The notes under the pieces were generated by a model. It saw nothing but the letters and a program-made list of their open reading frames with translations, was not told where the DNA came from and did no database searches. The translations under genes and the position numbers were made by a program. From the IMG/VR virus record IMGVR_UViG_3300028840_002667, positions 1-41,263 of that record: a stretch of DNA of 41,263 nucleotides; one strand, given 5' to 3'. Shown in pieces: positions 1 through 41,263 of this stretch (its first letter is position 1; each line of letters opens with the position of its first letter). This DNA is from a virus.

Positions 1-194
1 GTTACCCTTAGCGCGGAGTTTTAGCGTTTTTGGGGTTTTTTGAGGGTTTCACAGTAGAAAAATTGGGGAGAGACGATAATAAATCATACCGAAAAAGTGG
101 CTTGTAACATGATGATTAAATAATGTTTTTTGGATGGCCATTGAGGACCTGGCGGGCCGGTGGGTTTAGAAAAATCGTATGTGAAAAGGTGATT
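1..194. other. Non-coding left edge upstream of terminase
   Basis: This stretch has no supported gene. It is T/G-rich at the left and ends in a clear ribosome-binding site (AAAAGGTG, 184-191) for the terminase small subunit. In lambda-like phages the cos packaging site lies just upstream of the small terminase gene, so this is the natural place to look for one. I cannot identify a cohesive-end site by eye. Confidence 0.4.
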
Positions 195-926
195 ATGGTG
201 GACGGCGATTTGACATTGTTTGATATGGGGGAATACCAGGAACCAGGAAAGGTGAGAAAGCAGCCGGAAACGGAGGCCGAGAAACGTTTACGGGAGCTGG
301 ACGAACTGGAGCAGCTAGACTACGAGAATATGAAACGGCAAATCACCAAGGAAAGGAAACCATTGACGGCCGCCCAGGAAAAGCGGTTAAAACGGTACCG
401 GCGCCAGTATGAGGCCATGACTACTTTACCGGAGCATTTTGTAACGAGTAAAGAGGCGGTGGGTAAGCATTTCGGGAAAACCCGACGATCCATACAGAAC
501 TGGGCCAAGCGCGGCATGCCGGAGGATCCGCGAGGGTATGACCTGGTAGCTATAGGGAAATGGGCCTACAGGGAGGGTCTAATAGTGGACCGGGGATTAA
601 TACCGGGGGATCCCGGCGGAAGCCTCCAGGATACCGGCGGTGGCGATAAGGACGGGGATGGCAGCCTGGCGGATCTACGGACCAGAAATTTGGCTTTGGA
701 TATCGAAAAGAAGGAACGGGAAAAGGCCATAGCCGAGGGCCGGTTACTGGATCGGGAAAAAGAGGAAACTAGGAAAAGGGCGCAGATCGAGGAAATGAAA
801 AAAGTACTTTATTCAATACCGCCCACAGTGGCGCCACAGGTGGCCATGGTGGAACCGAGAGAGGCGGAGGTAATTTTAACCGAGGCGATAGAGGAGGCGT
901 TAGAGTTTTTCGCCAGGGGTTATTGA
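195..926 (+). CDS. Terminase small subunit (Nu1-like)
   Basis: Likely the DNA-recognition subunit of the packaging terminase, which binds cos/pac DNA and recruits the large subunit. The frame is open from 123, but the ATG at 195 follows an AAAAGGTG ribosome-binding site and begins MVDGDLTLF, giving about 243 aa. Residues about 84-110 form a helix-turn-helix (TSKEAVGKHFGKTRRSIQNW), as in the Nu1 family. A charged, helical C-terminal half (EKKEREKAIAEGRLLDREK) looks like the oligomerisation and large-subunit-binding part. Its TGA overlaps the ATG of the GpA-type large terminase by one base, implying coupled translation. The assignment rests on the HTH, the helical tail and the position. Confidence 0.8.
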   Translation: MVDGDLTLFDMGEYQEPGKVRKQPETEAEKRLRELDELEQLDYENMKRQITKERKPLTAAQEKRLKRYRRQYEAMTTLPEHFVTSKEAVGKHFGKTRRSIQNWAKRGMPEDPRGYDLVAIGKWAYREGLIVDRGLIPGDPGGSLQDTGGGDKDGDGSLADLRTRNLALDIEKKEREKAIAEGRLLDREKEETRKRAQIEEMKKVLYSIPPTVAPQVAMVEPREAEVILTEAIEEALEFFARGY

Positions 927-2884
927 TGGCGGATAAAAAATATAAATACATAACCCATATTATACGAGGTAAAACGCCCTGGGAGGCGTACCAGGCGGCG
1001 GCATGGAAACCCAGGGGGCGTATGAAGGTTTCCGAGTGGACGGCCAACAACCGGGTCCTGGACGCCAAAAACTCGGCGGAGCCAGGGCGGTGGAAAAACA
1101 GCCGTACGCCGTACATGATCGAGGTCATGGATACTTTCGGGAATAAACGTATAGAGGAGATCACTTTTATGGGATCCACCCAGGTATCCAAAACAGAAAC
1201 CATGTTCAACATGATGGGCTATACGGTGGACCAGGACCCAGGCCCATTGATGTATGTCAAGGCGAGGGAGGATGATACATTCAGCGACGCCCATAACCGG
1301 TTACGGCCCATGTTTACGGAAAGCGAAGTTTTGATAGATCATGTACCGGGCCAAGCGCCGGAAAAGTTAACCCAAAAAGAATTTCGATTGATACCCTGTA
1401 CTTTTTATTTTGCCGGGAGTAATTCGCCGGCGGCCCTGGCTTCAAAACCGGTGCGCTATTTGTTTTTAGATGAAACCGACAAGTACCCGCGGTTTAGCGG
1501 CCGGGAGGCCTCGCCTATCAAGCTGGCCCGCCACCGGACCAGAACGTACTGGAACCGGAAAATAGTAAAAATTAGTACGCCGACGACAAAGGAAGGATAT
1601 ATACACCAGGAATATTTAAAGAGCGATCAGCGGCGCTATTACGTACCCTGCCCGCATTGTGGCCATTATCAGATATTACTTTTTCACAATATCAAAATAC
1701 CGAAGGATGAACGGGAGCCGGGCCGGATCCGCGAATTACGGATAGCCTGGTACGAGTGCGAGAAGTGTAAAAAGAAAATCCGAGATCACCATAAACACGG
1801 TATGTTAAACCGGGGAAAATGGGTAGGCGACGGCCAAAAGATAAACACCCTGGGCGAGCTTGTGGGCGAGCGGAAAACCGGGAAACATGCCGGGTTTTGG
1901 GTAAACGCCCTGTATAGTCCATGGTTAACCTTTTCTGAAATCATAGCGGAGTTTTTAGAGGCAAAAGACGACGACGCCGACCTGATGGACTTTAAAAATA
2001 GCTGGTTAGCCGAGATATGGGAGGAAAAGGCCGAATACAAGGAAAGCGACCAGGTATTAGCCAATACGGCCGATTATACGCCCGGCGAGGTACCGGAGGG
2101 CGCCGTAGTTTTAACGGCCGGTATCGACGTACAAAAGTATTATGTCTATTACGTTATACGGGCCTGGGGCGCCAACCTCCGGAGCTGGTTAATAGACGAG
2201 GGGGAGCTGGATAGCGAGCCGGAGGACGGCCTGGACGCGGTAAAGGAAAACATAATGGGTAAGCAGTTTAACCAGGGCGAAAACGGTAACGGTAGAAAGC
2301 TGGGGATAGCATTAGCCAACATAGACAGCGGTTACCGTACGAGCGAGGTATACGGATTTGTGAGCCTATACCCGCGTACGCGGGCCGTTAAAGGGGCCTC
2401 CAGAAAACCGATACGGCCCTATGTATCAAATATCATCGACGTACACCCGGTTACCGGCCAGCGGCTAAAAAGGGGCGTACGGGTATGGACGTTGGATACC
2501 GAGTTTTTCAAGGATTTCATATTCCGGCGTATGGGCCTGGACCCGGACCATGAGCGGGGATGGCATGTACACGGCGATATAACCCTGGACTACGCAGACC
2601 AAATAACGAGCGAGCATAAAATAACGGTACGCCGGGGCCGGAGCGAGTGGGAGGAATGGCAACCAAAAACCAAGGGTGCAAAAAATCATTTATGGGATTG
2701 CGAGGTATACGCAGCGGCCGCCGCCCATATGCTCAAACATAATATTAACGTGCTGGTGAAACAGTTGGAATCCCAGCCGCCGGGCGCCCGCCCGGATCCC
2801 GGCCAGGCCGGGCAAAATGAAAACTGGGTAACGCGGAGGGTACAGGCCTCCGGCGGCGGTAGTTGGATCAATAGGGGGAATTAA
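926..2884 (+). CDS. Terminase large subunit (GpA family)
   Basis: ATPase-nuclease motor that cuts concatemeric DNA and pumps it into the prohead. The 652-aa length fits phage lambda gpA-type terminases. A Walker A-like segment GSTQVSKTE lies at about residues 82-90 and a Walker B-like segment YLFLDETD at about 177-184. A zinc-ribbon-like pair follows, CPHCG near 241 and CEKC near 277. The C-terminal half, starting around AGIDVQ, is the RNase H-fold nuclease region. The ATG at 926 overlaps the stop of the small subunit (TGATG), and a TTG codon just before it is less likely. The downstream gene again overlaps by one base. The protein is intact. Confidence 0.93.
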   Translation: MADKKYKYITHIIRGKTPWEAYQAAAWKPRGRMKVSEWTANNRVLDAKNSAEPGRWKNSRTPYMIEVMDTFGNKRIEEITFMGSTQVSKTETMFNMMGYTVDQDPGPLMYVKAREDDTFSDAHNRLRPMFTESEVLIDHVPGQAPEKLTQKEFRLIPCTFYFAGSNSPAALASKPVRYLFLDETDKYPRFSGREASPIKLARHRTRTYWNRKIVKISTPTTKEGYIHQEYLKSDQRRYYVPCPHCGHYQILLFHNIKIPKDEREPGRIRELRIAWYECEKCKKKIRDHHKHGMLNRGKWVGDGQKINTLGELVGERKTGKHAGFWVNALYSPWLTFSEIIAEFLEAKDDDADLMDFKNSWLAEIWEEKAEYKESDQVLANTADYTPGEVPEGAVVLTAGIDVQKYYVYYVIRAWGANLRSWLIDEGELDSEPEDGLDAVKENIMGKQFNQGENGNGRKLGIALANIDSGYRTSEVYGFVSLYPRTRAVKGASRKPIRPYVSNIIDVHPVTGQRLKRGVRVWTLDTEFFKDFIFRRMGLDPDHERGWHVHGDITLDYADQITSEHKITVRRGRSEWEEWQPKTKGAKNHLWDCEVYAAAAAHMLKHNINVLVKQLESQPPGARPDPGQAGQNENWVTRRVQASGGGSWINRGN

Positions 2885-3393
2885 TGGGCAAACAAAAATC
2901 ATTATTCATGGACGGGGGGGCGCTGTTTTCAAAGTGTAGGCGGTACCGGTATGTACTCCGGAGGACCTGGAGCGGTAACCCGGAGTACTGTATGTTTATC
3001 GGTTTAAATCCGAGTACGGCGGACGCCGAGATGGACGATAACACCATACGGCGCTGTATCCGCTACGCCCAGGCCTGGGGCTACAGCGGTATGTTTATGG
3101 TGAACCTATTCGCCTATCGGGCCACGGATCCGGCCGATATGATGGCGGCCGAGGATCCCGTAGGGCCGGAAAACGACTACCATATTAAGAGGATGGCCGC
3201 GAAATCTAAAGAAATCATAGCGGCTTGGGGAAACCATGGCGCCTACCTGGACCGGGACCAGGCTATTCTTAACATGGGTTTTGACCTCCGGGTACTGGGG
3301 TTAACCGGCCAGGACCAGCCGGTACACCCGCTATACCAGCCAAAGGACGCATTACCGGTGCATTTCGATTACCGGGATTATAAAAAGGGTTAG
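2884..3393 (+). CDS. DUF1643 family protein
   Basis: 169-aa protein with the DUF1643 signature: a short N-terminal strand region, then FIGLNPSTAD and DDNTIRRC at about residues 39-60, and MVNLFAYRATDP near 80-90. The family is common in phages and scattered in bacteria, and its biochemical role is not known to me. It follows the large terminase with a one-base TAATG overlap, so it is probably co-translated with the packaging genes. Nothing in the sequence shows a catalytic mechanism. The family call is good, and function is left open. Confidence 0.8.
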   Translation: MGKQKSLFMDGGALFSKCRRYRYVLRRTWSGNPEYCMFIGLNPSTADAEMDDNTIRRCIRYAQAWGYSGMFMVNLFAYRATDPADMMAAEDPVGPENDYHIKRMAAKSKEIIAAWGNHGAYLDRDQAILNMGFDLRVLGLTGQDQPVHPLYQPKDALPVHFDYRDYKKG

Positions 3394-3413
3394 TTAAATT
3401 GAGTTAAAGTAAA

Positions 3414-3424
3414 GTCACTGTGAC
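3414..3424. promoter_or_regulatory. Perfect palindrome upstream of the ParB-like gene
   Basis: GTCACTGTGAC is a 5-1-5 perfect dyad in the 76-bp AT-rich gap between the DUF1643 and ParB-like genes. It sits about 45 bp before the ParB-like start codon, a plausible position for an operator or a ParB-type binding site. No convincing -35/-10 pair was found with it. Function is inferred from symmetry and position only. Confidence 0.35.
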
Positions 3425-3469
3425 ATTAATTTATCTTAATAAGTCAAAGGAAAGGGAGGTAAAGCGGTT

Positions 3470-5278
3470 ATGAGCGAGGAGTATAGGGAATTGAAGGTAA
3501 CGGAGATAGAGGCCAGCCCGTTAAATCCCCGTAAGGAATTCGACGGGGAGGGCTACGAGGAGTTTAAACAATCGGTAAAGGAAAAAGGGATAGTACAGCC
3601 CGTACTCGTACGGCCGAAACCAAAAGGCAAGGGTTACGAACTGGTGGCCGGGGAACGGCGGCATAGGGCGGTATGTGACCTGGCCGAGGGGAACGGCGAC
3701 GTAAAGGCGGCCACCATACCGGCCATCATACGCGATTTAGACGACGACGCGGCGCTAGAAATCATGTTGATAGAAAACCTACAGCGTAAGAATTTAACGC
3801 CGCTAGAGGAAGCCGAGGGCTTTAAATCGTACATTGATAAGAAGGGCAAGGGAGGTCTCCGGGCGCTATCGGAAAAGACCGGCGTAGACCAGCGATACAT
3901 ACGTCGGCGTATTGCTATCCTGGAATTACCCAAAACGATCTTGAAACAATGGGATAAGGGCAACCTCCGCCACGGCCACCTAAAGGAACTGCTAAAGGTC
4001 CCCGACAAGAAAGAGCGTAACGAACTGGCCAAGTGGGCGGCCGATTTCAAGGGCGCCCTACCCGTACGCGAGTTGGCCGAGCATGTACAGGAAAACGCCA
4101 TAGACCTGGCCGGGGCCTTATTCGATGTAGAAAAAGTATGTGTTAACAGCGGGTGTAATCATAGATCCGATTACCAAATTGAAACCATGGGCCTAAAGGG
4201 TACGCCATCTAACCATTGCTTGCATAAGAAGTGTTTTAAGCAGAAACAAAATAACTGGTTACTGAGTAATTGGAAATCGACGCCCTACCGCAAAGGCCAC
4301 AAGACAAACGGTTTTCGGTTTAACGAGGATGTAGAATACTTTCAGTGGGAACGCATAGACCGGCGGCATAAGGCCTGTAAGGATTGCAAGGATTTTGTAA
4401 CCCTGTTAGGGCTGGATGGGGACGTAAGATACGGCAAGGTGTGTATTGGGGATGAAGAATGCTATAACAAGTACTATAAATGGGGAGAGCCGAAAGAGGA
4501 TAAAAAGAAAAAGGAGGCCGGGGAAAAGAAAACGGAAAACCGGGCGCCGGGGGAGCCTCGCGTATCCTGGCATGGGGAGCATTTCCGGGAGGCCTTTTAT
4601 CAGGAAATACTACCCGGCCGCCTCCAGGATGTACCGGCAGACGACGTAAAGGCGGCCCGTATGGCTTTGTTCAGCCTGGTTATCTCAAATCATGATGTAC
4701 TAGACTGGTTTTCAGAGTGGGGTGAAAATGAGGATATATTACATGAGGAAACGCCGTATTATAGCCGGTATTTGGAATATACAGAGGCATGGGAAAAAAT
4801 ACTCTACATGGACCGGACCACGACCCTGGAGGCATTAAAACAGGCCTCGGCCAGGGTAGTAATGCAGGGCCAGACCGGGGAGGCCTCCAGGAGCGCGATA
4901 GCGGCCCATATCGGCGTATCGCTAGAAAAGGACTGGCGAATAACGGCCGAGTATTTGGAAAAGAAAACCAAGGCGAAAATAATCGAAATAGGCGAGCAGT
5001 TTAAAATATTTCGGGATGAAAAGGTAAAGGAATATTGCGCCAGTGAGCTGTTAAAGGAACCGGGGAAATACAAAAACTTTAAAAAGCCGGAGCTGGTAAA
5101 GGTGTTTTTGGAGAGCGGCGTGAATTTAGCCGGCGTAGTGCCGGTGGAGATCCTGAACGTGAAACGGCCGGCGGGGCCGGAGCTTGTTAACGTACTGGCC
5201 GGGGAAGATTTCGACGGGCCGGACCTGGCCAGCCTGGGGGATCCGGGCGAGGCGGCGGAGGCCTCTATAGAGGCGTAA
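3470..5278 (+). CDS. Large orphan ParB-like protein with cysteine-rich middle
   Basis: 602-aa protein. Residues about 5-110 are a ParB/Spo0J N-terminal domain with the nucleotide-binding box GERRHRA (about 61-67) and IENLQRKNLTPLEEA. Residues about 120-150 are the ParB helix-turn-helix (LSEKTGVDQRYIRRRIAIL). Residues about 223-340 contain two clusters of Cys and His (CVNSGCNH, then CKDCKD with later Cys), suggesting metal binding. The C-terminal 250 residues are not recognised. The start follows a very strong AAAGGGAGGT site. There is no ParA partner nearby, so classical partitioning is doubtful. It may act as a DNA-binding regulator, nuclease or DNA organiser. It lies between the packaging and head genes. 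Confidence 0.8.
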   Translation: MSEEYRELKVTEIEASPLNPRKEFDGEGYEEFKQSVKEKGIVQPVLVRPKPKGKGYELVAGERRHRAVCDLAEGNGDVKAATIPAIIRDLDDDAALEIMLIENLQRKNLTPLEEAEGFKSYIDKKGKGGLRALSEKTGVDQRYIRRRIAILELPKTILKQWDKGNLRHGHLKELLKVPDKKERNELAKWAADFKGALPVRELAEHVQENAIDLAGALFDVEKVCVNSGCNHRSDYQIETMGLKGTPSNHCLHKKCFKQKQNNWLLSNWKSTPYRKGHKTNGFRFNEDVEYFQWERIDRRHKACKDCKDFVTLLGLDGDVRYGKVCIGDEECYNKYYKWGEPKEDKKKKEAGEKKTENRAPGEPRVSWHGEHFREAFYQEILPGRLQDVPADDVKAARMALFSLVISNHDVLDWFSEWGENEDILHEETPYYSRYLEYTEAWEKILYMDRTTTLEALKQASARVVMQGQTGEASRSAIAAHIGVSLEKDWRITAEYLEKKTKAKIIEIGEQFKIFRDEKVKEYCASELLKEPGKYKNFKKPELVKVFLESGVNLAGVVPVEILNVKRPAGPELVNVLAGEDFDGPDLASLGDPGEAAEASIEA

Positions 5279-5285
5279 AGAGCGT

Positions 5286-5525
5286 ATGGCCTGGTTAGAG
5301 CGGAAAGAGGGCTGGATATCGCGGGGAGAGAAAACGCGGCGTATGGTAGGCGAGCGGGTGTATAGTGTGGCGCAGGTAGCCGAAATGCTGGCCGTATCCC
5401 GTAATACCATTTACAAGTACCTGGATAACGCAATAATCCCGCCGGATGCCTGGTTTAGGCTACCCAGCGGCTATATCCGGATCCGCGAGGCGGCGGTAAT
5501 GAGAATAAAATCCGGCCGAATTTAA
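5286..5525 (+). CDS. Small excisionase/MerR-type HTH protein
   Basis: 79-aa protein with a winged-helix, excisionase-type DNA-binding domain at about residues 20-65 (YSVAQVAEMLAVSRNTIYKY, then GYIRIREAAVMR). The first 20 residues are basic and may be an extension. It begins eight bases after the ParB-like stop. Directly downstream lie four tandem 10-bp repeats and a promoter, the likely target of this protein or of the ParB-like protein. Because an integrase with its own small HTH partner lies at 37.2 kb, this one is more likely a late-gene regulator than the excisionase. That role is inference. Confidence 0.75.
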   Translation: MAWLERKEGWISRGEKTRRMVGERVYSVAQVAEMLAVSRNTIYKYLDNAIIPPDAWFRLPSGYIRIREAAVMRIKSGRI

Positions 5526-5554
5526 CATAAACAAACAATATTAAAGTTAGAAGT

Positions 5555-5594
5555 GTACCAAACCGTACCAAACCGTACCAAACCGTACAAAACT
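5555..5594. repeat. Four tandem 10-bp iterons
   Basis: GTACCAAACC occurs at 5555-5564, 5565-5574 and 5575-5584, followed by a variant GTACAAAACT at 5585-5594. A 10-bp period places each unit on the same face of the helix, typical of cooperative protein binding. The array ends 14 bp upstream of a sigma70-like -35 box and 30 bp after a gene for a small HTH protein. Confidence 0.85.
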
Positions 5595-5607
5595 GAAATG
5601 TAGTTGA

Positions 5608-5637
5608 TTGACTTTTTTTCTGGCGGCTGGGGATAAT
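5608..5637 (+). promoter_or_regulatory. Candidate sigma70-type promoter
   Basis: TTGACT (5608-5613), an 18-bp spacer and GATAAT (5632-5637). The iterons just upstream are where an activator or repressor would bind. Transcription would run through about 100 nt of leader into the hairpins at 5720-5776. It is a prediction by consensus only. Confidence 0.55.
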
Positions 5638-5719
5638 TGCCCGTATCCTCGTAACCGCGATTTATTATTAACCCTCTAACCATTTTTAACTACTATTTCA
5701 TTCTCACAATTTTAACCCA

Positions 5720-5776
5720 GCCCAGGGGACCTGGGCGGGCCGGTACGGGGATACTCGTACCGGCCTTTTCTTTTTT
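5720..5776 (+). terminator. Tandem hairpin intrinsic terminator before the head genes
   Basis: Two stems lie back to back. GCCCAGG/CCTGGGC (5720-5736) has a three-base loop. GGCCGGTACG/CGTACCGGCC (5738-5765) is a perfect 10-bp stem, followed by a T-rich run TTTTCTTTTTT (5766-5776). This is a strong rho-independent terminator. It ends only 17 bases before the gpW-like start codon, and the ribosome-binding site GGGAGCGAG follows at once. Head genes can therefore only be reached by read-through or antitermination from upstream. Confidence 0.88.
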
Positions 5777-5793
5777 GGGAGCGAGCTACCTAT

Positions 5794-6024
5794 ATGGCGT
5801 ATGACTCACGAGCAACACTGGTAACGAGGTTAACCACTGTGCGGGCCGCCTTGGATAAGGCGCGGAACGCTATACGGTATACGACAGGCGGCGGTATGAG
5901 CCTCCAGCGGGATATCGACGCCCTAATAAAAGAGGAAAAATGGGTACTGGATCAGATAGCGAAAATAGACGCCGCCACTTACGGCGGCATATGGAATAAG
6001 GCGCAATTCAAGAGGCCTGTATGA
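5794..6024 (+). CDS. gpW-like small head protein
   Basis: 76-aa protein, mostly helical (RLTTVRAALDKARNAIRY, then ALIKEEKWVLDQIAKID), placed directly before the portal gene. This is the position and size of lambda gpW, a head-tail joining protein that plugs the portal after packaging. The start follows GGGAGCGAG, and the TGA overlaps the portal ATG. Sequence similarity to gpW itself is not obvious, so the call rests on size, predicted helices and synteny. It could instead belong to another small phage head family. Confidence 0.65.
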   Translation: MAYDSRATLVTRLTTVRAALDKARNAIRYTTGGGMSLQRDIDALIKEEKWVLDQIAKIDAATYGGIWNKAQFKRPV

Positions 6025-7598
6025 TGAATGATGAGAGAGCCTTAATGCGAGCGGGGCGCCGCCCGGCGCCGTCCTGGTGGCCGAGACCTACGCGATTTGA
6101 AAAATTCATGGTGAAAATAGCGCCTAAATATGCCGTAACACGATACCGGGCTAGGGCCGCCCTGGAGCTGGCCCGGTACCGGGGCGCCGATCAGACCCGG
6201 CTACGGGCCGACTGGATTATATCACAGGACCGGGCGACGCCGGGTAGCTGGGAATTAAATACCCTCCGGAAGCGATCACGGGACCTGAACCGGAATGATG
6301 CAGTAGCCAGCGGCGCTACCGAAACCATGGCCATGAATATTATCGGCCAGGGCCTCCGCCCACAGGCGAGGATACGGGCGGAGTACCTGGGTATTTCCCA
6401 GGAGCGGGCCGCTGAGATACAGCGCCAGGCCGAAACGGTATGGGATAGCTGGACGCCGAACGCCGACGCTGCTAACCGGTTGGATTTTTCGGAAATTCAA
6501 TTTGTGGCATTACGCAAGATCATAGAGGACGGCGAGACGATAGCCATACCTGTCATGGCTACCGAAAAGTGGCGGCCTATCAAGCGGGCAATCGAATTAA
6601 TCGAAAGTGACAGGCTGGGAAGTATGAAGGGAAAGGACTTTACGGCAAACGATACAGGCATAGAGGTGGGCGATAGGGGTCAGCCCGTAAAATATCATAT
6701 TACCCGCAAGGATCCGGCAAAACCCGGCGTATTGGATGAAACGGTTATAAATGCAAGGGACAGCCGGGGCCGCCTTAAAATTCTACACGTTTTCCCGACG
6801 AAAAGGCCGGGACAGTTACGCGGGATCCCTTATTTTGCGCCGGTACTGACGCATTTTAAAGACCTTGCCGACTACATGGAGGCCGAGGTAGTGGCGGCCA
6901 GGGTGGCGGCATGCCTCGCAGTGTTTATCACTAAAGAGGGCGCCTTTGACATGGCCACCGGGGCGGCTACCTCTGCGGAGAGCAGCACGAGCCACCGGGT
7001 ACAGGGGATCGAGCCGGGCCTGGTGGGTTACCTGGAGCCGGGCGAGAATATTAATGTTGTGGATCCCAAAAGGCCGGGCGATAGCTTTGAGCCGTTTATA
7101 GAGGGCCTGTTACGCATGATCGGTATGGCCCTGGGGATCCCCTATGAGGTACTGGCCAAGGATTTCAGCAAGACCAATTATTCCAGCGCCAGGGCCGCCC
7201 TGTTAGAGGGCCGCCGGATGTTTACGACCTGGCGGAGCTGGTTTAGCCGCCGGTTTTGCCAGGTGATATATGATTTGGTACTGGAGGAGGCCTTTTTACG
7301 GGGCCATTTCGACGTACCGGAGTTTTATAAATACAGGGCCGAGTATACGAGGACGGTATGGATCGGCGGGAGCTGGGGCTGGGTGGATCCCGTTAAAGAA
7401 GTGGAGGCCTCCAGGAAAGCGATTGATTATGGCTTATCTACCCTGGCCGAGGAGGCCGCCGGGCAGGGCCGCGATTGGGAAGAGATCATAGACCAGCAAG
7501 CACGGGAGTACGAACGGGCGGAAAACAAGGGCGTACCCATAATGAGAAGTAACAAACAGGATGACGGGACCTACGGCCAGGACAAAACGGCCCAGTAG
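6021..7598 (+). CDS. Portal protein (lambda gpB-type)
   Basis: 525-aa portal protein forming the dodecameric DNA channel at one capsid vertex. The N-terminal half carries the lambda-portal pattern (RARAALELARYRGADQTR, SRDLNRNDAVASGATE, NIIGQGL). The middle holds HVFPTKRPGQLRGIPYFAPV, and the later part has FEPFIEGLLRMIGMALGIPYEV followed by DFSKTNYSSARAALLEG, all typical of this family. Two ATG codons at 6021 and 6024 are possible, and the first overlaps the upstream stop. It is full length and followed by the protease gene after 27 bases. Confidence 0.93.
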   Translation: MMNDERALMRAGRRPAPSWWPRPTRFEKFMVKIAPKYAVTRYRARAALELARYRGADQTRLRADWIISQDRATPGSWELNTLRKRSRDLNRNDAVASGATETMAMNIIGQGLRPQARIRAEYLGISQERAAEIQRQAETVWDSWTPNADAANRLDFSEIQFVALRKIIEDGETIAIPVMATEKWRPIKRAIELIESDRLGSMKGKDFTANDTGIEVGDRGQPVKYHITRKDPAKPGVLDETVINARDSRGRLKILHVFPTKRPGQLRGIPYFAPVLTHFKDLADYMEAEVVAARVAACLAVFITKEGAFDMATGAATSAESSTSHRVQGIEPGLVGYLEPGENINVVDPKRPGDSFEPFIEGLLRMIGMALGIPYEVLAKDFSKTNYSSARAALLEGRRMFTTWRSWFSRRFCQVIYDLVLEEAFLRGHFDVPEFYKYRAEYTRTVWIGGSWGWVDPVKEVEASRKAIDYGLSTLAEEAAGQGRDWEEIIDQQAREYERAENKGVPIMRSNKQDDGTYGQDKTAQ

Positions 7599-7625
7599 AA
7601 TACTAATTCATGGAGGGTAAGAGCA

Positions 7626-8834
7626 ATGCCGAAGCCACAAAAGAACGAAAGTAAACAGAAGTTTTTAAACCGGTGTACGCAGTACGTCATAGAAAACGAG
7701 GGCAAGAAAAAAGATCAGGCCTACGCGGTATGTAACGGCATATGGGATAAATCCCAGCCCAGCCGGGCCGCCCTGACCCTGGGGATGGCCGGGGATAACT
7801 TGCAATTCAAAGCGGGGGACGGTGGAGACAGGGATACAGCCCGTACTTTTTTGATCACGGCCTACACCGGCGAAATCATAAGCCGCTGGCATGACATTGT
7901 AATAGACATCGAGGGCATACAATCAAAACAATCCTTTCCTATCCTCCGAGAGCATATGCGGGTCCGGGTAGTAGGCCAGAGTAACCGGGCCTGGGCCGAG
8001 GATAACCGCTATTATGTAGCGGGCGAAATATCCCAGGTGACCGACGACGGGAAAGAGGTAGCCGAATTAGCTGATGAAGGTTTTCCCTGGCAAGCCAGTG
8101 TATCCGTATACGCTCGGCGGGTAGAGGTACTTGAAAAGGATGTAAGGGCGAAAGTAAACGGCCGCGAAGTTATTGGGCCGCTGGATATATGGAGAGAAAC
8201 AAAGCTGGGAGAGGTTAGTTTTGTTACCCTGGGCGCCGATGATAATACGGCCGCCATAGTACTTAACGAGGACATAACCGGGACATCGGGGGATGCGGTG
8301 GCCTGGACGGAAATAACTACAAAACCACAGACGGAGGTAAAAGACATGGATTTCAACATTAAAAAGATAATGCAAGAACACCCGGACGAATTCGCGGAAT
8401 TGACCGACACGGCCACCAAGACGGGCGAAAAGGTGGGCGAGGAGCGAGGCCGGGAGGCCGGAGTAAAGGCAGAGCGCGAGCGGGTAGCCGGTATCATGGC
8501 CATTGAGGGCGACCCGGTCGTAAAGGCCAAGGCCATAGAGGACGGCCTGACGGTAGACGCGGCCTACAAGCTGTTTTTTGAGGCCGAGAAAAAGAAAAAC
8601 GCCGGAATCCTGAATGAGATGGAAAACGAGGCGCCCGGAAGCCCAGGTCATGAAGAACCAAATATACCGGATCCGGAAGATAAAACGCCGGGTGATATCA
8701 AGCTGGCCCGACGGGCGCGGGAGCTGGCCCTTAAAAACGGGACTACTATTATCGAGGAAATGAGGAATTTGCGCTATACCGAGCCGGACCTGGTGAAAAA
8801 CGGAATCCCGGATTCAACGGCCGTAATGACATAA
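7626..8834 (+). CDS. Prohead protease with C-terminal scaffold region
   Basis: 402-aa capsid maturation protease. Residues 1-45 match a leader often seen in phage head proteases (KPQKNESKQKFLNRC, AVCNGIW). The protease core spans about 70-215 and has H110 (ILREHM) and S158 (FPWQASVSV). These are 48 residues apart, close to the spacing of the catalytic His/Ser in HK97-type proteases, followed by ETKLGEVSFVTLGAD. Residues from about 241 on are charged and helical, the scaffold part, with a short basic stretch EKKKN. A strong internal ribosome-binding site and ATG at 8346 would produce this scaffold alone. The gene starts after GGAGGGTAAGAGC. Confidence 0.88.
   Translation: MPKPQKNESKQKFLNRCTQYVIENEGKKKDQAYAVCNGIWDKSQPSRAALTLGMAGDNLQFKAGDGGDRDTARTFLITAYTGEIISRWHDIVIDIEGIQSKQSFPILREHMRVRVVGQSNRAWAEDNRYYVAGEISQVTDDGKEVAELADEGFPWQASVSVYARRVEVLEKDVRAKVNGREVIGPLDIWRETKLGEVSFVTLGADDNTAAIVLNEDITGTSGDAVAWTEITTKPQTEVKDMDFNIKKIMQEHPDEFAELTDTATKTGEKVGEERGREAGVKAERERVAGIMAIEGDPVVKAKAIEDGLTVDAAYKLFFEAEKKKNAGILNEMENEAPGSPGHEEPNIPDPEDKTPGDIKLARRARELALKNGTTIIEEMRNLRYTEPDLVKNGIPDSTAVMT
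8346..8834 (+). CDS. Nested scaffold protein from an internal start
   Basis: An in-frame ATG at 8346 (codon 241 of the protease) is preceded by GGAGG at 8333-8337 with an 8-nt gap, one of the better ribosome-binding sites in the window although it lies inside a gene. The 162-aa product begins MDFNIKKIMQEHPDEFAEL and is charged and helical (GEERGREAGVKAERERV), as expected for an assembly scaffold. Lambda Nu3 is nested in gene C in the same way. The product is predicted; both the fused and free forms may be made. Confidence 0.75.
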   Translation: MDFNIKKIMQEHPDEFAELTDTATKTGEKVGEERGREAGVKAERERVAGIMAIEGDPVVKAKAIEDGLTVDAAYKLFFEAEKKKNAGILNEMENEAPGSPGHEEPNIPDPEDKTPGDIKLARRARELALKNGTTIIEEMRNLRYTEPDLVKNGIPDSTAVMT

Positions 8835-8861
8835 GGCAATAAATACAATTGGAAAAATAAG

Positions 8862-8885
8862 GCGGGCTGTATCGAATTGACCCGC
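8862..8885 (+). promoter_or_regulatory. Intergenic hairpin 1 (GCGGG/CCCGC)
   Basis: GCGGG (8862-8866) and CCCGC (8881-8885) can form a 5-bp stem in the mRNA leader of the decoration protein gene. It is the weakest member of a family of GGCGGG/CCCGCC hairpins that recur in gaps at 10401, 31020, 31286 and 31326. No U-tract follows, so it is more likely an RNA processing or stability element than a terminator. Confidence 0.4.
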
Positions 8886-8912
8886 TAAAAAAAATATTTG
8901 GAGGTATACAAA

Positions 8913-9302
8913 ATGGCATATACAGGGGAAGGCTGGAACTTAACCCTTGAGGCGGGGGAGGACTTGTCAAATTACCAGTACCGGTTTGTACATTTAGCCG
9001 ACGACGACACGGTAGATCTGATGGACGGCGCGACCGAAATATCCATAGGGATATTGCAAAACGCGCCGGCAAGCGGCGAAACGGCAGTAGTGCGGGTGGC
9101 CGGTATTAGCAAGCTGGTAATGAATGACGCGATAGCGGTAGGATTGCGGATCAAACCGGAGTATGTGAGCGCCTCCGATAACGGCAAAGGGGATGCCGCC
9201 GACACGGATAAGGACCTGGTAAGGGCAATATCGCTGACAGCGGCGGGCGCCGAGGACGATGTGATTACCGTTCTGCTTGTTTTTGACTCGGCCTCCATAT
9301 AG
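8913..9302 (+). CDS. Head decoration protein (DUF2190-like)
   Basis: 129-aa protein in the position of lambda gpD, between scaffold and major capsid protein. It is rich in beta structure and begins MAYTGEGWNLTLEAGEDLSNYQYRF. It continues with small-residue patterns such as GILQNAPASGETAVVRVAGISKLV, typical of capsid-stabilising decoration proteins of the DUF2190 type. The frame is open from 8898, but GGAGGT at 8900-8905 sets the ATG at 8913 as the start. It would bind the outside of the expanded capsid. There is no sign of disruption. Confidence 0.82.
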   Translation: MAYTGEGWNLTLEAGEDLSNYQYRFVHLADDDTVDLMDGATEISIGILQNAPASGETAVVRVAGISKLVMNDAIAVGLRIKPEYVSASDNGKGDAADTDKDLVRAISLTAAGAEDDVITVLLVFDSASI

Positions 9303-9384
9303 TAACATTTTGGCGCTGAGGATCGCGGCTACGCAATAACGGCAAATACGGAATATATTTAAAAGATCGAAGGGGGAATTAAAC

Positions 9385-10383
9385 ATGCAACCGACAACAG
9401 ATAGTGTACACCGATCAGCGGCATTATCCGCCGTTAGTATCGGTTACAAAAATCAAATGTTTATAGGGGACCGGGTATTCCTGAATGTACCCGTTAACAA
9501 AAAGAACGACTATTTCTATTATTTCCAGAAGGGCGCGCTTTTCCGGTTAGACGCCGGATTGCGGGGGCCTGGTGCAGCGGCCAGGCGGGGCGGTTATGTG
9601 GTGGCGGACACGGAGTATGTATGTCAAGAACGGGCTTTTGCCCACGAATTGCCCATAGAGACGATTGAAAACGCCGATGATGTCTTGCAGCCCTGGGAAA
9701 CCGGCGTATCTTTTGCCACGTTAAAGGTGTTACTGGCCAAGGAAAGGGCCATAAGTACTTTATGTTGTACGGCCGCGAACTGGACGAGCAGCGAGGACGC
9801 AACGGGAGGCTGGGCCGCCGGGGCGAGCAATACGTTTATAGAGGACGTATTGGGCGCTAAAAACACGGTGCGCCAGTTAATAGGGATTAATCCCAATGTC
9901 ATGATCATGGACAGCAAAACCCTGAACCAATTAAAGCAAGAATCCAGCGTACTGGACCGGATTAAATATACCGGGACCCAGGGGAGACCGGCGGATGTTA
10001 CGCCGCAAACGTTAGCGGCACTTTTTGAAATGGACGAGGTATTAATAGGCGGCGCCATATACTCGGATGCGGAGGAAGTGCTGGCCGGTACGGATTTTAA
10101 CGCGGTGGATCTGTGGGAGACGAACGCTACAAAGGGATCCTGCTTTATCTTTTACCGGCCGCCAATGGCCGCCAGGGAAATGCCGAGCGCCGGTTACGTT
10201 TTTCAGTGGAAGGGCGGGACTAATCATCCGGACCTGGTATTACCCGGTGATTCTTACCGCGACGTACGGTACTGGTGGGAAAGCAGCCCGAAACAGTGGG
10301 TTATCGAGGCCTCGGAATACTTCGACGCCCAGGTGACCATGGCGGATGCCGGTTTTCTCTTTTACGATACGATTTTAACATAA
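9385..10383 (+). CDS. Major capsid protein
   Basis: 332-aa shell protein of a widespread HK97-fold phage capsid family. Recognisable segments are ALSAVSIGYKNQMFIGDRVF, then VPVNKKNDYFYYFQKGALF, a Tyr-Cys segment TEYVCQERAFAHELPIET, and the C-terminal WKGGTNHPDLVLPGDSYRD with DAGFLFYDTILT. It starts after GAAGGGGGAATT and follows the decoration protein gene. It lacks an N-terminal scaffold domain, consistent with a separate scaffold in the protease gene. A GC hairpin (10401-10424) follows its stop codon. Confidence 0.92.
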   Translation: MQPTTDSVHRSAALSAVSIGYKNQMFIGDRVFLNVPVNKKNDYFYYFQKGALFRLDAGLRGPGAAARRGGYVVADTEYVCQERAFAHELPIETIENADDVLQPWETGVSFATLKVLLAKERAISTLCCTAANWTSSEDATGGWAAGASNTFIEDVLGAKNTVRQLIGINPNVMIMDSKTLNQLKQESSVLDRIKYTGTQGRPADVTPQTLAALFEMDEVLIGGAIYSDAEEVLAGTDFNAVDLWETNATKGSCFIFYRPPMAAREMPSAGYVFQWKGGTNHPDLVLPGDSYRDVRYWWESSPKQWVIEASEYFDAQVTMADAGFLFYDTILT

Positions 10384-10400
10384 AATGTAAATTCGTAGAT

Positions 10401-10424
10401 AGGGCGGGGATCCGTTCCCGCCCT
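10401..10424 (+). promoter_or_regulatory. Intergenic hairpin 2 (perfect 8-bp stem)
   Basis: AGGGCGGG (10401-10408) pairs perfectly with CCCGCCCT (10417-10424) around an 8-base loop, 17 nt after the capsid gene. No U-run follows, so complete termination is not expected. It may protect the 3' end of the abundant capsid message or attenuate read-through into the exported-protein cassette. It shares the TAGGGCGGG...CCCGCC form with the hairpins at 31.0-31.3 kb. Confidence 0.6.
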
Positions 10425-10466
10425 GATACAATGAGAGGAAAAGGCAAATAAGGGGGGGTCTGAAAA

Positions 10467-11216
10467 ATGAGCAAATGGAAAAGAAAAAATAAGTTTTTTA
10501 TGGCTATTGCCGTAGCGGCCGTAATCATAACCGGTATAAGCGCATATGTGAGCGCGGTATATTATGACGGGTATTTCACAAATGTATTGGCCAAGGGGAG
10601 CATAACGGACCAGGGTACTTTAGCGGTAACGGGCGCCGCGACGTTAAGCAGTACCCTGGCGGTAACCGGCGCGATTACGGCTACGGGAGGTGTAACCGAT
10701 GTAACGGGAGGTGTTACGGCCGGGGAGATAGCCGACGTAGTACGCTATATCCCTTTGCCTATAATGGCTTTTACCCACAATGGCAGTGCGGTCATTACTT
10801 CCAGTACGGCGCCCGGCCTCGAATCAGACGACTATATAAGCAATATCGTATGGGCCGACGGTGAGACGACGCCGGTACAGATCAGTTTTCGGGTACCGGG
10901 CGATTATGCCAGCGGCGGGGCTTTCAAAATATTGGCTACGGAGTCGAATAGCACGACGCCGAACCAGGTGGATTTTGACGTATACGTTAATGCCGACGGG
11001 AGCGCGGCCGACTCCAGCGCGACGGACCAGACGCCGGTAGCCCTGGCCGGTACGACTTCGACGCCGGACGAAATCACCTTGACAGTGGCTACCGATTTCG
11101 CCAGTTTGGCCGCTGGTAACTGGGTGACTTTGAGGATATGGCGGGATGATACGGCTACCGGAAGCGGAGACCTGGAGGTAAAGGGTGCAGTATATTATTA
11201 TACAGCGACGCAGTAA
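10467..11216 (+). CDS. Exported beta-rich protein with virion-like repeats
   Basis: 249-aa protein. Residues 1-10 are basic, and 11-31 form a hydrophobic signal peptide or anchor (FFMAIAVAAVIITGISAYVS). Residues about 45-85 hold short repeats (GTLAVTGAATLSSTLAVTGA, then TDVTGGVTAGE) of the kind seen in phage fibres. The remainder is Ser/Thr/Asp-rich and beta-like with few Lys. The start follows AGGGGGGG. The last 32 bases overlap the O-antigen ligase-like gene. No enzyme motif is visible. A signal peptide is unusual for a virion protein, so it may be displayed on the cell surface. Function is unknown. Confidence 0.72.
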   Translation: MSKWKRKNKFFMAIAVAAVIITGISAYVSAVYYDGYFTNVLAKGSITDQGTLAVTGAATLSSTLAVTGAITATGGVTDVTGGVTAGEIADVVRYIPLPIMAFTHNGSAVITSSTAPGLESDDYISNIVWADGETTPVQISFRVPGDYASGGAFKILATESNSTTPNQVDFDVYVNADGSAADSSATDQTPVALAGTTSTPDEITLTVATDFASLAAGNWVTLRIWRDDTATGSGDLEVKGAVYYYTATQ

Positions 11217-12312
11217 CGCCACCATACCGCTGATGGCTGCCGGGCTGCTTATAGGTGCTGCGGTAATCCGGATCCCCTGCGACGATATCAGGTTATCTTT
11301 TCGATTAGTATTTGAAATTGCCGTAGTGGCGGGCCTGGGGCTAATCGTATGGCAGTTTAACCGATGGATTGCTAGTTTTCTAGGGCTGGCCCTGATATCC
11401 ATGATGTATCCTTTTTACGACCGCCATAGTTATTTGGCATTCCAGGCGGTGTTTTACGGGGCGGCCTGGTACATGCTGTTAGTACTCGTAATTGACAGGG
11501 ACCGGGTAAACGTCATGTTAAACGCTATCTGTATTTTGGCCTTTATCCATATTGCCATGTTGATTTTACAGAATTTTAACATGGATCCCTTGTTTACGCC
11601 GGTAAGGGGTGGCCGGGATGTGCCTGTAGGCCTGATGAGTAATCGTAATATGGTATCGGCGTTACTGGCCTTTTGTTTTCCGGCCTTTTTACGGCGAGGT
11701 TGGGCCTGGGGGATCCCGGTGGTATTGTTGGGCCTGTTGCTGGCCAAATCGACCGGCGGCGCCATGGCCCTGGCCGCCGGTATGGTATTTTATTGTGTGA
11801 TCCGGGCCGCCGGAAATCGAACCAGGGCGGAGATAATCGGAAATGTACTCATACTCGCAGCGGTGGCCGTCGGTATAATAATTTTTTGTGGTTATGTAGA
11901 TCGGCCTAATTTTTTCAATGCCCGTTTGGATGCATGGATAAACGCCCTGCGATATTATGAACAACATTGGATTATGGGCGCCGGCATCGGCCATTGGAAA
12001 GACGTTTTTCAACGTCATATGTTGACAGGCGGTACGTTATGGTGGACGACCGCCCACAATGAATACTTGCAAGGTCTATTTGAAATGGGGATAGGTTTTG
12101 CTTTAATCCTTTTTGGATATTTCCAGGCGGCGGCCAGGCGTTACCTGGCATTAAGTAAGCAGTACCGGGCGGCGGCTGAGATCCCGGCCACGGCCCTTGT
12201 GGTAATCCTGGTAAACAGCCTGGTTAATTTCCCTTTCAGGATAGCGACAACGGCCATGATGGCGATAACTTGGATGACCCTATTCGATATCAGGACGATA
12301 GTTAATGACTAG
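11185..12312 (+). CDS. O-antigen ligase / Wzy polymerase-like membrane protein
   Basis: 375-aa polytopic protein with about ten hydrophobic segments. It has the Wzy_C-type signature between residues about 250 and 300: DAWINALRYYEQ, GAGIGHWKDVF, then AHNEYLQGLFEMG. This family joins or polymerises O-antigen units on the periplasmic face of the inner membrane. The GTG start at 11185 follows GGAGGT, inside the end of the previous gene; an ATG at 11233 has no good ribosome-binding site. Codon use and GGATCC content match the head genes, so it is not a very recent import. Ligase, polymerase or an altered-specificity variant cannot be separated by sequence. A serotype-changing role is inference. 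Confidence 0.85.
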   Translation: MQYIIIQRRSNATIPLMAAGLLIGAAVIRIPCDDIRLSFRLVFEIAVVAGLGLIVWQFNRWIASFLGLALISMMYPFYDRHSYLAFQAVFYGAAWYMLLVLVIDRDRVNVMLNAICILAFIHIAMLILQNFNMDPLFTPVRGGRDVPVGLMSNRNMVSALLAFCFPAFLRRGWAWGIPVVLLGLLLAKSTGGAMALAAGMVFYCVIRAAGNRTRAEIIGNVLILAAVAVGIIIFCGYVDRPNFFNARLDAWINALRYYEQHWIMGAGIGHWKDVFQRHMLTGGTLWWTTAHNEYLQGLFEMGIGFALILFGYFQAAARRYLALSKQYRAAAEIPATALVVILVNSLVNFPFRIATTAMMAITWMTLFDIRTIVND

Positions 12313-12619
12313 GCTATGCAAAGCATATTTGACGATCTGCTTTTTTTGCGCGGTGATAATTGCCAGTGTTTTAATTGCCGTTTTTGGTGATTTCAATCAT
12401 TCAATGCCATACACGCGGCAAACCGCTATAAAATGGCCACAAGCCAGTTATGTATCACCTTATTTACTTTTAGCGGCCGAGAGATTGGGAAAGTGGGAAT
12501 ACTGGGAGGAAAACCGGCATGTTTTTAGATTCTTTATACGGTTAGACCTGGGCGAAATGTACGACGATATTTTAAATTTTTTAAACGAGCGGGATTTTTA
12601 CGGGAGGGTTAACCCATGA
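12305..12619 (+). CDS. Small single-TM protein
   Basis: 104 aa with an N-terminal hydrophobic segment (residues about 8-28, LTICFFCAVIIASVLIAVFG) and a soluble remainder rich in aromatic and charged residues (KWPQASYVSPYLLLAAERL, EYWEENRHVFRFFIRLDL). It overlaps the end of the O-antigen ligase-like gene by 8 bases, so translational coupling and a shared function are plausible. The soluble part should face the periplasm if the segment is an uncleaved anchor. I do not recognise the family. Confidence 0.6.
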   Translation: MTRLCKAYLTICFFCAVIIASVLIAVFGDFNHSMPYTRQTAIKWPQASYVSPYLLLAAERLGKWEYWEENRHVFRFFIRLDLGEMYDDILNFLNERDFYGRVNP

Positions 12620-13089
12620 TGGAAAAAAGAAAATCCTATTTAAGAATAGTTTTTGTAATTTTAATCATGATGGTAATAACAATTATCATCGGCGCAAAAG
12701 CTAACGCCGACGGAACGGTGACGGTAACATATACCCGGATAGGTGACGAGTATACCCTGGTTATTTTCGACTGGACGGCCGACGCCGCCGCTGCAACGGT
12801 ACCGGCAACGTCTACGAAAAGCCTGGCGGGATATATCGTTAAAGTAGTCACGGACCCAGGAGCTACGGCGCCTACGGATAATTATGATATTACTCTTACG
12901 GATAGCGATAGCGTAGACGTAATGGGCGGCGCCCTGGCGAATAGAGATCAGTCAAGCACAGAACAGGCAGTACCCAAAATAGGCGCCGCATATGGAGCAA
13001 GTTTCTTCATTGGTACTCTAACATTAAACCTTTCCAATAATTCCGTAAATTCGGCTACCGGCGAAGTTAAGGTATACATATCGAGGTAA
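12616..13089 (+). CDS. Secreted beta-rich protein
   Basis: 157 aa with a clear Sec signal: basic MMEKRKSYLR, a hydrophobic core of about 18 residues, and a likely cleavage after AKANA (about residue 32). The mature part is Thr/Val/Asp-rich (GTVTVTYTRIGDEYTLVIF, then VGGALANRD-like turns) and probably an all-beta domain of about 125 residues. Two adjacent ATG codons (12616, 12619) are possible, and the first overlaps the previous stop. It is part of the exported cassette following the O-antigen ligase-like gene. No known family is recognised. Confidence 0.7.
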   Translation: MMEKRKSYLRIVFVILIMMVITIIIGAKANADGTVTVTYTRIGDEYTLVIFDWTADAAAATVPATSTKSLAGYIVKVVTDPGATAPTDNYDITLTDSDSVDVMGGALANRDQSSTEQAVPKIGAAYGASFFIGTLTLNLSNNSVNSATGEVKVYISR

Positions 13090-13094
13090 AGATT

Positions 13095-14516
13095 ATGAAA
13101 AAAACAATACTGTTTTTATCGCTATTTATACCGTTAATAATTTGTCAGTATGTAAAGGGCGCTCCAGTAGTCATGTATGCTACGGACCCGACAAATCCAG
13201 GCGGTGACATTACTATGATTGCCGATGATTGGATAGGCCTCGGATCGGTGGCGGGCCGGATGATATTCAAGGATGAAACTACGGATATATTACAGATAGG
13301 GCATGCCGATGTACGTATACTGAGTGATTTCTGTTTACAATTAGGATCGAATAATAATGTAGCCGTATGCACAGATGAAGATACGGCACAGACGGTGTGG
13401 AATACCGCCGCAACGGGTGGGAATCAAATTATAATTGGAAGTTATTTAGCGAATGCCAGAGATTACGATCACGCGGCGGAAACAAACCCGACATTATTTA
13501 TTCATTCCGCGACCGATCCAAATACAAACAACACGCAATGGATCAGCCTTGCACATGATACCTCATATGGTGTCATTAATTGGGGATCGGGAGGGCTTAA
13601 GCTGGCCGGTGAGGATGTGTATCTGATAGATACGGGCGATGATACGGAGCTATACATAGATTCGTATGATGACGATCCCACAGATAACGCTATTTTATAT
13701 TTAAGATCCGCAGACAACACTTTTGCATCTCCGGCGGCGATTGATTCAGGCGACTACCTGGGGCAAATTAATTTCGAAGGACATGACGGATCGGCTTTTG
13801 TAACCGGCGCGAATATCGTAGCGGTGACTGACGCCAATTGGAGCGGTAGCGAGCATGGTACGGATTTGTGGTTTCAAACGGTAGACGGATCGGGCAGCCT
13901 GGCGACGGTTTTAACCTTAACGGCCGAGGGTTATGCCGGATTTCAGGAGGCCTCGCCAAATGCCGTAGTTGAAATATCGGGTAATGGCAGCACAGCATTT
14001 CCTATCTTTATGGTATCATTGGATGACGATAACGACGGCGACTATTTTAATGTACAAGGGGACGGGGATATAGGGATGGGTACAAGTGACCCGCAGGGAA
14101 ATCAACAGTGGGCCTCGGCAGATACTCACGGGGGCTATGTGTGGCGCATTTATTCAGCGACAAGCGGGGCATTGACCGGGGCGACGGATAAAATCGAACT
14201 TAATATACCTACGGGCTGGATCATAAAAACCTGTCAATTGCATGTTAAAACCGCCGTAGTTGACAGCGGCGGGGACGATACATGGTCAAGTGAATTAAAC
14301 GATGGCGCCCAGGAGGAGGCGATAAGTGCAGGGTCGGCGGCATCACAAAATACAAATGTACAACATTACGCACATGCGGACGCCGGGTATGGAGGTACAT
14401 TAACCGATGCCGAAACAGATATATTACTTACTCCAAATGGGGGCAATTTCACGCAGGGTGAAATTGAAGCGGATTGCCTTTGTCTAGGTTTTGATACCTG
14501 GGATAACGAGTCATAG
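13095..14516 (+). CDS. Secreted fibre-like protein
   Basis: 473 aa. It has an N-terminal signal peptide (MKKTILFLSLFIPLIICQY, cleaved near residue 23). The body resembles phage fibre stalks: DVYLIDTGDDTELYIDSYDD, VLTLTAEGYAGFQEASPNAV, and DGDIGMGTSDPQ, which recalls the GxGxGTxxP turns of fibre tips. The C-terminal part (VWRIYSATSGALTGATDKIE) looks like a separate beta domain ending in two Cys. Composition is less GC-biased than the head genes. A fibre-like protein with a Sec signal is odd: it may be displayed on the host surface rather than assembled in the cytoplasm. Function is unknown. Confidence 0.7.
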   Translation: MKKTILFLSLFIPLIICQYVKGAPVVMYATDPTNPGGDITMIADDWIGLGSVAGRMIFKDETTDILQIGHADVRILSDFCLQLGSNNNVAVCTDEDTAQTVWNTAATGGNQIIIGSYLANARDYDHAAETNPTLFIHSATDPNTNNTQWISLAHDTSYGVINWGSGGLKLAGEDVYLIDTGDDTELYIDSYDDDPTDNAILYLRSADNTFASPAAIDSGDYLGQINFEGHDGSAFVTGANIVAVTDANWSGSEHGTDLWFQTVDGSGSLATVLTLTAEGYAGFQEASPNAVVEISGNGSTAFPIFMVSLDDDNDGDYFNVQGDGDIGMGTSDPQGNQQWASADTHGGYVWRIYSATSGALTGATDKIELNIPTGWIIKTCQLHVKTAVVDSGGDDTWSSELNDGAQEEAISAGSAASQNTNVQHYAHADAGYGGTLTDAETDILLTPNGGNFTQGEIEADCLCLGFDTWDNES

Positions 14517-14531
14517 GAAAAGGGGGAGATC

Positions 14532-14858
14532 ATGAAATATATTGTGCTTTATGTTTGGTTACAAACGTTAATTGTAGCTTGCCCGTCGCCCGAAACGGTA
14601 CCGGATAAATATGGGAGAGCTTATATCCCGTCCTATAGAACGACTGAGGTATGTACAAGACAAGTAAGACATCATATGCAAAAGTTATTTGCATCACTTA
14701 TGGAGGCGAAGAAATTTGTAGCCGAGGCCTCCAAAGAGTATGATTTGGTGGAATTTCGGCTTAGAAAAATTAACATGCAAGATGAAGCAACATTAAGCGG
14801 GAAAGAACCGGTGAAGGAAGATCCCTTACAAGAAGATCCGGTAAAAAATAACAATTAA
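14532..14858 (+). CDS. Small putative lipoprotein
   Basis: 108 aa. The first 17 residues end in a lipobox-like LIVAC with C17, preceded by a hydrophobic stretch with only one Lys. The mature part is helical and charged (RQVRHHMQKLFASLMEAKKF), then a repetitive Glu/Asp/Pro tail (KEPVKEDPLQEDPVKNNN). The start follows AGGGGGAGATC. It sits between two other exported proteins. Lipidation is predicted rather than certain because the n-region is short. No family is recognised. Confidence 0.6.
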   Translation: MKYIVLYVWLQTLIVACPSPETVPDKYGRAYIPSYRTTEVCTRQVRHHMQKLFASLMEAKKFVAEASKEYDLVEFRLRKINMQDEATLSGKEPVKEDPLQEDPVKNNN

Positions 14859-14878
14859 TTAAACAAGGAGAAAAGATT

Positions 14879-15259
14879 ATGGAAAAAGTAAAAAAGATAA
14901 TGATGATTTTTGTAATAGGTGTTTTGTTTATCATGATCAATGTTGGGATATCATCGGCCGACGAAAAAGAGGATATGACAAAAGTACTTATAAAATTATC
15001 AGGTGAGTTGATAGATTTATATTACAAGATGAGTAAAGCCTCCGAGATATGGAGCGATAACGAATATCAGAGCGGCGGTAGCAAAGAAATTACCCAGGGC
15101 GATATTGATGCCATGAGCCTCGGCGTTACAGTAACCGCCGCCCAAATTGCAAATGTAATTACCACTATTAACAATCTAAAAAAATTCATGACTAATGAAG
15201 ATCCGACGAACGCCGATTATTTAAATTATCTAAACAGTGTACGGAGTAAATCCTGGTAA
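14879..15259 (+). CDS. Small secreted helical protein
   Basis: 126 aa with a Sec signal peptide (MEKVKKIMMIFVIGVLFIMI, cleavage likely after SSA at about residue 27). The mature part begins DEKEDMTKVLIKLSGELIDLYYKM, and residues about 70-105 (TQGDIDAMSLGVTVTAAQIANVI) are also helical. The start follows AAGGAG. It closes the run of exported genes. It is not recognised; its helical fold contrasts with the beta-rich neighbours. Confidence 0.65.
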   Translation: MEKVKKIMMIFVIGVLFIMINVGISSADEKEDMTKVLIKLSGELIDLYYKMSKASEIWSDNEYQSGGSKEITQGDIDAMSLGVTVTAAQIANVITTINNLKKFMTNEDPTNADYLNYLNSVRSKSW

Positions 15260-15286
15260 CTGGGTAACTCTTATAGAGGAGGGGTC

Positions 15287-15412
15287 ATGGAAATTTCCGA
15301 AAAATGTATGAAAAAAGTAGGTCAACAGGATTTTCAGGGCAGGGTGAAGTATCTAATGCAAAAGGCGGCTATTGCTATTATTGGTGAGGATGGTAGTAAA
15401 GCGGAATTTTGA
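15287..15412 (+). CDS. Micro-protein, 41 aa
   Basis: A 41-codon ORF that starts after an excellent AGAGGAGGGG site with a 3-nt gap. It begins MEISEKCMKKVGQQDFQGRV and ends near GSKAEF. A second, overlapping 19-codon ORF (15390-15449) begins MVVKRNFEGFIDTVDIEEM and may be its frame-shifted continuation or a coupled micro-protein. The strong ribosome-binding site is the main argument that it is real. Function is unknown. Confidence 0.5.
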   Translation: MEISEKCMKKVGQQDFQGRVKYLMQKAAIAIIGEDGSKAEF

Positions 15413-15455
15413 AGGGTTTATAGATACGGTCGATATAGAGGAAATGTAGGGGCTC

Positions 15456-16994
15456 ATGCAGGAAATTATTAAAAACAGAACCTTGAAGAAAAAAGAGTTT
15501 TTAGACAAGGGCAGCATTTACCATGAAATGCATATAGGAGATATCCACTATGAATATGGTGGTAATTTAGTGGATGTTGACTATCATATTGAGGAATTCG
15601 CTAATTATTGGCAGGTGGAGAAGGCCAGTTATCGACTCTATATATCAAAGGACTTTTTGGGTTCCGGGAATCCCTATAACGATAAATTGTTTGTATGGCG
15701 TAATCGTAGAGTTGGTTCTAATCATGGTTTATCTTGGCAACCCTTCCTTGTGGGGTTTTCAAGTCCGCTGGCGCCTACGGGATCAACGAAAACGTTGGGA
15801 GTGGCGCAAAGCGTTAATGGGGTGTTCTCTCAATCTCAAGATGGTGGAAACGGAATTCTTACATGGCGGAACGCTTTCGGGAAAGACATTGACTTCCAAA
15901 TCATGATCACACGGGGAGGAATACGAACCATACTCTGTATTAACAATATTGTGGCTTTGAATCTCGTGGCGAACCCAGGCGATCTTGTATTACACAAACA
16001 GATTGAATTTGAGGGTGCTGCGAAGTTAAGGACCTCAGACCTTGCTTATGATTGGGACAAGAAGACCGATTACGAGACAAGCGGCTCATATTATGTTTAT
16101 GAGAATAGCCAGGATATGCTGAAGCGGACGATTGTGAAGGAGGGTAAGGTATGGGATTCTCAAATGATAGATGTTGCTCCGACAGTTCCAGACAGAAGAT
16201 ATGAAAACGTTAGAATCATCTTTGCCGAGATTGATGGGGTTCTCACCACGATAAAGGTTGTCTCAAGAACGTTCCTGGAATCAGCTATTTACCCTATTTA
16301 TACTGATGCCTCTACGGCGTATGCTGATACTGGTGGTGATGGATATACTTATCGTGAGCAATCTACATGGAATGATACTCATGATGGTGATGGCGAGAAT
16401 GCTTATCCTAGTAATAGCGGCGATGATGAAGATATGGTTAGAGCATCTCTAAAAGCATCTACCGGAAAATACATGATACAGCGAGGACATTTCCCGTTCG
16501 ATTTGAGTGGGGAGAGCAGTGGAACGGTAGACTCAGCAACACTATCTATATTTGGTGGGGATGTTACCCAAATTGGAGGTCCAACAGACGATGGAGTTAC
16601 CGTAGGAGATTCAGGACAGGCAGATGGGTCCAGTTTGGTTGCTGGTGATTATAACAATTTCACTATTGATAGTATGCCTGAATTTATAGATAGTAGACCA
16701 GCAATTACTACTTGGCATACTGACGCGTACCATGATATGACGCTTAATTCGAATGGCAGGAGCTGTGTGGAAAGCGCATTAGGATCTGGGTACGCCACAT
16801 TAGGCCTTAGAGAAAAACACCACGATGTTGATGACAATGCCCCAGGAAGTGATGTTTATCAGATTGTAAAGACAAGATACGCAGACTATACGGGGACAGG
16901 GAGCGATCCCAAGTTGACATGGACTTTGGTTGCCGCTGCCCCAACTGGTATAATTTATGGGCCTTTAGTCGGGCCATTGGGAGGGCCGGTATAA
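15456..16994 (+). CDS. Putative tail appendage protein
   Basis: 512 aa with no signal peptide. The N-terminal half (residues about 20-270) contains IHYEYGGNLVDVDYHIEEF and a long beta-rich region with WRNAFGKDIDFQIMITRGG. The C-terminal half (about 285-490) resembles a carbohydrate-binding jelly-roll of the DNRLRE kind (TYREQSTWNDTHDG, RGHFPFDLSG, VDSATLSIFGG). It ends with a Gly/Pro tail. Codon use is T-rich with CTT, TCT and CCA, unlike the head genes, and the gene has no GGATCC. It is probably an exchanged receptor-binding or fibre gene; the family is not certain. Confidence 0.65.
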   Translation: MQEIIKNRTLKKKEFLDKGSIYHEMHIGDIHYEYGGNLVDVDYHIEEFANYWQVEKASYRLYISKDFLGSGNPYNDKLFVWRNRRVGSNHGLSWQPFLVGFSSPLAPTGSTKTLGVAQSVNGVFSQSQDGGNGILTWRNAFGKDIDFQIMITRGGIRTILCINNIVALNLVANPGDLVLHKQIEFEGAAKLRTSDLAYDWDKKTDYETSGSYYVYENSQDMLKRTIVKEGKVWDSQMIDVAPTVPDRRYENVRIIFAEIDGVLTTIKVVSRTFLESAIYPIYTDASTAYADTGGDGYTYREQSTWNDTHDGDGENAYPSNSGDDEDMVRASLKASTGKYMIQRGHFPFDLSGESSGTVDSATLSIFGGDVTQIGGPTDDGVTVGDSGQADGSSLVAGDYNNFTIDSMPEFIDSRPAITTWHTDAYHDMTLNSNGRSCVESALGSGYATLGLREKHHDVDDNAPGSDVYQIVKTRYADYTGTGSDPKLTWTLVAAAPTGIIYGPLVGPLGGPV

Positions 16995-16995
16995 A

Positions 16996-18117
16996 ATGCT
17001 AGACTTTGGAACAGTAAAACCAGGGACTACTCTATATATTCCATGGAATACTTTTTCCAGCGATGACCCGTCTGCATCGATGACAATTACCGGTTTGGCG
17101 ACCACGGATATAGAGATCTATAAGAATGGGTCTACCACACAACGGTCGAGTGACAGCGGATATGCCCTGCTTGACACTGATGGTATTGATTTTGATTCGG
17201 TAACAGGAATCCATGGGATCTCTATAAACTTGGCAGACAATACCGATGCGGGATTCTATGCTTCCGGTGCCCAATATTGGGTAGTTATCGCTTCTATTAC
17301 ATTGGATGCTGGCACCATCAACTTTGTTGCGGCCACGTTCCGTATTGGGTATCCCGATGCCCTTCTAGATACCACTATTGCCTCACTGTCCACCCAGACC
17401 AGTTTTACGCTGACCGCTGGACCCGCAGAAGATAATGCCCTGAATGGGATGTACTGCATTATCCATGATATTGCTAGTGCGGTGCAAATGGGTTATGCGG
17501 TTATCAGTGATTATACCGGCGCGACAAAGACAGTAACTCTGGCGGCTGGCACGACCTTTACTGCAGCAGCAGGCGACAATATATCTATTATGGGTCCGAT
17601 GCCACTACAACCTGCGACATCTGGGCGTACACTTGGGGTGGAATCCGACGGGGACTTGACCAAGGTAAATACGCTTGACGGCCATACTGCTCAAACCGGA
17701 GACACTTATGCTCTTGCTAACGGGGCAGCCGGGTTTGTGGCCATTGATACCGTAGTTGATGCGATTAAGGCGGTTACGGATAATTTGCCTGATAGCGGGG
17801 CTTTGTCCAGCCTGGCAACAGCGACAGCCCTTGCCACAGTTGATACCGTAGTTGATGCGATTATGGCGGTTACGGACAATTTGCCTGATAGCGGGGCGCT
17901 CAGCTCCCTGGCCACAGCGGCGGCTTTAACTACCGTCGATACGGTGGTGGACGCGATCAAGGCCGTCACGGACAATTTGCCCGATAGCGGGGCGCTCAGC
18001 TCCCTGGCCACAGCGGCGGCTTTAACTACCGTCGATACGGTGGTGGACGCGATCAAGGCCGTCACGGACAATTTGCCTCGATACGGTGGTGGACGCGATC
18101 AAGGCAAAAACAGATAA
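16996..18117 (+). CDS. Structural protein with 32-aa tandem repeats, broken at its 3' end
   Basis: 373 aa. The N-terminal half is beta-rich (TTLYIPWNTFSSDDPSASMT, then DAGTINFVAATFRIG) and likely virion-associated. From residue 250 it has near-identical 32-residue repeats (VDTVVDAIKAVTDNLP, then DSGALSSLATAAALTT). The fourth copy stops after 16 residues, where the frame changes and ends in a 12-residue out-of-frame tail. The repeat continues in the frame of the next ORF (from 18080), which strongly suggests that both were one protein. GGAGG at 16980-16985 precedes the ATG. Codon use resembles the previous gene. Confidence 0.7.
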   Translation: MLDFGTVKPGTTLYIPWNTFSSDDPSASMTITGLATTDIEIYKNGSTTQRSSDSGYALLDTDGIDFDSVTGIHGISINLADNTDAGFYASGAQYWVVIASITLDAGTINFVAATFRIGYPDALLDTTIASLSTQTSFTLTAGPAEDNALNGMYCIIHDIASAVQMGYAVISDYTGATKTVTLAAGTTFTAAAGDNISIMGPMPLQPATSGRTLGVESDGDLTKVNTLDGHTAQTGDTYALANGAAGFVAIDTVVDAIKAVTDNLPDSGALSSLATATALATVDTVVDAIMAVTDNLPDSGALSSLATAAALTTVDTVVDAIKAVTDNLPDSGALSSLATAAALTTVDTVVDAIKAVTDNLPRYGGGRDQGKNR

Positions 18118-18133
18118 TTTGCCATCGGGTGTT
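17743..18133 (+). repeat. Tandem 96-bp coding repeats with a 50-bp deficit
   Basis: Copies start at 17743, 17839, 17935 and 18031. Copies 2-4 share long identical DNA stretches. The distance from copy 4 to the next copy (GATACGG at 18034 and at 18080) is 46 bp, not 96, so 50 bp are missing and the reading frame shifts. Each copy codes for 32 residues. Confidence 0.9.
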
Positions 18134-18397
18134 AGTAAAAATGTTGCATTGTCAAATTTTACATTTTACATGACTGATAGTGATGATCATGTTAGCGCAA
18201 AAACCGGATTGACGGTTACGGCCGAAATATCAAAAAACGGAGGAGCCTTTAGTGCATGTACAAACAGCGTAACGGAAATATCAAGCGGGTTATATAAAAT
18301 TGATTATACACAAACTGAAATGAATGCGGACATTGTTACATTAAAATTTACTGCGACCGGGGCGGACCAGCGAGTTATAATCATTACGACAACATGA
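18086..18397 (+). CDS. C-terminal part of the repeat protein, out of frame
   Basis: 103-aa ORF that begins inside the last repeat (VDAIKAKTDNLPSG) and continues into a distinct domain (VALSNFTFYMTDSDDHVSAK, GLTVTAEISKNGG, SGLYKIDYTQTEMNADIVT). Such repeat-plus-domain arrangements occur in phage baseplate or tail proteins. No ribosome-binding site precedes the GTG codons at 18086 and 18089. It is therefore most likely the displaced C-terminus of the preceding protein. It may be expressed by frameshifting, by re-initiation, or not at all. Confidence 0.6.
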   Translation: MVDAIKAKTDNLPSGVSKNVALSNFTFYMTDSDDHVSAKTGLTVTAEISKNGGAFSACTNSVTEISSGLYKIDYTQTEMNADIVTLKFTATGADQRVIIITTT

Positions 18398-18603
18398 TAG
18401 CAGATCAAACCATAGGATCTATTTATCAACAAACAACCTATATCAATGGCATTAATTTAATATGTGTTTATAATATTAAATACAATTTACCGGCGGGAGC
18501 AATAATCTTTACCTTTAATTCTGAATGCTTCAACATGGAGTTTACAAGTGAATCGCCATCTATGCATTTTACAACGTCAGATCCGGATATAAATTTTAGT
18601 TGA
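18394..18603 (+). CDS. Small phage protein, 69 aa
   Basis: 69 aa, overlapping the previous stop by four bases (ATGA). Two short beta-like parts: IGSIYQQTTYINGINLICVY and IIFTFNSECFNMEF with SPSMHFTTSDPDINFS at the end. The overlap implies coupled translation. AT-rich, like its neighbours. Not recognised; it is probably a small structural or assembly protein of the appendage module. Confidence 0.5.
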   Translation: MIADQTIGSIYQQTTYINGINLICVYNIKYNLPAGAIIFTFNSECFNMEFTSESPSMHFTTSDPDINFS

Positions 18604-18610
18604 GGTTATT

Positions 18611-18958
18611 ATGTCGATTACAATATTGGCAAAAGAAGCAAGAGAAGAAAGTACCTACGCAATAACGGTAGAATTTTACGATGAAAACGGGGAGGCCGTA
18701 ACGCCTAATGCCGGTACGGTTACCTGGTCATTAAAAGATACTTTTGGTAACATAATCAATAATCGAGACCAAGAAGTTATTTCGGAAGCGTCCAGTGTAC
18801 AAGTAGTTTTGAGCGGTGATGATTTAGCATTGCAAGATGGTGAAACAGGTAATACCATTAAGCGTCGATTTCAAATTGAAGCAGTATTTAATACAGATTT
18901 GGGAAACAATTTGCCTTTTAAAGATGCATGCCAGTTTAATATCCGTAATTTGGTATAA
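18611..18958 (+). CDS. Ig-like small structural protein
   Basis: 115 aa and probably one immunoglobulin-like beta-sandwich: TYAITVEFYDENGEAVTP, AGTVTWSLKDTFGNIINNR, VQVVLSGDDLAL, RFQIEAVFNTDL. Small proteins of this kind lie near the head-tail connector genes in many siphoviruses. GAGG precedes the ATG. Its neighbours are the appendage module upstream and a head-tail connector candidate downstream. The fold and role are inferred. Confidence 0.6.
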   Translation: MSITILAKEAREESTYAITVEFYDENGEAVTPNAGTVTWSLKDTFGNIINNRDQEVISEASSVQVVLSGDDLALQDGETGNTIKRRFQIEAVFNTDLGNNLPFKDACQFNIRNLV

Positions 18959-18968
18959 GGAATATGTC

Positions 18969-19304
18969 ATGGCCCTAATAGATGATATTGTCGATGATTT
19001 GGACGGAGTATTTTTTGATACCGATGAATGGTCGGAGCCGGTGACCTATACGCCCAATGGCGGCAATGGTATAACGATAAATGCCGTCTTAAATAAGGGA
19101 TTACCAAATCAAGAGGCCTATGTCAGAGGGGTAAATTTCGCCGGGGCCGAGATTACGGTAAAGGCCTCGGACGTTACGGCGCCACAATGGGGCGATACCT
19201 TTACCATAGGCGGCGAAACCTGGGAGCTGGATCCGGCCGAGGGTGTTATACATGAGGATGATTATACTTTAACAATGATACTTCGGCGAGTAGAGAGTGT
19301 ATAG
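18969..19304 (+). CDS. Head-tail connector candidate (gpFII-like)
   Basis: 111 aa. The frame is open from 18837, but the ATG at 18969 (MALIDDIVDDLDGVFFD) follows AAGGA after the previous stop, so it is taken as the start. The sequence ends with TFTIGGETWELDPAEG and DDYTLTMILRRVE, the same logic as lambda gpFII (a short beta-barrel with a GDTLTIG-type turn before a final strand). It precedes a tail completion gene, as FII precedes Z in lambda. Similarity is by pattern and order only. Confidence 0.6.
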   Translation: MALIDDIVDDLDGVFFDTDEWSEPVTYTPNGGNGITINAVLNKGLPNQEAYVRGVNFAGAEITVKASDVTAPQWGDTFTIGGETWELDPAEGVIHEDDYTLTMILRRVESV

Positions 19305-19305
19305 C

Positions 19306-19836
19306 ATGTTTGAAGTAAAGATAGACGATAGCCAGGTAATAAAATTTACCCGGAAATCACCTAGGCGGGCGGACTGGGCCATGAGCGAGGCCTTGAAAGC
19401 CCTGGGCGGCCATATACGCAAAGAGATTATAGAGCAGATCGACCGGGCCGCAGGCTGGCCCAGACTGGCCGAGGCCACCATAAAACGCAAGCGTACTTAT
19501 GGAGGCCGGGGCGCCAGGACGCGAGGCAAACCGCTACAGATATTCAAAAGACTGGTACGTTTTCGGTACAGTAGATCCCGCAAGTACGGGACCCAGCGGG
19601 TACGGATAGGCATATTCAACACAAAGGGATGGTTTAAACAATACTACGGCGTAGGCGCCGCCGTTATAGCCCGTTTACACGAAACCGGTCGTATGAGCGC
19701 AAAATACGGAAAGCGCCCGGCCCGTCCTATGATAGAGCCGGTATGGCGGCGCGAGCGGAGTAACATACCGCGATATGTAGAAAGTAAATTTTTCCAGGTG
19801 TTTTTTTCAAAACGGCGGCCTGGGTTAAAGATGTAG
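19306..19836 (+). CDS. Tail completion protein (gpZ / virion morphogenesis type)
   Basis: 176 aa and very basic. It contains ADWAMSEALKALGGHIRKEI, GWPRLAEATIKRKR, then KPLQIFKRLVRFRYSR and ARLHETGRMSAKYGKRPARP. That is the pattern of phage virion-morphogenesis and tail-completion proteins (gpZ, Mu gpG-type), which attach the finished tail to the head. The ATG at 19306 begins MFEVKIDD, one base after the previous stop; an upstream GTG at 19297 is less likely. It lies between the connector and tail-tube genes, as expected. Confidence 0.75.
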   Translation: MFEVKIDDSQVIKFTRKSPRRADWAMSEALKALGGHIRKEIIEQIDRAAGWPRLAEATIKRKRTYGGRGARTRGKPLQIFKRLVRFRYSRSRKYGTQRVRIGIFNTKGWFKQYYGVGAAVIARLHETGRMSAKYGKRPARPMIEPVWRRERSNIPRYVESKFFQVFFSKRRPGLKM

Positions 19837-19847
19837 CGGGGGAGAAA

Positions 19848-20885
19848 ATGATACTAACAGGTAAAGACGGCGTTTTGAGGATTTACGACAGCGCCCTGGT
19901 AATTCATGGGGCGGCGCCGCTGGATAGCTTAACTCTGGATGTAGTAAGATACGATGGGGCGGCCTGGAGTAACATAACAACCAACGTGGAGGCCGACGAC
20001 GCGAACGTGGAGAGCAATTTTATTGCGGACGACGGAGACATCATTTATATAGGATCAACGGAAAAATTTGCAATGGTTCAATATTTAAAGGGGAACGGTG
20101 CCGATTATGCAGTGGGATCGGGTGCGATGATCGGAAAATATTTTAACGGTACTGATTTTAGCGAAGCATTATCAGGCATTAATGACGGGACATCTACCGG
20201 CGGGAACTGTTTCGGGCAGGATGGCAATGTCTCTTTTCAGATACCGCGAGATTGGGCCACGGGTGCAAATGCCTGGAACGCCAACCTTGACAGCGATAAA
20301 TATTATATATCACTAAAATCCTCTACATCGCCATCAACGGATCCAGACGCCGATGTACTGGCGCCGGTAGATAGTCAATATTTTGAGGTAAAATTTATCA
20401 GTATGGATTTTGACGGACCCATAGGGCGGCCAACACAAAATGAGACATTGGTATTAAACAGGGCCAGGATGGATGCAGCCGCCCATTATATAAAGGGACC
20501 CGATGATGTGATTTATACGCCGCTACCTATATCCTTTACCTGTTTAATAGACGATACCTACAATCACGACAATGTATTTCTGGCCTTGGAATGCGGTAAC
20601 GTGAATTACGGGACCTGGAACGCTACCGGGACCAGTACCAAGGGCGACACGCAAAACGATGGAAGTAACGATAACCCGGCTTTTACGGATGCAAATAAAA
20701 AGACGGTAAATGTACAAGTTTTGTGGACTGGTGATAGCCCGCTGGGTTTTGCGTACTACGAGTGCTATTTTCCCGGCCCTGATAGTACTATAACCGAGGC
20801 AAACGAGGGAAATACCCTAGCCGCCAGGGCGGGTGTATACGGCGTTATAGAACGTATCTATGGATTTGGTAATCGGTATACGTAA
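19848..20885 (+). CDS. Tail tube paralogue with inserted domain
   Basis: 345 aa. The C-terminal half (from about residue 183) matches the next protein closely: DFDGPIGRPTQNETLVLNRARM against DFSGPIGQPRQEEILILNRGRM, then AHYIKGPDD, NPAF and YYECYFP. About 120 extra residues lie after the first strand (GVLRIYDSALVIHG) and include FNGTDFSEALSGIND and CFGQDGNVSFQIPRDW, probably an added beta domain. The start follows GCGGGGGAGAAA. It may be a decorated tube subunit, a tail terminator or a baseplate-proximal ring. Which of the two forms the main tube is not decided by sequence. Confidence 0.7.
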   Translation: MILTGKDGVLRIYDSALVIHGAAPLDSLTLDVVRYDGAAWSNITTNVEADDANVESNFIADDGDIIYIGSTEKFAMVQYLKGNGADYAVGSGAMIGKYFNGTDFSEALSGINDGTSTGGNCFGQDGNVSFQIPRDWATGANAWNANLDSDKYYISLKSSTSPSTDPDADVLAPVDSQYFEVKFISMDFDGPIGRPTQNETLVLNRARMDAAAHYIKGPDDVIYTPLPISFTCLIDDTYNHDNVFLALECGNVNYGTWNATGTSTKGDTQNDGSNDNPAFTDANKKTVNVQVLWTGDSPLGFAYYECYFPGPDSTITEANEGNTLAARAGVYGVIERIYGFGNRYT

Positions 20886-20946
20886 TAGATATCTATATGA
20901 AAAATGAAAATGAAAATGAAAAGATCAAATTAGGGGAGGGAATATC

Positions 20947-21534
20947 ATGGGGGTAAAAACAAAATACGATGGAAAATTGAGGATCTATGATGGAACCGGG
21001 ACGCCTTATTATTTAGAGGTGGATCTAGACATAGGCGATTTTAGCGGGCCGATAGGCCAGCCGAGGCAAGAGGAAATTTTGATACTTAACCGGGGCCGGA
21101 TGGACAGCGAGGCCCACTATATAAAAGGGCCGGACGATGCCTTATTGATGCCGGTGCCTATATCCTTTTCCGTATATCTTCGGGATGATAATCAGACAAT
21201 CTATTTATTGGATATGCTGAAAGCGGGCCAGGACGGCGGGACTACAACGGTAAACAGTAATACGATGGCTACAACAAAGCAGGACAGCCAGCGGGACGGA
21301 TCCAACAATAACCCGGCCTTTGCGGATGCGAACAAGTTAACGTACGATGTACTATATCTGATTGAAACGGGCGCAAGTGATTTAGGATTGCGTTACTATG
21401 AATGTTTCTTTCCGCTGGATCAAAACATGATAAATGAGGCCGAGGACGGTAATCCTTTACTTTTAAATGCTTTGTGCTATGGGACCATAACCCGGATAAC
21501 GAGTTTTCCCGCCGGTACCAGCGTAGAGGCGTAA
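20947..21534 (+). CDS. Major tail tube protein candidate
   Basis: 195 aa, the short paralogue of the previous gene without the inserted domain, so it is the better candidate for the polymerising tube subunit. It begins MGVKTKYDGKLRIYDGTG, has the shared core GPIGQPRQEEILILNRGRM, and ends with ECFFPLDQNMINEAEDGNPL and GTITRITSFPAGT. A strong GGGGAGGG site precedes the ATG. The position just before the tail chaperone pair is that of lambda gpV. Confidence 0.78.
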   Translation: MGVKTKYDGKLRIYDGTGTPYYLEVDLDIGDFSGPIGQPRQEEILILNRGRMDSEAHYIKGPDDALLMPVPISFSVYLRDDNQTIYLLDMLKAGQDGGTTTVNSNTMATTKQDSQRDGSNNNPAFADANKLTYDVLYLIETGASDLGLRYYECFFPLDQNMINEAEDGNPLLLNALCYGTITRITSFPAGTSVEA

Positions 21535-21539
21535 GGCGG

Positions 21540-21567
21540 CAAAAAATCAATTCTTAAAGAATCAAGA
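21540..21567. repeat. Dispersed 28-bp repeat, copy 1
   Basis: A 28-base AT-rich sequence with the dyad ATTCTT-A-AAGAAT at its centre. It lies between the tail tube and tail chaperone genes. A second copy, differing at one base, occurs at 41028-41055, again shortly before a gene start. A transcription or processing signal is possible. Confidence 0.8.
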
Positions 21568-21586
21568 TTTTAACAAAGGGGAATAT

Positions 21587-22177
21587 ATGGAAGCTATCAA
21601 AGACGAAACGCGGGTAAACGAGGCGACGGGATCCGCTGAAGATCCGGCCGGGGACCGGGAAAAGGAAAAAAGGGCCAGGCGGATATCCGAGCTGGTGGAA
21701 AACAAGGGGCTATTTGACTCCAGGGGCTATACCCTGCTCAAGGTAACCAAGGACGGCATAGAGGAAACCCTGGAGCTACCCATAAAATCAAGCGGCGTAT
21801 CGGAGTATATGGAAATGCTGGAAGGTGAAGCGCCCAGGCCTCCGGTAACCAGGAAAATGGTAAAGAAAAACAGCCCGGAGGGCCGCGAGCTGGGATTACC
21901 TCACGATCAAATGGTACTAGTATTTGACAATACCGACGACGACTACATAGACGCCCTGAACAAGCATAACCGAGAATTTAACTGGAGGGTGGCCATATTT
22001 GCCCTTGATATCAAATGGACCATGCAGGGCGGCCGGGAGGCGGCCGCATATGAGGAAAAAAAGCAAGTGCTTGAAACGAACGGTATCACCTTGAATCACG
22101 TTAACAAGATATTTCGGGACGTAGACGCCCTCACGCAATTTGCGGAGGATAGGGAAGATTTTTTATCCGCGAGCTAG
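21587..22177 (+). CDS. Tail assembly chaperone (gpG-like)
   Basis: 196 aa, charged and helical, between tail tube and tape measure, the position of lambda gpG. Its N-terminus is acidic (MEAIKDETRVNEATGSAEDP), followed by a core with GYTLLKVTKDGIEETLELP. It would coat the tape measure during tail assembly and be absent from the virion. Near its end lies an in-frame slippery heptamer T TTT TTA (22159-22165), three codons before the stop. A -1 shift there fuses it to the next ORF, as in lambda G/GT. Confidence 0.8.
   Translation: MEAIKDETRVNEATGSAEDPAGDREKEKRARRISELVENKGLFDSRGYTLLKVTKDGIEETLELPIKSSGVSEYMEMLEGEAPRPPVTRKMVKKNSPEGRELGLPHDQMVLVFDNTDDDYIDALNKHNREFNWRVAIFALDIKWTMQGGREAAAYEEKKQVLETNGITLNHVNKIFRDVDALTQFAEDREDFLSAS
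22159..22165 (+). promoter_or_regulatory. Programmed -1 frameshift site (T TTT TTA)
   Basis: The heptamer fits X XXY YYZ in the zero frame: GAT TTT TTA TCC. A -1 slip continues as ATC CGC GAG CTA GTG, with no stop before the next ORF. That ORF has only a GTG and no good ribosome-binding site, so the fusion is its likely way of being made. A downstream stimulatory structure was not worked out. Confidence 0.78.
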
Positions 22178-22491
22178 TGGGCCTCACGGATGAAATCCTG
22201 GAGGAACACCGGAAAAGACAGGAGAAGAAAAAGCGTGGCCAAAAGAAGGATAAAGAGGAATCCACGGAGCTATACCAGGATACCTTGACCATGCGGGAAT
22301 TCAAGTTAACGCCCGCCCAGTGGAAACAGATAAGCCGTATAGACCGTAAAATACTGTATTACTCCAGGTTGATGGAAAGCATTTACATGGATATGGACCA
22401 GGAAACAAATACGAAAATCAATGACGCCGAGGCAAAACGCCAGGCGTTTTTAAATTCATTGCCGATGACGGTAACCATGGGGAAGCGTTAA
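22177..22491 (+). CDS. Tail assembly chaperone extension (T part of GT)
   Basis: 104 aa, highly charged (EEHRKRQEKKKRGQKKDKEE), then QWKQISRIDRKILYYSRLM. It starts at a GTG overlapping the stop of the G-like gene by one base, without a visible ribosome-binding site, and lies in the -1 frame. The T part of such chaperones contacts tail tube subunits while G binds the tape measure. Most or all of it is probably made as the G-T fusion through the 22159 heptamer. Confidence 0.72.
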   Translation: MGLTDEILEEHRKRQEKKKRGQKKDKEESTELYQDTLTMREFKLTPAQWKQISRIDRKILYYSRLMESIYMDMDQETNTKINDAEAKRQAFLNSLPMTVTMGKR

Positions 22492-22493
22492 CA

Positions 22494-24296
22494 ATGGCGA
22501 AACGGGGGACTCATGTAGAGGTATCGGCCGATACCAGCAAGTACGAGCGGGCCATGCGCGATATGCGCCGGAGTACAAAAAGTACGACCGATACCATAAA
22601 GACAAGCTGGTTAAAGGCGGCCGGAGCGGTATATACATTAATTAAGGCCTGGGATACGGCCAAGCTGGCCGCCAGGGCGAAACAGGAGGAGCAGAGTTTT
22701 AGAAGCTTGGCCGCGAGCTACGGGACCAATGCAAATAAGATTATAAGGGATTTAAAAAGAGCCTCGGCGCAAACAATAGACACAATGACGCTAATACAAA
22801 AGGCCGGTACCGCCATGATGATGGGGATTGCGCCGGATAAGTTAAGCCGATTAATGGAAATAGCGCGGGCCACAAGCCGTATGACCGGTCAAACGGTTAC
22901 GAAATCTTTTGAAGATATATCATTGGCCGTAGGCCGACAAAGCAAGATGATACTGGATAACCTGGGGATTATTGTTAAGGTATCGGAGGCAAACGAGGCG
23001 TACGCTAAAAAGCTGGGCAAGACAGCCGACCGGTTAACCGAGGCGGAAAAGAAACAGGCCTTTTTAAATGCTACCATACGGGAGGGTGAGGAGTTAATGG
23101 GCCGCCTCGGAACCCAGGGAAAAACAGCGGCCGAGACGCTACAGCAAATGGAGGCCATGGCCAAAAATATGAAACAGGCCATAGGTACCTTTTTATTGCC
23201 GCCATTGCGGCAATTAACGGAATATCTGATGAACGCGGCAAGGTACTGGAGCCGGATATTTTCAACCGATGTGAAGGTAGCGCTGGAAAAAAAACGGGAT
23301 GTATTAACGGCCAGGGCCAGGCACATAGAAAAAGTTATGGCGGAGCGGCCCATGGATGCCGAGGCAAAGGCCTATCATCAAAAAGAATTGAATAAAGTTT
23401 TGGCCGAGTTAGCAACGACCCATAAGAGTATACAGAACTATGAAAATGTGCCTTATGAAAAATTACCGCCGTTAAAGGACTATCCGGGCGATAAAGGCGG
23501 ACACGGCGGAGTTAAAATGAAAAGCAAATTATACGGCCGGTATCCGGCCTGGTTAGATAAGGGTTTAAGCCCGGCCTCGCCTTTTGCCGGGTACGGATCC
23601 TATGCCGAAACCATGGCGGCCGTAAAGGCGGCCCAGTGGGCCAAGGTGAGCGGCGCCGGCGCCGGGCCGGGGATAGGGGCGCCCTTTTACGGCATGAACC
23701 AGGCGGCCGAGAGCTATAGCCGTTTGCTTGAACAGGCGAAAAGCAGTTTTAACCTGATGGATACCCTGGCCAGGAACACGGCCAAGAGTATGCAGGATAG
23801 CTTTACCAATTTCTTTTTTGACGCCATGCAGGGCAAATTAAAAACCCTGGGAGATTACGTAACGGCCTTTGTGGGCGCTATACAGCGATCCATAGCCGCC
23901 GTCGCGGCCAAAAGCCTGGTATCCTGGGCGGCCGGTTATTTACCTTTTTTAAAGGTACACCGGGGCGGCGTAATCGGCGGCCCTGGAATTCCCGCAGTAA
24001 TGATGCCAGCGACGTTACTACGAGGCGCCCGGCGTTACCATGCGGGCCTCCGGCCGGACGAATTCCCCGCGATCCTCCAGCGGGGCGAGCGGGTGACGCC
24101 CAGGGGCGGGGATCCCGGCGGCGGCCCTGTAATCTATAACGATTTCAAGGGCGCCCAGTTTTGGGATCAGGAAATGTTATACAAAAGTATAGAAAATATC
24201 AGCGCGGCCCAGGTGGTCAAATTAGCGCCCGGCGCCGTTATAAAAAATTACGAAGCGAACGGACCCATGCGGGACCTGATAAGATCAGCGAGGTAA
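22494..24296 (+). CDS. Tail tape measure protein
   Basis: 600 aa. It has the typical opening of tape measure proteins (VEVSADTSKYERAMRDMRR, then a helical AAGAVYTLIKAW). A conserved middle block follows: MTLIQKAGTAMMMGIAPDKL, MTGQTVTKSFEDISLAVGR, ILDNLGIIVKVSEANEAYAK. The C-terminal third has Gly/Ala-rich, membrane-like stretches (GAIQRSIAAVAAKSLVSWAA). It sets tail length and may help DNA cross the envelope; 600 residues suggest a tail of moderate length. It starts after GGGGAAGCG. The gene order chaperones, then tape measure, supports the call. Confidence 0.9.
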   Translation: MAKRGTHVEVSADTSKYERAMRDMRRSTKSTTDTIKTSWLKAAGAVYTLIKAWDTAKLAARAKQEEQSFRSLAASYGTNANKIIRDLKRASAQTIDTMTLIQKAGTAMMMGIAPDKLSRLMEIARATSRMTGQTVTKSFEDISLAVGRQSKMILDNLGIIVKVSEANEAYAKKLGKTADRLTEAEKKQAFLNATIREGEELMGRLGTQGKTAAETLQQMEAMAKNMKQAIGTFLLPPLRQLTEYLMNAARYWSRIFSTDVKVALEKKRDVLTARARHIEKVMAERPMDAEAKAYHQKELNKVLAELATTHKSIQNYENVPYEKLPPLKDYPGDKGGHGGVKMKSKLYGRYPAWLDKGLSPASPFAGYGSYAETMAAVKAAQWAKVSGAGAGPGIGAPFYGMNQAAESYSRLLEQAKSSFNLMDTLARNTAKSMQDSFTNFFFDAMQGKLKTLGDYVTAFVGAIQRSIAAVAAKSLVSWAAGYLPFLKVHRGGVIGGPGIPAVMMPATLLRGARRYHAGLRPDEFPAILQRGERVTPRGGDPGGGPVIYNDFKGAQFWDQEMLYKSIENISAAQVVKLAPGAVIKNYEANGPMRDLIRSAR

Positions 24297-24300
24297 TAAA

Positions 24301-25011
24301 GTGGGTACAGACCTGGTAACCACAGGCGACTTCTCAGCGGATAGCGACTGGAGCAAGGGGACGGGCTGGAGTATTGCCGCCGGAGTAGCGACAAAAGCGG
24401 CGGGGACTGAAAGCGATTTAGAACAAACAATATCCGCATTGGTACAAAATCAAACCTACAAGCATGTATTCACCATAGCGGCCTACACGGCCGGGGAGAT
24501 AACGCCCAGGATAGGCGATACAGCCGGTACTGCGCGATCTTCGGCGGAAACGTTTACCGAGTATATAAAGGCCGGATCCGGTACAAAATTGGAAATGAGG
24601 GGTAACAGTACCTTTGCCGGTAATATAGACAATGTGAGCCTGGAGGTGGCCTTTGCGGTAGTGCCTACATGGGTTACGCCGCTGGAGCCGGAGGTACACA
24701 ACGTCATAACGCCGGTAACGTCTATGAAGCGCCAACGACAAAATATCAGCACAAACAAGCTGGAACGATTTAAGTTACAATTTGAAGGAATATCGGATGA
24801 AAACTATTTAATACTTTTAAACCATATCAAACTGGTTAATGTTGATTATGATAGCTTCGACTGGACCAGCGTACCGAGTTATATAGATACCGACGACGAC
24901 GGCATAGCCGACGGATCTAATATGACGGGTTACTGGGTGGCGAAAACTTTTAATTCAACACCCAGGGCAAACGGCTGGGATGCCGAAATTGTTTTTGAAA
25001 AGGATGTGTAA
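24301..25011 (+). CDS. Distal tail protein (gpM-like) with carbohydrate-binding-like N-terminus
   Basis: 236 aa from a GTG preceded by GAGGT. Residues 1-120 look like a CBM4_9-type jelly-roll (LVTTGDFSADSDWSKGTGWS, ITPRIGDTAGTARSSAETFT, GNSTFAGNIDNVSLEV). The C-terminal half (VTSMKRQRQNISTNKLERF, GYWVAKTFNSTPRANGWDAE) is in the position of lambda gpM, downstream of the tape measure. A sugar-binding module on a distal tail protein could give a first, reversible contact with surface polysaccharide. That use is inference. Confidence 0.7.
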   Translation: MGTDLVTTGDFSADSDWSKGTGWSIAAGVATKAAGTESDLEQTISALVQNQTYKHVFTIAAYTAGEITPRIGDTAGTARSSAETFTEYIKAGSGTKLEMRGNSTFAGNIDNVSLEVAFAVVPTWVTPLEPEVHNVITPVTSMKRQRQNISTNKLERFKLQFEGISDENYLILLNHIKLVNVDYDSFDWTSVPSYIDTDDDGIADGSNMTGYWVAKTFNSTPRANGWDAEIVFEKDV

Positions 25012-25014
25012 ACA

Positions 25015-25869
25015 TTGCCCAAAAACCTGCAAGCCGACATAGATACCGAGGTAGCGGCAAGAAATTCCAGGCCGGTAATACTTGTAACCATGACATTGGA
25101 CGCCGGTACCCTCCGGTACGCGGCCGCCCAAAGTAATATAGTTTTTCCGACCGGCGGCGATACCTATACAGCCAGGGCCATAAATTTGAATAATGTCGTA
25201 TGGAGGGTAGAGGGCCAAATAGTAAAGGGTACCCTCCAATTTGACGACGTAACCGGCGAAATGAGCGCCTATCTGTTAACGGAAAGTTTTGACGGTAAGG
25301 CCATACAGATTAAAAAGGTATACCGAGACGCTATGGGCAATGCCTTAAATTATAATATGCTGCTTAACGGATACATGGAAGAGGTGGAAAGCATAGGGGA
25401 TCAATGGGCCGAAATACCTTTTGTAAGCGGTAAACCGCTGGGGCGGCAATTACTGTTAGATACCTATACGCCCAGGTGCAATAATCAATTTGGGGACAGC
25501 CTTTGTAACCAGGACGGTAACGCGGACTTGACATCATTAAAGGCGACGGGGACGGCCGACAGCGGGACCACAAGTACCCTGGTGGATAATGCATTGACCC
25601 AGGTAGACGATTACTGGAACTATGGCCGGGCCGAGCTGGTGTATGACGGGGATACCTATTACCGGAAAATAAAGGATTTTGACGCGGGAACGGATACCGT
25701 AACCTTTGATGTACCTTTGCCTTTTGCCGTAGATAACACGGTAACCTACACTTTATATAAAGGATGTTCATTTACCTGGAATGCATGCCAAGCAAACGAG
25801 GCATGGGGGCCAAGTGGTGATAACAAGGCCAATTACCGGGGATTCATGCATATAGGGGAGAAATACTAA
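25015..25869 (+). CDS. Minor tail protein (gpL-like, four-Cys)
   Basis: 284 aa in the position of lambda gpL. The start is a TTG four bases after the previous stop with AAAAGGA upstream. The N-terminal half (IVKGTLQFDDVTGEMSAYL, then GKAIQIKKVYRD) resembles DUF2163-like and BR0599-type minor tail proteins. Four cysteines, C155, C164, C251 and C258, sit in PRCNNQFGDSLC and KGCSFTWNAC. In lambda gpL four Cys bind an iron-sulfur cluster. Metal or Fe-S binding is therefore likely here but not proven. Confidence 0.75.
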   Translation: MPKNLQADIDTEVAARNSRPVILVTMTLDAGTLRYAAAQSNIVFPTGGDTYTARAINLNNVVWRVEGQIVKGTLQFDDVTGEMSAYLLTESFDGKAIQIKKVYRDAMGNALNYNMLLNGYMEEVESIGDQWAEIPFVSGKPLGRQLLLDTYTPRCNNQFGDSLCNQDGNADLTSLKATGTADSGTTSTLVDNALTQVDDYWNYGRAELVYDGDTYYRKIKDFDAGTDTVTFDVPLPFAVDNTVTYTLYKGCSFTWNACQANEAWGPSGDNKANYRGFMHIGEKY

Positions 25870-25870
25870 A

Positions 25871-26320
25871 ATGATCGAAAACGGGAGACAACCGGGATCC
25901 GGCCCGGAGCTGCGCCGGATAACGGACCCGGCGGAGATAGCTACCATATTCGGCCTGGCGGATGAACGGCTGGAGGACCAGGTAAGCATGGACCGGGGCG
26001 AGTGGGTACAGTATTTACAAAACCAAATGCATAAAGAGGGCTGGGCCTGTATGTATGGCCTCATAGAAAACGGCCGGGTTAAAAAATACATGGTGGCCGT
26101 TAACGCGGTAAGCCCGCCTATCTCCAGGGCGGTACTCATACTCTATCAGAATTTTTTCAAGGACCATGAAAACGGAAAAATAGCCCTGGAGAAAATCAAG
26201 ACCTGGGCCAGGCAAAAGGGCGCCCAAAAGATTGCAATACATACCCTGTATCCCAGGATCAATAAAGAATTCGGTTTTATAAAAGAGCCGGGCGAGAATA
26301 TGTATATTCCGCTGGACTAG
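25871..26320 (+). CDS. GNAT-fold-like tail-tip module protein
   Basis: 149 aa. The pattern GLIENGRVKKYMVAVNAVSP, then ALEKIKTWARQKGAQKIAIH and KEFGFIKEPGENMYIPL suggests a GNAT acyltransferase-like fold; a clean acetyl-CoA loop is not evident. It lies between the L-like and J-like genes, where lambda encodes gpK, a peptidase. No NlpC/P60 motif is present. It may be a structural or assembly protein that borrowed the GNAT fold, or an enzyme acting on phage or host proteins. Function is uncertain. Confidence 0.5.
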   Translation: MIENGRQPGSGPELRRITDPAEIATIFGLADERLEDQVSMDRGEWVQYLQNQMHKEGWACMYGLIENGRVKKYMVAVNAVSPPISRAVLILYQNFFKDHENGKIALEKIKTWARQKGAQKIAIHTLYPRINKEFGFIKEPGENMYIPLD

Positions 26321-26394
26321 ACCGGTGACCGAGATAAAACTTAAACAGACCCAGTGGGGCCTCCGCCGCCGTTAGTGCCGGAAAGGCCTAAAAA

Positions 26395-26462
26395 GGCCTA
26401 TACCTTTACATAGGCCCAGGCCCGAACGTTGAACCTGGGCTAAATATGAAAGCCGTTTTTTT
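26395..26462 (+). promoter_or_regulatory. Hairpin-rich leader before the J-like gene
   Basis: In the 148-bp gap two stems overlap by three bases and so compete: GGCCTAT/ATAGGCC (26395-26416) and GCCCAGG/CCTGGGC (26414-26440). The second repeats the GCCCAGG/CCTGGGC stem at 5720-5736. A run of seven T (26456-26462) follows a short GGCT/AGCC stem just before the gene. Attenuation of J expression is possible. No gene is seen in this gap. Confidence 0.45.
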
Positions 26463-26468
26463 GGGGAA

Positions 26469-29400
26469 ATGGAACGGAAAGCAAAAAGTCTTATGAAAAG
26501 CCTTAAAAACAGCCAAATTCGCCGGATACAAAAAAAGGTATTTATTTATGTGGCCTTTATTACCGGGATCCTTTTTGCGGCGGCTTCGGCCCATGCGCTA
26601 GTGGCTACCGTAATCGGCGCCCTGGCCGGTGCAGCATTTTTCTTTAAAATGGGTATGATGGTTACGGTAGGCGGTAGTTTACTCTTTTCCGCCGGGGCCG
26701 GGACCATAGGCGCCCTGATTGCAGGGGCCGCCCTGGGCGCTATCGGGGGTAGCGCCATGGGTCTACCCAGGGCTTTGACGCCGGACCTCCCGGAGGTAGG
26801 CAAGGACTCCCCTAATTATAAAGAGGATTACCCGAAGGCCACAGTACAGGAAGGTACGCCCGTACCATTGCCTTATGGCCGTACCCTGGCGGCCGGAAAT
26901 ATCGTACGGCAAAATGACGCCGCCGCAGCCGATTACATAGAGTTTATCATATGTCACGGCCGGGGAACGGTGGATAAATTTTTAGGCCATTGGATAAACG
27001 GCGTAGAATGGACCGATTTACGCAATGGTAATCATGCCCGATGGGCGCAAGAAGGGGAAAGCAATCAAAGCGGCGTAACTCACTTATTCAGTGACGCCGA
27101 GGCCTCCAATTACCGGGGCTATGCCTTAACCGAGGTACGTTTAGCCAAAGGGGATGAAATACGGGGCCTGGACAATATCTATGCCGTAGGCCTATGGCGG
27201 GAGTGCTTAGAGATTGGCCAGGACGCCGGAGGGTCTAAGAGCTGGACCCGTAACCCGGCAAAAATTATATGGGATCATTACATAACTCAAGAGGGCTACG
27301 CGGCTTCGGAGCTGGACAGTAACGCTTTTACGGCCCTGGAAAGCTATTGTGATAATGTACCGAGTGACGATAGCCAGCCCATACGGCCGACACCCGTAAG
27401 CGATGACATGGTAACGGAGGCGGCCCGTACGGCGAGCTGGCAGTACAAAGCAAAATGGGCATTGAGGAAAGATAAGAGCCTGACGGGCGAGGATGCAAGG
27501 GCGGCATGGAAAGAGGAGGCCACGACCAATAAACGTATCAACATAGATTTCAGCATAGCTCAAGTGATAGACAAAATGAGGCTTGAAAACTATCACAACA
27601 GCGGCGCGGATACCGATGTAGGAATACAAAACTTTGTCATACAGGGATCCAATAACCCGGCGAGTTTTGCCGATACGAGCTACGCAAGTACGGGCTGGAC
27701 CGATCTATTAACAGACAGCGCCTCCCAGCATGCCGCCAGTGACGCAAGCGATCCGGAGGAATTCACCATAAGTAATTCCACGGCCTACCGGTATTATGCC
27801 ATAAAGATGGCGGACAATCACGGTGACGGCAATTATATGGGATTCAGGGATCTAACCTTTTACGGTAAACAGCCCAGGTATACTTTTGACTTTGTTTTCG
27901 ACACAAATATTGAAAAGGTGGATGCCCTGAAGATTATGTGGGATAGCTTTAATGGTAAGACCATAGACAGCCAGGGAACCATTAAGCCGGTATGGGACGC
28001 CGCTCAAATGCATGACGGCGCCGGAGGGTTGACCACAAAATCCAGTAGTTTTAGTTTTGACGAGGATAATATAGTGCCGGGTAGTTTTACCTGGGGCCGG
28101 TTAAAACGGCCTAACATAGTGAGGATCCATTTCAGGGATAGCGCCGACAATTTTAAAAAGACATCGGTAGAACTGCGGGACGATAAAGACATAAACGACC
28201 GGGGCGAGATAGTACATAGCGAAACATGCTGGTACATTACGGAGCGATCCGTAGCGCTACGCCGATGTAAATATAAATTTGACAAGGCCCGGTATACGGA
28301 TCATGCTTGCAGGTTGACCGGAGATCCGAGTAGCCAGGCCATCGAAATATATGACCGCGTAGATGTAACGGATCCAAAAGGCATGTGGACGGCCAAGGAT
28401 TTTGTCGTAATCGAAAAAGACGAGGATCAATACGGCCGCCCAATGTTTTACCTGGAGGAATATAATAGCGGCATATATAATGATGATGGTTTTGAAGTGC
28501 AGCCCGGCTACCGGAGCCACCTACCACATCCCAGTGAAGTATCCCCGCCCAGTACCATACATACCCTGGCAAACATAACGACCGGTACAAAGCATAGTTA
28601 TGGCAGTATATCCGTAAAGATCACGCCGCCTAATTGGCCTCATTATTCAAAAACTAAGGTTTTCGGATCCAATGATGATAGTACTTTTTACTATGTGGGC
28701 GAAACCGACGGCGGCAAGGACCTGGTTATTAACGGTATGGGGACGCTATACCAGCCGGGCGATACTGTATATATTAGATTGGTAAACGTAAACGCAAACG
28801 GAACACAAGAGCCATTCCCGACTTCCTCGGATGGCCAAATTGTAACCGCCTCGGCCGTACGTTTGGGATCCTTTTATGCAGGTGATACGGACTTGTGGGG
28901 CGGTAACGCGGCCCTGGGTAACGCGGCCACGACCATAGTACTAGGGGACCTGGCCGATACGCCCAAAATAGCGATAGGGACCACGACGGCCGATAGTATG
29001 ACCCTGGCCAATATGGCTACCCATCCGGGATTTTACGCCGACGCTACGGGAGATTGCCGCTTTGGTGGCAATGGCGGCGGAGCGGCCTGGGATCAATCGG
29101 AAAGTACTTTTACAGTGGAGGGAATCCTCCAGGCATCGGAAATACACATACCAGACAAGGACAGTACCGCAAGCAGTTTTCATGTGCAAACGGATGGCGA
29201 TACCTGGTGGGGATGTACCGAGACAAATTTTAATGCAGACAATAATAATGCTACGGCCTATATACTCAAGACCGGGGCTGCAAAATTCCAAAGTGTAACG
29301 CTCAGTGATAATGTTATATTATCGGGTTTACAGGCGGGATCCGATATTGATGGCCAATATTTGACGGCCCTATCAGTGGATACAGCCGCAATAGCGGCTT

Positions 29401-30986
29401 TGGCCATAGAGACTGATAAGATTGATAATCTAGCGATTACCGCCGGAAAAATAGATGCCGCCGCCGTAGAAACTGCAAAAATAAAAGACCTTGCAGTAAC
29501 AGGGGGAAAGATAGAAGCCGGGGCTATAGACACGGGCCATTTAGCCAATTTAGCGGTTACCGCCGGGAAAATTGATAATCTTACAATTACAGCCGCCCAA
29601 ATCGCCAATCTTACCATTACCGGCGGAGCGGCTGGCAAAATTGCAACAAGCACAATTACCGAGGATAACATAGTAGCCAATACGATCACGGCCGCGTCAA
29701 TCGCCGCCAATACGATCACGGCCGCCGAAATCGCAACTGGCACCATTACCGCCTCCGAAATCGCCGCCAATACGATCACGGCCGCCGAAATCAGCGCCGG
29801 TGCTATAGATACAAGCGAGCTTGCCGCAAACGCCGTCACGGCCTCGGAGATTAACGGCGGCGCGTTTGGGGCGCTAACCATATCATCGGGAAGTATTACC
29901 TTTAATGCCACGGACTCTATACAGATACAGGCCGCTCAAGGTATGAAGGTATTGGCCGGTGCTGATATATACCTTGTGGGACATGCGAGCAATGCTGGTA
30001 CGATAGTATGTGACGGCACTACTCAGGGTGTTATTTATGGCGCAGAAGCCGCCGGAACCTCGGCCGGGTTTCATCCATCGGGGAGCGGAGTGGGTACTTT
30101 TGGGATAGGTTGGGATTTTTATAACAATATGGCTTATCCGTTCAATGTTATTTATATGTATGCAGACGCGGGCATAGTCATAGAAAACCGCGTAGGGGCA
30201 AGCTCAAATCGAGCACGATTGAGCCTTGCCAGTGGGCATGTCGAATTAGGTACATTGGATGCGGGATGGATGACCGAGTTGGATATGACGGATACGGCTA
30301 TAACGGCTATTGTTAATACTGCTACCGTTTTATCATTGGCAGATACAGGCCTAACGATGTCGGCCGGTACGACTATCACTATGGACGGCAATATCCTTAT
30401 GACGGATACTGATTACATCGGGATATCGTCCGCCGAAAGAGTGGAATTTTACGCCGTCGGATATGTGGCGGTAATGGGGGCAAAACTTGGAATCAGGATT
30501 GCCAGCCCACAGAGCATATTGCATGTGCATGACGTATCCAGCGGGGCGGTATATGCCCAATTTACTAATATTACCACAGGATCAGGGGATGCGTCACAAG
30601 GGCTTGCCGTCGGAATTTCAGCGACGGAAGTGGCATATCTGTGGAATTACGAGAATACCAACATGATTCTAGGCACGAACAACGGCGCGGCGATTACTAT
30701 TGATACCTCTCAAAATGTGACCATCGCCGGTACGCTTACCGTCGATGGCGATCAAACCGGGGCTACAGATCATGTATTTGATGATTTCGACGATATAGCG
30801 CTTTTATACAGTTGGAGAAAGGGAGAGGGCCTACCGTTTAATGCGGGCGACATATTAAACCGGGATCGATTGTTGAGGGATGCAATGCTTCAATTCTATG
30901 AGGAGCAAAAAGAAATATTGTCATATTTATGTATCAAAACCGGTATGACATATGCCGATGCCCTGGCAGCCGCACGGCTAAATTAA
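26469..30986 (+). CDS. Tip attachment protein J-like, with I-like N-terminus and fibre repeats
   Basis: 1505 aa, the largest gene. Residues 1-105 carry a hydrophobic, Gly/Ala-rich region (VATVIGALAGAAFFFKMGMM) like lambda gpI and TipJ N-termini. Residues about 110-340 and 480-700 match tip-attachment protein cores (EGTPVPLPYGRTLAAGNIV, GRGTVDKFLGHWINGVEW). Residues about 350-470 look like an inserted discoidin (F5/8 C) domain. Residues about 970-1130 are short repeats, including six 10-residue units such as ANTITAAEIA. The rest ends in fibre-tip-like beta segments (LGIRIASPQSILHVHD). It recognises the host surface and seals the tail tip. The start at 26469 follows a GGGG run. Confidence 0.85.
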   Translation: MERKAKSLMKSLKNSQIRRIQKKVFIYVAFITGILFAAASAHALVATVIGALAGAAFFFKMGMMVTVGGSLLFSAGAGTIGALIAGAALGAIGGSAMGLPRALTPDLPEVGKDSPNYKEDYPKATVQEGTPVPLPYGRTLAAGNIVRQNDAAAADYIEFIICHGRGTVDKFLGHWINGVEWTDLRNGNHARWAQEGESNQSGVTHLFSDAEASNYRGYALTEVRLAKGDEIRGLDNIYAVGLWRECLEIGQDAGGSKSWTRNPAKIIWDHYITQEGYAASELDSNAFTALESYCDNVPSDDSQPIRPTPVSDDMVTEAARTASWQYKAKWALRKDKSLTGEDARAAWKEEATTNKRINIDFSIAQVIDKMRLENYHNSGADTDVGIQNFVIQGSNNPASFADTSYASTGWTDLLTDSASQHAASDASDPEEFTISNSTAYRYYAIKMADNHGDGNYMGFRDLTFYGKQPRYTFDFVFDTNIEKVDALKIMWDSFNGKTIDSQGTIKPVWDAAQMHDGAGGLTTKSSSFSFDEDNIVPGSFTWGRLKRPNIVRIHFRDSADNFKKTSVELRDDKDINDRGEIVHSETCWYITERSVALRRCKYKFDKARYTDHACRLTGDPSSQAIEIYDRVDVTDPKGMWTAKDFVVIEKDEDQYGRPMFYLEEYNSGIYNDDGFEVQPGYRSHLPHPSEVSPPSTIHTLANITTGTKHSYGSISVKITPPNWPHYSKTKVFGSNDDSTFYYVGETDGGKDLVINGMGTLYQPGDTVYIRLVNVNANGTQEPFPTSSDGQIVTASAVRLGSFYAGDTDLWGGNAALGNAATTIVLGDLADTPKIAIGTTTADSMTLANMATHPGFYADATGDCRFGGNGGGAAWDQSESTFTVEGILQASEIHIPDKDSTASSFHVQTDGDTWWGCTETNFNADNNNATAYILKTGAAKFQSVTLSDNVILSGLQAGSDIDGQYLTALSVDTAAIAALAIETDKIDNLAITAGKIDAAAVETAKIKDLAVTGGKIEAGAIDTGHLANLAVTAGKIDNLTITAAQIANLTITGGAAGKIATSTITEDNIVANTITAASIAANTITAAEIATGTITASEIAANTITAAEISAGAIDTSELAANAVTASEINGGAFGALTISSGSITFNATDSIQIQAAQGMKVLAGADIYLVGHASNAGTIVCDGTTQGVIYGAEAAGTSAGFHPSGSGVGTFGIGWDFYNNMAYPFNVIYMYADAGIVIENRVGASSNRARLSLASGHVELGTLDAGWMTELDMTDTAITAIVNTATVLSLADTGLTMSAGTTITMDGNILMTDTDYIGISSAERVEFYAVGYVAVMGAKLGIRIASPQSILHVHDVSSGAVYAQFTNITTGSGDASQGLAVGISATEVAYLWNYENTNMILGTNNGAAITIDTSQNVTIAGTLTVDGDQTGATDHVFDDFDDIALLYSWRKGEGLPFNAGDILNRDRLLRDAMLQFYEEQKEILSYLCIKTGMTYADALAAARLN
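29675..29854 (+). repeat. 30-bp coding repeats in the J-like fibre region
   Basis: Six consecutive 10-codon units coding for variants of ANTITAAEIA. Parts are identical at DNA level (GCCAATACGATCACGGCC occurs three times). Such spaced hydrophobic repeats form trimeric shafts in fibres and allow length change by recombination. Confidence 0.75.
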
Positions 30987-31019
30987 ACATAGGACCAGGT
31001 ATAATATTCGACAAGGTAG

Positions 31020-31040
31020 GGCAGGGATTTATATCCCGCC
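31020..31040 (+). promoter_or_regulatory. Intergenic hairpin 3
   Basis: GGGAT (31024-31028) pairs with ATCCC (31033-31037), extended by GGC/GCC across a bulged A. It lies in the gap after the J-like gene, before the ribosome-binding site (AAGGGG) of the next gene. It has the same form as the hairpins at 31286 and 31326. Confidence 0.55.
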
Positions 31041-31054
31041 GATAAGGGGCCGCT

Positions 31055-31285
31055 ATGAAATTACTGCTTATATTATTGGCAATCACGGTAATTGATACCG
31101 CTGGCGTACCGGGGCCGGTACCGGAAACAGACGCCCACAAGGCCTATATTGAATCCGTAGAGGCCAGGTTGGAAAGTGAAATGGACCCGCGATTAAATCC
31201 CGGCGATTGCGGCGAAATCGAGCCGCCGCCTATGCCCGGCGAAAACCGGGAACCAAAACAAGACCCGGAAAACCAAGAAAAGTAG
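31055..31285 (+). CDS. Small exported proline-rich protein
   Basis: 76 aa. The N-terminus MKLLLILLAITVIDTAG is a short signal peptide or anchor. The remainder is Pro/Glu-rich (VPGPVPETDAHKAYIESVEA, then EIEPPPMPGENREPKQDPEN). Its size and build recall an o-spanin-like or periplasmic accessory protein, but no lipobox Cys is present. It sits between two intergenic hairpins in the region where lysis genes are expected. Function is not assigned. Confidence 0.5.
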   Translation: MKLLLILLAITVIDTAGVPGPVPETDAHKAYIESVEARLESEMDPRLNPGDCGEIEPPPMPGENREPKQDPENQEK

Positions 31286-31307
31286 GGCGGGCGATTTATT
31301 TCCCGCC
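31286..31307 (+). promoter_or_regulatory. Intergenic hairpin 4
   Basis: GGCGGG (31286-31291) pairs with CCCGCC (31302-31307) around a 10-base loop, immediately after a stop codon. It is one of a tandem pair with 31326-31346. No U-tract follows. Confidence 0.6.
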
Positions 31308-31325
31308 GAAAAATCCAGAAGAGTA

Positions 31326-31346
31326 GGACGGGTTACCGTACCCGCC
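31326..31346 (+). promoter_or_regulatory. Intergenic hairpin 5
   Basis: CGGGT (31329-31333) pairs with ACCCG (31340-31344), extended by GG/CC across a bulged A. It looks like a diverged tandem copy of the hairpin at 31286 and shares its TAGG...CCCGCC context. It lies 17 bases before the next start codon. Confidence 0.6.
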
Positions 31347-31362
31347 GGAAAGGACGAAAAAA

Positions 31363-31875
31363 ATGGGAAAAGTTTATGGGGTGGTAAAATCGAAAGATGA
31401 AACCGACGAAAACGAAATTGAAGATCAGGGCAGGGACCTGGGAACAACCGAGGATAAAAAAGGGGACCCTAATAAAATCAATTTTACTAACCGCCAGATC
31501 CAGGATGTAAAGGCCGCCATGGATTTCGGTATAGGCCCGTTGGCCCAAATTATCGCGGCGACTGGATGGAAATCAAGCGACAAATTCAACATGCTGAAAA
31601 CAATAAAGCATATTACCGAGAGCGCCGAGGCCAAGGCCCTGGGGGAGCATATAGAGCAGATCAAAAAACGCCATGAGGAAAAACAGAAAGAACTCCCGGA
31701 CGAGGAGCGGGTGGCCCTATTGAATAATGATCCGGAATTACAAGAACTGATGGCTTTGCAGAGCGGTTTGAACGGAGAGCGCTTAAACCTGAAAGTACAG
31801 GTAATCCCGGAGCAGGTGAGCGTAGCCGCGATCCTCGGCGCCGAGTGGCTGATTAAAATCGACCTGGTAAACTGA
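31363..31875 (+). CDS. Unrecognised soluble protein, 170 aa
   Basis: Acidic N-terminus (DETDENEIEDQGRDLG) and a mostly helical body (NRQIQDVKAAMDFGIGPLAQ, then a Lys/Glu-rich coiled-coil-like HIEQIKKRHEEKQKELPDEE). It starts after GGAAAGGACG and is followed one base after its stop by a small membrane protein gene. No enzymatic signature or signal peptide. It may be a late accessory or assembly protein. Confidence 0.55.
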   Translation: MGKVYGVVKSKDETDENEIEDQGRDLGTTEDKKGDPNKINFTNRQIQDVKAAMDFGIGPLAQIIAATGWKSSDKFNMLKTIKHITESAEAKALGEHIEQIKKRHEEKQKELPDEERVALLNNDPELQELMALQSGLNGERLNLKVQVIPEQVSVAAILGAEWLIKIDLVN

Positions 31876-31876
31876 C

Positions 31877-32083
31877 ATGAAACAATTACTTTTCGGGGCC
31901 ATAACAAACGCCGTATTACTGGCAATAGCCATAAGCGCCGTACGCCTATGGTTGAACGGCCTTGAAAAGCGGTTAAGGGAAAACATATGCGAGCTGAAAG
32001 ACGAGGATAAAGAATTATGGAACGCCATTAACGCCCATGGCCACAAAGGCCTGGACGTAAACGGATCGAGAGTGACCCGCTAA
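31877..32083 (+). CDS. Small single-TM protein, holin-like candidate
   Basis: 68 aa: one N-terminal hydrophobic segment (LLFGAITNAVLLAIAISAV, residues about 4-24) followed by a charged, coiled-coil-like tail (NGLEKRLRENICELKDEDKE). Size and position beyond the tail genes suit a small holin-like or spanin-related protein, but a single TM segment and a generic tail do not prove it. It overlaps the next gene by one base (TAATG). No strong ribosome-binding site, so it is probably coupled to the upstream gene. Confidence 0.5.
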   Translation: MKQLLFGAITNAVLLAIAISAVRLWLNGLEKRLRENICELKDEDKELWNAINAHGHKGLDVNGSRVTR

Positions 32084-32457
32084 TGATCGAGGACCAAACA
32101 ACAAGTAGCCCGCTATTAACGCCTTTTACAATGGATCAATCGGCTTGGCTGCAGCACCAATTAACCAGTGTAATGATGCGGATGGCCGGGCAGGAAAAGC
32201 GTATGGAAATAGGTAAAAGATGGCTATCTATAACCATAGGGGCGATCCGGGCCAATACCTTCCGTCCGGATCCAGGCGGGGACCTGGATCCGATAAAATT
32301 ACAAATAAACGACGGCCTTAACGCGATTATGAAAACCCTGGATGAAATGGAGGCCGACCGGGATCCGGCCCAGTACATAGGTTTAATGCGCCACCAAGTA
32401 GGCGAGATAAAAAGGATCCGCTGCAAAACCAAAACGACAAAATCCGAGGGGGAATAG
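32083..32457 (+). CDS. Unrecognised soluble protein, 124 aa
   Basis: 124 aa from an ATG overlapping the previous stop. Helical with Met-rich stretches (WLQHQLTSVMMRMAGQEKRM, then NDGLNAIMKTLDEME) and a basic C-terminus (EIKRIRCKTKTTKSEGE). No membrane segment or signal peptide. The DNA carries four GGATCC sites within 190 bp. It lies between a small membrane protein and a lipoprotein. No function is assigned. Confidence 0.5.
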   Translation: MIEDQTTSSPLLTPFTMDQSAWLQHQLTSVMMRMAGQEKRMEIGKRWLSITIGAIRANTFRPDPGGDLDPIKLQINDGLNAIMKTLDEMEADRDPAQYIGLMRHQVGEIKRIRCKTKTTKSEGE

Positions 32458-32461
32458 TGTT

Positions 32462-32842
32462 ATGAAAAAAATTACAATTATCATAATAGGAATTATTATC
32501 ATCATTTCGGGATGCGCCCAGCGCGAAACCCTGATAGACCTTACAGGTGAGGACGTAAAAAATGCCGAGGCCATAAAGGCCATGGCCGAGAACCTATTAA
32601 AAACCTGGCCTATCTATTCCGGGATTCTGGTGGGCGCCCTGGGCGACCGCATGAAGGATCTACCACAGCGGGCCATAGTGGCCATAGCAACACTAGACAG
32701 CCTGGCCATACAGGGGGACTGGACGGATTACGAGCTGGGTTTAAGCCTCGGCCTCCGGGTGCATATAGCCGCCGCTACCGTAACCGAGGCCATAAGATTG
32801 TATGCGCCGGATCTATTGGACGTACTCCCGATGCTATTGTAA
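32462..32842 (+). CDS. Predicted lipoprotein
   Basis: 126 aa with a textbook lipoprotein signal: KK, a run of isoleucines, then ISGC with lipidated C18. The mature protein is helical (DVKNAEAIKAMAENLLKTWP, GILVGALGDRMKDLPQRAIV) and ends hydrophobic. It would be anchored to the inner or outer membrane facing the periplasm. It is the last gene of the rightward late operon before the leftward lysogeny block. A lysis (outer spanin-like) or superinfection role is possible but not shown. Confidence 0.65.
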   Translation: MKKITIIIIGIIIIISGCAQRETLIDLTGEDVKNAEAIKAMAENLLKTWPIYSGILVGALGDRMKDLPQRAIVAIATLDSLAIQGDWTDYELGLSLGLRVHIAAATVTEAIRLYAPDLLDVLPMLL

Positions 32843-32976
32843 AAATGTAATAAAACGAATTTAAAAAGGGGCTGGTTATGCCGGTTCGATGCCATGGGGG
32901 CCGTAATAACCGGACAGGCCGCCGCTGATTTAGATATCTCTTTTCTGCAATCCCCGCATTTTATCAGTTTGTGCAT
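32728..32976 (-). pseudogene. Zinc-ribbon protein remnant
   Basis: On the minus strand, the ATG at 32976 opens MHKLIKCGDCRKEISKSAAA followed by CPV. This is the first half of a common zinc-ribbon pattern (CxxC...CPxCG), but the second CxxC is spoiled (CPVITAP). The frame then runs on antisense through the end of the lipoprotein gene at 32462-32842, which is unlikely to be genuine coding. It directly follows the minus-strand lipoprotein gene. I read it as a truncated or decayed gene; a functional short protein cannot be excluded. Confidence 0.35.
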
Positions 32977-32978
32977 TT

Positions 32979-33383
32979 TTAATCTTGCCACCCTGTTACA
33001 AAACCATCCTCACTATAAACATAAACCGGATAATCTCGGCCATATACATGCTGAATTGTGGTGCCATACCGACTAACAGACCTATTCTCATTATCAGGTA
33101 CGCCCCATGAGGCATATAAGGCACAGACAGACATGCCTATCTTTACTTGTTTTTTATCGATCACTTCCCAATCTAAAATGGTAAATATTTTGCGGTTTTC
33201 TAATTCTCTTCTGACGTTTTCACTTTGTGAAAAACCATAAGCCTTACACAAAATATAATCATCGAATTCCTTTAGGTGTTTTTGATCTAGCATTGATACA
33301 ATGGCAGGGGATCCATAAGTACCTATGCAGGAACCAGCAATAAAAAATATAAATATGGCAAATATGGAATATGTTATTTTCAT
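32979..33383 (-). CDS. BamE-like lipoprotein, lysogenic conversion candidate
   Basis: 134 aa on the same strand as the repressor and 11 bases from it, so expressed in the lysogen. The signal peptide ends AGSC with lipidated C19. The mature C-terminal part (KKQVKIGMSVCALYASWGVP, then GTTIQHVYGR, YVYSEDGFVTGW) has the pattern of SmpA/BamE-type lipoproteins (GMS...WG.P...Y..dG.V..W). A surface or periplasmic lipoprotein made from the repressor operon is a typical superinfection-exclusion or host-fitness gene. That role is inference. The fold call is by pattern. Confidence 0.7.
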   Translation of the reverse strand: MKITYSIFAIFIFFIAGSCIGTYGSPAIVSMLDQKHLKEFDDYILCKAYGFSQSENVRRELENRKIFTILDWEVIDKKQVKIGMSVCALYASWGVPDNENRSVSRYGTTIQHVYGRDYPVYVYSEDGFVTGWQD

Positions 33384-33394
33384 AACGAAATCAC

Positions 33395-33946
33395 CTAAGT
33401 AGTGCTATAGCCTAGCAACTGTTTTAATTCTGCCCAAAACCTATGTCTTTCCGGTGCGGAATCGGGAGGGCTGTAATCCCACATTAATGCGTCAATACGT
33501 CCTATTTTATCCTGGATGTTATCCAATTTTTTTGATAAGTCCGAATACTGTTTAAGAAGTACTGATATCATTTCCGTTATCTCAATATCGACCAATTCGT
33601 CATGTTGCCGCAGGATCTTTATTATTTCTACCTCATGCGGTGTCAGATCCGAAATGGCCAGATAGTCGGTTTCAGGCGGGACCGGGTCATAGGGGTGCGG
33701 TATACCTGTTTCCCCTTTTTCTACGACTGGCGGAGTGATCCAATCAGACGCGGGATAACCCAAATTTTCTATTTTTACAAGACTTGGTTTTCCGATCCTT
33801 CCCCTATTAATCCAATTTGCGATTATAGATAATTCAATCCCTATTTTTTCAGATAATCTAGTTTTCCAGCCATGCTTAATAGGTATGTTTAACAATTTAG
33901 CAAGAGATTTCAAGTCATTTTCAACATCCTTTGAAAACGTTTTCAT
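33395..33946 (-). CDS. CI-like phage repressor
   Basis: About 183 aa from the ATG at 33946 (MKTFSKDVENDLKSL); a TTG at 33967 would add seven residues. The N-terminal domain (LAKLLNIPIKHGWKTRLSEK, IELSIIANWINRGRIGK) is the CI-type HTH seen in phage repressors. The middle is Pro-rich, and the C-terminal half is helical and coiled-coil-like (EMISVLLKQYSDLSKKLDNI), unlike a LexA-type self-cleaving domain. No Ser/Lys protease motif is visible, so induction may not use RecA-driven autocleavage. The divergent early promoter lies inside its 5' region. Confidence 0.8.
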   Translation of the reverse strand: MKTFSKDVENDLKSLAKLLNIPIKHGWKTRLSEKIGIELSIIANWINRGRIGKPSLVKIENLGYPASDWITPPVVEKGETGIPHPYDPVPPETDYLAISDLTPHEVEIIKILRQHDELVDIEITEMISVLLKQYSDLSKKLDNIQDKIGRIDALMWDYSPPDSAPERHRFWAELKQLLGYSTT

Positions 33947-33951
33947 TTTTC

Positions 33952-33981
33952 TTGACAATGTTCTCAATAATTTATTATAAT
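33952..33981 (+). promoter_or_regulatory. Strong early promoter (pR-like)
   Basis: TTGACA (33952-33957), an 18-bp spacer and TATAAT (33976-33981): both hexamers match the sigma70 consensus perfectly. It fires rightward into the Cro-like gene, starting just upstream of the repressor's own coding start. Two 5-bp arms, GCCCG (33985-33989) and CGGGC (34012-34016), form a dyad just downstream that may be an operator. Confidence 0.85.
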
Positions 33982-34024
33982 TTCGCCCGCTGGAAAAAGT
34001 TATTCAAAAGCCGGGCAGGCGGAA

Positions 34025-34315
34025 ATGATTAAAACATATATTTATAACATTTTGAAAGGTTTTTTACCAAAGAATAGCGCAAATCGAATGGCGTTAAAGA
34101 GCCTCCGGGATGCCGGTTTCGAGATGCCGGAGATCCGGAAGGCCTTGTTTGTGCTGAACGGTATCACCATGAAAAGCCTGGCCAACGGGGTAAGCCTGTC
34201 CAGCCTGTCAAACACCGTAAAGGGAACCAGGGTAAATGCCCATTGCCAGGAGATCCTAGCCGCTGCCCTGGACTTGGAGGTAATTGAAATATTCCCGGAC
34301 GCCGGGCCAAATTAA
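34025..34315 (+). CDS. Cro/Ner-like regulator
   Basis: 96 aa, first gene after the early promoter and divergent from the repressor. Residues about 30-90 (ALFVLNGITMKSLANGVSLS, then SNTVKGTRVNAHCQEILAAA and LEVIEIFPD) have a Ner/Nlp-like HTH pattern. The first 25 residues are basic. By position and fold it would oppose the CI-like repressor at the switch. The weak Shine-Dalgarno (AGGCGGAA) is close to the ATG. Confidence 0.72.
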   Translation: MIKTYIYNILKGFLPKNSANRMALKSLRDAGFEMPEIRKALFVLNGITMKSLANGVSLSSLSNTVKGTRVNAHCQEILAAALDLEVIEIFPDAGPN

Positions 34316-34330
34316 TAAAAGGGGCCGATT

Positions 34331-34519
34331 ATGAAAAAGATCACAAGAGAAATTATCATAGATAAAAACCGGTTTAAAGACCTCCATGCCGTCAATTTGA
34401 CATTGGAGGGGCCGGGATCCGGAAACCTGTGGTGGACGGAAAAAATGCATATCGCCGTTAATGAAAAACCGGATCAAAAATGGATCAAGATCAATATTGA
34501 AATCGAATCTATTGAATAA
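34331..34519 (+). CDS. Small early protein, 62 aa
   Basis: 62 aa after AAAAGGGGCCGATT. Contents: MKKITREIIIDKNRFKDLHA, then NLWWTEKMHIAVNEKP and IKINIEIESIE, probably a small beta-rich protein. It lies between the Cro-like and CII-like genes. Not recognised. Confidence 0.5.
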   Translation: MKKITREIIIDKNRFKDLHAVNLTLEGPGSGNLWWTEKMHIAVNEKPDQKWIKINIEIESIE

Positions 34520-34555
34520 CTTACAAAAGGCGGCGGTTGCCCGCAATAGTTAAAT

Positions 34556-35023
34556 ATGAAAGGCATAACCATAACCATGGACAGGATAATAGAGCTGATA
34601 CGGGGGGCGGCGAATACCCACGGCATACCATTGATAGCCGATGAGCTACGAAAACCGGCGCAGACCATACGGAATGATTTGAATGAAACGGGGACCCACA
34701 AGCTGGGCCTCCGCGACGCCGTAGGGATAATCGAGATTACCCGGGACCTCCGGCCGCTGGATCGGATAGAGCGCCGGGTGGGCCGGGTGGCCTTTACCGT
34801 ACCGAAACCGGAAAAGCGAAACATGAAGCCAGTTATGGTGATGATTTCCAGGTTGACAAAGGAATTCAGCGAAAACATGGCTTCCCTGGCCGACGCCATA
34901 GAGGACGGCGTAGTAACGCAGAAAGAGGCCAGGCAATGCCTAAAGGAAAACCGGGAAATGATTGAAGCTGGCCTATTACTCCAGGCATATCTAGAGCAGT
35001 ACTTAAAAATTAAAGAGGTATGA
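34556..35023 (+). CDS. CII/CP76-like regulator
   Basis: 155 aa. The N-terminal half matches the phage CII regulatory family of the CP76 type: DRIIELIRGAANTHGIPLIA, then ELRKPAQTIRNDLNETGTHK with GLRDAVGIIEITRDLRPLDR. The C-terminal half is helical (VMISRLTKEFSENMASLADA). It would influence the lysis-lysogeny choice as a DNA-binding activator. Its gene follows the Cro-like gene in the early operon, as cII follows cro. It overlaps the next open frame by four bases. Confidence 0.75.
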   Translation: MKGITITMDRIIELIRGAANTHGIPLIADELRKPAQTIRNDLNETGTHKLGLRDAVGIIEITRDLRPLDRIERRVGRVAFTVPKPEKRNMKPVMVMISRLTKEFSENMASLADAIEDGVVTQKEARQCLKENREMIEAGLLLQAYLEQYLKIKEV

Positions 35024-35025
35024 CT

Positions 35026-35379
35026 ATGAAAAGGAATGAGGTTTATATTTGTTTGGATTGCGAGGAAATTTTTATACCAGCCAGGAAAGGGGCTACCTGT
35101 CCGGAATGTACAAGCATGATTACTTTACCGCTGGCCCGTTGGGTACCCTCAATAAAAAATGGGGATTTCGAGGCCATGGAGGCGGCCACGGATATTGAAT
35201 TGAAAACCCATACTGGCAGGATGGCCGGTATGGTGGTTGGGAAACTGGAGGCCGAGAAAACAGCCACCATAACAAATACTATAAACGAGATGATAGCGAG
35301 CGAAAAACTGGGGAGGCCATCAATATGGGGCCGAATAAAACAAAAACTATCCGCTGTCCGAAATGCGGCGGCCCGTTAA
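35026..35379 (+). CDS. Zinc-ribbon early protein A
   Basis: 117 aa from the ATG at 35026, chosen because AAAGAGG (35012-35018) is correctly spaced from it and too close to the ATG at 35020. It has an N-terminal zinc ribbon (YICLDCEEIF, then ATCPECTSM) and a helical C-terminal part (GRMAGMVVGKLEAEKTATIT, IWGRIKQKLSAVRN). Probably a small nucleic-acid- or protein-binding early protein. No specific family is recognised. The next gene overlaps it by 55 bases. Confidence 0.6.
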   Translation: MKRNEVYICLDCEEIFIPARKGATCPECTSMITLPLARWVPSIKNGDFEAMEAATDIELKTHTGRMAGMVVGKLEAEKTATITNTINEMIASEKLGRPSIWGRIKQKLSAVRNAAAR

Positions 35380-35594
35380 CCTGGACGAAAGTAACCACCT
35401 ACACGGCCGGAGGGTTTTATGATTGGAGATTGGATATCCGGTGCGTATGCGGGCCGGTTACGGATCCGGAGACGGCCGCCCGGATCCGCGAACGCTACGA
35501 CGAAATGACGGCCCGCCGGATCCGGGCCGAGCAGGAAAATAACCTGAAAAGTGCCCTGGGCCGCCGGGTATATAATTTTTTAAAAAGACGGTAG
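35325..35594 (+). CDS. Zinc-ribbon early protein B
   Basis: 89 aa. Four Cys in two pairs (IRCPKCGGPL and IRCVCGPV) form a zinc ribbon split by TWTKVTTYTAGGFYDWRLD. The C-terminal half is helical and basic (ARIRERYDEMTARRIRAEQE, ending NFLKRR). It overlaps the previous gene by 55 bases and has GGGAGG at 35311-35316. Two adjacent zinc-ribbon proteins suggest a nucleic-acid or transcription-related function, but this is not shown. Confidence 0.6.
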   Translation: MGPNKTKTIRCPKCGGPLTWTKVTTYTAGGFYDWRLDIRCVCGPVTDPETAARIRERYDEMTARRIRAEQENNLKSALGRRVYNFLKRR

Positions 35595-35598
35595 GGCT

Positions 35599-35883
35599 AT
35601 GGATTCCATGGAAAAATTTTTAGGGAGTATCCGCGAAACATACGCCTATAGATGGATACAAACGCTTTCAGATAAAGGCATTAGGGCGCTGGTAATAGCG
35701 CCGGACGGGAGGGAGGTAGAGGTTAATTTACCTCGTAAGCGGGTAAGCATTGACTCGGCCGCGAAACAGATAACCATAGAGCGGTGGTTGGCTGAAAAGG
35801 TGGGCCTGGAAAAACCGATAAACAAACATAAACAAATAACAAACAAACACCATACAGAGGGGGGAATCCATGGCCGAGTATGA
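35599..35883 (+). CDS. Unrecognised early protein, 94 aa
   Basis: 94 aa after GTAGGGCT; an alternative ATG lies three codons downstream. Contents: YAYRWIQTLSDKGIRALVIA, then GREVEVNLPRKRVSIDS, and a Lys/His/Asn-rich C-terminus (PINKHKQITNKHHTEGG). A mixed alpha/beta protein without a recognised motif. It overlaps the next gene by 14 bases in the early operon. Confidence 0.5.
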   Translation: MDSMEKFLGSIRETYAYRWIQTLSDKGIRALVIAPDGREVEVNLPRKRVSIDSAAKQITIERWLAEKVGLEKPINKHKQITNKHHTEGGIHGRV

Positions 35884-36373
35884 AAGGGTAAAACTAACGG
35901 GTTGTACTGGCCTTTGGGCAGCCGTCCTATTCCAGGCGGTAGACGATTACCGGGCCTGGGGCGATAGTCCATATGTATCACGGCAAAAGCGATTGATTGG
36001 CTATCAGGCGGAGACATGGTTGAGAAGCGAATCAACCGAAATGCCCGCCTTTTTGTGGGTCTGTTTGGTCCTGGGCCTGGATCCGGAGGCCGTAAGGAAA
36101 AAGATTTTAAAAGGCGTTAAGAAAACGGAAAAGAAAGATACCGACAAAATAACCGCCATCGGCCTATTGCCGCGAAAAACTAGAGAATCAAATAATCCCA
36201 TAGGGCGATTGATACAGTCATACCGCCGACGCCACAGTATCACCCAAAGGGAGATGGCCCGCCGGGTAGGATGCCCACGGGGCGTTATCGGCCAATTTGA
36301 AGCCCGCCCGGACTACGGACGTACCGGTAGCCGGTACATACCCATTATCGAGGACCTGGTTAATGGCGAATAA
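35870..36373 (+). CDS. XRE-type HTH protein
   Basis: 167 aa after GGGGGGAATCC. The N-terminal half contains RVKLTGCTGLWAAVLFQAVD and YVSRQKRLIGYQAETWLRSE, a module found in phage early proteins. The C-terminal third has an XRE helix-turn-helix (IQSYRRRHSITQREMARRVG, CPRGVIGQFEARPD). It is probably a transcriptional regulator acting late in the early phase. Its stop overlaps the Gp37/Gp68 gene by 11 bases. Target sites are unknown. Confidence 0.68.
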   Translation: MAEYERVKLTGCTGLWAAVLFQAVDDYRAWGDSPYVSRQKRLIGYQAETWLRSESTEMPAFLWVCLVLGLDPEAVRKKILKGVKKTEKKDTDKITAIGLLPRKTRESNNPIGRLIQSYRRRHSITQREMARRVGCPRGVIGQFEARPDYGRTGSRYIPIIEDLVNGE

Positions 36374-37232
36374 AATAGAGTACGTAGATAAGTCCTGGAA
36401 TCCCATACAGGACGTTATAAAGGGCGCCCAGGGCCTGGGCTACCATTGTACCAAGGTTTCCGAGGGCTGTAAAAATTGTTGGGCCGAGCAGATCAACAAT
36501 CGTTTTGGAAACGGCCTCCCGTTTGATACCCGCCCGGCAAATTTTGAGATCATATCCAAAACCCTACTAGAACCAATCAAGCGAAAAAAACCCACCCGCT
36601 ACGCCGTACAATTTATGGGCGACTTATTTCATCCCTATATAACCTTTGAGCAGATCCAAGCAGTGTTTTCTATTATGGCCGTATGCCAACACCATGAGTT
36701 TATGATTTTAACGAAACGCCCTAACACTACGGTTGAGTTATATCGACAATGCGAAATACCGAAACCAAATGACCATATTTGGGTAGGTGTTACGGTAGAA
36801 AACCGGCGGTACGATCATAGAATACTGGGGTTAAAGGAAATACCGGCGGCCAAAAAATTTGTATCCATGGAGCCGCTACTAGGGCCTTTTAATTTCCTCC
36901 CGCCCTGGTTAGAATTCCTGGACCTGGTAATAGTGGGCGGCGAGGCCGGGCCGGGATCCCGGCCGGTACACCCGGACTGGATCCGGAACATACGCGACAA
37001 ATGCGCCGCCGCTGGTGTACCGTTTTTCTTTAAACAGTGGGGCGATTATATTCCGGCCTACGATGCCGGTTACAGATCCGAGGAAAAGGATAGCTGGGGC
37101 CGGGATTTCGGCCAGGCCTGGGCGAAATCCAAAAAGCAATGGCGATTTAGCGACGGTACCCAAATGGTACACGTAGGCAAAAAAGCCGCTGGCCGTACCC
37201 TGGACGGCCGCGAGCATAACGGCGGATTATAA
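36363..37232 (+). CDS. Phage Gp37/Gp68 family (DUF5131) protein
   Basis: 289 aa. The frame is open from 36297, but the ATG at 36363 follows GAGGACC and begins MANKIEYVDKSWNPI, the usual start of this family. Family marks are SWNPIQ, the cysteine motif C29-x6-C36-x2-C39 (CTKVSEGCKNC), HHEFMILTKRPN, and a late GGEAGPGSRPVHPDWI and FFFKQWGD. The three Cys and the likely TIM-barrel recall radical SAM proteins, although the spacing is not the classical CxxxCxxC. The reaction is unknown. It lies between an HTH gene and the integration genes. Confidence 0.88.
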   Translation: MANKIEYVDKSWNPIQDVIKGAQGLGYHCTKVSEGCKNCWAEQINNRFGNGLPFDTRPANFEIISKTLLEPIKRKKPTRYAVQFMGDLFHPYITFEQIQAVFSIMAVCQHHEFMILTKRPNTTVELYRQCEIPKPNDHIWVGVTVENRRYDHRILGLKEIPAAKKFVSMEPLLGPFNFLPPWLEFLDLVIVGGEAGPGSRPVHPDWIRNIRDKCAAAGVPFFFKQWGDYIPAYDAGYRSEEKDSWGRDFGQAWAKSKKQWRFSDGTQMVHVGKKAAGRTLDGREHNGGL

Positions 37233-37234
37233 TT

Positions 37235-37465
37235 TTGCAAAATCAACATAAAAATATTCCTGAAATTATTTATCCTCCATACTCCCTACGGGTAAAGGAC
37301 GCGGCCATACATTTTGGGATAGCGGCCCAAACATTATACCAGTGGGTGAATGATGGAAAACTGATTAGGGGAAAGCATTACTTGAAAATCGGCCGAGCTG
37401 TTTGTATTATCCGAGAGGAGTTTATTAAATTCATGTTTATGGAGGACGGTACAAATGGCGGTTAG
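37235..37465 (+). CDS. Excisionase-like HTH protein
   Basis: 76 aa, beginning at a TTG three bases after the previous stop, without a clear ribosome-binding site. The core (LRVKDAAIHFGIAAQTLYQW, then HYLKIGRAVCIIREEFIKF) is an excisionase/MerR-type winged helix. It overlaps the integrase start by 11 bases, the usual arrangement for xis-int pairs. It would bend attL/attR DNA and favour excision. Confidence 0.75.
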   Translation: MQNQHKNIPEIIYPPYSLRVKDAAIHFGIAAQTLYQWVNDGKLIRGKHYLKIGRAVCIIREEFIKFMFMEDGTNGG

Positions 37466-38621
37466 GGCAAGGGGTAAAATTCTATATATCAATTTCCGGT
37501 GTTACCTCCCGGACGGCCGGAGGGTGCGGTGCGACGAATCAACTGGGTTAACCGATAACAAGAAAAACCGAAAAGCCGCAGAGGCCAAGGACCGGGCTAT
37601 AAAATACCATCTACGGGCGGGAACATTTGATTACCTAACCTATTTCCCCGACGGATCCAAAGCCAAGTACTTTAAAAAGCCTACCAGCGATCTACTTTTT
37701 TCAGACTGGTGGAATCAGTGGCTAGATGAGAAAACCATACGCCCGAATACCGCTAGGGGCTGGAATTCTACCTACCGGGTGCATATCGGCCCGCAATTCG
37801 GACACAGGCCGCTGTCCGAGATAACCGAGCATGAAATACTTGTTTTCCGTAAAACCCTGGAGGGCCGCCTCCAAGGATCCACTATTAACGATAAGATCAT
37901 AAAGCCGTTATGTATGGCCCTATACAGGGCCTTTAAACGCGGCCTTATAGATGCCTATCCTTGTGAGGAGATAGGCCGCCTAGACGAATTACCCGTAGAT
38001 ATCAATCCTCTAAACTTTGGGGAATTGGCCAACCTATTAGATACCCTGAAAAAGAAAAACCGGCCAGCCGAGCATGATCTGATTTTCATATGGAGCCGTA
38101 CCGGCCTACGGCCTGGGGAATTGTGCGCCCTGGAGTGGAAACACGTAGACTATTTCAATGCAAAATTGATGATTAGACAGACCATGTTACCCTCCGGATC
38201 CGTAGGGCCGCCAAAAACAAAACATAGTATACGGGACGTAGACATAAGGCCGGAGGTATCCGACGCTTTTACAAGACAGGAGCAGCGTACCGGCCTGATG
38301 GATTCATACGTATTTCTGACGGCAAGGAATAACCCTTACAGTGATCCCTATCTCCGGAAACGGTTTAGGTTTTGGCTTCGACTGGCCGGGCTATCCTATC
38401 GGCCGCCCAAACAGATACGCCATACCTTTGCTACCCTACACCTGGCCGCCGGTGAAAACATAGGCTGGGTATCAAGGATGCTGGGCCATGCATCCCCCAA
38501 GATTACATGGGATAGGTATTACCGGTTTATCCCCAATCTAACAAGAGACGACGGCAGCGCCTTCGAAACCGAAATCAAGAAGCAAAAAGGTAGCAAACAG
38601 GTAGCAACCAAAAATAAATAA
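37455..38621 (+). CDS. Tyrosine integrase
   Basis: 388-aa site-specific recombinase. An Arg-rich arm-binding start, a core-binding SAM-like domain at about 75-165 (FSDWWNQWLDEKTIRPN), and the catalytic domain at about 185-360. Catalytic residues are R219 (TGLRPGE), Lys in the beta hairpin (K254 or K256), R322 and H345 (LGHASPKIT), and the nucleophile Y355 in DRYYRF. In box II (KQIRHTF) the usual His three residues before the Arg is K319, a less common variant. It lies directly before a candidate attP. Confidence 0.93.
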   Translation: MAVRARGKILYINFRCYLPDGRRVRCDESTGLTDNKKNRKAAEAKDRAIKYHLRAGTFDYLTYFPDGSKAKYFKKPTSDLLFSDWWNQWLDEKTIRPNTARGWNSTYRVHIGPQFGHRPLSEITEHEILVFRKTLEGRLQGSTINDKIIKPLCMALYRAFKRGLIDAYPCEEIGRLDELPVDINPLNFGELANLLDTLKKKNRPAEHDLIFIWSRTGLRPGELCALEWKHVDYFNAKLMIRQTMLPSGSVGPPKTKHSIRDVDIRPEVSDAFTRQEQRTGLMDSYVFLTARNNPYSDPYLRKRFRFWLRLAGLSYRPPKQIRHTFATLHLAAGENIGWVSRMLGHASPKITWDRYYRFIPNLTRDDGSAFETEIKKQKGSKQVATKNK

Positions 38622-38755
38622 CCGAAAATCAAGGGAAAATGCAGTACCGTTGGGACTATCCGTAATCAGCTAAACCCTTGATTTTCCTTAATGGAATCAG
38701 GGGTTTTTTTATGCTTTCTTATCCTGCCTTATATCCAAAAGGTAGCATTGCTACC
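38589..38755. other. Candidate attP region with arm-type repeats
   Basis: GGTAGCAA occurs at 38589-38596 and 38600-38607, and the dyad GGTAGCA/TTGCTACC at 38741-38755. These flank a 12-bp perfect inverted repeat, 38624-38635 and 38675-38686 (GAAAATCAAGGG / CCCTTGATTTTC). Arm repeats around a central dyad right after int are typical of attP. The exact crossover core cannot be identified without the bacterial junctions. Confidence 0.55.
38673..38710 (+). terminator. Intrinsic terminator after int
   Basis: AACCCTTGATT (38673-38683) pairs with AATCAGGGGTT (38695-38705) with one G-U pair and an 11-base loop, followed by a run of T to 38710. It stops the early/int transcript. Its left arm is also the right arm of the inverted repeat beginning at 38624, so two RNA folds compete. 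Confidence 0.82.
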
Positions 38756-38812
38756 ATCTACCAGCAGAAAACCAAATGGTGTCAATCCACAAAAAAAAGG
38801 GAGGGATTTATT

Positions 38813-39169
38813 ATGAAAACATCGGAGGAAACTATTAGCCTGGATAATTTAAAAGAGGGAGCGGCTATAGAATTGTTTAACAGGGAAATACAGATGGTAT
38901 TGAATGACATCGTAGATCCTAACAAACAACAGGACGCCGCGAGGGAGGTTGATTTAAAACTATCCATTAAGCCGTCAGAGGATGGAATGATGGGCGATGT
39001 AATCTTAAAAATAAAATCAAAATTAGCGCCCATGGCGCCGGTGTTTACTAAGGTAGTTATGGGCGGTAGATCCGGACACGGCGAGGCCAGGGAATTAGTA
39101 TCAACGCAGCAAAAATTATTTGATGGGGATAGTAAAGTTATACCCATAGAAAGGATGGAAGATGATTAA
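38813..39169 (+). CDS. Conserved phage protein upstream of a DUF2303-like gene
   Basis: 118 aa from the ATG at 38813, which follows AGGGAGGG; the open frame begins at 38678 but those codons lie across the terminator. Contents: EGAAIELFNREIQMVLNDIV, DPNKQQDAAREVDLKLSIKP and DVILKIKSKLAPM. The same kind of protein often precedes the DUF2303-like gene in phage early regions. Function is unknown. It overlaps the next gene by eight bases. Confidence 0.7.
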   Translation: MKTSEETISLDNLKEGAAIELFNREIQMVLNDIVDPNKQQDAAREVDLKLSIKPSEDGMMGDVILKIKSKLAPMAPVFTKVVMGGRSGHGEARELVSTQQKLFDGDSKVIPIERMEDD

Positions 39170-39869
39170 AGAGGCTATAGAGAAAATTATAGAATTAAGC
39201 GGCCCGGAAACTATCGACGTAGACGGTAGGACCTATGCATACAGAAAATGGGAGCCTGTTAAAGGACCTAAACCGGATACATTAAACGTTAAAACTTTAA
39301 CCGGTTTTGTTGACTATCTAAAAGATATTGGCGAGCTGGATGGCATAAAGGATTTAGGAAGTTTTATTCATATCGAATCCTATAAAGCCGTTAGCCTACG
39401 CGGGCCATTTGATAACTATGGCGTTAGGGTTAATTATATCCGGGCAATACATACGGGGCCTGTATTTCAATTTGGAAATTGGTACAGCCCTGAGGAATTT
39501 ATAATACTGGCACAAAGCCTGTTTGAACAAAGCGACGCCATGAGGGGATTGATAAAGCAGATAGGGAATTTAGCCGAGCAGGATATAAAGACCATTGAGG
39601 ACGATGGCGTAACCCAGGAAATAACGGTAAAAACTGGAGTGGCCGTAGTAGGGCAAGTACAACTAAATCCGATAATTGAATTGATACCCTATCGTACGTT
39701 TTTAGAAGTTACGCAGCCGAAATCCGATTTTTTAATACGCCTCCGTAAACCTGGGCCACAGATAGCCTTATTTGAGGCCGACGGCGGCGCATGGGAATTA
39801 TTAGCGATACAAAGTATAGGGAAATGGTTAGAGGGTATAGTAGGGGAGGAGTTTAAAATAATCGCATAA
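39162..39869 (+). CDS. DUF2303-like phage protein
   Basis: 235 aa. Recognisable segments are VKTLTGFVDYLKDIGELDG, HIESYKAVSLRGPFDNYGVR, and the C-terminal NPIIELIPYRTFLEVTQPKS with FLIRLRKPGP, patterns typical of DUF2303-like (YfdQ) proteins near phage replication or recombination genes. It forms a pair with the preceding gene. The biochemical role is unknown. The gap after it (39870-39966) has a GAGGCC/GGCCTC hairpin (39885-39909) and no gene. Confidence 0.7.
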   Translation: MIKEAIEKIIELSGPETIDVDGRTYAYRKWEPVKGPKPDTLNVKTLTGFVDYLKDIGELDGIKDLGSFIHIESYKAVSLRGPFDNYGVRVNYIRAIHTGPVFQFGNWYSPEEFIILAQSLFEQSDAMRGLIKQIGNLAEQDIKTIEDDGVTQEITVKTGVAVVGQVQLNPIIELIPYRTFLEVTQPKSDFLIRLRKPGPQIALFEADGGAWELLAIQSIGKWLEGIVGEEFKIIA

Positions 39870-39966
39870 TAAAAAAAATGGTGGGAGGCCGGTTTACTTA
39901 TCAGGCCTCTAGTAACGCGGATATTGTTTAGAGGATAGGCCGCGAATAAAATAGGGGGGGCTAATA

Positions 39967-40923
39967 ATGCCACGTAACCGGCGATCCCTAGGAAAAAGGA
40001 TAAGCCATAGTAAGCGAGTGAATAAATTATCAATCAGGGCCATGCTGCTTTATACCTGGTTAATACCCCAATACGACGACGACGGGCGTATAGACGGGGA
40101 CCCGGAGGACCTGAAATACAATGTATTTCCTCGCCGGGAGGATATCACGGTAGATGATTTGGTTGATGATATAGAGGCAATGGTGGCCCTGGACCTGGTG
40201 ACCTGGTACGAGGTAGACGGTACGCCATATGTCCAAATGGATCCGGAAGCCTGGGAGGAAAACCAATCTTTCAGGGGGATAAAAAGGATACATAGCAAGA
40301 TTCCGAAATATGACCCGGCCGCACATAAGGTGTACCACTACACCGGGGGCGGTGTACCAGGACACCAAAATAATGGACCAGTACACCGGGATCGGTGTAC
40401 CACTACACCGGGGGCGGTGTACCAGGACACCGGAGGCGGTGACCAGGTACACCCTATAAGAGAAGGTAAGAGAAGTAAAGAAAAGAGTTTTACTAAAGTA
40501 AAACACCCTCCGGGTGACCTCCCTCCAAAACCAAAAGAGAAAAAGGGCTTTACCAAAGTACTGGGGGATAGTGCGCCTATAGTTGAATTGGCCAACCAGG
40601 TGCTGAGTAGAAACGGCGCAAAATCTTTTAAAGACGTATTCAAATGGGTGCAAAAAATGACCAATGAAAGTATGCATCCCGGCGCCATTAAAGAAACCCT
40701 CCAGCAAATAGTAAACCGCTGGGATAGCATCGAGGACCCATGGCCCTATAGTACGAGCGTATGTTTTAAACTATCAAGCGAGTACGCCGAAAAGGAACGA
40801 ATAGCCGAGGCCGAAAAACTCAAAAAGGATTTAGACGCATTTCTACAAACCGAGCAGGGCCAGGCCATTACCGGCCTACTATCCAAATCAATCAAGAAAG
40901 TACCAGACGCCAGGGCGCCCTAG
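39967..40923 (+). CDS. Replication initiator with internal origin
   Basis: 318 aa. Residues 1-100 form a winged-helix domain typical of phage replisome organisers (SIRAMLLYTWLIPQYDDDGR, GDPEDLKYNVFPRREDITVD, LDLVTWYEVDGTPYVQMDPE). Residues about 121-162 are an odd Gly/His/Thr-rich linker encoded by DNA iterons. The C-terminal half (about 200-300) is helical and DnaD-like (FKDVFKWVQKMTNESMHPGA, NRWDSIEDPWPYST) and may bind the helicase. It follows AGGGGGGGCTAATA. The build is that of lambda O: initiator gene with the origin inside it. No helicase gene is seen in the window. Confidence 0.82.
   Translation: MPRNRRSLGKRISHSKRVNKLSIRAMLLYTWLIPQYDDDGRIDGDPEDLKYNVFPRREDITVDDLVDDIEAMVALDLVTWYEVDGTPYVQMDPEAWEENQSFRGIKRIHSKIPKYDPAAHKVYHYTGGGVPGHQNNGPVHRDRCTTTPGAVYQDTGGGDQVHPIREGKRSKEKSFTKVKHPPGDLPPKPKEKKGFTKVLGDSAPIVELANQVLSRNGAKSFKDVFKWVQKMTNESMHPGAIKETLQQIVNRWDSIEDPWPYSTSVCFKLSSEYAEKERIAEAEKLKKDLDAFLQTEQGQAITGLLSKSIKKVPDARAP
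40329..40453. other. Iteron-type replication origin inside the initiator gene
   Basis: Five 16-bp dyads of the form GGTGTACCACTACACC or GGTGTACCAGGACACC start at 40329, 40351, 40394, 40416 and 40438 (the last is GGTGACCAGGTACACC). A degenerate sixth sits at 40372. The period is about 22 bp, two helical turns. A 38-bp pair repeats exactly (40329-40366 and 40394-40431). An A-rich, purine-rich segment follows (40454-40505) and could be the DNA-unwinding element. The arrangement mirrors lambda ori in gene O. Confidence 0.85.
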
Positions 40924-41067
40924 TAATGCGATCGACAATTAGCGATCGACGGCCGCCGCCAGGGATCCGCCAGGGGACCGGCGCCGCCCGGATCCGGCCG
41001 AGGCCTCCGCCCTGGGGATCCGGATAACAAAAAATCAATTCTTTAAGAATCAAGAAACGGGGGATAC
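40924..41067. other. Non-coding gap with short repeats
   Basis: 144 bases with no gene. GCGATCGAC occurs twice (40928-40936, 40942-40950). A GC-rich segment with three GGATCC sites follows, and then the second copy of the 28-bp dispersed repeat. It separates the initiator gene from the DUF5662 gene. Confidence 0.5.
41028..41055. repeat. Dispersed 28-bp repeat, copy 2
   Basis: Identical to 21540-21567 except for one base in the centre. It contains the dyad ATTCTT-T-AAGAAT and sits 12 bases before the ATG of the DUF5662 gene. Confidence 0.8.
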
Positions 41068-41263
41068 ATGGTGATGTACTGGAGATATTTAATTTACATA
41101 CTAGACCGCAAATGGAAAGTGTTTGTTGAGTGCTTAAAGATAATTCAGCCGATACATGGCGTATTACATGATCTATCTAAGTTATTACCGAGTGAATTTA
41201 TACCGTACGCTAGAAAATTCATGGGCGGAGATTATGCGTATAAATATTTTGAAGTTGAAAGCG
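41068..41263 (+). CDS. DUF5662 family protein, partial
   Basis: The first 65 codons of a gene cut by the window edge. It begins MVMYWRYLIYILDRKWKVFV and carries the family mark GVLHDLSKLLPSEFIPYARK with FMGGDYA following. The His-Asp in LHDLSK recalls HD-type metal sites, but enzymatic activity is not established. The ATG at 41068 follows ACGGGGGATAC; GTG 41071 and ATG 41074 are alternatives. The 28-bp repeat lies just upstream. Confidence 0.75.
   Translation, partial: MVMYWRYLIYILDRKWKVFVECLKIIQPIHGVLHDLSKLLPSEFIPYARKFMGGDYAYKYFEVES

Follow-up and report, generated by a model that had tools for sequence, protein, structure and literature searches.

A conserved late gene pair of tailed phages, coding for an exported protein and a WaaL-fold ligase, and its possible role in periplasmic protein glycosylation

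The window, i.e. the whole stretch of DNA analysed, was a 41,263-base virus record of IMG/VR, the gene content of which indicates a temperate siphophage. On the plus strand, genes coding for a terminase, a ParB-like protein, a lambda-type portal, a protease, the major head protein, a connector, a tape measure protein, and tail proteins were found in this order; past the tail genes, those for a CII-like regulator, an integrase, and replication followed. A pair of overlapping genes, coding for an exported protein and a membrane ligase of the Wzy_C family (Table 1), was preceded on its 5' side by the genes for terminase, portal, protease, and major head protein, and followed on its 3' side by genes for head closure, neck, tape measure, and tail. 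Both the position of the ligase gene between capsid and tail genes and its overlap with a gene for an exported protein had been reported in a preliminary description of this DNA and were found as reported. Signal or membrane segments occurred in most genes from the capsid gene up to 15.3 kb (10467-15259; genes at 10467, 11185, 12305, 12616, 13095, 14879, and 14532, the last with a lipobox-like LIVAC), making this region an envelope-directed island within the virion operon. Two large genes (512 and 373 aa; 15456-18117), without a significant family match and with a lower GC3 (0.37 and 0.49), separated this island from the connector genes. Promoter- and terminator-like sites around the pair were not more frequent than in shuffled sequences.

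Table 1. Features of the window in and around the exported protein/ligase gene pair
Feature	Position	Strand	Remarks
Major capsid protein	9385..10383	+	phrog_1005, E 3.8e-64; upstream edge of the two-gene unit
Exported partner, putative glycan acceptor	10467..11216	+	signal sequence, YYDGYFTN motif, fibre-like middle, CBM-like C-terminus
Candidate O-glycosylation site, Thr114-Ala-Pro116 codons	10806..10814	+	loop before a beta-strand; putative function
SD-like GGAGG	11174..11178	+	in the conserved LEVKG codons of the exported gene, 6 nt 5' of GTG
Gene overlap, 32 nt	11185..11216	+	Wzy_C gene reads in the +1 frame of the exported gene
Wzy_C-family membrane glycan ligase (putative protein O-oligosaccharyltransferase-like)	11185..12312	+	375 aa, GTG start
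Arg247 codon	11923..11925	+	aligned near E. coli WaaL R288 / PglL R298; 35/35 phage members
His291 codon	12055..12057	+	aligned with the catalytic His, E. coli WaaL H338 / PglL H349
Small membrane-anchored protein, 104 aa, possible accessory	12305..12619	+	3' of the Wzy_C gene in L016 and L025; absent from L002
Second exported protein, 157 aa	12616..13089	+	N-terminal signal sequence; behind the pair in L002, L009, L016, and L031
Third exported protein, tail-fibre-like (phrog_9942)	13095..14516	+	N-terminal signal sequence; 86% identity in L016
Integrase	37455-38621		25 kb from the ligase gene

The ligase gene was complete and of the WaaL/Wzy_C type, in agreement with the preliminary description. 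Its product matched Wzy_C (PF04932) with an E-value of 1.2e-9 and 38.6 bits (cut-off 31.7), and a match at E <= 0.01 was obtained for 24 of 30 family members; 34 homologous ligase sequences came from other phage loci. In the AF2 model (mean pLDDT 89.5, pTM 0.89), the chain crossed the membrane in about 12 TM helices, and TM9 and TM10 were joined by a long loop bearing His291 and Arg247. The top match among solved structures was WaaL (7TPG; Foldseek E 1.9e-4, probability 1.00, TM 0.59; VIA Z 21.0 over 307 residues, rmsd 4.2), followed by the related SEDS enzymes FtsW and RodA (Z 13 - 15), and there were no other convincing matches. The ligase/Wzy fold given in the preliminary description is supported by this predicted structure. 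The dN/dS ratio of the ligase gene was about 0.16 (versus its closest relative, L002), which is similar to that of the portal and capsid genes and indicates purifying selection. Its codon use correlated with that of the head genes (r 0.84) and of the tail genes (r 0.87) of the window; this is in line with the long residence that had been proposed for it, but not with a codon style that is specifically head-like. The Pfam match, the confident model, the purifying selection, and the phage-like codon use show that the gene is no chance open reading frame, and its product is a Wzy_C/WaaL-fold enzyme.

Residue numbering and the residues named as important in WaaL and PglL were taken from the literature (PMC3643930). 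All 34 phage members with data had His291, and E. coli WaaL shared the HN at this position, as did most host Wzy_C proteins. None of the 35 phage members had the SRG-motif arginine (WaaL R215, PglL R224), which E. coli WaaL, the Wzy proteins of phages D3 and VarioGold, and the five host Wzy_C proteins used for comparison all possessed. Similarly, PglL_A (PF15864) was not matched by any of 30 members at E <= 0.01. Given the missing SRG arginine and the failure to detect PglL_A, the window enzyme does not qualify as an orthodox WaaL or PglL. PilO (TfpO) likewise has neither PglL_A nor the PglL motifs (PMC3643930), and by analogy the window enzyme may work in the manner of TfpO (PilO).

The signal sequence of the exported partner was judged by eye (a basic start and a hydrophobic stretch, often with AxA). 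In its AF2 model (pLDDT 84.7), the C-terminal domain (residues ~89-249) formed a beta-sandwich resembling carbohydrate-binding modules (CBMs), with Z-scores of 12 - 12.8 against CBM6/35/36 folds over 122 - 130 residues at a sequence identity of 8 - 12%. Matches among viral models included phage tail-fibre, minor-tail, and collagen-like proteins, and Eph receptors and Cry proteins scored nearly as high as the CBMs, so that the predicted fold is by itself no proof of sugar binding. The exported protein could nevertheless be a sugar binder instead of an acceptor, one that presents the polysaccharide product or the donor to the ligase or keeps it close by. CBMs being the top structural matches and the C-terminal domain being the part of the partner that tracks the enzyme agree with such a function, which is nonetheless held to be improbable: CBM-like beta-sandwiches frequently occur without sugar binding, as the Eph receptors and Cry proteins illustrate, and in the Wzy_C pairs known so far the partner is an acceptor (PMC3643930). 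Position 114 of the partner was Ser or Thr in 33 of 35 homologues, making it the most conserved Ser/Thr of the C-terminal domain, and Pro116, present in 35 of 35, was the sole invariant residue of this domain; in the model, Thr114-Ala-Pro116 was in coil conformation. An efficient PglL site in AniA is Ser-Ala-Pro (PMC3643930), compared with Thr-Ala-Pro in the window partner. Thr114 in its [S/T]-x-P loop is a lead for a glycosylation site, although the conservation of this loop may be structural instead.

At the junction of both genes, a purine-rich stretch like the GGAGG of the window was found in L002, L016, L025, and L030. The ligase gene was in the +1 frame of the exported gene in 25 of 28 tabulated pairs (L032, which ends at a contig edge, was assigned by hand), the commonest overlap being 29 or 32 nt. 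In four loci (L026, L028, L029, and L038), no ATG, GTG, or TTG preceded the conserved start of the ligase, making an unusual start codon, reinitiation, or other recoding possible there. The near-constant +1 frame and these few relatives without a usual start codon led to the consideration of a programmed frameshift fusion. Ordinary internal initiation appears more likely, given the SD-like GGAGG and the GTG or TTG starts in most other loci. In L041 and L047, the genes did not overlap and the ligase was in the frame of the exported gene, opening straight after its stop codon.

Conservation of the pair was examined from both sides. A scan with an alignment of seven ligases yielded 31 viral-contig loci and two MAG loci, corresponding to 29 distinct loci when near-identical contigs were counted once, the window was included, and L046 (cut upstream) was excluded. 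A homologue of the exported protein was encoded directly 5' of the Wzy_C gene in 27 of these, the weakest homologues being those of L048 (BLAST E 7e-8) and L049 (9e-5). The two exceptions were L039, with a signal-peptide protein without significant similarity, and L043, a viral contig with a family ligase (3133-4233) and no upstream exported partner. Conversely, 15 loci, of which 13 were distinct, were recovered with the exported protein as query, and a Wzy_C gene came next in all 13, the sequence of L057 being cut within this gene. The two scans are not wholly independent, as the queries originated from known pairs, though each query held one protein type. Variants of the arrangement were tandem Wzy_C genes (39% and 33% identity to that of the window) behind one exported-protein ORF of 569 aa with repeated fibre-like units (L033, 7983-10207), tandem exported paralogues followed by a single Wzy_C gene (L050, 3637-6152), and, elsewhere in the record of L029 (G006, 26481-26921), a further Wzy_C-like match that was weak (E 1.9e-9). 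The evolution of the exported domain and that of the ligase were weakly correlated (Spearman 0.32, Mantel p 0.012); for example, L056 and the window shared 62% identity in the exported domain and 23% in the ligase. A constant acceptor with enzymes changing according to the host glycan would give such a weak correlation, as would a faster drift of membrane proteins, and the case for a specific co-evolution of the two genes is not strong. The exported protein and the WaaL-fold ligase are a conserved late two-gene unit, even if they do not serve in glycosylation.

This unit was found in phages of different build. The major head proteins of the carriers differed, being phrog_1005 in the window, phrog_371 in L028 and L055, phrog_3437 in L058, and others elsewhere. 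A tail tubular protein (phrog_394 and phrog_9239) was encoded in L058, and the head-tail adaptor of L029 belonged to phrog_332; these two read as podophage-like, so that the carriers appear to span siphophage-like and podophage-like genomes. The usual site of the pair was directly behind the capsid gene and ahead of the connector genes, or, in L029, ahead of the head-tail adaptor gene. In L016, the capsid genes were unrelated to those of the window, yet its exported protein was 75% and its third exported protein 86% identical. These comparisons indicate that the pair is exchanged between phages with unrelated capsids. Such exchange would also suit a passenger (moron) pair that serves the lysogen and has no late-stage role, the more so as a benefit to lysogens is assumed for the related D3 and VarioGold Wzy genes (PMC9658991). 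A passenger role seems very unlikely, given that strand and position in the late operon are constant across capsid types, that purifying selection is on par with that on capsid genes, and that promoter- and terminator-like sites of the pair's own do not exceed chance.

In L019, L020, and L021, proteins were encoded that resemble the partner in the signal sequence and the YYDGYFTNVLVKG stretch only, without its C-terminal domain. These two elements were joined to other C-terminal domains (L019, 2303-2986; L020, 4016-4699; L021, 10007-10513), suggesting that the N-terminal part is a reusable module. No Wzy_C gene was present in the stretches examined of L019, L020, and L021, nor in those of L004, L005, L011, and L012. 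The joint lack of C-terminal domain and Wzy_C gene in L019-L021 indicates that the ligase tracks the C-terminal domain of its partner.

Cellular matches of the ligase were confined to two phage-like contigs, one in a Desulfobacterales MAG and one in an FCB-group MAG. A widespread cellular origin was rejected, as no family-level match of the ligase (E <= 1e-30) was obtained in a further 296 genomes from the phylum to which the former belongs or in a further 131 from that of the latter. For the exported domain, a scan of 395 genomes from the Desulfobacterales MAG's phylum returned the same phage-like contig only. In a phylogenetic tree, the phage ligases were separate from the host Wzy_C proteins and E. 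coli WaaL. The D3 and VarioGold proteins fell inside the phage ligases on a very long branch (3.3), a placement that is probably due to long-branch attraction, and the tree does not prove a single origin of the phage ligases. A common origin with the VarioGold pair was rejected as well, because the exported neighbour VG_p26 did not match the profile of the exported domain.

Bacterial O-oligosaccharyltransferase genes often lie beside the gene of their acceptor, and the same anatomy of the phage pair suggests protein glycosylation. Specifically, the phage ligase may transfer a host lipid-linked glycan onto the exported partner, making a glycoprotein in the periplasm, a proposal that we consider to have an even chance of being correct. 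That the pair is a mobile protein-glycosylation unit, residing behind the capsid gene in tailed phages of several capsid types and acting in the periplasm during lytic growth, is put forward more tentatively, at somewhat short of even chances. According to this scheme, the exported partner would cross to the periplasm by means of its signal sequence, presenting the CBM-like beta-sandwich on a fibre-like stem, and the ligase would be translated from an internal ribosome site near the end of the exported gene. The ligase would then take a glycan from an undecaprenyl-linked donor of the host and move it to the partner, most plausibly to the Ser/Thr of the [S/T]-x-P loop (Thr114 in the window). 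The resulting phage glycoprotein would appear in the periplasm late in infection, from where it could reach the cell surface or, upon lysis, come into contact with virions. It may serve to cover or obstruct the surface of the cell, to draw glycan away from LPS, or to engage the released virions. An acceptor role of the partner is suggested by the tight pairing with one exported family in unrelated phages, together with the [S/T]-x-P loop, and the location of the ligase gene outside an LPS locus counts for glycosylation too. Counting against glycosylation are the missing SRG arginine and PglL_A, the weak co-evolution, and the partnerless ligase of L043, whereas the acceptor role is weakened by the ability of a CBM-like fold to bind sugars instead of carrying them.

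The preliminary description had favoured the surface polysaccharide of the cell as the target, with superinfection exclusion as the outcome. An O-antigen ligase or polymerase acting on LPS or another surface polysaccharide could indeed change the receptor late in infection, block superinfection, and reduce the loss of progeny on debris, with the exported protein as a separate envelope-blocking factor travelling with the enzyme. WaaL as the nearest solved fold, the location of the gene in a group of genes bearing signal or membrane segments (10.47-15.26 kb), and the existence of phage Wzy genes that change the O-antigen (D3 wzy-beta; PMC4815439; VarioGold p25, PMC9658991) are consistent with this. 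Yet, a near-constant neighbour with a single exported domain and the movement of the pair from one phage to another, unrelated one would be left unexplained, and the D3 and VarioGold Wzy proteins attach by a very long branch only and are encoded outside the virion operon. Action on LPS and a separate blocking factor, taken jointly, are considered the main rival to protein glycosylation, though a rather unlikely one, and the tight pairing with an exported partner and the [S/T]-x-P loop put protein glycosylation in the place of the original leading idea.

Relatives of the pair were not encountered among described phages. No relative was found by tblastn in 50,697 annotated phage records with three family members of the ligase and two of the exported protein, nor was a close or annotated phage relative found by megablast with 9-20 kb. 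The ligase was without a family in PHROGs and NCBIfam, and a sequence search of solved structures gave no match for either protein. Full-text searches, the coverage of which stopped short of most subscription journals and of all bioRxiv preprints, brought up no description of a protein O-oligosaccharyltransferase encoded by a phage together with its acceptor. If protein glycosylation is confirmed, phages would make glycoproteins outside the cytoplasm from sugar donors of the host, which would bear on the part played by exported phage proteins in adsorption, in superinfection, or in the coating of virions, and the pairs would provide glycobiology with a compact and diverse set of acceptors and transferases. 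If it is not, the conserved late unit still contains a WaaL-fold enzyme without an arginine thought to be important.

The phage pair was compared with known systems. With WaaL (e.g. 7TPG and E. coli WaaL), the phage ligase shares the fold over nearly the whole chain, the Wzy_C region, and the large loop with the catalytic His and the Arg; it differs from WaaL in that SRG R215 has no counterpart, that the window gene lies outside any LPS gene cluster, and that an exported-protein neighbour is near-constant. The partner model has its beta-sandwich in common with CBM6, CBM35, and CBM36, but is a phage-exported protein. Phage D3 wzy-beta and VarioGold p25 are phage-borne Wzy-type genes too, but they are encoded apart from the virion genes and on the opposite strand, and neither is accompanied by a homologue of the exported partner of the window. 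In particular, a distance of about 2.5 kb separates attP from D3 wzy-beta, a serotype conversion gene that does not share the strand of the virion genes, whereas the window gene is on the late strand in the interval between capsid and connector, which bears out the late-region residence, unlike that of conversion genes near attP, noted in the preliminary description. A parallel in gene arrangement is offered by the bacterial PglL/TfpO (PilO)-pilin pairs. Pilin genes lie next to 21 of 31 PglL homologues, and in Acinetobacter baylyi, ComP, the target of the neighbouring PglL, was no longer glycosylated once pglL had been deleted (PMC3643930). Likewise, the transferase gene of the window is adjacent to and co-directional with an exported gene, the product of which would be the acceptor. 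Both systems thus combine a Wzy_C enzyme with conserved His and Arg and a co-directional exported-protein gene, the partner being a pilin in bacteria and a CBM-like fibre protein, next to an enzyme without PglL_A and SRG arginine, in phages.

Follow-up and report, generated by a model that had tools for sequence, protein, structure and literature searches.

A candidate phage replication origin of iterons and purine pentamers within an initiator gene

The initiator gene and its dyad array

The window, by which we mean the whole stretch of 41,263 nucleotides that was analyzed, is an IMG/VR virus record and belongs to a temperate tailed phage that encodes a lambda-type portal, a GpA terminase, an integrase and a CII-like regulator, and a Megablast search of its first 25 kb against phages gave no match. 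At 39967-40923 on the plus strand is a gene for a 318-aa protein that matches phrog_1408 (E 2e-10, spanning aa 14-167, the N-terminal domain) and phrog_2149 (E 8e-6), both of which are named 'replication initiation protein'. Its best viral fold match in Foldseek is a Replisome organizer (E 1.7e-9), its fold matches in the PDB are generic winged-helix DNA-binding proteins alone with none reaching E <0.001, and its PHROG profile matches include no O-like PHROG. Two genes upstream, at 38678-39169, is a match to phrog_997, which is named 'replication terminator'.

AlphaFold2, given an alignment of 46 sequences, predicts a two-domain initiator. Specifically, there is an N-terminal winged-helix domain at aa 1-128 (39967-40350, plus strand; pLDDT mostly >90) that is a putative iteron binder, and a C-terminal helical domain at aa 194-310 (40546-40896, plus strand) that is the predicted counterpart of the DnaD C-domain as judged by the family profile. 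Between them lies an interdomain linker at aa 129-185 (40351-40521, plus strand) that is predicted to be disordered, with pLDDT <50 at aa 129-181 and 183-185. An earlier note, made from the sequence alone, had described this initiator as DnaD-like. That description holds for the family, given that 18 of 46 relatives match Pfam DnaB_2 (PF07261) and that the family profile matches the DnaD C-domain structures 2zc2 (E 1.8e-4) and 2i5u (E 2.6e-4), but it does not extend to a Pfam match for the window initiator itself, which has none.

The gene contains six 16-bp dyads that start at 40329, 40351, 40372, 40394, 40416 and 40438, in steps of 22, 21, 22, 22 and 22 bp. Each dyad has a 6-bp spacer flanked by the 5-bp arms GGTGT and ACACC, so that these half-sites alternate about every 11 bp along the array at 40329-40453. 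Four dyads form one class: on the plus strand iteron 1 (40329-40344, GGTGTACCACTACACC) is identical to iteron 4 (40394-40409, GGTGTACCACTACACC), and iteron 2 (40351-40366, GGTGTACCAGGACACC) is identical to iteron 5 (40416-40431, GGTGTACCAGGACACC). Iteron 3 (40372-40387, plus strand, AATGGACCAGTACACC) is degenerate, and iteron 6 (40438-40453, minus strand, GGTGACCAGGTACACC) is the inverted consensus with one mismatch. In addition, the 38-bp blocks at 40329-40366 and 40394-40431 are 100% identical and 65 bp apart. The earlier note had given the dyad positions, their 21- and 22-bp steps, the exact 38-bp repeat and a single degenerate dyad, all of which are exact, and its placement of the dyads inside an initiator gene is borne out by the PHROG and fold matches above.

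The dyads are read in phases 2, 0, 0, 1, 2 and 0 of the gene, and the 65-bp shift between the two blocks is not a whole number of codons; the encoded peptides therefore differ while the DNA is kept. The best offset repeat in the initiator gene scores 38, whereas 60 codon shuffles reach no more than 12, and the 22-bp periodicity of the linker has a Z of 5.2 relative to synonymous recodings of the same protein. Both the changing frames and the recodings indicate selection on the DNA and not on the encoded peptide. When the window iteron was used as a DNA pattern against viral contigs there were 7 matches, all in other genes and judged to be chance. The iteron was thus found nowhere else, and the binding specificity proposed for it below is drawn by analogy. 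GC skew, which shows no turn at 40.4 kb, was an uninformative measure.

The pentamer tract 3' of the iterons

Directly 3' of the last dyad, at 40457-40486 on the plus strand, are six tandem pentamers of the form NAAGN (TAAGA, GAAGG, TAAGA, GAAGT, AAAGA and AAAGA) that are a candidate unwinding element, with the purine strand being the coding strand. Together with iterons 2-6 this tract encodes the interdomain linker. It is immediately followed by a perfect AT-rich inverted repeat with 8-bp arms (40487-40504, no strand assigned, GTTTTACT-AA-AGTAAAAC), and nucleotides 510-540 of the gene are 57% A. The earlier note had reported an A-rich segment after the dyads; the segment is indeed present, as purine pentamers plus an AT-rich dyad at 40457-40504, but its order as (NAAGN)x6 had been missed.

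Nowhere else on the two strands of the 41-kb window do three or more NAAGN units stand in tandem. Four such units are expected 0.003 times per strand, five or six units are absent from 300 dinucleotide shuffles, and only 3 of 2000 synonymous recodings reach six units, all with a pattern that was picked after viewing the sequence. It is this pattern that singles out 40457 and not the lag-5 score, which across the whole window has its maximum at 5550 and not at the candidate origin. Plain purine content is not significant relative to codon shuffles in the window and in many relatives, and the pentamer claim therefore rests on periodicity and not on composition.

Two known origin elements were considered for this tract and rejected. 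The DnaD recognition element 5'-TnnT-3' (PMC10201434) would lie on the complementary strand, where the NCTTN repeat does not specifically encode it, and a DnaA-trio/BUS origin does not fit a period of 5 instead of 3. The nearest DnaA boxes with an exact sequence or one mismatch lie beyond the array, and such boxes are no more frequent than expected by chance. The open papers that we searched hold no account of such a pentamer tract; because the search covered mostly open papers and few of those behind subscriptions, with the original descriptions of the Tuc2009 and SPP1 origins among those outside it, the tract can be called a candidate novelty and no more.

Arrays in related and unrelated initiators

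A single-sequence query found no close relatives of the whole protein among viral contigs. An alignment query recovered 70 viral and 12 cellular loci that represent 58 distinct genes, a set that includes the window and three phage records. Nearly all of these relatives have a repeat array whose position, codons ~105-170, matches that of the window array and whose sequence differs; L055, L068 and L078 are relatives with no significant array. The earlier note had suggested searching related phages for conserved iterons with diverged protein linkers, and what we find is arrays that are conserved in place with sequences and linkers that have diverged, which favors an origin.

Autocorrelation over 55 genes has linker peaks at lags of 5, 10, 11, 15, 20, 22, 25 and 30 and is flat in the winged-helix and C-terminal regions, and the peaks at 5, 10, 11 and 20 survive synonymous recoding in the relatives. 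Palindromes with 4-bp arms occur at 2.14 times expectation at nt 300-390 and 1.65 times at nt 360-450, as compared with 0.8-1.14 times elsewhere. The relatives also have equivalents of the pentamers, in the form of GAACN, NAAAG or AAAGN, with one clade having AAGTTA hexamers of period 6. The best lag-5 30-mer of a locus falls within initiator codons 100-187 in 31 of the 58 loci, where 2.8 are expected.

These patterns bear on the view that the array arose neutrally, by tandem duplication in a linker that evolves fast, or that it was selected for the charge or low complexity of its peptide. The exact 38-bp repeat does suggest a recent duplication, linkers tolerate change, and many relatives have a K/E-rich linker. 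However, none of the periods 5, 10, 11, 20 and 22 is divisible by the codon length and all exceed what synonymous recoding gives, the palindrome enrichment is confined to the linker region, and the polarity is fixed, all of which makes this view quite improbable. An operator or autoregulatory site, at which the initiator or a phage repressor would occupy the dyads to control early transcription, is likewise a most unlikely reading: the dyads look operator-like and arrays of six sites are able to repress, but the arrays of relatives are mid-gene, always beside the interdomain linker, and are coupled to a 3' pentamer tract that an operator does not need.

Several relatives have very regular iterons, namely GCGGCGAGTT at 10 bp in L083, TGCGCAGCACA at 11 bp in L062 and ten copies of AGACCAACTCC at 11 bp in L074, which are good material for studying initiator-iteron specificity.

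When viral contigs were scanned blind for (AAGNN)x7, at least 80 loci were recovered. These matches are a non-random sample in which related phages are counted, and the figures that follow are therefore descriptive. Among the 80 loci listed, 68 have the array in the sense direction of an ORF of at least 120 aa, 2 have it antisense and 10 have it in no ORF, and in the matches listed every complete sense ORF between 180 and 360 aa (50 of 50) carries it at codons 100-200. The array-bearing ORFs listed belong mostly to replication-initiation families that have differing DNA-binding domains: among the 63 distinct proteins listed, phrog_2562 (named replication initiation protein) is matched by 38, Lin1244_N by 35 and phrog_1408, which the window initiator also matches, by 9, and others match DnaD-like loaders and replisome organizers. 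Lin1244_N initiators, which have an unrelated N-domain, contain AAAGN pentamers at codons 143-168. A period-7 control was background-like: 10 of 80 listed loci were in sense, and just one of its four complete ORFs carried the array within codons 100-200. A period-4 control was intermediate, with the array at codons 100-200 in 12 of 20 complete sense ORFs, some of which code for initiators. Period 5 is thus the strongest, yet not the sole, period.

In the matches listed, direct repeats that beat all shuffles are present upstream of the tract in 28 of 55 genes versus 2 of 55 downstream, with upstream spacings of mostly 10-12, 21-22 or 33 bp. Palindromes in the tract-bearing genes listed number 465 upstream versus 243 expected, and 350 downstream versus 279 expected. 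Judging from these sequences, the general order is iterons and then coding-strand pentamers, and the window conforms to it. A further proposal, which we regard as evenly balanced, is that the sense-strand AAG pentamer tract is an undescribed strand-specific origin element for unwinding or single-strand capture, common to initiator families with differing DNA-binding and C-terminal domains (the winged-helix family of the window, Lin1244_N and the Tuc2009 type) and always 3' of family-specific iterons. If true, the AAG tract would correspond in phages to DnaA-trios or thymidine-rich DUE repeats, and could serve as a signature with which to find phage origins by sequence alone.

The origin reading, its parallels and the phage context

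We conclude that 40329 to about 40490 is very probably a phage theta-replication origin located inside the initiator gene. This reading follows from the homology and fold of the initiator, an array that shifts frame, periodicity and palindromes that are confined to the linker in relatives, pentamers at the same place and known parallels. It is extremely improbable that the array is instead a partition site for the ParB-like protein of this phage, since, even though the window encodes a 602-aa ParB-N/HTH_ParB protein (3470-5278, between the terminase and portal genes) and centromere arrays can be repeats, the arrays track the initiator gene at the same place across the family and in unrelated initiators, the ParB gene is 35 kb off in the packaging and head region, and the ORFs scanned include no recognisable ParA.

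Origins within genes are already known from lambda O, SPP1 gene 38, Tuc2009 rep and pSK41 rep, and by its anatomy the window belongs to that kind. What is new here is the order of the A-rich segment, whose pentamers may constitute a general element of origins that has not been described before. Like the window, lambda O has mid-gene initiator iterons followed by an A-rich segment (PMC7466680; J02459). The likeness to the lambda origin proposed in the earlier note is correct as to the in-gene design and the different iterons, but the contrast it drew, in which only the window has inverted repeats, is wrong given that each lambdoid iteron is also an imperfect inverted repeat (PMC7466680). Lambda has four iterons of 18-19 bp (six in Stx phages) where the window has six 16-bp dyads of unrelated sequence, and an ordered pentamer tract is present in lambda weakly if at all, as read from its sequence by eye.

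Tuc2009 rep (Lactococcus phage, AF109874 orf16) also has an in-gene origin, being annotated 'contains origin of replication', and has CAACCA repeats followed by coding-strand purine pentamers at codons 131-150. It differs from the window in its Rep_Org_C C-domain, its iterons and its AGGAT/AGGTA pentamers. The closest annotated relatives are the DnaD-domain initiators of the Paenibacillus phages Fernvirus and Harrisonvirus, with 37% identity over aa 5-135, in which palindromic TTCCGGGAA-type repeats precede GAACN pentamers; these differ from the window in iteron sequence and in a spacing of 10 bp. Two further systems are likened to the window by description. SPP1 oriL lies in gene 38, which codes for the origin-binding protein, and has direct repeats and an AT-rich unwinding element (PMC6316719), though SPP1 also has another origin, oriR. 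The pSK41-type RepA_N plasmids have their origin within the rep coding region; the domains of this Rep are structurally DnaD-like and the origin-encoded peptide is dispensable (PMC5703833), though this is a plasmid with another initiator family.

From the anatomy and from reviewed iteron origins we infer how binding, melting, strand choice and helicase loading could proceed. Dimers of the initiator, via the N-terminal winged helix, would bind the GGTGT/ACACC dyads, and initiator copies would stack into an oligomer along the array since the sites are about two helical turns apart. The stacked initiator would then strain and open the adjoining purine-rich pentamer tract 3' of the iterons, after which one of its two strands would be kept single-stranded, plausibly the T-rich complement of sequence CTTNN. 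In reviewed iteron origins, the iteron-bound Rep also engages the single-stranded DUE, and thymidines are important (PMC10797057). Finally, the DnaD-like C-domain would recruit a helicase loader or helicase; none was recognised among the ORFs scanned, which are part of those in a linear record that ends 340 bp after the gene. The occurrence of the pentamer with several types of C-domain suggests either that initiators converged on single-strand binding or that they share a host partner.

Helically phased iterons followed by a coding-strand (AAGNN)n between initiator domains appears to mark the origins of many uncultivated temperate phages. This rule makes two questions testable, namely which factor holds the open strand at phage origins that lack DnaA-type filaments, and how a winged helix and its iterons co-evolve within one gene.

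Additional features were observed elsewhere in the window. The intergenic region after the initiator gene (40924-41030) is very GC-rich with GGATCCGG-type repeats, and RNA folding of a hairpin there is no better than that of shuffles (z -0.98). An ORF with an O-antigen ligase domain (11185-12312; Wzy_C, E 1.2e-9) lies amid the head genes. Tandem repeats of 96 and 46 bp occur in coding sequence at 17746-18123, and 3.9 copies of a 30-bp tandem repeat at 29676-29792 within a 1505-aa ORF. Upstream of the portal gene, the intergenic region at 5526-5793 contains four 10-bp repeats (GTACCAAACC) at 5552-5595 that include one exact GTGTACC iteron half-site, and by analogy with the second origin in the late region of SPP1 these repeats are possibly a second initiator site, or else an operator.
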